A program made the translations under genes and the position numbers. From assembly GCF_001939115.1 (NCBI RefSeq), contig NZ_MQTZ01000063.1:1-38291 (forward strand): a stretch of 38,291 nucleotides of DNA. Direction: 5' to 3'. Under the pieces are notes generated by a model. It saw only the letters and a list, made by a program, of their open reading frames with translations, was not told the origin of the DNA and searched no databases. Every line of letters begins with the position of its first letter. The stretch's first letter is position 1. The stretch is from Leptolyngbya sp. 'hensonii'. GTDB lineage: Bacteria > Cyanobacteriota > Cyanobacteriia > GCF-001939115. This document shows, piece by piece, positions 1 to 38,291 of this stretch.

Positions 1-247
1 GGTTTCGACTTTCATTGGCTACCTCAGTAAGCATCGACAGCGGATTGTCAACTACGGCTATTATCAAGCCGAAGGCATCTCCATTGGTTCTGGTGCGATT
101 GAATCGACGGTCAAACAAATCGGGCAGCGCATCAAGATATCGGGAGCACAGTGGGAAAAGGACAACGTACCACAGGTACTCAAGCAGCGCTGTGCTTACC
201 TGAATGGTCAATTCTCAAAATGAGTCTTACAAAACTGGGATGCACTC
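1..247 (+). mobile_element. 3' end of an IS element (copy 1), ISKra4-like
   Basis: This is the terminal 247 bases of an insertion sequence that runs off the left edge of the window. It carries the transposase C-terminus followed by 24 non-coding bases. The outer boundary is set by comparison with the copy at the right edge: the two read the same through GGGATGCACTC and diverge at 248 (TCTAAG here, GAGTCG there). Read inward, the element end is GAGTGCATCCCAGTTTTGTA. The copies are in opposite orientation. The insertion interrupts the acyltransferase on the minus strand. The family assignment rests on the transposase C-terminus only. Confidence 0.9.
2..223 (+). CDS. IS transposase, C-terminal fragment (ISKra4-like), cut by window edge
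   Basis: The reading frame is open from base 2 and ends at TGA 221-223, giving 73 residues of a transposase C-terminus. The visible motif GSGAIEST, followed by a KQIGQRIKISGAQW stretch, matches the region around the final acidic catalytic residue (E of the DDE triad) in ISKra4-type transposases. It appears identical to residues encoded by the right-hand copy. No start lies inside the window because the gene continues upstream. The + strand reading frame that begins with ATG at 15 is a shadow in another frame. Confidence 0.85.
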   Translation, partial: VSTFIGYLSKHRQRIVNYGYYQAEGISIGSGAIESTVKQIGQRIKISGAQWEKDNVPQVLKQRCAYLNGQFSK

Positions 248-708
248 TCTAAGATCACCGTAAAGAACCAGAACCCTGGGTTGATTGCCTGAAATTGATA
301 TCCAGCAATGCCGAGCAGACTCAAAATGAAATTGAATCCTGACTTGATCTTAAATTGGCCTCCCAAAAAGGAGAGTACCAAGGTAAAGAATATCGCCAGA
401 AAATAGCCCGGATACAATCTGATTAATCTTTTTTTAAGCCAGCTAAGCCAGTCAAGGTGAGACAGGGAAACTGCAGCAGGTTTTAGCAGGGAATAACCAA
501 TATTGAAACCAGCAATAATAAAAAAAATATCTACTGCAGCAAATCCTAATTTTGCTGCAATTTTGTCTGTAAGAGTTTTAATCAGCGGAGTAGCATCAGG
601 ATAGTTTTGAAAAAAGTGAAAAACCAATATTGTCAGGATAGCAATTCCTTTAGCCTGATCAATCCACTGAAACCTGGGTTTTGAATTAGGGGAGAGTTGT
701 TCACTCAT
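208..708 (-). pseudogene. Acyltransferase 3 (OafA/YrhL-like), truncated by IS insertion
   Basis: This encodes the N-terminal part of a membrane acyltransferase of the acyltransferase-3 family, whose members O-acylate surface polysaccharides or lipids in the inner membrane. About 153 native residues remain: a cytoplasmic start with the typical W-I-D-x-A-K-G-I-A-I motif near residues 15-24, the active-site His in LVFHFF (about residue 31), and several hydrophobic helices. Family members are usually 350 residues or more, so over half is missing. The native gene stops at the IS boundary (248). The frame then runs into the IS for about 13 foreign residues before a stop at 208. The lower GC content and lack of HIP1 sites differ from the genes to the right. 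The product is probably non-functional. Confidence 0.85.
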
Positions 709-1088
709 CTGCTTTCTTGGGACAAATTCTATGAATACAAAGCACTATTTACTTAGCCTCTTAACTTTAGAATTAGCCAGATTTCCAGAGCTAATTCGTC
801 AGCCCAACTAATAGGAAAGAGGCAAAGAGATGGGAATGTCACGGGAGCATGTCACTTTTGCAGTGATGCTTTCTAGCCCTCATCCCCCAGCCCCTTCTCC
901 CAAAAAGGGCGAAGGGGAGCCGAATCATTTCAAAGTCCCTCTCCCAAATTGGGAGAGGGATTTAGGGTGAGGGCAAAGGTGACATGTACCCAATGTCACT
1001 CCCATAATAGTTGCCCAATTCAAAATTTTAGCACTCAGATAAAATTGGTCGCTTCCGGCTCAGAAAATCCGTAATCTATCATCATTTT
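709..1088. other. 380-bp gap: no gene, contains a dispersed hairpin repeat
   Basis: I find no credible coding sequence. The gap contains the GC-rich hairpin repeat listed at 877-973, which is framed by copies of ATGTCAC: direct at 835-842 and 992-999 (both AATGTCAC), and an inverted pair at 849-861 and 973-985 with one mismatch. The 5' flank of the acyltransferase lies at the left end. The rest is AT-rich. Confidence 0.6.
877..973. repeat. Dispersed GC-rich hairpin repeat, copy A
   Basis: The element starts CCCTCATCCCCCAGCCCCTT and ends in AGGGTGAGGG. It contains two internal hairpins: CCCCTTCTCCC paired with GGGCGAAGGGG, and CCCTCTCCCAAATTGGGAGAGGG. The outer arms CCCTCA and TGAGGG also pair, so the whole forms a cruciform-like fold. 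The same architecture recurs at 11739-11821. Elements of this look are common between genes in filamentous cyanobacteria. Confidence 0.8.
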
Positions 1089-1832
1089 TCAAATACCAAA
1101 CTCTTCTCTGAGGGGCTCTACTGACTTCCTCATCCACCATGAAAATCTCAAGTTATTTTCATTGGACGCCATATTTTCTCCCGTTCCTATCACATAAATT
1201 GCACCGGGAAATGGCAGGGGTTTCAGAATCACCCCGCGCTGTTTTAACTTATCTTTTACTTGGCCATGATCGATCAGAAATTTATAATATCCATAACCCC
1301 GATTCAGCTCAAGTGCAGGCACATCAATCACCTGAAGATTGAGAATATTACAGGTCCCACAGGCTTTATAGAACTCCCGCTTCCAATAGGCTTGAGCGGC
1401 AGTTTCGAGATACTTAAACCCTGTTTTAATAAACCAGCCTGCTGCATCCTGATGCTGATTCACAAAAGCTGCAATTCTACAAGAGATCAAGTCATCAGAA
1501 TCAACAACCATAGCGTGGGATGCGTCAATCCCCAAATTATGAATGTGATGTAAACCTGAAAGTATTTTTTTACCCTTGTCTACTCGTTTCTGCTGCCGAA
1601 TTTCCTTTGCAGTCATTGATGATGATACATCTGGCTCAAAATCCACTTCTAAATAATGGAGATTAGGATGGAAAAAATCAGTTTCTGGTTTTTCTCGATG
1701 AATGACAATAGCACGAAACTGTTCAGAGGTTTGCCTACAAACTGAGCGCATTGTTCTATCCAACAACCTGCTCGTTGCCTCCCAGTCTTTAGACATTTTC
1801 TTCCCTTTCAAGGGAATAATAAATACTATCAT
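1089..1832 (-). CDS. GT-A-like glycosyltransferase family protein
   Basis: This 247-residue protein resembles small family-2/family-A glycosyltransferases. It starts with a Rossmann-like strand (MIVFIIPLKGKK), then has the T-x-R-S-V-x-x-Q-T pattern of the nucleotide-sugar binding region. A DSDD motif in MVVDSDDL fits the metal-binding DxD. The conserved C-terminal stretch includes NRGYGYYKFLIDH and GTGEN. The ATG at 1832 is preferred over upstream in-frame starts because GAGG lies 9 bases before it and homology to the first beta strand begins there. The likely role is transfer of a sugar during surface polysaccharide assembly. Its neighbour is the broken acyltransferase, and both lie in AT-richer DNA. 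Donor and acceptor cannot be told from sequence. Confidence 0.75.
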   Translation of the reverse strand: MIVFIIPLKGKKMSKDWEATSRLLDRTMRSVCRQTSEQFRAIVIHREKPETDFFHPNLHYLEVDFEPDVSSSMTAKEIRQQKRVDKGKKILSGLHHIHNLGIDASHAMVVDSDDLISCRIAAFVNQHQDAAGWFIKTGFKYLETAAQAYWKREFYKACGTCNILNLQVIDVPALELNRGYGYYKFLIDHGQVKDKLKQRGVILKPLPFPGAIYVIGTGENMASNENNLRFSWWMRKSVEPLREEFGI

Positions 1833-2090
1833 TGGTAACATCCTCAAGTAGGAAAAATAACCGACATTAGCATCCGATAAGAGATGCACACCATTTCATA
1901 CCAACTCTTAGCACTTTCCAAATATTCGTAATCTGAGTCAATTCATTTCTTCCAGAATGATCAGAAAGGAGGTGTAATTAACTTTTAGATAGGGTGAGGA
2001 CAAGTCTCTTGCTGGGGGCAAAATACCCAGTCCAGAGATATTATGCCTTTTCCAGAATTGAACCGCTATCAGCACAGGGGAGCCAGAAGA

Positions 2091-4616
2091 ATGAACTTCC
2101 ATCGGTTGAGCAGACATGGTTTCGTGGCAGGGCTGGTGACCGTGACGATCGGCCTCTCCAGCCTGGTCCCCCTGCAGGCCCAGTCCCCCGATACCCTAAA
2201 GACTTTTTACCAGCAGACGATCGATACTTTTGACAAAAATCTAACCGCAGCCCGCCAGAGCAAGCAACGCTGGCAGGAAGTGGATGTGCTGAATGGGGCC
2301 GGAATCGCTTACCGCTATTTCGGCAACTACCAGAAGTCGGTTGAGGTGCTGCAACAGGGCCTGACGATCGCCCGTGAGATTAAAGACGCAGGTCGAGAAG
2401 ATCTGATCCTACGGGAACTGGCCGCCACCTACAGCAAACTGGGGGATTACCTGGGCATCAAATTCTATGAGCAGCAACTGCAATCCCTCAAGTCGAGTGG
2501 GAATTCTGCCAGCCGGGGAGCTATTTTGCGGAACCTGGGGCTGGCCTATTTGCAGAGCGGCAACTTTCTCAAGGTCATCGAGGTATACGAACAGTATGTG
2601 CCGATCGTCCGGCAGGGTCAGAACCCCCTGGAGGAAGAGATTGCCCTCAGCATCCTGGGCGCAGCCTACCGCACCCTGGGGGAAAAGGGGAAGGCAGCAG
2701 CCATCCTGGAACAGCGGTTGGCCCTGGCCCGCCAGACGAAAAACAGTCAGACCGAATTCCAGATCCTGAGTGAACTGGCGGTGATTTACCAGTACAGCAA
2801 CCAGAGCCAGAAAGCCCTAGCCCTCTATCAACAGATGTTGCAAACGGCCCGGCAGTCAGGGAATAGGACCCAGGAGTCCAATATCCTGTATCAACTAGCC
2901 CTGCTCTATACCAGTTTGAACAACCTGCCCCAGGCTCAGACGGCACTGGAACAAGAGCTGGCGATCGTCCGCCAGGGAAATGACCTGTTCACCCAGGGAT
3001 TGGTGCTGGAAGGGCTGAGCCAGGTTCGGGCACTGGGGGGCAATCTGGAGGCTGCGATCGATCTACAGCAACAGGCGATCGCAGCCTATCGCAGCTTCAA
3101 GCAGGACAGCAAAGAGACCAACCCTTCGGCAGCCACAGCCCTGGGCCGATTAGGGCTCTTGCAATTTCGGGCCAGGCAATTCCCAGAGGCCGAGACCACC
3201 CTGCAGGCATCCCTCCGGGAATACCAGGCGTTTCTGGCCCAGGTTCTGGGCAATGCCAATCTGTTTGCCATCAGCCGGGATGATTTGAATCTCTCCCTGC
3301 GGGAACAACTCAGCGATATCTACCGCACCTTACAGCAGATTTATCTGGCCCAAAATCGGAGTGATACGGCTCTGGAAGCGGCAGAAGAGGGAAGGGCGAG
3401 AGCTTTTATCGAACTCCTAGCAGGTGGTAAAAGCTCCCCTGAGGCGATCAAACTTGCTACCATCCAACAGGTCGCCAAAGCCCAGCAAGCAACTCTGGTG
3501 GAATACACGGTTCTCTATGACAGCAGTCCCTTTGCTCAATTTCGATCGGGAAACCAACAACCCCAGGAAACCGGGCTGCTGATCTGGGTCGTGCGACCCG
3601 ACGGCACCGTTACCTTCCGGCAGGTTAATCTGAAAAGGGGGGCGAAAGTTCCGACCCTGGCCGATCAGATCATCAGCACCAGAGGCAGCATTGGTGCGGG
3701 AAACCGGGGTTTCAGCTTCAATGAAGATCCGAACCTGGTGCGGGATGCGATCGCCAGCACGGGCAACACAACCCCCAATGCAGGATTGCGCCAGTTGTAT
3801 GAGCTGCTGATCCAGCCGGTCGCCGATCAGCTCCCCCAGGACCCCAAGGCTCGGGTTATCTTCATTCCCCAGGACTCCCTCTTCCTGGTGCCCTTCCCAG
3901 CCCTGCAGGATGCTTCTGGCCGCTATCTGATCGAAAAACATACGATTCTAACAGCACCAGCGATCCAGGTGCTGCAGGCGACCCGCAAGCCTTCCAGCTC
4001 TGGGAACGTCCTGGTTGTGGGCAATCCCACCATGCCCACCGTCCGGTTCCAGATCGGCACACCACCCCAGCAACTGGCCAGCCTTCCCGGTGCTGAACGG
4101 GAAGCCCAAGCGATCGGTGCCCTATTCAACACCCAACCCCTCCTGGGAAAACAGGCCACGGAAACCACCGTGACAACCAGGATGCCCCAGGCCCGTATTA
4201 TCCATCTCGCTACCCATGGCCTGCTGGATCGGTTCATTGGCTTCCAGAGTGCCCTGGCCTTTGCGCCCTCCGGTCAGGAGGATGGCTTACTCACCGCACG
4301 GGAGTTACTCAACCTGAAGCTGACGGCTGATCTGGTCGTTCTCAGTGCCTGCGATACAGGCCGGGGCCGGATCAGTGGCGATGGGGTGGTGGGCCTGTCC
4401 CGATCGCTCCTCTCCGCTGGGGCAGCCACCGTGATCGTCTCCCTCTGGAAAGTGCCGGACACGCCCACCGCTTTTTTGATGACGGAATTTTATCGGAACC
4501 TGAACCAGGGGTCTGATAAAGCCCAGTCCCTACGGCAGGCTATGCTAGCAACGTTGAAGCAATATCCCTCCCCTCAAGACTGGGCCGCCTTTACCCTAAT
4601 CGGACAGGCGGAATAA
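2091..4616 (+). CDS. Exported TPR-CHAT caspase-like protein (1)
   Basis: This 841-residue protein has an N-terminal signal peptide (basic start, hydrophobic core, cleavage near PLQAQ-SP around residue 31), an array of tetratricopeptide repeats over about residues 35-400, a linker, and a C-terminal CHAT domain over about residues 530-841. CHAT domains are caspase-like (clan CD) peptidases. The His-Cys dyad is visible as H709 in LATHG and C754 in LSACDTG. The ATG at 2091 is chosen over the in-frame ATG at 2043 because GGGGAG precedes it and it places the signal peptide at the N-terminus. The substrate is unknown, and export beyond the cytoplasmic membrane is inferred. It is followed 62 bases later by a paralogue. 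Confidence 0.85.
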   Translation: MNFHRLSRHGFVAGLVTVTIGLSSLVPLQAQSPDTLKTFYQQTIDTFDKNLTAARQSKQRWQEVDVLNGAGIAYRYFGNYQKSVEVLQQGLTIAREIKDAGREDLILRELAATYSKLGDYLGIKFYEQQLQSLKSSGNSASRGAILRNLGLAYLQSGNFLKVIEVYEQYVPIVRQGQNPLEEEIALSILGAAYRTLGEKGKAAAILEQRLALARQTKNSQTEFQILSELAVIYQYSNQSQKALALYQQMLQTARQSGNRTQESNILYQLALLYTSLNNLPQAQTALEQELAIVRQGNDLFTQGLVLEGLSQVRALGGNLEAAIDLQQQAIAAYRSFKQDSKETNPSAATALGRLGLLQFRARQFPEAETTLQASLREYQAFLAQVLGNANLFAISRDDLNLSLREQLSDIYRTLQQIYLAQNRSDTALEAAEEGRARAFIELLAGGKSSPEAIKLATIQQVAKAQQATLVEYTVLYDSSPFAQFRSGNQQPQETGLLIWVVRPDGTVTFRQVNLKRGAKVPTLADQIISTRGSIGAGNRGFSFNEDPNLVRDAIASTGNTTPNAGLRQLYELLIQPVADQLPQDPKARVIFIPQDSLFLVPFPALQDASGRYLIEKHTILTAPAIQVLQATRKPSSSGNVLVVGNPTMPTVRFQIGTPPQQLASLPGAEREAQAIGALFNTQPLLGKQATETTVTTRMPQARIIHLATHGLLDRFIGFQSALAFAPSGQEDGLLTARELLNLKLTADLVVLSACDTGRGRISGDGVVGLSRSLLSAGAATVIVSLWKVPDTPTAFLMTEFYRNLNQGSDKAQSLRQAMLATLKQYPSPQDWAAFTLIGQAE

Positions 4617-4678
4617 AGATCAGGAGCCGTACAGGGTATGGTACAAGTCCGTATAAAAACTGCCCCAGGAGTATAGCC

Positions 4679-7573
4679 ATGCTGTCCAGATCAATCGGTA
4701 TTGCGGCGATCACCCTGTTGATGCTTGCATCCCCTGCTATTCCTCCCCTGACCGAACTGGGATGGCTGTCCCTGGTGCAAGCTCAGCCCCCCACTCCCTC
4801 TCTGGAAGACCAGATCACGGAGGGGGTCTATCTGAACCAGCAGGGCTGGGATGAGTTGATGCGAGCCGACACGAAAGCGGCCCTAGCTACCTTTGAGAAA
4901 GCCCTGGCCATCTTTCGGAAGACGGGAGCTCGGGGCGGTGAGGCCATTTCCTTGAATCGGATTGGCAAGGTCTACTATTACACCCGACAGTTTGAGCAGG
5001 CTGCCCAGTATTACCAGAACTCCCTCAAGATCTGGCGAGAGATTGGAGGACCGGACGGGCGATCAGGGGAATGGCAGGTTCTGTCTGACACCATAGACCT
5101 GTATATGGAGATGAGCCGCTATGAGGAGGCGATTCAGGTCAACCTGCAGGCCCTGGCGATCGTGCGGGAACTGAAAGATCAGAACAGTGAACCTTTCCTG
5201 CTCGATACCCTCGCCCGTTCTTACTTTCGGCTCGGCCAGTATGCCCAGTCCCTACGGGCTTACCAGGAAGCCCAAAAGATCTATCAGGCCAGCAATGATG
5301 TAGCCGGTGAGGCGGCTGCCCTCAGCAATATGGGGGTGATTTACACCAACCAGGGAGAATATGCCCAGGCCCTGGATGCCTACCAGAAGGCTCTGGATCT
5401 GTACGTAACCCGTCTGACGGCTTACCAGGGGGCGAAAGCAACGGTTCTGAATAACATGGCGGGGGTTTACTTCAGTCTGGGACAGTATCAGAAGGCATTG
5501 CAACTGTCCCGAGAGGCCATGAAAATTCTCAAGCGCCTAGGGGTCGTTGCCCCTAAAGCTACCTTTGGTAATGTCACCTTGCTATATGACAACCTGGGGC
5601 AATTCTCCCAGCCCGTGACTTTTCGCTTTCAGGAACAGGCAAGTCGCCAGAACGTGGGCGATGCCTTTGGCAAGGATGATCCAGTCAGTAGAAGTCAGGG
5701 TGCTACCCTGACCAATATTGGCCAGATTCTGCTGAATGCAAATCAACCAGATCAAGCACTACAGGCCCACCAGCAGGCATTCGCGGTTTATCAGGAAGCT
5801 GCTAATCTGTCCGGGCAGGCGATCGCCCTCAGCAATATCGGTTACGTTTACGAGATTGAAGCCAAGCATGAGCAGGCTCTGAAACAGTATCAGCAGGCCC
5901 TGGAGATCTATCGCAAGCTGGGCGATCGCGCCGGGGAGGGGGTAGCCCTCAGCAATATCGGCAAAAGCTACAGCAATCTGAAGCGCCCGGATCAGGCCCA
6001 GTCCTTCTATCAGAAGGCGCTAGTGCGCCATCGGGAGGTGGGCGATCGAAGCAATGAGGGCACCACGCTGCGGAACCTAGGCCAACTATTGCTTCAGAAC
6101 GGTCGCTATGCCGAGGCGAGTCAGACTCTGCTTCAGGCTGTAACAGTGGTGGAGTCTTTGCGCCCGGGGCTGAGTGATGCCAATAAGGTATCTATTTTTG
6201 AGACCCAATCCCGCACCTACAGCTATTTGCAACAGGTGCTGTTGGCCCAGAATAAAATTGCAGCCGCCCTGGAAATTTCGGAACGGAGTCGGGCCAGGGC
6301 CTTCGCGGAGTTGCTGGCCCAACGCCTGGTAGAGACTAAGACCTCTCCCACCATCCCAGCCCTATCCTCAGAGCAAATCCAGAATATTGCCCAAAGTCAT
6401 CAGGCCACCCTGGTGGAGTATGCCCTGATCGAGGAGGATGTGCCGGTCCAGGGCATACCGGAGCCCCATGCAGTCAGGCTCTTGATCTGGGTAGTACAGC
6501 CCACTGGCAAGATCGCCTTCCGCGAGGTAGACCTGCAGGCATGGAAACAGGCCCAGGGGAAAAATGGAGCCTTCCTGGAAGATCTGGTCAAACTCAGCCG
6601 GGTCTCCGTAGGAGCCACGGGTCGGGGATTCACCTTCAATGAAAATCTAGAGGAAACGAAAAATTTTCCCACGCCGACCACAGCTGGATCTAACAAACAG
6701 CGGTTGAAACAACTGTATGACCTCCTGATCCAGCCGATCGCAGACCTGCTCCCCCCCGACCCCAATGCCAGAGTTGTCTTCGTCCCCCAGAAGTCCCTTT
6801 TTCTGGTACCGTTCCCGGCTTTACTAGACGGAAGCGGGAAATACTTGGTCGAAACCCATACCCCCTTAATCACCCCTTCCATTCAAATTCTGCAACTGAC
6901 GCGCCAGCAGCGAGAACAGCTAACTGGAGCCCAGGCTGCGGCTATCCAACCTGAAGAGGTGCTGATTGTCGGCAACCCCACCATGCCCACCATTCGGTTT
7001 AATCCAACTGCACCCGCCCAACAATTACCAGCGTTACCGGGGGCAGAAAAAGAGGCCAGGGACATTGCTACCCTTTTAAAAACGGAGGCCCTGACGGGAA
7101 ATCAGGGAAGCAAGACCACAGTGCTGACCCGCATGGTCACAGCCCGGATCATTCATCTGGCCACCCATGGATTGCTGGATGACTTTAAACGGGTCGGCGT
7201 CCCAGGGGCGATCGCCCTGGCTCCCTCTGGCCAGGATGACGGGTTGCTGACCACCGGCGAGATCCTCAACCTGAAACTGCAGGCTAATCTGGTTGTTCTG
7301 AGTGCCTGTGACACAGGCCGAGGCCGGATCACAGGGGATGGGGTGATTGGGTTGTCCCGATCGCTAATAGTCGCAGGCACCCCGAGTGTGATTGTCTCCC
7401 TCTGGCAAGTTCCAGATATCCAGACCGGATTCCTGATGACCCATTTTTACCAGAACCTGAGCAGGAACTCTGACAAAGCCCAATCCCTACGGCAGGCTAT
7501 GCTGGCGACGTTGAAGCAATATCCCGATCCAAAAGATTGGGCCGCCTTTACCCTGATCGGAGAAGCCGATTAA
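4679..7573 (+). CDS. Exported TPR-CHAT caspase-like protein (2), paralogue of preceding gene
   Basis: This 964-residue protein has the same plan as its upstream neighbour: a hydrophobic signal segment with likely cleavage at VQAQ-PP (about residue 36), a longer TPR array (about 50-500), then a CHAT domain to the C-terminus. The dyad residues are H830 in LATHG and C877 in LSACDTG. The start is supported by CAGGAG seven bases upstream of the ATG. The last 30 codons are almost the same as in gene 1 at DNA level (for example CCCTACGGCAGGCTATGCT in both), while the TPR parts differ. This fits tandem duplication with later divergence or gene conversion. The two genes probably form one transcription unit. 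Function is unknown beyond predicted peptidase or scaffold activity. Confidence 0.85.
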   Translation: MLSRSIGIAAITLLMLASPAIPPLTELGWLSLVQAQPPTPSLEDQITEGVYLNQQGWDELMRADTKAALATFEKALAIFRKTGARGGEAISLNRIGKVYYYTRQFEQAAQYYQNSLKIWREIGGPDGRSGEWQVLSDTIDLYMEMSRYEEAIQVNLQALAIVRELKDQNSEPFLLDTLARSYFRLGQYAQSLRAYQEAQKIYQASNDVAGEAAALSNMGVIYTNQGEYAQALDAYQKALDLYVTRLTAYQGAKATVLNNMAGVYFSLGQYQKALQLSREAMKILKRLGVVAPKATFGNVTLLYDNLGQFSQPVTFRFQEQASRQNVGDAFGKDDPVSRSQGATLTNIGQILLNANQPDQALQAHQQAFAVYQEAANLSGQAIALSNIGYVYEIEAKHEQALKQYQQALEIYRKLGDRAGEGVALSNIGKSYSNLKRPDQAQSFYQKALVRHREVGDRSNEGTTLRNLGQLLLQNGRYAEASQTLLQAVTVVESLRPGLSDANKVSIFETQSRTYSYLQQVLLAQNKIAAALEISERSRARAFAELLAQRLVETKTSPTIPALSSEQIQNIAQSHQATLVEYALIEEDVPVQGIPEPHAVRLLIWVVQPTGKIAFREVDLQAWKQAQGKNGAFLEDLVKLSRVSVGATGRGFTFNENLEETKNFPTPTTAGSNKQRLKQLYDLLIQPIADLLPPDPNARVVFVPQKSLFLVPFPALLDGSGKYLVETHTPLITPSIQILQLTRQQREQLTGAQAAAIQPEEVLIVGNPTMPTIRFNPTAPAQQLPALPGAEKEARDIATLLKTEALTGNQGSKTTVLTRMVTARIIHLATHGLLDDFKRVGVPGAIALAPSGQDDGLLTTGEILNLKLQANLVVLSACDTGRGRITGDGVIGLSRSLIVAGTPSVIVSLWQVPDIQTGFLMTHFYQNLSRNSDKAQSLRQAMLATLKQYPDPKDWAAFTLIGEAD

Positions 7574-7651
7574 TTAGAACGAATGTTTTACATGCGCTAG
7601 CATTCCTTTGTCATGGGATAATGAAATACATTTGGTTAAAAAGAGTACGCT

Positions 7652-8935
7652 GTGAAGGTTTTAGTTGTCGGTAATGGCGGGCGAGAACATGCTCTGGCAT
7701 GGAAACTGCTGCAGTCAGACAAAGTTCAGCAAGTTACCTGTATCCCCGGAAATGGCGGCACTGCAAAGCTAGAGCATTGTCGGAACATGCCCATGACGGC
7801 TGAGGACTTTGAAGGCATTGGCCGCTTTGCCCTGGTGCAAAATTTTGCTCTGATCGTGATCGGGCCAGAGGCTCCCCTGGCCCATGGCATTACAGACTAT
7901 TTGCAACGTCAGGGGTTAACCGTATTTGGCCCCACCCAGGCAGGGGCTCAGATAGAAGCCAGTAAAGCCTGGGCCAAAGCTTTAATGCAGCAAGCAGGCA
8001 TTCCCACGGCTGCGTCAGAGGTATTCACGGAAGCGGAAGCGGCAAAACAATACATTAACCATCGGGGAGCCCCGATCGTCGTCAAGGCCGATGGCTTGGC
8101 TGCTGGCAAGGGCGTCACCGTTGCCATGACAGTTGCTGAGGCCCATGGGGCTGTGGATGCCGCGTTTAAAGGGCAATTTGGGGTAGCAGGAAACCGGTTG
8201 GTGATTGAGGATTATCTGGAGGGTCAGGAAGTGTCAGTGCTGGCCCTCACTGATGGCAAAACCATACGCCCCTTGTTGCCCGCCCAGGACCACAAGCGAA
8301 TTGGGGAAGGGGATACGGGAGCCAACACTGGGGGCATGGGGGCTTATGCACCTGCACCCCTGGTCACTCCGGCCCTGATGCAACGGATTCAAACCGAAAT
8401 TTTGGAGCCCACGATCGCGACCCTGAAACAAGAGGGGATCGACTATCGGGGGATTCTTTATGCCGGTCTTATGATCACCCCAGAGGGCGATCCCAAAGTC
8501 ATTGAATTCAACTGTCGCTTTGGAGATCCAGAAACCCAGGCCATCCTGCCCTTGCTGGAAACCCCACTGATTGACCTGTTATTAGCCTGCAGCAACCAGC
8601 GTCTGGCTGACCAGCCGCCCATTGTCTGGAAAGAGGGCGTCTCGGCTTGTGTGGTTTTGGCTTCTGGGGGATATCCCCACGCCTTCCAGAAGGGCCATCC
8701 TATCTCTGGACTGAGCGAGGCAGAGGTGATGGGGGCGATCGTTTTCCATGCCGGAACCTATCTGAAAAATCAGGAACTGCTCACTGATGGGGGTCGAGTT
8801 TTGAATGTAACGGCCATTGGGGATACCTTTGAACAGGCACTGGATAAAGCTTACAATGCGGTTCGCTGTATTTATTTTGAGGAGATGTACTATCGTCGCG
8901 ATATTGGATACCGCGTCAAACCGGCGAATAGTTAA
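7652..8935 (+). CDS. purD: Phosphoribosylamine-glycine ligase
   Basis: This is the ATP-grasp enzyme that joins 5-phosphoribosylamine and glycine to make GAR in purine synthesis, in the cytosol. The 427-residue length is normal. The N-terminus (MKVLVVGNGGREHALAWKL) is diagnostic of PurD. The ATP-grasp core is visible in IVVKADGLAAGKGV and in the metal-binding stretch KVIEFNCRFGDPETQ. Translation starts at GTG 7652, the only start that gives the full N-terminal motif. Upstream pairing with 16S rRNA is weak. The kinase gene begins 31 bases after the stop, so cotranscription is likely. Confidence 0.96.
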   Translation: MKVLVVGNGGREHALAWKLLQSDKVQQVTCIPGNGGTAKLEHCRNMPMTAEDFEGIGRFALVQNFALIVIGPEAPLAHGITDYLQRQGLTVFGPTQAGAQIEASKAWAKALMQQAGIPTAASEVFTEAEAAKQYINHRGAPIVVKADGLAAGKGVTVAMTVAEAHGAVDAAFKGQFGVAGNRLVIEDYLEGQEVSVLALTDGKTIRPLLPAQDHKRIGEGDTGANTGGMGAYAPAPLVTPALMQRIQTEILEPTIATLKQEGIDYRGILYAGLMITPEGDPKVIEFNCRFGDPETQAILPLLETPLIDLLLACSNQRLADQPPIVWKEGVSACVVLASGGYPHAFQKGHPISGLSEAEVMGAIVFHAGTYLKNQELLTDGGRVLNVTAIGDTFEQALDKAYNAVRCIYFEEMYYRRDIGYRVKPANS

Positions 8936-8966
8936 TAATATGTAGCAGAAGGGTTCTGGAGTCGTC

Positions 8967-10997
8967 TTGCTCACTTTACTCAGAACGATTCGGGAAATTC
9001 TTGTCCGCTGGTGGTCAGAATTCACACTGCAGACCAAGCTGATGGCGGGAGCAACCCTGGTTGTCTCTCTGATCATGAGTGGGCTGACTTTTTGGGCCGT
9101 GAACACGATTCAGCAAGACGCCCATTTAAATGACACTCGATTTGGGCGAGATCTGGGTCTGCTACTGGCAGCGAATGTTGCCCCCATGGTGGCAGATCAC
9201 AATCGAACGGAACTGGCTCGTTTTTCCCATCAGTTCTACAGCAGTACCTCCAGCATTCGCTACATGCTCTACGCTGATGCGGACGGAGAGATTTTCTTCG
9301 GGATTCCGTTCTCCGATTCGGAAGTCCAAAATTCCCTCACAATCCGTCGTCGCATCCAGCTCCCAGAAAACTTTGCCGATCGGTCAGAACTGCCGATGGT
9401 CCGCCAGCACATTACGCCGGATGGGGAAGTCACTGACGTATTCATTCCCCTGCTGCACAATGGCAAGTATCTGGGCGTGCTGGCGATCGGGACCAATCCC
9501 AATCCCACGGTTGTGACCTCCTCCAGTCTGACCCGAGATGTGACGATTGCGGTTTTTGTCTCCATCTGGGTCATGGTAATTCTGGGAGCCGTCTTCAACG
9601 CCCTCCAGATCACGAAGCCAATTAAAGAACTCCTGGTCGGGGTCAAAAATATTGCGGCAGGGAATTTCCAGCAGCGCATTGATCTGCCCTTTGGTGGGGA
9701 ACTGGGAGAACTGATTCTCAGCTTTAACGATATGGCGGAACGACTGGAGCGTTATGAAGAACAAAATATCGAAGAGTTGACAGCGGAAAAAGCCAAGCTG
9801 GAAACCCTGGTGACGACGATCGCGGATGGGGCAGTGCTGCTGGATACAGACATGCACATTGTCCTAGTCAACCCCACTGCCCGCCGCTTGTTTGGCTGGG
9901 AAGGTCGATCGCTAGTCGGGGAAAACATTCTGCACCATCTGCCCTCGGCGGTGCGGGTAGAGCTCACCCGTCCCCTCTACCAGCTCACCGGCAGCCAGAC
10001 TCCAAAAACCGGCCTGCCTGCCACCGTCTCTCTGCGGGAAGCCTCTGAGTATCGCATCAGCCTGCCCGAACCTACCAACCGCACGGTTCGCATCCTGCTG
10101 ACCACTGTGCTGGATCAGTATCGCGATAGCCTCAAAGGGGTGGCCATGACTGTGCAGGACATCACCCGTGAGGTGGAGCTGAACGACGCCAAGAGCCAGT
10201 TCATCAGCAATGTCTCCCATGAACTGCGAACGCCCCTGTTTAATATCAAGTCCTTCATTGAAACCCTGCATGAGTATGGGGAGGAACTCAGCCAGGAAGA
10301 GCGGCGGGAGTTTCTGGAGACGGCCAACCATGAGACCGATCGGCTGACTCGGCTGGTGAATGATGTTCTGGATCTGTCCCGTCTGGAATCCTGCAAGGTC
10401 TACCACCTGGAACCGGTCGATATCGTCTCTCCGGTAGAACAGACCCTGCGCACCTATCAACTGACGGCTAAAGATAAGGGCATTGAACTCCGATATGAGA
10501 TTGTGCCAACCCTGCCCTCTGTGATTGGCAATTACGATTTGCTGCTGCAAGTCTTTACCAACCTGGTGGGGAATTCACTCAAATTCACCCAACCGGGCGG
10601 GCAGGTCGTGATCCGGGTGTATCCGCTAGAAGACAGGGATCATCCCGTGCATGGGTTGTTCAACCCGGCAGCCGACAAGGCCACCATGAGCCCCACCAAA
10701 TTTGTGCGGGTGGAAGTCTCGGATACGGGGATTGGGATCGATATGGAAGACCAGGAAGCCATCTTCGATCGCTTCTTCCGGGTGGAAAATCGGGTTCATA
10801 CCCTGGAAGGCACGGGCCTGGGGCTATCCATCGTCCGCAACATCATTGAGCGGCACAACAGCAAGGTGCAACTAGTGAGTGAAGTGGGCATCGGCACCAC
10901 TTTCTGGTTCGACCTGGCCACCTACCAGGAACCGGCAAAAACGCCAGAGCATCGACCCACCGAAGCAGATCCCTTACCTGCCGCAGTCAACGAGTAG
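8967..10997 (+). CDS. nblS: NblS/Hik33 (DspA)-type sensor histidine kinase
   Basis: This 676-residue membrane histidine kinase has two membrane segments (about 25-47 and 193-213) flanking a periplasmic sensor region, then HAMP (about 214-266), PAS (about 280-395), HisKA with phospho-acceptor H418 in SNVSHELRTP, and HATPase with the G boxes DTGIGI and GTGLGL. The order and the sequence around the H box match NblS/Hik33, the conserved cyanobacterial kinase that controls high-light, cold, nutrient-stress and phycobilisome-degradation responses. The start is TTG 8967, supported by GGAG five bases upstream. Its stop overlaps a convergent small gene by 11 bases. The symbol is assigned by architecture and sequence resemblance. 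Confidence 0.88.
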   Translation: MLTLLRTIREILVRWWSEFTLQTKLMAGATLVVSLIMSGLTFWAVNTIQQDAHLNDTRFGRDLGLLLAANVAPMVADHNRTELARFSHQFYSSTSSIRYMLYADADGEIFFGIPFSDSEVQNSLTIRRRIQLPENFADRSELPMVRQHITPDGEVTDVFIPLLHNGKYLGVLAIGTNPNPTVVTSSSLTRDVTIAVFVSIWVMVILGAVFNALQITKPIKELLVGVKNIAAGNFQQRIDLPFGGELGELILSFNDMAERLERYEEQNIEELTAEKAKLETLVTTIADGAVLLDTDMHIVLVNPTARRLFGWEGRSLVGENILHHLPSAVRVELTRPLYQLTGSQTPKTGLPATVSLREASEYRISLPEPTNRTVRILLTTVLDQYRDSLKGVAMTVQDITREVELNDAKSQFISNVSHELRTPLFNIKSFIETLHEYGEELSQEERREFLETANHETDRLTRLVNDVLDLSRLESCKVYHLEPVDIVSPVEQTLRTYQLTAKDKGIELRYEIVPTLPSVIGNYDLLLQVFTNLVGNSLKFTQPGGQVVIRVYPLEDRDHPVHGLFNPAADKATMSPTKFVRVEVSDTGIGIDMEDQEAIFDRFFRVENRVHTLEGTGLGLSIVRNIIERHNSKVQLVSEVGIGTTFWFDLATYQEPAKTPEHRPTEADPLPAAVNE

Positions 10998-11274
10998 GCA
11001 TCTCCTGCCAATCAGGGCAGATCTCATCGAGCGTCCAACCCGTGGGATGAAACCCACAGACCAGCAGCGATCGCCTGGCTCGACTGTAGCCATAGGAAAC
11101 CCCGTGGTAATGTTCGCAGCCGACGCAGACCCTGGGACGGGATGGGGCCACCTCGATCGGAAACCCGAGTTGCGATCGCAGAATATATTGCTCGCTCTGT
11201 TGTCGGTGCCATCGGGTATAGGCAAGCTTCTTATAGAGATAATTGGTATGGAAGATGTCCTGAGCTGCATCCAT
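10987..11274 (-). CDS. Small Cys/His-rich protein, putative zinc-binding
   Basis: This 95-residue protein has an ordered set of potential metal ligands: C50-x2-C53, H55, H57, C73-x2-H76 and C86. They sit in short conserved-looking blocks (CVGCEHYHG, LVCGFHP, CPDW). This resembles small cyanobacterial proteins of unknown function with a C-x2-C...HYHG...C-x2-HP...CPDW pattern (from memory, not searched). The motif pattern, and not length, is the reason for calling it real over the longer overlapping frames on either strand. It converges on the kinase gene and overlaps its stop by 11 bases, so the transcripts would be antisense at their 3' ends. The basic N-terminal half has no recognised domain. 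Function is unknown. Confidence 0.72.
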   Translation of the reverse strand: MDAAQDIFHTNYLYKKLAYTRWHRQQSEQYILRSQLGFPIEVAPSRPRVCVGCEHYHGVSYGYSRARRSLLVCGFHPTGWTLDEICPDWQEMPTR

Positions 11275-11431
11275 AGGAATCCCCGTTGGCAGACTACTCC
11301 TCTAGAGTACCCAGGATTTTTCTCCTGCTGCACTAATGCATCAAAAAATCTAATTTTGTATTTAATTACACAGAATTAATTCTTTGAGTTCAACTAACGA
11401 GCCAGCCAGAGGTCTTGGTTCTTTGAAAGCG

Positions 11432-11728
11432 CTACTTTAGCTTCGGTACCAGATCTTTCTGGCGCAAACCACGCTCCACCAGAAGCACTTTCAGCAGTTC
11501 AACACCAGAGATATCCGGAACAGAAACATGCTGCGCTTCATACTCATAGACCAGCGTTCCTAGAACATTCAGATAGTCCTGCTCATCCGGCGTGAGCGCA
11601 CCTTTATCGATCAACTGGTCAATGACAACCTGTGTAGCAGCCAGCTCTGCCTCTGACGTAATCGGTCGGGGCGGAAACGCTAGCAAAAGCTGGTTGTATG
11701 GTTCAAGATTCGGCTTTGCTGAATGCAA
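11432..11728 (-). pseudogene. HigA-like antitoxin remnant, HTH truncated by probable frameshift
   Basis: The 98-residue frame resembles the N-terminal half of HigA/XRE-type antitoxins: a P-I-T-S-E-A-E-L start, a P-D-E-Q-D-Y-L...LGTLVYEYE region and the beginning of the DNA-binding helix region (ERGLRQKDLVPKL). It stops just where the recognition helix should begin. In another frame the next bases encode GTEAKVALSKNQDLWLAR, which looks like a decayed version of the expected G-S-x-S-K-V-S-E-V-L-S-x-K-R-x-L segment. This suggests a frameshift and small deletion. The only nearby start is a TTG at 11728, close to hairpin repeat copy B. No toxin partner is visible. It is probably a non-functional relic. 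Confidence 0.6.
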
Positions 11729-11738
11729 ATATGAATTA

Positions 11739-11821
11739 CCCTCATCCCCAACCCTTCTCCCGCAGGAGAAGGGAGCTAAAACTCTTGTTCCCTCTCCTTT
11801 GGGAGAGGGCTAGGGTGAGGG
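11739..11821. repeat. Dispersed GC-rich hairpin repeat, copy B
   Basis: This has the same plan as copy A: CCCTCATCCCC at one end, AGGGTGAGGG at the other, and two inner hairpins (CCCTTCTCCCGCAGGAGAAGGG, and TTCCCTCTCC with GGGAGAGGG). It lies between the antitoxin relic and gcvT. The loops and spacer differ from copy A while the stems are kept, as expected of a structure under selection or of a mobile repeat family. Confidence 0.8.
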
Positions 11822-11948
11822 CTGCATAAGGCTCAAGCACGAAAATCATCCTTCTATTCAGCAACGCCCAAGATTCTTCAAACCAGTCGTCACTCGTAGG
11901 GAGAGGGATTCACTCAATTATGGATCGAGTAAACTGCAAAAAGTCTGC

Positions 11949-13106
11949 ATGATTAAGGATGGACCTCCTGTGGCGAACCCAAAGACCGAAGCCCGTAAAC
12001 CGCCCCTCTCCCGCACGCCCCTGTATGAGCTGTGTCTGGAACAACAGGCCCGCATGACAGCCTTTTCTGGCTGGGAAATGCCCGTGCAGTTTGCTGGCAT
12101 TTCCCAGGAACACCAGGCCGTCCGGCAACAGGCTGGGATGTTCGACATCTCCCACATGGGGAAGTTTCGCTTCCAGGGAGAGGGGGCGATCGCCCAACTT
12201 CAGGCCCTCTTTCCTTCCGATCTGAGTCGTCTGCAACCAGGAGAGGCCCAGTATACGGTGCTCCTCAACTCCCAGGGGGGCATTCTGGATGACCTGATTG
12301 TGTACTATCAGGGCACCAGCGACACCGGCGTCGATCGGGGGGTGATGATCGTCAACGCCGCTACCCGGGTGCGGGATAAGGTCTGGATCTTGCCCCACCT
12401 GGATCCCCAAAGGGTCAAGTTTGAAGACCTGTCTAAAACCCAGGCCCTGCTGGCCGTCCAGGGACCTGAGGCCGTCACTCTCCTGCAATCCCTGGTCGAT
12501 GCTGACCTGTCTGGAGTGAAAGCCTTCGGCCACCTGGAAGCCGCTGTGGCAGGCCAGCCTGCTTTCCTGGCCCGCACTGGCTATACCGGCGAGGATGGCT
12601 TCGAGGTGATGCTAGAACCAGAGGCGGGAAAAGCCCTGTGGCGATCGCTCCTGGCGGCTGGGGTCACCCCCTGCGGCCTGGGGGCCAGGGATACCCTACG
12701 GCTGGAAGCAGCCATGGCCCTCTATGGTCAGGATATTGACGAAACCACCACCCCCCTGGAAGCCGGGTTGGGTTGGGTCGTGCATCTGGCCGACAAGGGA
12801 GATTTCACGGGTCGATCGGCTCTGGAACGGCAGAAGCAGCAGGGTATGCAGCGCCGTCTGGTCTGTCTGCAAATGGCGGGCCGGAATATTGCCCGTCATA
12901 ATTACCCGGTGCTATCGGAAGGTGGAGAGCCGATCGGCATCGTCACCAGCGGCACCCTGTCGTTGAGCTTAGGGTACCCGATCGCCATGGCCTATGTGCC
13001 GACAGAGTACGCCCAGGTCGGAAAACAGCTCCAGGTAGAGATCCGGGGCAAGCATTACCCAGCAACTGTGGTGAAACGGCCTTTTTACAAGCGACCCAGC
13101 CTGTAA
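11949..13106 (+). CDS. gcvT: Aminomethyltransferase (glycine cleavage T protein)
   Basis: This is the T protein of the glycine cleavage complex. It transfers the methylene unit from aminomethyl-lipoyl H protein to tetrahydrofolate with release of ammonia. Recognisable blocks are [12 protein letters not shown] near the N-terminus, the [10 protein letters not shown] motif, [11 protein letters not shown] in the centre and the C-terminal RPFYKRPS. The length (385 residues from ATG 11949) is slightly longer than usual. A GTG at 11970 preceded by AAGGA ten bases upstream is an alternative start giving 378 residues. No glycine riboswitch is apparent in the upstream gap. The other glycine cleavage genes are not in the window. 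Confidence 0.95.
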
Positions 13107-13493
13107 GGGCATTCCTTCGAAGCCACTTCAAATTCCAGCGATTCTTCGCGGTTATAGGTGGGTTAAGTAGGTAGACCTAATTATTCAAGTGCCTGGATCA
13201 GGGTGTGGTTTCAACCTTTAAATCTTCAGTTGCCAGATCAAATAACCCGTTAAGCACGCAAAATAGTTTTTCTAAATCGGTGATGGTGCAACTAGCTAAA
13301 TTTTTTGTAAAAACCTGATGGTGTAAATGACATTGACCGTGCAGACTCTTTGCAGCAGGTCAATGACGGGTTCTTTGTAGTCCGAAAATTTGTAGGTGTT
13401 AAAAGGACTACTTAGGATCGAAAACTAAATAAAGTGGGGTGCAGGGGCGTTGCCCCTGCACCCCATTTGTTCATCTTATTTAATTCGTGATCC
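13107..13493. other. 387-bp gap: no convincing gene, strong hairpin at right end
   Basis: The gap is AT-rich relative to its neighbours. Two unlabelled minus-strand frames without start codons are open here (13198-13359 and about 13296-13425), and both read as plausible peptide in places. They overlap each other and have no recognisable family, so I do not call them. They could be remnants of a decayed gene. A short inverted pair GTAGTCC / GGACTAC lies near 13377-13411. The perfect hairpin at 13436-13464 is listed separately. Confidence 0.5.
13436..13464. terminator. Perfect 13-bp stem hairpin between gcvT and peptidoglycan-binding gene
   Basis: GGGGTGCAGGGGC and GCCCCTGCACCCC form a perfect 13-bp stem with a GTT loop. 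It lies 29 bases beyond the stop of the minus-strand gene that ends at 13494. There is no strong T run on either side, so it may be a factor-dependent or bidirectional terminator, or an mRNA-stabilising or dispersed repeat element. Confidence 0.55.
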
Positions 13494-14021
13494 TTACCAC
13501 CAGCGCCGATTGTTGATGAACCAGCCCGATTGCTTCGGTTGTTGGGGCAGGGGCTGACCCTGACGCAGGGTCGTCCAGGTGATGGAATCCACAATGCCAT
13601 CGGCCTTTAACTTTTGTCGCTCTTGAAAGGCATGGACCGCTTCCTCAGTCTGGCGATTGAACACCCCGCTGCGCGGCACTGTCAACCCGTAAATTTGCAA
13701 CAGTCCCTGCAGCTCCCGCACATCTGCTCCTGTATGGCCCCGTTGCAGCTTGCGGGAACCCACCACCACCGTTTGCTTTAACAACGTCCAGGTTGTGGCA
13801 CCCACCACACCATCCATCCTCAAACCATGCTGATCCTGAAACGATTTCACCGCCGCTTCGGTCTTGCTCCCAAAACAACCATCCACCACCAGACGAAAAC
13901 CATGGGCTGTCAGCAGTTCCTGCAGTTCCGCCACAGCCGGTCCTCGATCCCAGGGGTAGAGACAGGGGTTGGTCAGTTCTTCGTAGGACGTTACGGTTTC
14001 AAGATTGGGATCGGAATTCAT
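13494..14021 (-). CDS. Peptidoglycan-binding protein with two PG_binding_1 domains
   Basis: This 175-residue protein contains two tandem peptidoglycan-binding-like domains (PG_binding_1 fold). Each has the typical G-x-x-V-x-x-L-Q-x-x-L start and the F-x-x-x-T-x-x-A-V-x-x-F-Q...DG-x-V-x-x-x-T-W pattern: first copy about residues 25-85, second about 92-152. There is no enzymatic domain and no clear signal peptide, so the site of action is uncertain. The ATG at 14021 is preferred to the in-frame ATG at 14027 because AGGAG then has a seven-base spacing. The upstream peptidase stop (14024-14026) lies between the two ATGs, which suggests translational coupling. Confidence 0.85.
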   Translation of the reverse strand: MNSDPNLETVTSYEELTNPCLYPWDRGPAVAELQELLTAHGFRLVVDGCFGSKTEAAVKSFQDQHGLRMDGVVGATTWTLLKQTVVVGSRKLQRGHTGADVRELQGLLQIYGLTVPRSGVFNRQTEEAVHAFQERQKLKADGIVDSITWTTLRQGQPLPQQPKQSGWFINNRRWW

Positions 14022-14023
14022 GG

Positions 14024-15967
14024 TCATGCTCCTGTCAGGTTCCAGATCTCTACAGGGTCGATCGGATCAGCCGGGTCAAAGCCAAACACTCGCCCATAGA
14101 AATAGAATTCCCCATCCAGAGTTCGTTTGATGTTCTCGGCTTTACGAAACCCATGTTGCTCCCCTTCATAGGCCACATAGGCCACCGGTAGCCCTTTCTG
14201 TTTCAGCACCTCCACCATTTCCTCTGCCTGATTGGGAGGTACAATCTTATCCTCCAGCCCCTGGAAGAAAATGATCGGGCAGGATAATTTTTCCGCAAAG
14301 TGAATCGGCGATCGAGCCTGATACAAGTCCAGCCGCTCTGGATAGGGTCCAATCAGACTATCCAGATAGCGCGACTCGAACTTGTGGGTATCCCTGGCCA
14401 GGGCCTCCAGATCGCTGATGCCAAAATAGCTAGCCCCAGCCTTGAACACCTCCCGAAAGGTGAGGGCACAGAGGGTCGTATAGCCTCCGGCACTGCCCCC
14501 CGCAATCACCAGACGATCGCCATCTGCCTTACCCTGAGCCACCAGATATAGTGCTCCGTTCACACAGTCATTCACATCCACAAGGCCCCACTGACCCTTG
14601 AGCCGTTCCCGGTAAGCCCGCCCATAGCCAGTACTGCCTCCATAGTTCACATCCAGGACGGCAAAACCGCGACTTGTCCAGTACTGAATTCTCAAGTTAA
14701 GCAGGGTAGAGGTAGCCGCAGTCGGTCCCCCATGGCTTTTCACCAGCAGGGGGGGGCGTTCTGTAGCAGGGGCAAGATAGTCCCGATTTTGGGGTGGATA
14801 ATAAAAGCCATGGGCCGTCAGGCCATTGTCCGTCGGGAATTCGATCGCCTGGGGTACGGAGAGATAGGCCGGATCGAGCACCAGATCACTGGAGCAGCGC
14901 AGCAATTCCCGCTGCCCCGTAGCCAGATCCAGCCGGACAATCGCCGAAAACTCTGTCGGGGAACCGCCCAGAAAGATAGCGTGGGTAGGTGTTACCTGCA
15001 GGCCCCCGATCGCAGTATCTGGGGTTGCGATCGGCTCCAGGGTCCCCGTTGTCAGATCCAGACTGGCCAGATGCTGAGTCCCCCATTGACTGTAGGTGCA
15101 GATGATCCGGGTGGGGGAAGCAAAGCCATAGGTAGACTGACCCAAAAACCACTGAGGCTCCCCAAATTCCGCTGCCATGGGCAGAAGTGCCTCTACCTGG
15201 CCCGCCTGCCAGCGGTAGAGATTGTACCAGCCAGAGCGATCGGAGACAAAATACAGTCGGCCATCTGGAGACCACTGGGGCTGGAAGATAGACTCCTTTT
15301 TCCCACCGGCAATCCGCTCTGGATTGACCACTCTTCCCGCTGCTGTCACCTCCCCCAGCCACAGTTCTGTCCCATCCCAGGGCATATTCGGGTGGTTCCA
15401 GGTTAACCAGGCCAGTTGTGATCCGTCTGGGCTGAGGCGGGGAGAAGCATAGAAGTCATTGCCCGCCACCAGAATCGTCGGCGCAACCTCGGTTCCTTCC
15501 AGAGGAACAGCAGCCAGGGTATTGACAGGTTCCCGATCGGCGATCGTATGATCTTCCAGAACGCAAATCAGCCGCTGACGTGGCCCATCCAGAATGGCAT
15601 CCGCATATCGTAGGGCAGCAGGCAAGGTCAAAGGAACCGGATCGGTGGTCAATGTCTGGGTGTAGAGCCGCTGATCGGCGAAGTTGGAGAAGTAAATGCG
15701 GCCCTGGTGAACCAGATAGGATGTACCACCCATTTCATGGACCCGCGATCGGACATTGAAGGGAGCTGGGGTGATCTCCAGGGTTTTTCCCTCACGGGTC
15801 CGTCGCACCAGCACGTTACGCCCGCCCTCCAGCGGACGCCCCTCCAACCAGTAAAGATCTGCTCCATCCAGGGCCACCTGACCCAGGCTAATCGTGCCCT
15901 GGACAATCAAGTCAGCGGTGATGGGGGATTTCCAGGCTCCGTAAGAGGTCATGGTGGGATCAGACAT
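14024..15967 (-). CDS. S9-family prolyl oligopeptidase-like serine peptidase
   Basis: This 647-residue protein has an N-terminal beta-propeller-like region with repeated W-S-P-D-G and S-P-D-G-S blades, and a C-terminal alpha/beta hydrolase of peptidase family S9. The catalytic triad reads as S492 in GGSAGGYT, D573 in LEDKIVPP and H605 in GEQHGF. Such enzymes cleave oligopeptides in the cytosol or periplasm; no signal peptide is seen. The frame is open upstream to 16138, but family similarity starts at SYGAWKSP, so the ATG at 15967 (or 15952) is more likely. It is coupled to the peptidoglycan-binding gene downstream and is divergent from a small gene across a perfect palindrome. Confidence 0.9.
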
Positions 15968-16061
15968 GGACAAGAATCGACAAGCTCTGCCCTTACGATA
16001 CCAATGCAGGGCGAGGTCAGCGATCGAATTCCATAAAAATTTCGCGTTACCTTGAGATTTT

Positions 16062-16077
16062 TGGTACATTAGTACCA
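16062..16077. promoter_or_regulatory. Perfect palindrome TGGTAC-ATTA-GTACCA, possible operator
   Basis: A perfect 6-bp inverted repeat around a 4-base centre lies 23 bases before the start of the small + strand gene and 95 bases from the likely start of the divergent peptidase. The position suits a repressor or activator site controlling either gene. It is not an NtcA box (GTA-N8-TAC), because the spacing here is GTA-N6-TAC. The cognate regulator is unknown. Confidence 0.4.
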
Positions 16078-16099
16078 TGACTATTAATCTTGCAAACCA

Positions 16100-16399
16100 A
16101 TGAGAGCAAGCATCAGGGACGACATTATTTTCCTGCACCGTGAGGATGTTCCCACCTATAAAAAGCAGGGTTCTATGGTCCGGAACAGCTATTTCTGGGC
16201 CTTGAAATCGATCGCCGGTCGTGCCGATCGCGATCGGGATTGGGAGTTTGAAGCTGAGGTTTGGCCTGCCTTGGGGAGAATGCTCCTGTCCTTTGCCGAG
16301 TCAGGCTATCTGGGATTGCGCGAGACCCTGCTGGAGTTTCCACTGCAGCAAGGAGAGATTCCACCGCCCTTAAAACCCATCGCCACCTGGGACGGTTGA
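16100..16399 (+). CDS. Small hypothetical protein
   Basis: This 99-residue protein has no recognised domain. Residues 1-25 are charged ([11 protein letters not shown]). A moderately hydrophobic helix follows ([13 protein letters not shown]), then an acidic/aromatic stretch ([16 protein letters not shown]), ending in a proline-rich tail. Amino-acid composition is protein-like, and the gene fits the space between a divergent peptidase and the lyase gene. ATG 16100 has no clear ribosome-binding site; the ATG at 16175 (MVRNSYF) is an alternative. An overlapping minus-strand frame is Arg/Ser/Pro-rich and looks like a shadow. Function is unknown. Confidence 0.55.
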
Positions 16400-16469
16400 T
16401 CACCAATGCTAGCGATCGCTATAGACTTGTAAAAGTGCAATTATTACGGTGACGCAGGCATTTTAATCT

Positions 16470-17042
16470 ATGGATATCGTGGAATTTTTCCAGCAGAGTG
16501 CCGGGAAATGGGCTTCTATCCGGACCAACCATCACCTCTCAACAGAGCAGGCTGGCCAACAATCAGACATTAAAGGCCAATCAGAAATTCAGATTGAACT
16601 GCTGGAAAAAACCGATCCGGCAGTGGTTCAGCTCTGCCAGATCCATCAGATTGATCCGCAACAATCCCTCTGTGGTGTCCGGTTTACCTGGAACGGCCAG
16701 ATGAACCAGGCGCAGGCATCTGGGTCTACCCTGCTGGTGCCGATCGAAGATGCTGAGCGATCGAACCAGGGGACATTGCTACGGAGTCAGGCTCAGAGCG
16801 AGAAGACACCGAGCATCGGTTGCTACATGATGGGCAACTCCGACGACCTGATCTTGATTGCCCAGAATGATACTCTGTATGTCGAAGAACGCCTCTGGTT
16901 TGCCAATCCCAATGTCCGTCTCCGACACAGCACGATGAAGTGGCAGGGCAGTTTTAGTTCGACCTCTTTTTGTTCTGAAATTCGTCTGGGAGGTCAACCT
17001 ACAGGACAGGCAGCCGCAACCCGAGCACAGGTGAGTCAATAG
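16470..17042 (+). CDS. CpcS/CpeS-type phycobiliprotein lyase
   Basis: This 190-residue protein matches the CpcS/CpeS (T-type-unrelated, lipocalin-like) bilin lyases, which attach phycocyanobilin or related bilins to phycobiliprotein cysteines in the cytosol. The opening MDIVEFFQQSAGKWASIRTNHHL is characteristic of the family, and the strand-rich remainder (LRHSTMKWQGSFSSTSFCSEIR near the C-terminus) fits the beta barrel. Length is normal. Which lyase subclass and which substrate cannot be decided here. Its stop lies three bases from that of the convergent unknown gene. Together with psbI and the NblS-like kinase it marks a phycobilisome-containing organism. Confidence 0.87.
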   Translation: MDIVEFFQQSAGKWASIRTNHHLSTEQAGQQSDIKGQSEIQIELLEKTDPAVVQLCQIHQIDPQQSLCGVRFTWNGQMNQAQASGSTLLVPIEDAERSNQGTLLRSQAQSEKTPSIGCYMMGNSDDLILIAQNDTLYVEERLWFANPNVRLRHSTMKWQGSFSSTSFCSEIRLGGQPTGQAAATRAQVSQ

Positions 17043-17045
17043 GGT

Positions 17046-17735
17046 TTACTCTTCTCCAGCCCTCACAGTTTGAGCAACTGCTCTGAGCTTGCTGTAAAAC
17101 TCAGAGGTTTCAGTCAGAGGAATAAACTGGTGGATGGGTGGTTTTCGAGTCTCCAACGGTTGTTGCTCCTCTGACTGCAGCGCATTCAGGTTGAGAGATT
17201 CGCTCTGAGACTGCTCCTGGTTTCTCTGGGCCAGAGAGGTCCCCCAATCGGGTAAATGAATTCTCTGCTCAGGATGGCCTTCTGGCATGTTCTGCATCTG
17301 GGAGTCAGGCAAAGGCTGCATCTCCGGTTCGGTCTTTGCGTCCATCCCATCAATTGAAGCCTCTTCAGCACAAGTCTCCATCCCTGGGGCATCCCCTGCT
17401 TGCTCTGGCGGCAATCCCCCGTTAACGTCCTGTTCTCCTTTCCCCCAGTCAACCTGAGAAGAAGTACTGCAAATAATCCGCTCAAACTCACGGGAAAAAT
17501 GGCAAATGGGCTGACCGCGCCGCCACCAAGTCGCTAAAATCTGTTCGACCGAGATCGCTTTATATCGACCCTGATACAGGGCTTCAATCACAGCCTGCCG
17601 AATCCAGTGAGATTGATAAAGATTAGTCCACTGGGAGATGAGCTGGGTGGCCGTATAGCCGTTCAAGTCAAAGCCATAATGGGTCAGCAAATCAGTTGTG
17701 CTATCCCTCAGAGAGCTCTTGAGTAGTTCCGTCAT
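17046..17735 (-). CDS. Conserved-looking hypothetical protein, unknown function
   Basis: This 229-residue protein has two parts. The N-terminal 90 residues look folded and well conserved in style (QWTNLYQSHWIRQAVIEALYQGRYKAISVEQIL, then HFSREFERIIC). The middle, about 95-195, is Gln/Glu/Pro/Met-rich and probably disordered. The C-terminal 30 residues (IHQFIPLTETSEFYSKLRAVAQ) look ordered again. The ATG at 17735 is chosen because AAGG lies eight bases upstream; a GTG at 17744 is in frame. No domain is recognised. It converges on the phycobiliprotein lyase gene with a three-base gap. A 25-codon open frame sits just upstream. Confidence 0.75.
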   Translation of the reverse strand: MTELLKSSLRDSTTDLLTHYGFDLNGYTATQLISQWTNLYQSHWIRQAVIEALYQGRYKAISVEQILATWWRRGQPICHFSREFERIICSTSSQVDWGKGEQDVNGGLPPEQAGDAPGMETCAEEASIDGMDAKTEPEMQPLPDSQMQNMPEGHPEQRIHLPDWGTSLAQRNQEQSQSESLNLNALQSEEQQPLETRKPPIHQFIPLTETSEFYSKLRAVAQTVRAGEE

Positions 17736-17810
17736 CTCCCCCACCTTAGAGCGATACGTACTCGTCAGGCCACCACAGTTTTGGTTGTGCAGGAGAGATT
17801 GCCCCTACTT

Positions 17811-17830
17811 TTTGGGGTAACATCCCCAAA
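17811..17830. terminator. Small stem-loop between DUF3769 gene and unknown gene
   Basis: TTTGGGG and CCCCAAA form a 7-bp stem with a six-base loop, 40 bases beyond the DUF3769 stop on the minus strand. An A-rich run follows on that strand rather than a T run, so this is a weak terminator candidate. It may instead be a hairpin in the leader of the next gene. Confidence 0.3.
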
Positions 17831-17869
17831 TCCCCAGCCATAAAACTTAGGGCCTGTAACACTAGCTTA

Positions 17870-20167
17870 TCATCGTCCCTGCAGGACGCCATTCTCTACG
17901 AATCGCACTCCTGAACCGGCAAAATTCTCGGTTCCCCCCGTCCAGTTAAAGTCGCTGATGCGCAACCCCAGCGCACCCAACTGGAGAACTGGGTTATACC
18001 GTAAAGTAACCCCATAGGTGCGGCGACTATATTCCAGAATGTAGTCTGTACTGATTTCCTTGCCCGTATCCAAATTGATGGCCGTCTGGATCCCAATCCG
18101 CACAGGACCATAAACTTGCTGGACAATGCCCCCAGTTAATACCCTGGTATCCACAGCCCGATCGAATAGAAACGGGGAGAGTCCTGCGATCGCAGTCTGG
18201 GAATAGCCAATATTGAAAGCCGTGTAATCCAAATAGGGGCGGGAGAATGTGCCAAATTGTCCGAGCAAGGTGACCGTCCCAGTCAGGGTTTGCTGACTAT
18301 CTCCACTGGTGTAACCGCTCACCACACCCCTGACACCAGTGACCAACTGAAGATAGGGAACCAACGGGATCGGTGAATATTTCAGACCTTCCTCCGGAGT
18401 TGCCGGTAAAGACTCACCCTGCCAGAGGTAAAATCCTTTAATCAGGTCAACCCCACCCTGAAACCGCCCCAGATAAACCCGTTGATTGGGAGGGTTGGGG
18501 GGCAACAGATTCGCCCGATCGGTATCCGCATTGATGTATTGAGCACCAGCCTGATAGTTAATGTAGACGCCACTCTGCCCCAATTCATAGACGGGCGAGG
18601 TAATCACAGCACCCAGACTACTCTGGACCTCCTGAAACCCCAAAGACCCATTGAACAGACGATCTCGATAGCTATACTCTAAAGCCAGGCTATGGGTTCC
18701 CACCAGTTGCCGCAACCGCACGCTGGCCCGCAATTTAGTCTCAAGCTGAGTCAGGTCCAAGCTGGCCAGATTCGCCGTTCCAATCAGAGCCGTTTGGGAA
18801 CCCAGAATGTAGGTTAGCTCCCCGCGAACACCGTAGGAATTAGGACTCGTGATGTTACCACCACTCACCATCCGTTCCACCAGGATCTGAGGAGTGATGC
18901 TGAGTCTCAGGTTATCGCTATTGAAGGGCTCAAAAGTTTGCTCGATAAACACACCCCCCCGATCGGTCGAATCGTAACCGATCTGGAACAGGCCCGACTC
19001 CCGCCTGCGGCCACCAATCACCGCTCTCGACTGGAGTAACGGAATTGAAAATCCCTGATCAAAGACCACCCGAGGCGATGTGGTCTCAATCACACCTTCT
19101 TCCGGAGAGGTTTGGGTATATTCCGCTCGATCGGCCCGCACTTCCAGTTCTGGGGGAGAGAAGGGGTCATTAGTCAAACGCACATTCTCAGCCACCCATC
19201 CTGTTGGGGTGAAATTGATCCGATCCGCTTCATAACGAACCCGCCGGATATCTCCCTGCAATTGGGTCGGGGGAGCATCCCGGCCTACGCCAATCGTGCC
19301 CGTAAAGCCCCCAGGGTTCGTAACCCGCTGAGGGGGTTGGCTGGCCGTAATCCGATCGCCCAGCGGTCGGGACAATCCACCAGGTGGAGCCGCTGCCAGG
19401 TCACTGTCTGCCGTTTTCGTGTACACCTCACCCCGAGCCCGCAGAATCGTGCCCGTTCCCTGGACAAAGTTGTATTCGAAGCGGTCACCCTGTAACACCT
19501 GCTCGCCCCGAGTCAGGGACACATTCCCCTCGGCAATGGCCAATCGATTCACCAGATTGACCTGCAGGCGATCGGCTTTCAGCAGGGCTCCGCGAAACCG
19601 CATGGCAACACGACCTTCCGCCGTAAAAATCTGCTTTTCATTGTCAAAAGTCTGACGATCCGCATTCAATTCGATCGAGCCCAACACCTGCAGCGGGACA
19701 GCCTGTTCACTGGCAGAACCGGGGGCCGTAAATACCTGCCCGGCAGGATTTTGAGCCACAGAAATCGGCATCAGTTCTTTGAGGCCAGCCATCCTCGACT
19801 CAGTTCTCTGGGTTGCTTTGGTGGCCGGACGCACCCGCTGGACCAGACCATAAAATCCTGGTCCATTCGACGAGGGCATGGGGGTCAGAGCAGGCACCTC
19901 GACAACCTGACGTTCAGCCACCCCTGTCAGGCTGATGGAGACGGGCTGGCCCAATTGCGCTGCTGTGGATCGGTTACGAGATCCTTCCGGGGGGAATGAT
20001 TGCGGTGAAGTGGGACGGGCCAACAATCTTGCATGAGCAACTCCAGGAACAGAGTCCGACTGCTTACTAGGAACGGCACTGTCTACTGCTTCTGGCTGAG
20101 CAGCAGACTCAGCAGGAATGGACTGGATTAGAGGCGGCTGTTCAGGTGGTAGCACTGGATAGGGCAT
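17870..20167 (-). CDS. DUF3769 / OstA-LptD-like outer-membrane protein
   Basis: This 765-residue protein has a Pro/Ser/Gln-rich low-complexity N-terminus (1-150). An OstA/LptA-like beta-jellyroll segment follows over about 160-270, with NADRQTF, FTAEGRV, LKADRLQVN and LQGDRFEYN repeats. The rest is a long beta-strand-rich region to the C-terminus typical of a barrel (alternating aromatic strands such as LALEYSYRDRLFNGSLGF). This is the cyanobacterial DUF3769 architecture, thought to be the LptD counterpart that places lipopolysaccharide in the outer membrane. An in-frame TGA lies one codon before the ATG, so no further N-terminal extension is possible. No classical signal peptide is visible. 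Confidence 0.85.
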   Translation of the reverse strand: MPYPVLPPEQPPLIQSIPAESAAQPEAVDSAVPSKQSDSVPGVAHARLLARPTSPQSFPPEGSRNRSTAAQLGQPVSISLTGVAERQVVEVPALTPMPSSNGPGFYGLVQRVRPATKATQRTESRMAGLKELMPISVAQNPAGQVFTAPGSASEQAVPLQVLGSIELNADRQTFDNEKQIFTAEGRVAMRFRGALLKADRLQVNLVNRLAIAEGNVSLTRGEQVLQGDRFEYNFVQGTGTILRARGEVYTKTADSDLAAAPPGGLSRPLGDRITASQPPQRVTNPGGFTGTIGVGRDAPPTQLQGDIRRVRYEADRINFTPTGWVAENVRLTNDPFSPPELEVRADRAEYTQTSPEEGVIETTSPRVVFDQGFSIPLLQSRAVIGGRRRESGLFQIGYDSTDRGGVFIEQTFEPFNSDNLRLSITPQILVERMVSGGNITSPNSYGVRGELTYILGSQTALIGTANLASLDLTQLETKLRASVRLRQLVGTHSLALEYSYRDRLFNGSLGFQEVQSSLGAVITSPVYELGQSGVYINYQAGAQYINADTDRANLLPPNPPNQRVYLGRFQGGVDLIKGFYLWQGESLPATPEEGLKYSPIPLVPYLQLVTGVRGVVSGYTSGDSQQTLTGTVTLLGQFGTFSRPYLDYTAFNIGYSQTAIAGLSPFLFDRAVDTRVLTGGIVQQVYGPVRIGIQTAINLDTGKEISTDYILEYSRRTYGVTLRYNPVLQLGALGLRISDFNWTGGTENFAGSGVRFVENGVLQGR

Positions 20168-20346
20168 AAGTCAGTCAATCGTTCCAGACAGACAACCTGA
20201 ACGCATGCACATACAAAGTAAGACATATCGGAATTTGTATGCCTGCAAAATTTTGGAAAGCCATCCCATAAACGATCTGTCTCACTGTATGTACGGCAGC
20301 TCAAAGCATTTACAAGATGGCTTGATCACCATTCATTAACCGTTGA

Positions 20347-20463
20347 TTATTCTAAATCCCGTCGCTTGGGGTTGCGAGCCGGATCGTTTGACAGAAATCC
20401 AAACACAAAGAGAGTGACAAAAAAAGCAATCACAAGGTAAACAGCGATTTTAAGAGTCTCCAT
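20347..20463 (-). CDS. psbI: Photosystem II reaction centre protein I
   Basis: This 38-residue protein, of exactly the normal PsbI length, is a single-span subunit at the edge of the photosystem II reaction centre. The sequence begins [16 protein letters not shown], continues through the membrane helix and ends with the PsbI signature [16 protein letters not shown]. The start at 20463 gives the canonical N-terminus; an ATG two codons upstream is in frame. AGG lies nine bases before the ATG. Divergent or overlapping frames are not present. The gene is too short for a standard ORF cutoff and could easily be missed. Confidence 0.97.
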
Positions 20464-20547
20464 ACCCATCAACCTGTAAAGATCAGCAACTTTGATTGTA
20501 TCGGAATGTTATGTCAATTCAGACGCAAAACTACAACTGACGTTCCT

Positions 20548-22170
20548 TTAGTTGTCAATTTTGGTGATGTAGCGTTTCAATCGGGCCAGAAACTGGGCCA
20601 GAAGCTTGATCACAGCAGCGACCAGGGTTTCCAGCAGCAGGAACGCCTGATCCAGCCAACCAATCAGCAGTTCCAGAGGATGCTTCACATATCCCATGGC
20701 TTCAGCTTCAATCTCAATCCAGGTCTGCGTTATATCCGCCTGCACTGCTTCGGAAGAGGCCAGATGGGGGGTTGGTGCAGAAGCGCTGGCCTCAAGCCCA
20801 GCAGTTTCAAGGCTGACAGCGATCGAGGCCACCGACGGTCGAGGCAGAACCGCCACCGCAGCAGGTTGTGCCTCGGTCCCAAGCCGTTCCATGGGGGTTG
20901 CGGCCATGACTGCGATCGGCAGCGCAGGCTCAACCCAGGCCAGGGCTCCCCCTCTGGCAGGAGCCTCTGGCCAATCCTCTCGTCGGCTGCCATAGGCCAG
21001 TTTGTCCAGGGGATGGCCAAACAAATCATTCCAGGTCAGCCAGGAACGGGGAGAATCGGAAGTTGCCGGAAAATTCTCGCCCAAACCCCTCTCTGCCTTA
21101 TGGTCAGCCCCCAGGGTAGAAGGAGAGCGTCGAGCCAGAGCACTGGTCGAACTGGATTCAAAAGCCTTCCAGCTCAGCAGGCGATTCTGGGGCAATGGGT
21201 GTATCGGAGGGACGACCTGCCCCTCTCCCAGTAGTTTCAAAAACTGGCGGACAGGATGAGCAGACAGTTGCGCCTTAAAAATGCCGGGAGCCCCCGGAGG
21301 GTCCGATCGGAAGGACAGGGTAGATTCCTGGAAGAGATTCACCCAAGAGGCCACCTGGCCCCGCTGCACCCAACCCATCAGATGACGAAACAACCGCACC
21401 GGCAAGAGGAGATGGGAGCGTTGCGGGGGTAACGGCAGGTAGAGACTGAACGGTTGCAGAGACAGATGATGCGATCGGAGCTGGTAGCAATAGTTGGCCA
21501 CAGAGGAGATGATGCGCTGGTACAACCGATGCTGTTGCAGAGGTGTGAGAATATCCAGAATCTGATTGCGCTCTGCCACCAGAACCAGGCCACGAGTCGC
21601 AACCAGGGAAGCCACCCCCTGAATTATGGCTGACCCCTGAACCCAGTCTGCCAGAACAGTCCCTGATAAATGCCCATCGGGTGTCATGGTAACGGCTCCA
21701 GGCTGTAGGGACTGGAGCACCGGTTGTCCTGCTGGCGATCGAACCAGCATTGCTGGACCAGCCATGGCTGGTTCCCTGCCAGCAGGAGAAGCTAGTCGCG
21801 GTAAACCCCGACAGGGCGGAAAAAAGGTCTGTGGCTCGAAAGCTGGCTCAGCAGCCGTCTCCGCCAAAAGCCCAGGCAGTCCCTGCAGCACCGTCTGAAT
21901 CGCCTGATCTGTTGGGGGCAGAGCCTGGGAGCGATCGTAGCCCCTGTTCAGTTGGGGCCAGGGTCGCCGCCACTCCTGCTGCAGTTGTTTACCGATCAAG
22001 CGTCCAGTTTGAAACAACAGATAGACCGGATAGAGCAGGATCTGGGTCCCCCAGGTTGTCGCAACCTGCAGCCGTCGCCAGGTCAACCCAAGCTGGTCAG
22101 CGAGACGGCGAGCGTGACGGGTGATGAAATTAAAGGATTGACTTTCGTAGGGACCACCGGGTACAGACAT
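20548..22170 (-). CDS. Large cyanobacterial-type hypothetical protein, unknown function
   Basis: This 540-residue protein has no recognised domain. The N-terminal 75 residues are basic and amphipathic or hydrophobic (LTWRRLQVATTWGTQILLYPVYLLFQ), consistent with membrane association. A folded-looking region at about 165-290 includes GLVLVAERNQILDILTPLQQ and repeated LQPFSLYLPLPP. The centre is low-complexity, with Pro/Ala/Ser-rich sequence over about 300-470. The C-terminus is an acidic then hydrophobic helix (TWIEIEAEAMGYVKHPLELLIGWLDQAF) followed by a long leucine-rich helix and a basic end. The two membrane-like ends with a variable centre suggest a membrane-attached scaffold (inference). 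psbI follows on the same strand 84 bases downstream. Confidence 0.75.
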   Translation of the reverse strand: MSVPGGPYESQSFNFITRHARRLADQLGLTWRRLQVATTWGTQILLYPVYLLFQTGRLIGKQLQQEWRRPWPQLNRGYDRSQALPPTDQAIQTVLQGLPGLLAETAAEPAFEPQTFFPPCRGLPRLASPAGREPAMAGPAMLVRSPAGQPVLQSLQPGAVTMTPDGHLSGTVLADWVQGSAIIQGVASLVATRGLVLVAERNQILDILTPLQQHRLYQRIISSVANYCYQLRSHHLSLQPFSLYLPLPPQRSHLLLPVRLFRHLMGWVQRGQVASWVNLFQESTLSFRSDPPGAPGIFKAQLSAHPVRQFLKLLGEGQVVPPIHPLPQNRLLSWKAFESSSTSALARRSPSTLGADHKAERGLGENFPATSDSPRSWLTWNDLFGHPLDKLAYGSRREDWPEAPARGGALAWVEPALPIAVMAATPMERLGTEAQPAAVAVLPRPSVASIAVSLETAGLEASASAPTPHLASSEAVQADITQTWIEIEAEAMGYVKHPLELLIGWLDQAFLLLETLVAAVIKLLAQFLARLKRYITKIDN

Positions 22171-22391
22171 AGGATCACGTCCTGGAGCATCTCTTTAATT
22201 AAATCAAATTTAAGAGCCGTTACATGAAATGGCCCTGGGGCATACCATGGCCCTTCATGCCAGAGATCCTTTTCCACCCTACGGCTTTTGCTTTCAAGTT
22301 TGAACTTGATAAGATAGCAGATAAGCCATAGGGTGGCTTCGATCTGGCAATTCAATCCCACTCAATTTCCCATTTAATTTAGAACTCACCC

Positions 22392-23516
22392 ATGCATGAC
22401 TCCTCTGTCCAGGCTGAAATGCCTGATGAGGAACCTGTCCGTAGTGACTTCCTGCAAACTACGGTTGTGGACACCTGTATCGATAGGGGCGTTACCGCTT
22501 ATCAGCAGGGAGATTTGGCGCGAGCTGAAAAGGCTTTCCAACTGGCCATCGAGCTCAATCCCCAGAGTACCATTGCCTACAGCAACCTGGGCTTGACCCT
22601 GTACCGCTTGGGTCAGTATCCAGAGGCGATCGCCGCCTACCAGAAGGTGATTGCCCTCAGCCCCGATGACGCTGAAGCCTACAACAATCTGGGAGCCGCC
22701 CTGCAGCGGCAGGGAGCCTTATCTGAGGCGATCGCAACTTACCAGAAAGCAGTTCTGTTACAGCCCAATAATGCCAAGGCTTACAACAATCTGGGCGTCG
22801 CCCTGAAGGAACAAGGCAGCCTCGTGGAGGCCATTAAGGTTTTCCGGCATGCCATTCAACTCAATCCTCAAGATATCAGGGCCTACCGTAATCTGGGGCA
22901 GGTTCTCCTCAAACGGGGCAATCCCTACGAGGCAGTCTCTGCTTTCATGGCTGTGGTGCGGATGAATCCCCAGGACTCCGAAACTTGGGTCAGTTTGGGG
23001 GCATCCCTGAAGCAGCAAGGAAATTTATTGGGAGCTGTGCGGGCCTATACCAGGGCCGTGCGGTTGAATCCTCAGGATGGAGAGAGTTATTACAATCTGG
23101 GCTTAATTTTTAAGGAAGAGGGGGAGTTGGATCGAGCAGTCGCCACCTTTCTAGAAACAATTCGCTTAAATCCGCAACATGAGAAAGCTTATCGATCTCT
23201 GGGAGAGATCTACAGGATACAAAGCAAAGTTGCGGCTGCAATCTCAGCCTATCAAAAAGCGCTCAACCTCAACCCCAAATCCCCTGAGGCCCATTATGGG
23301 CTAGGCCATGTTTTGGATAGCCAGGGAAATCTGGCCGAGGCGATCGCCAGCTATCGCCAGGCCGTTCAACTCAATCCCCTATTTGCTGAAGCCCATTTCA
23401 ACTTAGGGATGGCCCTGCAACGCCAGGGTCGAAACCAGGAGAGTGAGATGCACCTGCAGCGGGCCAGAGATTTGTTTGAAGATCTGAAAATTTTGGAGCA
23501 GATCAAGTCTGAATAG
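22392..23516 (+). CDS. TPR-repeat protein
   Basis: This 374-residue protein consists almost entirely of about ten consecutive 34-residue tetratricopeptide repeats from residue 30 to 365. Each has the A-Y-x-N-L-G...G...A-I-x-x-Y-x-x-A-I-x-L-N-P pattern. Such superhelices bind partner proteins; there is no catalytic domain, signal peptide or membrane segment, so a cytosolic scaffold role is likely. The partner is unknown. The ATG at 22392 is followed by a short acidic N-terminus before the first repeat and has no clear ribosome-binding site. A hairpin sits 72 bases after the stop. Confidence 0.88.
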   Translation: MHDSSVQAEMPDEEPVRSDFLQTTVVDTCIDRGVTAYQQGDLARAEKAFQLAIELNPQSTIAYSNLGLTLYRLGQYPEAIAAYQKVIALSPDDAEAYNNLGAALQRQGALSEAIATYQKAVLLQPNNAKAYNNLGVALKEQGSLVEAIKVFRHAIQLNPQDIRAYRNLGQVLLKRGNPYEAVSAFMAVVRMNPQDSETWVSLGASLKQQGNLLGAVRAYTRAVRLNPQDGESYYNLGLIFKEEGELDRAVATFLETIRLNPQHEKAYRSLGEIYRIQSKVAAAISAYQKALNLNPKSPEAHYGLGHVLDSQGNLAEAIASYRQAVQLNPLFAEAHFNLGMALQRQGRNQESEMHLQRARDLFEDLKILEQIKSE

Positions 23517-23587
23517 AGGCCCCTTGGTCCAACAACACCCGTTAACGAATTATGTAAATCAGAATAGCTGTGGTTTTGGAAAACGGT

Positions 23588-23630
23588 ATTGTTTTTAAAG
23601 GGTCACAAGGATGACTCTTTAAAAAACAGT
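23588..23630. promoter_or_regulatory. AT-rich long stem-loop between TPR gene and acs
   Basis: ATTGTTTTTAAAGGGT (23588-23603) can pair with ACTCTTTAAAAAACAGT (23614-23630) with one bulge and G-U pairs, around a ten-base loop. It lies 23 bases before the acs start and 72 bases after the TPR stop. It could end the TPR transcript or act in the acs leader; no T run follows. Confidence 0.4.
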
Positions 23631-23652
23631 AATTTTAGATACCAAAGTCACT

Positions 23653-25623
<1,971 letters not shown>

Positions 25624-25663
25624 GGCGACGATGCGCGCTGATGAGAGGAGGAAGACAATTAAG

Positions 25664-26296
25664 ATGAGCGGAAACCTGAAACGATTTGGGATTGTCCTGG
25701 GACTGCTGCTGGGCCTGGGTTTACCACCCCTGACCACTCAGGCTCAGTTACCCGACCCTACCTCTGAGCGCGTGACTAACCGAGCCATGTTGCTGCGGAT
25801 GGGCAATGATGCGTATCAGTCTGGCCAATTCACCCAGGCAGAGGCGGTATTTCGGAAAATTCTGGAAGAGTATCCCAATGATGCGGTGATTTACTATAAG
25901 TTGGGCAACACCCTCTATCGTCAAAAGCGTTTGGAGGCGGCGATCGTGGAGTATCAGAAGGCGATCGCCCTGAACCCAAACTATGCCGTGGCCCACAACG
26001 CTCTGGGAACCACCTACGCCATCCAGAATCGGATGACTGAGGCGATCGCGTCTTTTCGGCAGGCTGTTCAGATTAACAATACTTACTCGGAAGCCTTGGC
26101 CAATCTGGGTCAGGCGCTTTGGCTGGATGGCAAACCAGAAGAGGCCGTCTCTTTCTTGAAAAAAGCCAGAGACCTCTACAAAGAGCAGGGTAAGCTCAAC
26201 GAGCTCGATCGAGTGGAGAAACTGCTCCGGGAGATTGGCTCCAAGGAACCCACCGTTTCCAGGGGGCCTGCTCCCGCAGGAGTTACCCAGGGTTAG
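25664..26296 (+). CDS. Exported TPR-repeat protein
   Basis: This 210-residue protein has a signal peptide (basic start, long hydrophobic core rich in Leu/Gly, likely cleavage at TTQAQ near residue 28). Three to four TPR units follow over about residues 40-180 (DAYQSGQFTQAEAVFRKIL, then NAVIYYKLGNTLY-type repeats), with a charged helix and a Pro/Gly-rich tail. The ATG at 25664 is chosen over upstream in-frame starts because it places the signal peptide first and follows a GGAGGAAG-rich stretch. The product is likely periplasmic, with unknown partners. Confidence 0.83.
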   Translation: MSGNLKRFGIVLGLLLGLGLPPLTTQAQLPDPTSERVTNRAMLLRMGNDAYQSGQFTQAEAVFRKILEEYPNDAVIYYKLGNTLYRQKRLEAAIVEYQKAIALNPNYAVAHNALGTTYAIQNRMTEAIASFRQAVQINNTYSEALANLGQALWLDGKPEEAVSFLKKARDLYKEQGKLNELDRVEKLLREIGSKEPTVSRGPAPAGVTQG

Positions 26297-26323
26297 GGGC
26301 TGCTGGATTGACCAATCAAGCAG

Positions 26324-26353
26324 GATGAGGAGCCAGAAGATGAGGAGCCAGAA
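26324..26353. repeat. 15-bp unit in perfect tandem duplication
   Basis: GATGAGGAGCCAGAA occurs twice back to back (26324-26338, 26339-26353), and GATGA begins a third copy. It lies between the convergent TPR and SRPBCC-like genes. It looks like a slippage product. Confidence 0.8.
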
Positions 26354-26379
26354 GATGACGACCTTCTGATTGCTCGCTC

Positions 26380-26763
26380 CTATTTTCTATGGGTCAAAAA
26401 CTGTCGTAGTTGCAGCAGGCTCAGGGTCTGACCCAGGTTCAGGGGCAGGACCGTCACCCCCTCCAAGCGAGATTGGACCCAGCCTTCCCCCCAGGACCAC
26501 TCATGGTAGCCATCAATCCCATGGCTGAGCAGCAGCCGCAGACGATGGGAATCCAATTGCTCAATCCGATGGTGAATGGTGACAGGCCCCAGCCAACTGG
26601 TGTAGGTTAATCCGGGGGTCAACCGTTCTGGCAACCCCTCAGCCAAACGCTGAGGCCATAGCCAGCGGCGCAGTTGAGCTGGACGGGTGAGGCTATCTGC
26701 GATCGCGGCCTCTGAAGCGGTGAGTTCAATCCGTAAATTGCTCTGCTGAAAAATTCCTAACAT
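26380..26763 (-). CDS. SRPBCC/START-like small protein
   Basis: This 127-residue protein has a pattern that fits a polyketide-cyclase/START-like (SRPBCC) fold: an N-terminal strand (LRIELTASEAAI), a helix with LTRPAQLRRWLWP, then strands (YTSWLGPVTIHHRIEQL, LRLLLSHGIDGYHEWSWGEGWVQSRLEGV) and a long C-terminal helix. Such folds bind hydrophobic ligands; no ligand can be named. It appears to be a cyanobacterial conserved type (memory, not searched). It faces hslO across 149 bases that hold both promoters. Confidence 0.72.
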   Translation of the reverse strand: MLGIFQQSNLRIELTASEAAIADSLTRPAQLRRWLWPQRLAEGLPERLTPGLTYTSWLGPVTIHHRIEQLDSHRLRLLLSHGIDGYHEWSWGEGWVQSRLEGVTVLPLNLGQTLSLLQLRQFLTHRK

Positions 26764-26912
26764 GGCAGCAGTTTTGATATGAATCAGGGACAGGTCTGTT
26801 TCCCCAGTATGGCAGACAAATTCAGATGCAAAGAGACATCGCGACTCATCGCCAAAGACGGGGGGGTCAAACCTTACAATAGAATCATACGTTAAGAAAT
26901 GTAAGGGTTTCC

Positions 26913-27815
26913 ATGGCTGATCAGCTCATTCGAGCCACCGCTGCGGATGGTGGGATCCGGGCAGTTGGCGTGATCACAACTCGTCTGGCAGAAGAGGCCA
27001 GAAAACGGCACCAGCTCTCTTATGTGGCGACCGCTGCGCTGGGACGCACCCTGTCTGCCGGGTTATTACTGGCTTCTAACATGAAGCGCCCTGGCTCGCG
27101 TGTCAATATCCGAATTAATGGGAATGGCCCTCTGGGTGGAATTCTGGCTGACGCTGGTCTGGACGGTACGGTTCGCGGCTATGTCGATAATCCCCAGGTA
27201 GAGTTACCACCGAATGCCAGGGGCAAACTGGATGTAGGGAGGGCTGTGGGGACGGAAGGTTTCATGTATGTCGTGCGCGATGTGGGCTATGGGTATCCCT
27301 ACTCCAGCACAGTAGAATTAGTATCCGGGGAAATCGGAGATGATGTGGCCCATTATCTGGTCAGTTCTGAGCAGACTCCCTCAGCACTGGTTTTAGGTGT
27401 CTTTGTCGATGCCACAGGGGTCACGGCAGCAGGTGGGTTACTGATCCAGGTCTTACCCAAAGCAGCGCGAGATGAAGCTCTGGTGGAAACCCTGGAAACA
27501 CGAGTTGCAGCCCTATCCGGGTTTACCCCCTTGCTGCAGGCAGGCAAAACTCTTCCAGAAATCTTTCAGGATCTGATGGGGGACATGGGGTTACAGATCC
27601 TCCCAGAGGTACAAATGGTGCAATTCCACTGCAGTTGCTCTCCCAATCGCATGTTAGGGGCACTCAAAATGCTGGGGGAAGTGGAACTCCAGGACATGAT
27701 TGAAAAGGACGGTGGGGCTGAAGCCACCTGTCATTTCTGCAATCAGGTTTACAGGGCCAGTGTGGATGAATTAGCCCAGCTCATTATGGATTTGCAGGCC
27801 GAACCGCAACGATAA
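26913..27815 (+). CDS. hslO: Hsp33 redox-regulated chaperone
   Basis: Hsp33 is a cytosolic holdase switched on by oxidation and unfolding of a zinc centre. The 300-residue length is normal. The N-terminal domain (MADQLIRATAADGGIRA; RVNIRINGNGPLGG) is diagnostic. The zinc site near the C-terminus reads C-S-C in FHCSCSPNR and C-H-F-C in ATCHFCNQVY, giving the four required cysteines. The ATG at 26913 is preceded by AAGGG six bases upstream. It converges on htpG across a strong hairpin, forming part of a local chaperone group. Confidence 0.96.
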   Translation: MADQLIRATAADGGIRAVGVITTRLAEEARKRHQLSYVATAALGRTLSAGLLLASNMKRPGSRVNIRINGNGPLGGILADAGLDGTVRGYVDNPQVELPPNARGKLDVGRAVGTEGFMYVVRDVGYGYPYSSTVELVSGEIGDDVAHYLVSSEQTPSALVLGVFVDATGVTAAGGLLIQVLPKAARDEALVETLETRVAALSGFTPLLQAGKTLPEIFQDLMGDMGLQILPEVQMVQFHCSCSPNRMLGALKMLGEVELQDMIEKDGGAEATCHFCNQVYRASVDELAQLIMDLQAEPQR

Positions 27816-27826
27816 TGTTAGGCGTG

Positions 27827-27854
27827 GCAGAGACCTGGCAGGCCAGGTCTCTGC
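27827..27854. terminator. Hairpin between convergent hslO and htpG
   Basis: GCAGAGACCTGG and CCAGGTCTCTGC form a perfect 12-bp stem with a four-base loop, in the 49-base gap between two convergent stops. Its position suits a bidirectional terminator, although no T run follows on either strand. Confidence 0.65.
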
Positions 27855-27864
27855 AGGGGTTATA

Positions 27865-29847
27865 TTATTGACCCGTGTGTTGCGTCAGGCGAGTTAACAC
27901 CTGGGTAGACCGATCGACGAATCCTTTCATCCCATCGGCATCAAACCCCTTCTGGGACATCAGGGCCAGATCATAGACCTGGTTACAGATCAGGGCTGCC
28001 ATATCCCCAGCCGCAGACTGCCCCCCCTCCTGAATAATCGCCCCTTGACTGAGATTAACCAGGTTCTGGATCAGGGGATGGGCTGTATTCACCAGCAGAA
28101 TATGCTCCTCTGGGAATTCGACCGTTTGCTGCTGCAGCAGAGCGGTCATTTCCCGCAGCCGTCGCAGAGCCTCCGGCAACAACACCATCGCAGGGGGCGT
28201 ACTCTGAGGATCATCACCCTTGAGGGCTTCGGTGCGAATCGTGACTTTCGGCTTGTTCAGGGCTTTCTCAAACAGGGCTTTGATCTGTTCACTGCGGGTC
28301 TGATTTGTTTTCGGATCCACAATTTCGGCTGCTTTATCTTTTTCGATCAGGGTGTCATCAATGTCAGAATCTACCCTGGAAAACCGCACCTCAGTATGTT
28401 CCCGCTCCAGGAACGTGACAAAGTGACTATCAATGAAAGAGTCCATGAACAGGACTTCCAGCCCCTGATTTTTGTGCAGCTCAATATAGGTAGCCTGGGT
28501 TACCGCATCCGTGGCATAGAAAACCCGGTTTTCATGGCGTTCTCGATTCCGCTCCAGGTATTCCTTCAGGGTGGTATAGGACGGTCCCTCGCCTTTAGCC
28601 TTGGGTGTAACTTCCTGCCAGGCATCCCCCTCCGGAGACTGTACCTCTACGGCAGGGGTATCCGGCTGAGCCTGATTCAGTTGAGCCGTGGTCCGGTAGA
28701 TCAGAATCTCTTCCACCTGCTTCTTGAACTTGTCATCGTTCAGGGAGCCAAACTTGATAAACGTCCCCAGATCCTGCCAGCAATGGATGTACTGGTCTCG
28801 ATCGTCCCGGTACAGTTCCTTCAACCGATCGGCCACTTTTTTGGCAATATGGTCAGCGATCCGGCGCACGGTGCGATCGTTTTGCAGGAAGCTGCGGGAG
28901 ACGTTGAGGGGAATGTCCACGCTGTCGATCACCCCCCGTAGGGGCAGCAGGAATTTAGGAATGACTTCCTCACAGTTGTCACTAACAAAAACCTGGTTGC
29001 AGAAGAGTTTGATCTGACCTTTGGTCACATCTACATCCGGCTTCAATTTAGGGAAGTAGAGGATACCGTTGATGATGAAGGGATAGTCCGTATTCAGGTG
29101 GACCCAGAGCAGGGGATCTTCCTGGAAGGGATACAGGTAGCGGTAGAACTCCAGGTAGTCTTCTTTGGTCAGATTGCTGGGGGACTCTTTCCAGGGGGCT
29201 TTTTGCCGGTTAACCTGTTCCCCATCCAGTTTGATGGACACGGGCATGAAGTCGCAGTAGGTGCGAACCAGTTGCTTAATCCGGCTGGGTTCCAGGTACT
29301 CCTGCTCCTCCTCCATCAGGGTCAGGGTGATGGTGGTACCGCGCTGGGTGCGATCGGAGTCTTCCAGGGTGAATTCGGTGGAGCCATCGCAGGACCAGTG
29401 CACCGCCTGGGCTCCCTGCTGGTAGGAGAGGGTATCGATTTCAACTCGCTGAGCCACCATAAAGGAGGAGTAAAAGCCCAAACCAAAATGCCCGATGATC
29501 TGCTGGTCGGCGGCATTTTTATACTTTTCCACGAATTCTTCTGCACTGGAGAAGGCGACCTGGTTGATGTACTTCTTCACTTCTTCCCCAGTCATGCCGA
29601 TGCCGTTGTCGGTAATGGCGAGGGTCTTTTTCTCAGGGTCGATGTGGATCTGAATCTCTGGTTCTCCCAAATCACCGGAAAATTCCCCAGAGTGGGAGAC
29701 CATTTTGAGCTTTTGAATCGCATCAACCGCATTGGAAATCAGCTCTCTCAGGAAAATCTCGTGATCCGAATAGAGCCATTTTTTGATGATGGGGAAGATA
29801 TTTTCAGTATGGATACTGATATTGCCCTGTTCAAGAACGGTTGCCAT
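27865..29847 (-). CDS. htpG: Hsp90-family chaperone HtpG
   Basis: This is the bacterial Hsp90, a cytosolic ATP-dependent chaperone of 660 residues. The N-terminal GHKL ATPase is clear: ELISNAVDAIQK with the catalytic Glu and the Mg-binding Asn, DNGIGMT, and GHFGLGFYS. The middle domain (FYRYLYPFQEDPLLWVHLNTDYPF; VSRSFLQNDRTVRRI) and the dimerisation domain follow. Cyanobacterial HtpG acts in heat stress and has been linked to phycobilisome assembly (literature knowledge). It lies between hslO and clpB. No CIRCE element (TTAGCACTC-N9-GAGTGCTAA) is seen upstream. Confidence 0.96.
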   Translation of the reverse strand: MATVLEQGNISIHTENIFPIIKKWLYSDHEIFLRELISNAVDAIQKLKMVSHSGEFSGDLGEPEIQIHIDPEKKTLAITDNGIGMTGEEVKKYINQVAFSSAEEFVEKYKNAADQQIIGHFGLGFYSSFMVAQRVEIDTLSYQQGAQAVHWSCDGSTEFTLEDSDRTQRGTTITLTLMEEEQEYLEPSRIKQLVRTYCDFMPVSIKLDGEQVNRQKAPWKESPSNLTKEDYLEFYRYLYPFQEDPLLWVHLNTDYPFIINGILYFPKLKPDVDVTKGQIKLFCNQVFVSDNCEEVIPKFLLPLRGVIDSVDIPLNVSRSFLQNDRTVRRIADHIAKKVADRLKELYRDDRDQYIHCWQDLGTFIKFGSLNDDKFKKQVEEILIYRTTAQLNQAQPDTPAVEVQSPEGDAWQEVTPKAKGEGPSYTTLKEYLERNRERHENRVFYATDAVTQATYIELHKNQGLEVLFMDSFIDSHFVTFLEREHTEVRFSRVDSDIDDTLIEKDKAAEIVDPKTNQTRSEQIKALFEKALNKPKVTIRTEALKGDDPQSTPPAMVLLPEALRRLREMTALLQQQTVEFPEEHILLVNTAHPLIQNLVNLSQGAIIQEGGQSAAGDMAALICNQVYDLALMSQKGFDADGMKGFVDRSTQVLTRLTQHTGQ

Positions 29848-29892
29848 AGGTGTGGTTTAGCTCGATGTGTTACAAGGTGTGTGGATCCGATG

Positions 29893-29985
29893 CATAGAGG
29901 CGTGATTGATCACGTCTCTACAGATTGATCACGTCTCTACAGGAGAGGCCGGAGACGCGATCAATCCCGTCTTTACGTGGGGGAG
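29893..29985. repeat. Cluster of CGTCTCTAC-type dispersed repeats
   Basis: GATTGATCACGTCTCTACA occurs twice in tandem. It is preceded by an inverted partner (TAGAGGCGTGA pairing with TCACGTCTCTA) and followed by a degenerate inverted version (GGAGACGCGATCAATCCCGTCTTTACG). Short GTAGAGACG-type palindromes are widespread between genes in filamentous cyanobacteria. The cluster lies between htpG and clpB in a 250-base gap. The same gap also holds a weak hairpin at about 30051-30072 just past the clpB stop. Confidence 0.7.
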
Positions 29986-30097
29986 AGATGGGTTGGGAGT
30001 ATGGGATTGTGCCTATTGTAGGGCGATCGTTTCTGACATTCACCCCAGTGGGAGGGGCAGTGCCCACCCTCCTAGACTACGGATTACCGAACCTGAT

Positions 30098-32740
30098 CTA
30101 GGGTACGGCCACATTGGCGATCGCTTTCTTGGTGAAACTGAGGCCGGAGTCACTCCGATCGATGACGATCGTATCGCCTTCCAGAAAGGCATTTTGCAAG
30201 AGTTTGGTGGCGATCGGGTTCTCTAACTCTTTCTGGATGGCTCGCTTCAGGGGGCGGGCTCCGTAGACCGGGTCGTAGCCGACTTCAGCGATATAGCTCT
30301 GGGCGGCAGGGGTCATTTCCAGGGCAATCTTCTGGTCTTGCAGCAGGCGCTCCAGACGGATGAGCTGGATGCCGACAATCTGGCGTAGTTCATCTCGGGT
30401 GAGGGCATGGAATAGGATGATGTCGTCTACCCGATTGAGAAATTCTGGGCGGAAGTGCGATCGCAGGGCATCCAGGACCCGCCGTCGCATCACCTCGTAC
30501 TGGGAATCGTCCCCAGCAACATCGAGAATGTGGTCGCTCCCAATGTTACTGGTCATGACAATAACCGTGTTGCGGAAATCAACCATCCGGCCCTGGGAAT
30601 CCGTAATTCGACCGTCGTCCAGCACTTGCAGGAGAATGTTGAACACATCTGGGTGGGCTTTCTCCACCTCATCCAACAACAGCACAGAGTAGGGATGGCG
30701 ACGGATCGCTTCCGACAGTTGGCCACCCTCTTCATAGCCCACATATCCCGGTGGTGCCCCCACCAGGCGGGAGACGGAATGCTTTTCCATGTACTCCGAC
30801 ATATCAATTCGGACCATGGCATCTTCCATATCAAACAGGGACTGGGCCAGGGCACGGGCGAGCTCCGTTTTGCCGACACCGGTCGGCCCCATGAACAGGA
30901 AGGAACCGATCGGTCGGCCTGGGTCTTTCATGCCTGCCCTGGCCCGACGAATTGCCGCTGCCACCGCCTCCACGGCCTCTGTCTGCCCGATCACCCGCTG
31001 ATGCAGATGCACCTCCAGTTGCAGCAACTTCTGTCGCTCCGACTCCAGCAGCCGGTTGACGGGGATGCCCGTCCACTTGGCCACAATTTCGGCAATGTCC
31101 GCTTCGGTGACCTGCTCCCGCAGCAGGGTTGCTCCTTTGGACTGCATTTCCAGAAGTTGGGCTTCCTGGCTCTCCCGTTCCCGTTGTAAGAGGGGTAAGC
31201 GACCAAATTGCAGTTCTGCCGCCTTTTCTAAATCGGCTTCTCGCTCGGCCCGTTCAATCTGTAACTTGAGCTGGTCTTCTTCCTTTTTCAATCCGTTGAT
31301 GGCATCCAGCAAGGCTTTTTCAGCCTGCCACTGGGACTCCAGCTCTTGTTGGCGGGGTTCCAGTTCGGCGATCGACTGCTGTACTCGCTCCAGCCGCTCT
31401 TTCGAGCCGTAACTGAGGCGGGTCAGCCCCAACCCCTGACGCTCTTTTTCCAGGGATTGCTCCTCGATCTTGAGCTGGGTGAGGCGACGTTCAATCTGCT
31501 CCAGATCTACCGGCTTGGAGGTAATCTCCATTTTCAGTTTGGCGGCAGCTTCATCCACCAGGTCGATCGCCTTGTCGGGCAGAAACCGATCGGCAATATA
31601 GCGGGAAGACAGGGTTGCGGCGGCTACCAGGGCCGAATCGGTAATCGTCACCCCATGGTGGACTTCATAGCGTTCCTTCAGGCCCCGCAGGATGGAGATG
31701 GTGTCATCGACGCTGGGCTGATCGACAAAGACCTGCTGGAAACGCCGTTCCAGGGCTGCATCTTTCTCAATATGTTTCCGGTACTCATCCAGGGTGGTGG
31801 CCCCGATGCAACGCAGCTCCCCCCTGGCCAGCATGGGCTTAAGCAGATTCCCTGCATCCATGGTGCCCTGGGTCGCACCAGCGCCCACGACGGTATGCAA
31901 TTCATCAATAAAGAGGACAATCTTGCCTTCGGCACTGATCACTTCCTTCAGCACAGCCCGCAGGCGGTCTTCAAACTCACCCCGGTACTTGGCTCCAGCA
32001 ATCAGGCTACCCATATCCAGGGAAATGAGCTGTCGCTTCTTTAGAGATTCCGGCACATCCCCATTGATGATCCGCTGGGCCAGTCCTTCCGCGATCGCCG
32101 TCTTCCCCACTCCCGGTTCCCCAATCAGCACCGGGTTGTTCTTAGTGCGACGAGACAACACCTGCACCACACGGCGAATTTCCTCATCCCGACCGATCAC
32201 CGGGTCCAGCTTCCCAGCCCGGGCCTGTTCGGTCAGGTCACGCCCATACTTTTCCAGCGCCCCATAACGAGACTCCGGATTCTGGTCCGTCACTTTCTGG
32301 CTGCCTCGGAGAGCCTTCGCTGCGGTTTCCAACTGGCGACTGTCTAGATTCACATTGCGACAGAGGCGGCGACCTAACCGATCGTCCTCCGTAAAAGCCA
32401 GCAGTATGTGCTCGATCGAGATAAATTGATCCTGCCAGGATTGGCGCAGGGCATCGGTTCGATCCAGCATGGCATCCAGGCTCCGCCCCAGATAAAGCTG
32501 GGCTCCATCGGAGACCCGAGGTTGTCGCTGGGTAAAATCCATCAGTTGCTGCACGAAGCGAGCCATCTCTACCCCAGATCGCTCCAGGATCTCCTTCGCC
32601 AGACCCTCCTGTTCCAGCAGCGCGATCATCAGGTGCTCCACCTCCAACTGCTGCTGGCGGTAGCGACGGGCGACATCCTGGGATTTTACGATCGCTTCCC
32701 AGGCTTTAGCGGTGAATTTACTATCGTCAGTGGGCTGCAT
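30098..32740 (-). CDS. clpB: ClpB protein disaggregase
   Basis: This 880-residue Hsp100 ATPase works with DnaK to dissolve protein aggregates. The order is Clp N-domain (about 1-145), first AAA+ module with Walker A GEPGVGKT and Walker [10 protein letters not shown], a long coiled-coil middle domain (about 405-525, Glu/Leu/Gln-rich, typical of ClpB and absent from ClpA/ClpC), and second AAA+ module with Walker A GPTGVGKT and Walker [14 protein letters not shown]. There is no ClpP-binding loop call. Cyanobacteria often hold more than one ClpB; which this is cannot be decided. It is placed upstream of htpG on the same strand, 250 bases apart. Confidence 0.95.
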
Positions 32741-33027
32741 GAGCGATGCCGAGCAGAGTAACAGGGCTGAAACATCAGTTTACATCAATTGTAATGCGGT
32801 CACCGGGCAGCCGGTCGCCAGTTCCTCGAACAAGAGGGAGGGGATTGACAATCGAGATTTCTTCAGACTAAATTTCTCAGTGTAAGGAAGCTTAAAATGT
32901 CGCAACCCTACGCAGACTTCACAGGCTTTTTACATTCTCATGGAGAAAGCCAATCTTAACTTTACCCAATTCTCTTCAGGGAAAGAGTAGATTAAGGAGA
33001 AGTGGAAAGTACAACACCTTAACATCG

Positions 33028-33918
33028 ATGACTAAAAAGTTTTTGGCTGCAGCCTCTTTGGCTTTTAGTATCAGTGCTCTCGTCGGTGCTCCTGCCTTCG
33101 CTGGCACCCTGACGAATCCTTCCATCGGTGGCACTGCTCCCTCAGATTATTTGACCTACGATGCCAACAATGTAAACACCTTTGTAGTGCCCAACACCCC
33201 GGCTAACCTGCAAAAGGTGTTGGGTGGAGACGCCACCAGTCCCACTGGAAACGTAGAGGTGTTCGCCAACAGCGAAGCCCTCACTCCAGCTCAGTTTGCT
33301 GCTTACAATCAGGAAACCACCCTGCAGGGCACGATCGGCGGCTTGCCCATCACCCTCAGCAGCCTCACCTTTGCTGATTGGAACACCAATAACTTTGGGA
33401 AAACCTGGCTGAGTGCAGCTCTGGCTGCCAATGGCTATACCCAAAATGCAGACTTTGTCGTTCCCATTATCAACAAATCCCTTTACACCCTGTTTGTTGA
33501 GGCGGGTGGCCTCCAGCGCTTTAGCGACCCCAACTTCTCCTACGTTAACCAGGACGACCAAACTGGAGACATCACGATTGGGTTGGCTGGGCATCTGGAT
33601 GCCAGAGATGTTGTCCTGAGTCCGACCATCTGGGCCATTGCAGAAAGCTTCCGGACCGCAGACAAAAAGGGGCAAGCGGTTCAGATTAGCGAAGTCTTCA
33701 AATACAACTACAACGGTCAGATCGGGTACGGGTACAGCTTCTCTGCAACCCCCTCAGGTCTGTTCGAGTTAGGCGATCAGAAGTCCCACAATGGGAACTA
33801 CGAAATTGTCCTCAAGGGTGTTCCGCCCCAATCCGTTCCAGAACCTTCTATTGTTCTGGGTCTGATGGGCCTCGGAGGTCTAGCTCTCACCCGACGCAAG
33901 CCAAGCCAATCAGCCTAG
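33028..33918 (+). CDS. PEP-CTERM sorting-domain protein
   Basis: This 296-residue secreted protein has an N-terminal signal peptide (MTKKFLAAASLAFSISALVG, likely cleavage at AFAG near residue 26). A Ser/Thr/Asn-rich mature part with several beta-strand-like segments follows. At the C-terminus is a PEP-CTERM signal: VPEPS, a hydrophobic stretch, then the basic end RRKPSQSA. Such proteins are processed by exosortase and are often linked to extracellular polysaccharide or the outer surface; no exosortase gene is in the window. AAGGAG lies about 30 bases before the ATG, too far for a normal ribosome-binding site. A hairpin terminator follows. Confidence 0.9.
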   Translation: MTKKFLAAASLAFSISALVGAPAFAGTLTNPSIGGTAPSDYLTYDANNVNTFVVPNTPANLQKVLGGDATSPTGNVEVFANSEALTPAQFAAYNQETTLQGTIGGLPITLSSLTFADWNTNNFGKTWLSAALAANGYTQNADFVVPIINKSLYTLFVEAGGLQRFSDPNFSYVNQDDQTGDITIGLAGHLDARDVVLSPTIWAIAESFRTADKKGQAVQISEVFKYNYNGQIGYGYSFSATPSGLFELGDQKSHNGNYEIVLKGVPPQSVPEPSIVLGLMGLGGLALTRRKPSQSA

Positions 33919-33953
33919 TTCTCGATGGTTTAACAACACTTTCCTGACCTTTG

Positions 33954-33981
33954 AAGGGCACAATCAACTGTGCCCTTTTCT
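33954..33981 (+). terminator. Rho-independent terminator after PEP-CTERM gene
   Basis: AAGGGCACA and TGTGCCCTT form a 9-bp stem with a six-base loop followed by TTCT, 36 bases after the stop. It lies just beyond the end of the convergent kinase gene (stop at 33985) and may act in both directions. Confidence 0.75.
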
Positions 33982-33984
33982 GCG

Positions 33985-36900
33985 TTAAGACTTTACCTGC
34001 AGCAACAGTTGCTGGATCTCCTGAGCCAGTTGCTTCAATCGCACTGGTTTCGGCAGATAGCAGTTTGCCCCTGCCGCCAGACAGTTTTCCCGATCGCCCA
34101 CCATCGCCAGGGCTGTCAGGGCAATGATGGGAAGCTGCCCCAAGGCCATCTCCGTGCGAATGTGGCGAATTGCTTCCAGGCCATCCATCTCCGGCATCTG
34201 AATATCCATGAGGATCAAATCTGGTTTTTCGGCCTTGACCGCAGCGATCGCCTCTACCCCATTCCTGGCCAGGATGAACCGATAACCCACATTTTCCAGA
34301 TAGCCCTGAATCATTTCCACATTGGCCTCATTATCCTCAGCCAGTAAAATGAGCGGCGCATGATCGACCGCTAGCGCCGACAGGGGCTGTTCTACCAGAG
34401 GGGTGGGAGGCAATTCGGGCGATCGGGCAGCACTGGCCTGGCTCTCAAGGTAAGGCAGGATGAGCGTAAAGCAACTTCCCTCCCCTAGCTGACTCCTGAG
34501 TTGAACCTGCCCACCATGTAATGCGACAATACGTTGGACCAGGGCTAACCCCAATCCGGTGCCAGAATATTGCCGACTGAGGCTGCTGTCAATCTGCATA
34601 AAAGGCTGAAAAAGCTTATCTTGATACTCCGGAGCTATCCCAATCCCATTGTCTTCCACCTCAAAATAGAGGAGCACCGGGGAAGACGGCCCAGCCAAAG
34701 CTGGGGTTGCCAGCGGTCCAGATTCTGGAACTTCTGCTCTGAACCGAAGCGCGACGCTCCCCCCCTCCGGCGTGAACTTGACCGCATTTCTGAGCAAATT
34801 GATCAAGACCTGACGGATGCGACGATCGTCAACGTAAATCGTTTCGATCGAGGAGTCAATGTGCTGGGTAAGCTGGATTTGTTTTTTGAAAGCAACCTGT
34901 TTCACAAAGGTTAAACTGGTTTCACAGAGGCTTTGAACGGACGTATCCGTAAACTCCAGTTCCAGTTTGCCCGCTTCGATTTTAGATAAGTCAAGAATAT
35001 CGTTAATCAGCTCCAGTAGATGTTTTCCACTTCTTTCAATCGTGGCGATCGCCTTATTCTGCCCCGCCGTCAGAGATCCGAAGACGGTATCCTGTAGCCC
35101 TTCGGCCATCCCCAGGATGGCATTCAGGGGAGTCCGTAATTCATGACTCATATTGGCGAGAAACTCGTCCTTCAGACGAGTCGCCCGGGCCAGTTCCTCA
35201 TTGGCCCGGATGAGCTGTTGGTTCGCTGTTTGGGTCTGGGCTTCCGCCTGCTTCAGATGGGTGATATCAAAGTTAACGCCCGTCACCACCAGGGGAACGC
35301 CCTGGGCATCTCGCTGGACAATGCCATAGGCTTTGATAAACCGGATCTCTCCCTGGGGATGAATCACCCGGAACTCTGTGTCATAGTCTTTGTCACCGCG
35401 AGCAGCCTGCTGACCTGCCAGCTCAGCTGCGGCCTGGTCGTCGGGATGGATGCAGTTGAGCCAGGCCATATAAGTTCCTGGAAAATGCTCGGGGCTGGTG
35501 CCATACAGTTGATGCATCCGGTGATCCCAATGCAGCACATCCTGGAGGATGTCATACTTCCAGATGCCAAACCCCCCAGAACGGATAGCCAGTTGCAACT
35601 GCAGGTTAGCCTGTTGCAACTCCACCGTCCGTTGGGCCACCCTGCTCTCCAGATCCTGGTTCAACTGCTGGAGAGCCTCTAGGGCAGCCTGGCGTTCCAG
35701 TTCTGCTGTAGCTCGGGCTGCAAACACCTGCAGCATGGCGATCGCCCGTTGTGGATGCATCAGGGGCTTATCATCCAGGATGCATAAATTCCCGATCCAC
35801 TCCCGCTGAGCATTGATCAGGGAAACACCAACGTAGGATTCCGCCGCCAAATCCGCCAGAGGGCCATGGTGAGGAAACTGTTCTTGCACATGGCTCGGAC
35901 AATAGTAGAGCCCCTGCTCGGATGTCAGCGCACAGGGACCCTCTTCCAGGGACAGGGTGAGATTGGGACGCAGTTGACCATCAGCCCAGAAGGTAGAGGT
36001 TGCATAACTGTCCCCCTGGCGACAGGCTATAACGACATAGCGCACCCCCAGTGCCGTTGCAATATACTGGGCCAGAGCCGGGAAAAAGTTCTCCCCAACC
36101 ACCGCAGCAGCCCCTTCCACCAGACTCTGGAGATCTGCTTCCGCCTGTTTGCGATCCGTAATATCTCGCACAATAACCAGAACCTCGTTCTCCCCGCAAA
36201 CGGAAACTCGGACCTCTTCTGTCCGATGTTCCTGATCCACATCAACCTGCTGTTCATAGATCTGCACCCTCTCCGTTTGCAACGCCTGCCGAATATGCAT
36301 CATCCGCAGATCAATCAGTTCAGGAGGTAACGCACTCTCATAGATGTTTCTGCCGAGCAGTTCCGATCCCCCCAAGGCATGGAATCCTTTCGGGGGAAAC
36401 AGATCCAGATACGTGCCTTCCCCCGTCATCCGGAGAATGAAGTCCGGCAGGGCATCAATCAAAGCGCGCTGTTTACTTTCACTCTGGCGCAAGGCTGTTT
36501 CCGTCCGTTTGCGTTCGATCGCTAAGCCAGCCAGGTTCACCATGCCACCCACCAGTTCCCAAATGTTGAGGGTGGGGGCACAAGGCTGCCGGTAGTACAG
36601 GGCAAAAGTGCCCAGAATTTCGCCAGATTTGGCCCGAATGGGAAGGGACCAGCAGGCCCGCAGGCCATATTGCAGGGCCAGATCCCGATAGTTCTGCCAG
36701 AGCACATCCGTCGCAATATCCACCACCACCACCGGTTCTCCCCGATAGGCTGCCGTTCCACAGGAACCAACCTGGGGTCCGATCTCGACACCATCAATGG
36801 CCTGGCTGTAAGCTGGGGGTAAACTGGGGGACGCACCATGGTACAGATGCTCTCCCCGCAGCAGCAACACCGAGGCCAGCATTCCCTCGACCTGGGCTTC

Positions 36901-37752
36901 GATGGTTTGCAGCAACACCGTCAGGATTTCAGCCAGGGGGGCATCTTGGACCAGCAACTCCAGCACTCGCCGTTGCCCCGCCAGCAATTCCCCCTGGCGT
37001 TGACGATGGAGCTCGTCCTGTTTGCGTTCCATAATATCCGTGCTGACGCCTACATATCCCAGGACAACCCCCTCCTGATCACGAATCAGACTGTTGGCCA
37101 GATAAACCGGCAGGATGGTCCCATCCTTGCGACAAAAAGTAAATTCCCCCTCCCAGTCCCCCTGAGTTTGTAAACCCCGGAAAATCTCCATAGCTTTGGG
37201 ATAGCAGTCCTGCGGGACGAGCAACTCCATAATTCTGCGTCCCAGAGCTTCGGCTGCAGTCCACTGATAGAGCTGCTCGGCATAGTGATTCCAGTAAATC
37301 ACCTGCCCGGTCATATCCGTTGCAATCACCCCATGACAAACCTGTTCCAGCAGGGAAGCCTGGAAAGCGATTTGCTGTTGCGTCCGTTGCCGATCGCGCA
37401 GTTCTTCCCCCACCTGGTCATGCAATTCTCGCTGGTGAATGGCGATCGCAAGCTGCACAGCAATCTGGTCCATCAAGCTCACATCAGACCCCAGCCAATG
37501 GTGGGAGCCTCGACAATGGTGGGCCACCAGCAACCCCCAAAGCTGTTGATTCACCAAAACCGGCACAACCAGATTGGCCTTGACCTGAAACCGTTCCAGC
37601 AACTGCCGGTGGCAGTCCGTCAGGTTAGCCTGCTCCAGGTCAGGGCTGATCCAGTGATAGCCTCGACCATATCTTTCGCCGCCATTCTCCTGAAAGCAGG
37701 TGTCTGCAATCTGTTGAGCCAGGGCAGAAGACCAGCCAGGGGCGACCGACTC
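33985..37752 (-). pseudogene. Hybrid histidine kinase with cyanobacteriochrome-type GAF, 5' end removed by IS
   Basis: The frame is open from the IS boundary and gives 1255 native residues, numbered here from GAG 37750-37752. A GAF remnant (1-120) keeps D17-T-C19-F20 and C47-H48, followed by FQVKANLVVPVL and LWGLLVAHHC, as in bilin-binding GAF domains. Then come PAS (about 130-245), GAF (265-420), PAS (425-545), GAF (550-700), PAS (715-840), HisKA with H870 in NMSHELRTP, HATPase (980-1095; DNGIGI, GTGLGL), and a receiver with D1183 in LILMDIQMP. About 50 N-terminal GAF residues and any upstream domains lie beyond the IS. A TTG at 37602 could restart translation without the bilin cysteines. 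It was probably a light-sensing kinase; the effector is unknown. Confidence 0.85.
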
Positions 37753-38291
37753 GAGTGCATCCCAGTTTTGTAAGACTCATTTTGAGAATTGACCATTCAG
37801 GTAAGCACAGCGCTGCTTGAGTACCTGTGGTACGTTGTCCTTTTCCCACTGTGCTCCCGATATCTTGATGCGCTGCCCGATTTGTTTGACCGTCGATTCA
37901 ATCGCACCAGAACCAATGGAGATGCCTTCGGCTTGATAATAGCCGTAGTTGACAATCCGCTGTCGATGCTTACTGAGGTAGCCAATGAAAGTCGAAACCC
38001 GCTCGTGTTTCCAATCGTCAAACTGGGCGATTGCCCCCTCGATATCGCCCTGCCACAAGCAAGCTTCTACCGCCCCTAAGCGTTGCTGTGACCCTCCAAC
38101 CTTGCCCAAATTCTCAACCAGGTGATACCAATCCAAGATCTCCCGTCTTTGGGTCGAGGGGCCAATTTGGGTATAAATATTCCAGATGCCATCATGCCCA
38201 TCTCCCAGGCAGGTGAGCGGGTCAGACAGCGCCTGATTATTGACCCAGTGGGTCAATTGCTCGTTGTCCTGGAAAAAAGCAGCAACGCAAC
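37753..38291 (-). mobile_element. 3' end of an IS element (copy 2), ISKra4-like
   Basis: This is the second copy of the element seen at 1-247, in opposite orientation and running off the right edge. Its end is GAGTGCATCCCAGTTTTGTA at 37753. Bases 37753-37999 are the reverse complement of 1-247. It lies inside the kinase gene. Target-site duplications cannot be tested because neither copy's other end is in the window. Confidence 0.9.
37777..38291 (-). CDS. IS transposase, C-terminal part (ISKra4-like), cut by window edge
   Basis: The frame is open from the window edge to TGA at 37777-37779, giving about 171 residues of the C-terminal half. CLGDGHDGIWN holds a likely catalytic Asp and GSGAIEST the final Glu of the DDE set. 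WYHLVENL and KQIGQRIKISGAQW fit ISKra4-type transposases, though the family call is from memory. The apparent start at 38256 is an internal TTG; the gene continues beyond the window. The transposase stop codon is in frame with the interrupted kinase downstream. Confidence 0.87.
   Translation of the reverse strand, partial: CVAAFFQDNEQLTHWVNNQALSDPLTCLGDGHDGIWNIYTQIGPSTQRREILDWYHLVENLGKVGGSQQRLGAVEACLWQGDIEGAIAQFDDWKHERVSTFIGYLSKHRQRIVNYGYYQAEGISIGSGAIESTVKQIGQRIKISGAQWEKDNVPQVLKQRCAYLNGQFSK

Follow-up and report, generated by a model that had tools for sequence, protein, structure and literature searches.

Two adjacent, putatively exported TPR-CHAT proteins of Leptolyngbya sp. 'hensonii' belong to a large cyanobacterial family with links to two-partner secretion

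Two genes of Leptolyngbya sp. 'hensonii', here called A and B, encode putative cysteine peptidases that, in the reading we favor with moderate confidence, are gated by a TPR solenoid, work in the periplasm or at the cell surface, and are old paralogues of each other. We infer that both proteins are exported, probably by Sec, as soluble periplasmic or surface proteins; that the TPR solenoid would be the binding and gating part and would select the partner; and that the CHAT domain would act as a His-Cys cysteine peptidase of the caspase/separase fold. A and B would share this chemistry and probably differ in their partners or substrates, since their TPR parts evolve fast and differ from one another.

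Bacterial CHAT and caspase-like proteins are usually treated as cytoplasmic defense or cell-death enzymes. An exported cyanobacterial branch, if real, would move proteolysis of the caspase type to the cell surface, with possible roles in adhesin processing or between cells. A and B appear to be an ordinary pair in a large family, a probable extracytoplasmic form of TPR-CHAT protein, and provide an intact and simple example of it, with one cysteine each and no two-partner-secretion (TPS) domain. The tie of the family to two-partner secretion is wider than the pair itself, and is the part worth following.

Gene organization and domain architecture

The window, that is, the whole stretch of 38,291 nucleotides analyzed here, is one contig (C63) of a 5.94 Mb genome, and the relatives that we found by sequence were cyanobacterial. 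An ORF check and Pfam searches confirmed the coordinates, the open reading frames and the TPR-plus-CHAT architecture that a sequence-only reading had assigned to A and B, as well as the His-Cys dyads it had named, H709/C754 in A and H830/C877 in B (Table 1). In both proteins a signal-like segment precedes the TPR repeats and a linker, and the CHAT domain forms the C-terminal end; the Pfam models returned were those of CHAT, of TPR-type repeats and of other repeats and nothing else, with PF12770 scoring 250.3 bits in A and 225.4 bits in B against a curated cut-off of 24 bits.

The genes are arranged head to tail. GGGGAG lies directly 5' of the start at 2091 that we use for A (an alternative in-frame ATG at 2043 would lengthen the protein by 16 residues), and AGGAG lies 5' of the start of B. 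No terminator-like site was found within the gap between the genes, and co-transcription appears likely from the sequence. Downstream lie purD and then a HAMP-PAS histidine kinase gene; a search of the window for TPS, ShlB and DUF928 genes found none. When regions of three other genomes (same class, other families) were searched for conserved gene order, none of the window genes besides A and B was matched beside CHAT genes, the two histidine-kinase matches in those regions reflecting the general kinase domain only. At the other end, positions 1-2000 have a G+C content of 41.5% as compared to 51-57% in the rest of the window, and hold an acyltransferase piece at 208-708 and, at 1089-1889, an ORF that has no Pfam match; this segment is possibly acquired DNA close to the contig end.

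Table 1. Coordinates of genes A and B and of their features in the window
Feature	Position	Strand	Evidence
Gene A, putative exported TPR-CHAT protein, 841 aa	2091..4616	+	ORF, Pfam
A signal-peptide-like segment, residues 1-30, ending LVPLQA/QS	2091..2180	+	Sequence, heuristic; cleavage site read by eye
A TPR solenoid, ~residues 33-443	2187..3419	+	Pfam TPR_12 and others; paired helices of structure model m09fde8be24a3
A CHAT domain, residues 566-839	3786..4607	+	PF12770, E 3.5e-74
A putative catalytic His709 codon (HLATHG)	4215..4217	+	Sequence, aligned columns
A putative catalytic Cys754 codon (LSACDTG), sole Cys of protein A	4350..4352	+	Sequence
A last 30 codons, set against B	4524..4613	+	Codon comparison
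A-B gap, 62 bp	4617..4678	.	Terminator-like site search
Gene B, putative exported TPR-CHAT protein, 964 aa	4679..7573	+	ORF, Pfam
B signal-peptide-like segment, residues 1-35, ending LSLVQA/QP	4679..4783	+	Sequence, heuristic; cleavage site read by eye
B CHAT domain, residues 675-962	6701..7564	+	PF12770, E 1.3e-66
B putative catalytic His830 codon	7166..7168	+	Sequence, aligned columns
B putative catalytic Cys877 codon, sole Cys of protein B	7307..7309	+	Sequence
B last 30 codons, set against A	7481..7570	+	Codon comparison

Active site and predicted fold

The His and Cys of the dyad are among the invariant columns in an alignment of 35 relatives, and the dyad is kept in 94 of the 102 CHAT domains examined. 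A structure model of protein A (m09fde8be24a3, built from 35 sequences; pLDDT 82.8, pTM 0.78) has a low-confidence segment at residues 1-31, in which the signal-like segment forms a separate helix, then the TPR solenoid to about residue 443, and then the CHAT fold. Foldseek placed DdvA (E 6.3e-16) and Csx29 at the top of the solved structures. After realignment Csx29 led (7y9x_B, Z 27.0, rmsd 12.2 over 517; 7y84_C, Z 26.0, rmsd 8.1 over 454), followed by DdvA (8rw5, Z 24.4, rmsd 13.2 over 610) and the separase protease domain (5fby_A, Z 22.9, rmsd 3.8 over 316). With an E threshold of 1, a sequence search of the PDB with the CHAT part matched only DdvA (E 8.7e-6) and Csx29 chains (E ~0.01). 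These fold matches suggest that A works like a TPR-gated peptidase of the caspase/separase fold, and we regard it as fairly probable that A and B are active peptidases.

Comparison with known systems

Csx29, the protease of the type III-E CRISPR system Craspase, resembles A and B in its TPR-then-CHAT order and His-Cys dyad, and is the best fold match. According to PMC10028731, it is gated by the Cas7-11-RNA complex and activated upon binding of target RNA, and its H615 and C658 are required for cleavage of Csx30. A and B differ in having a signal-like N-terminus and in the absence of a Cas7-11 gene beside them: their neighbors are the acyltransferase piece, the ORF without a Pfam match, purD and the histidine kinase gene. 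The Csx29 model NF041237 gave A 30.1 bits as compared to a cut-off of 300 and did not list B. On this score and the absence of an adjoining Cas7-11 gene, we rejected an identification of A and B as Csx29.

DdvA of Myxococcus xanthus (8rot, 8rw5), the top match of A in Foldseek and of the CHAT part among PDB sequences, likewise has a TPR and CHAT region, and this part is located outside the cytoplasm. In the PDB it is titled a transmembrane anti-sigma factor; Pfam found no anti-sigma part ahead of the TPR-CHAT region in A and B, which have a signal-like segment followed by TPR repeats. The inactivation of DdvA is triggered by an unknown external signal, as stated in PMC4374960. HetF of Anabaena is, like A and B, a cyanobacterial CHAT and TPR protein and a putative protease. 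A figure legend in PMC8406250 names its CHAT, TM and TPR parts, with CHAT at the N-terminus (aa 1-555) and, as we read it, TPR last; the order is TPR-then-CHAT in A and B, and with CHAT C-terminal they are not HetF. Full separases share the caspase-type protease domain of A and align with it across solenoid and protease, but are eukaryotic and only 11-15% identical to A in structural alignments. Separase is regulated by securin and cleaves cohesin.

Export signals and cysteine content

To both proteins the sequence-only reading had ascribed a role outside the cytoplasmic membrane. Their N-termini begin with basic residues, continue into a hydrophobic stretch and close with an A-Q type end. Both were positive by a home-made signal rule, which asks for a positive N-region, a hydrophobic 10-mer and small residues at -3/-1, and which was also positive in 53 of 237 neighboring ORFs. 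Across the family, a signal-like N-terminus was found in 68 of 93 CHAT proteins of at least 300 aa, as compared to the same 53 of 237 for other ORFs at these loci. The loci were gathered by a scan with A peptides and by taking stretches of the own genome that surround CHAT genes, and so form a non-random sample.

Independently of the signal rule, the cysteine content of the family points the same way. A and B each contain one cysteine in the whole protein, at the catalytic position, and a single cysteine after residue 50 is found in 9 of 17 TPR-CHAT proteins of the own genome and in 27 of 44 from other genomes, all chosen by a motif that contains the catalytic cysteine. Non-catalytic cysteines occur at 1.45 per 1000 residues in the own-genome proteins and 1.11 in the others, versus 8.02 in 110 neighboring ORFs. 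TPR sequences are generally poor in cysteine, so this depletion may be partly compositional; it is not a TPR matter alone, however, since the 61 proteins have 0.67 cysteines per 1000 residues in the CHAT domain plus linker and 1.58 in the TPR part. Six proteins of the CHASE2-CHAT type (three of the six confirmed with Pfam), in which the CHAT part is expected on the cytoplasmic side, have four or five cysteines in their first 400 residues. A nucleophile that is the only cysteine fits an oxidizing compartment, where it would not be lost to wrong disulfides. Together with the TPS fusions and neighbors described below, the signal-like N-termini and the single cysteine lend support to the export reading and to a protease-type active site, and we consider it very likely that A and B are exported.

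Association of the family with two-partner secretion

The N-terminal TPS domain PF05860 is absent from A and B by Pfam, but it recurs in their relatives. We compared TPS and CHAT matches in 11 cyanobacterial genomes, namely our own and ten picked from 38, mostly for their CHAT or TPR-CHAT matches. Among the CHAT matches listed (150 of 201 in the ten genomes and 28 of 33 in our own, set against all 76 and all 9 TPS matches), 25 of the 85 TPS domains have CHAT in the same ORF, with at least one such ORF in each genome; one ORF here means equal open-frame length and a nearby start, and four of the 25 were checked with Pfam. Of the other 60 TPS domains, again among the CHAT matches listed, 30 have a CHAT match no more than 10 kb away versus 3.8 expected under uniform placement, and 16 have one within 5 kb versus 1.9. 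As a control counted by eye, none of the 85 TPS domains has any of the 56 C14 matches within this 10 kb distance (~1.6 expected on the same basis).

Individual loci give the same picture. Three CHAT domains of the own genome (two on contig C12, one on C52) share an ORF with an N-terminal TPS domain; on C49 a TPS gene lies 12 bp 5' of an A/B-type TPR-CHAT gene, C43 carries the series TPS-ShlB-CHAT, and C20 the series CHASE2-CHAT, DUF928, TPS, TPR-CHAT. In Nostoc linckia (L130), ShlB, TPS and TPR-CHAT genes are consecutive, the last with 42% identity to A. In G024, a genome from another family of the same class, the closest relative of B (55% identity over residues 31-963, locus L131) is directly preceded by a TPS-TPR-CHAT ORF (L131:9901-13890) whose TPR and CHAT parts are A/B-like. 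The same locus contains a WD40 protein with a signal-like start (L131:8475-9566) between two TPR-CHAT genes.

The TPS-CHAT and TPS-TPR-CHAT proteins belong to the same CHAT family as A and B, and differ from them in the N-terminal TPS domain and in having about three cysteines: all four fusions examined (the three own-genome proteins and L131:9901-13890) have a cysteine pair in mid-protein besides the catalytic cysteine, and one has a fourth near its start, the pattern expected for a secreted protein with one disulfide. The family of A and B probably works with, or as, TPS exoproteins. A TPS-related role of A and B themselves, whose link to these proteins is indirect and runs through the closest relative of B and through clade mates, is a tentative proposal. 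Similarly speculative is a cyanobacterial surface system of caspase-fold peptidases in which TPR-CHAT proteins would reach the periplasm, TPS-fused or TPS-paired members would be taken over the outer membrane, and both would cut proteins of the envelope or of neighboring cells; A and B would be differently targeted periplasmic members with a single catalytic cysteine. In the one literature library searched, we found no paper that combines the CHAT domain with two-partner secretion, or CHAT domain, hemagglutinin and cyanobacteria jointly; the accessible portions of PMC8406250, PMC10907252, PMC8283722, PMC7517822, PMC4374960 and PMC10028731 mention neither exported TPR-CHAT proteins nor the TPS link.

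Relationship between A and B

The sequence-only reading had described near-identical C-terminal ends and had proposed a duplication with gene conversion of the catalytic part. In aligned codons, A and B share 28% amino acid and 44% nucleotide identity in the TPR part, 39% amino acid identity in the linker, 69% of both in the whole CHAT part, and 87% amino acid (26 of 30 residues) and 84% nucleotide identity in the last 30 codons, where exact DNA runs of 20, 18 and 17 bp bear out the long runs reported. High likeness of the ends therefore stands, but 'near-identical' is somewhat strong for 26 of 30 residues. With Met and Trp left aside, 24 of these residues are identical and 17 of the 24 use the same codon, where codon usage would predict 9.7. 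Divergence along the genes is uneven; the contrast between domains follows a family-wide pattern in which CHAT is conserved and TPR diverges fast.

A recent local duplication with catalytic ends kept alike by gene conversion would account for these identities, for the finding that A and B are each other's best own-genome CHAT match (69% amino acid identity), and for the rank of the pair, third among 153 own-genome pairs by identity of the last 30 codons (18 of 30 CHAT matches taken, out of 33 in the genome, had the A/B-type motif and were compared). Synonymous codons tell against it. The same codon is used at 96 of 184 identical non-Met/Trp residues of the CHAT part, and permutation of these 184 positions gave P 0.038 for the last-24 window, which was picked post hoc, but P 0.40 for the best window anywhere in the domain and P 0.30 for the longest identical codon run; the shared end of A and B is thus no more than chance and protein conservation would give. 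Nor do A and B behave as recent copies. The CHAT part of A is as near to a G024 protein (L131_5232; 66%, 386 bits) as to B (66%, 381 bits), and the TPR part of B has its best match in G024 (L131_13926; 49%, 473 bits), ahead of all own-genome matches. A and B do not pair as sisters in a tree of 63 CHAT sequences, where they are separate twigs in an unresolved own-genome group; this tree has weak resolution, with stars on 20 of its 60 inner branches, includes one very long row (L116_1_3216), and draws its other-genome rows from proteins with the LSAC[DNE]TG motif and a domain of more than 200 residues. Adjoining CHAT genes are also common, with at least one further CHAT-model ORF in the fetched stretch at 16 of 42 loci found with A in named genomes. 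On codon windows, identical run, pair ranking, part-wise best matches and tree, we rejected conversion between A and B as unsupported and hold recent duplication with conversion to be quite improbable. These data suggest that A and B are old paralogues, not recent copies, within a large cyanobacterial family.

A separate group of three dispersed own-genome TPR-CHAT paralogues, at C41:439589 (L145), C20:124631 (L154) and C24:2464 (L146), has CHAT parts that are 81-89% identical and TPR parts that are 51-71% identical, in discordant order: L154 and L145 share 89% in CHAT and 56% in TPR, L154 and L146 83% and 66-71%. The last 30 codons of the C24 and C20 paralogues are 98.9% identical in DNA. This trio provides stronger candidates for gene conversion or domain swapping than A and B.

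Alternative functions

Exported CHAT proteins might instead be scaffolds or adaptors, that is, TPR platforms whose dyad is kept for the fold or is inactive in the periplasm. Some members do appear to function without catalysis, as eight of the 102 CHAT domains lack the dyad, five of them beside a member that retains the cysteine motif; moreover the nearest solved TPR-CHAT structure apart from Craspase, that of DdvA, names an anti-sigma factor in its title and not a protease. Against this stand the invariance of His and Cys across the aligned relatives, the shedding of nearly all other cysteines, and the association of dyad loss with a distinct short type of ~470-490 aa, TPR-less in the one scanned. 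We judge a scaffold role unlikely. Still less likely is that A and B are cytoplasmic stress, cell-death or anti-phage effectors comparable to Craspase or to CHAT proteases of defense islands, a reading that the fold match to Csx29 and the frequent proximity of C14 caspase-like genes to CHAT genes would favor, but that the signal-like N-termini, the cysteine depletion, the low score with the Csx29 model and the neighboring purD and histidine kinase genes oppose. PADLOC gave matches of TPR type and one weak match, none of them to a CHAT model; this is weak evidence, since PADLOC contains described systems only. On the N-termini, the cysteine depletion, the PADLOC result and the neighbors, we rejected the defense-island reading.

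Variants within the family

The eight short CHAT proteins without the dyad are L089:6245-7675, L104:6163-7593, L094:6369-7835, L097:5094-6497, L116:7800-9209, L120:1729-3177, L123:1091-2554 and L125:1760-3199; the one that was scanned lacks TPR. At L089, L094, L097, L104 and L116, the next listed downstream CHAT ORF has the LSAC cysteine motif, and such neighbors are possible decoy or regulator pairs.

In three CHASE2 proteins (L135:3349-5745, L092:3171-5705 and L093:457-3006) an N-terminal, degenerate CHAT domain has FNSC in place of LSAC, and the L135 gene adjoins DUF928, TPS and TPR-CHAT genes. Among the CHAT matches listed, at least 16 of 56 C14 caspase-like genes lie within 10 kb of CHAT genes and several within 0.5 kb, as counted by eye in genomes that include G002, G014, G017, G021, G022, G024 and G026.
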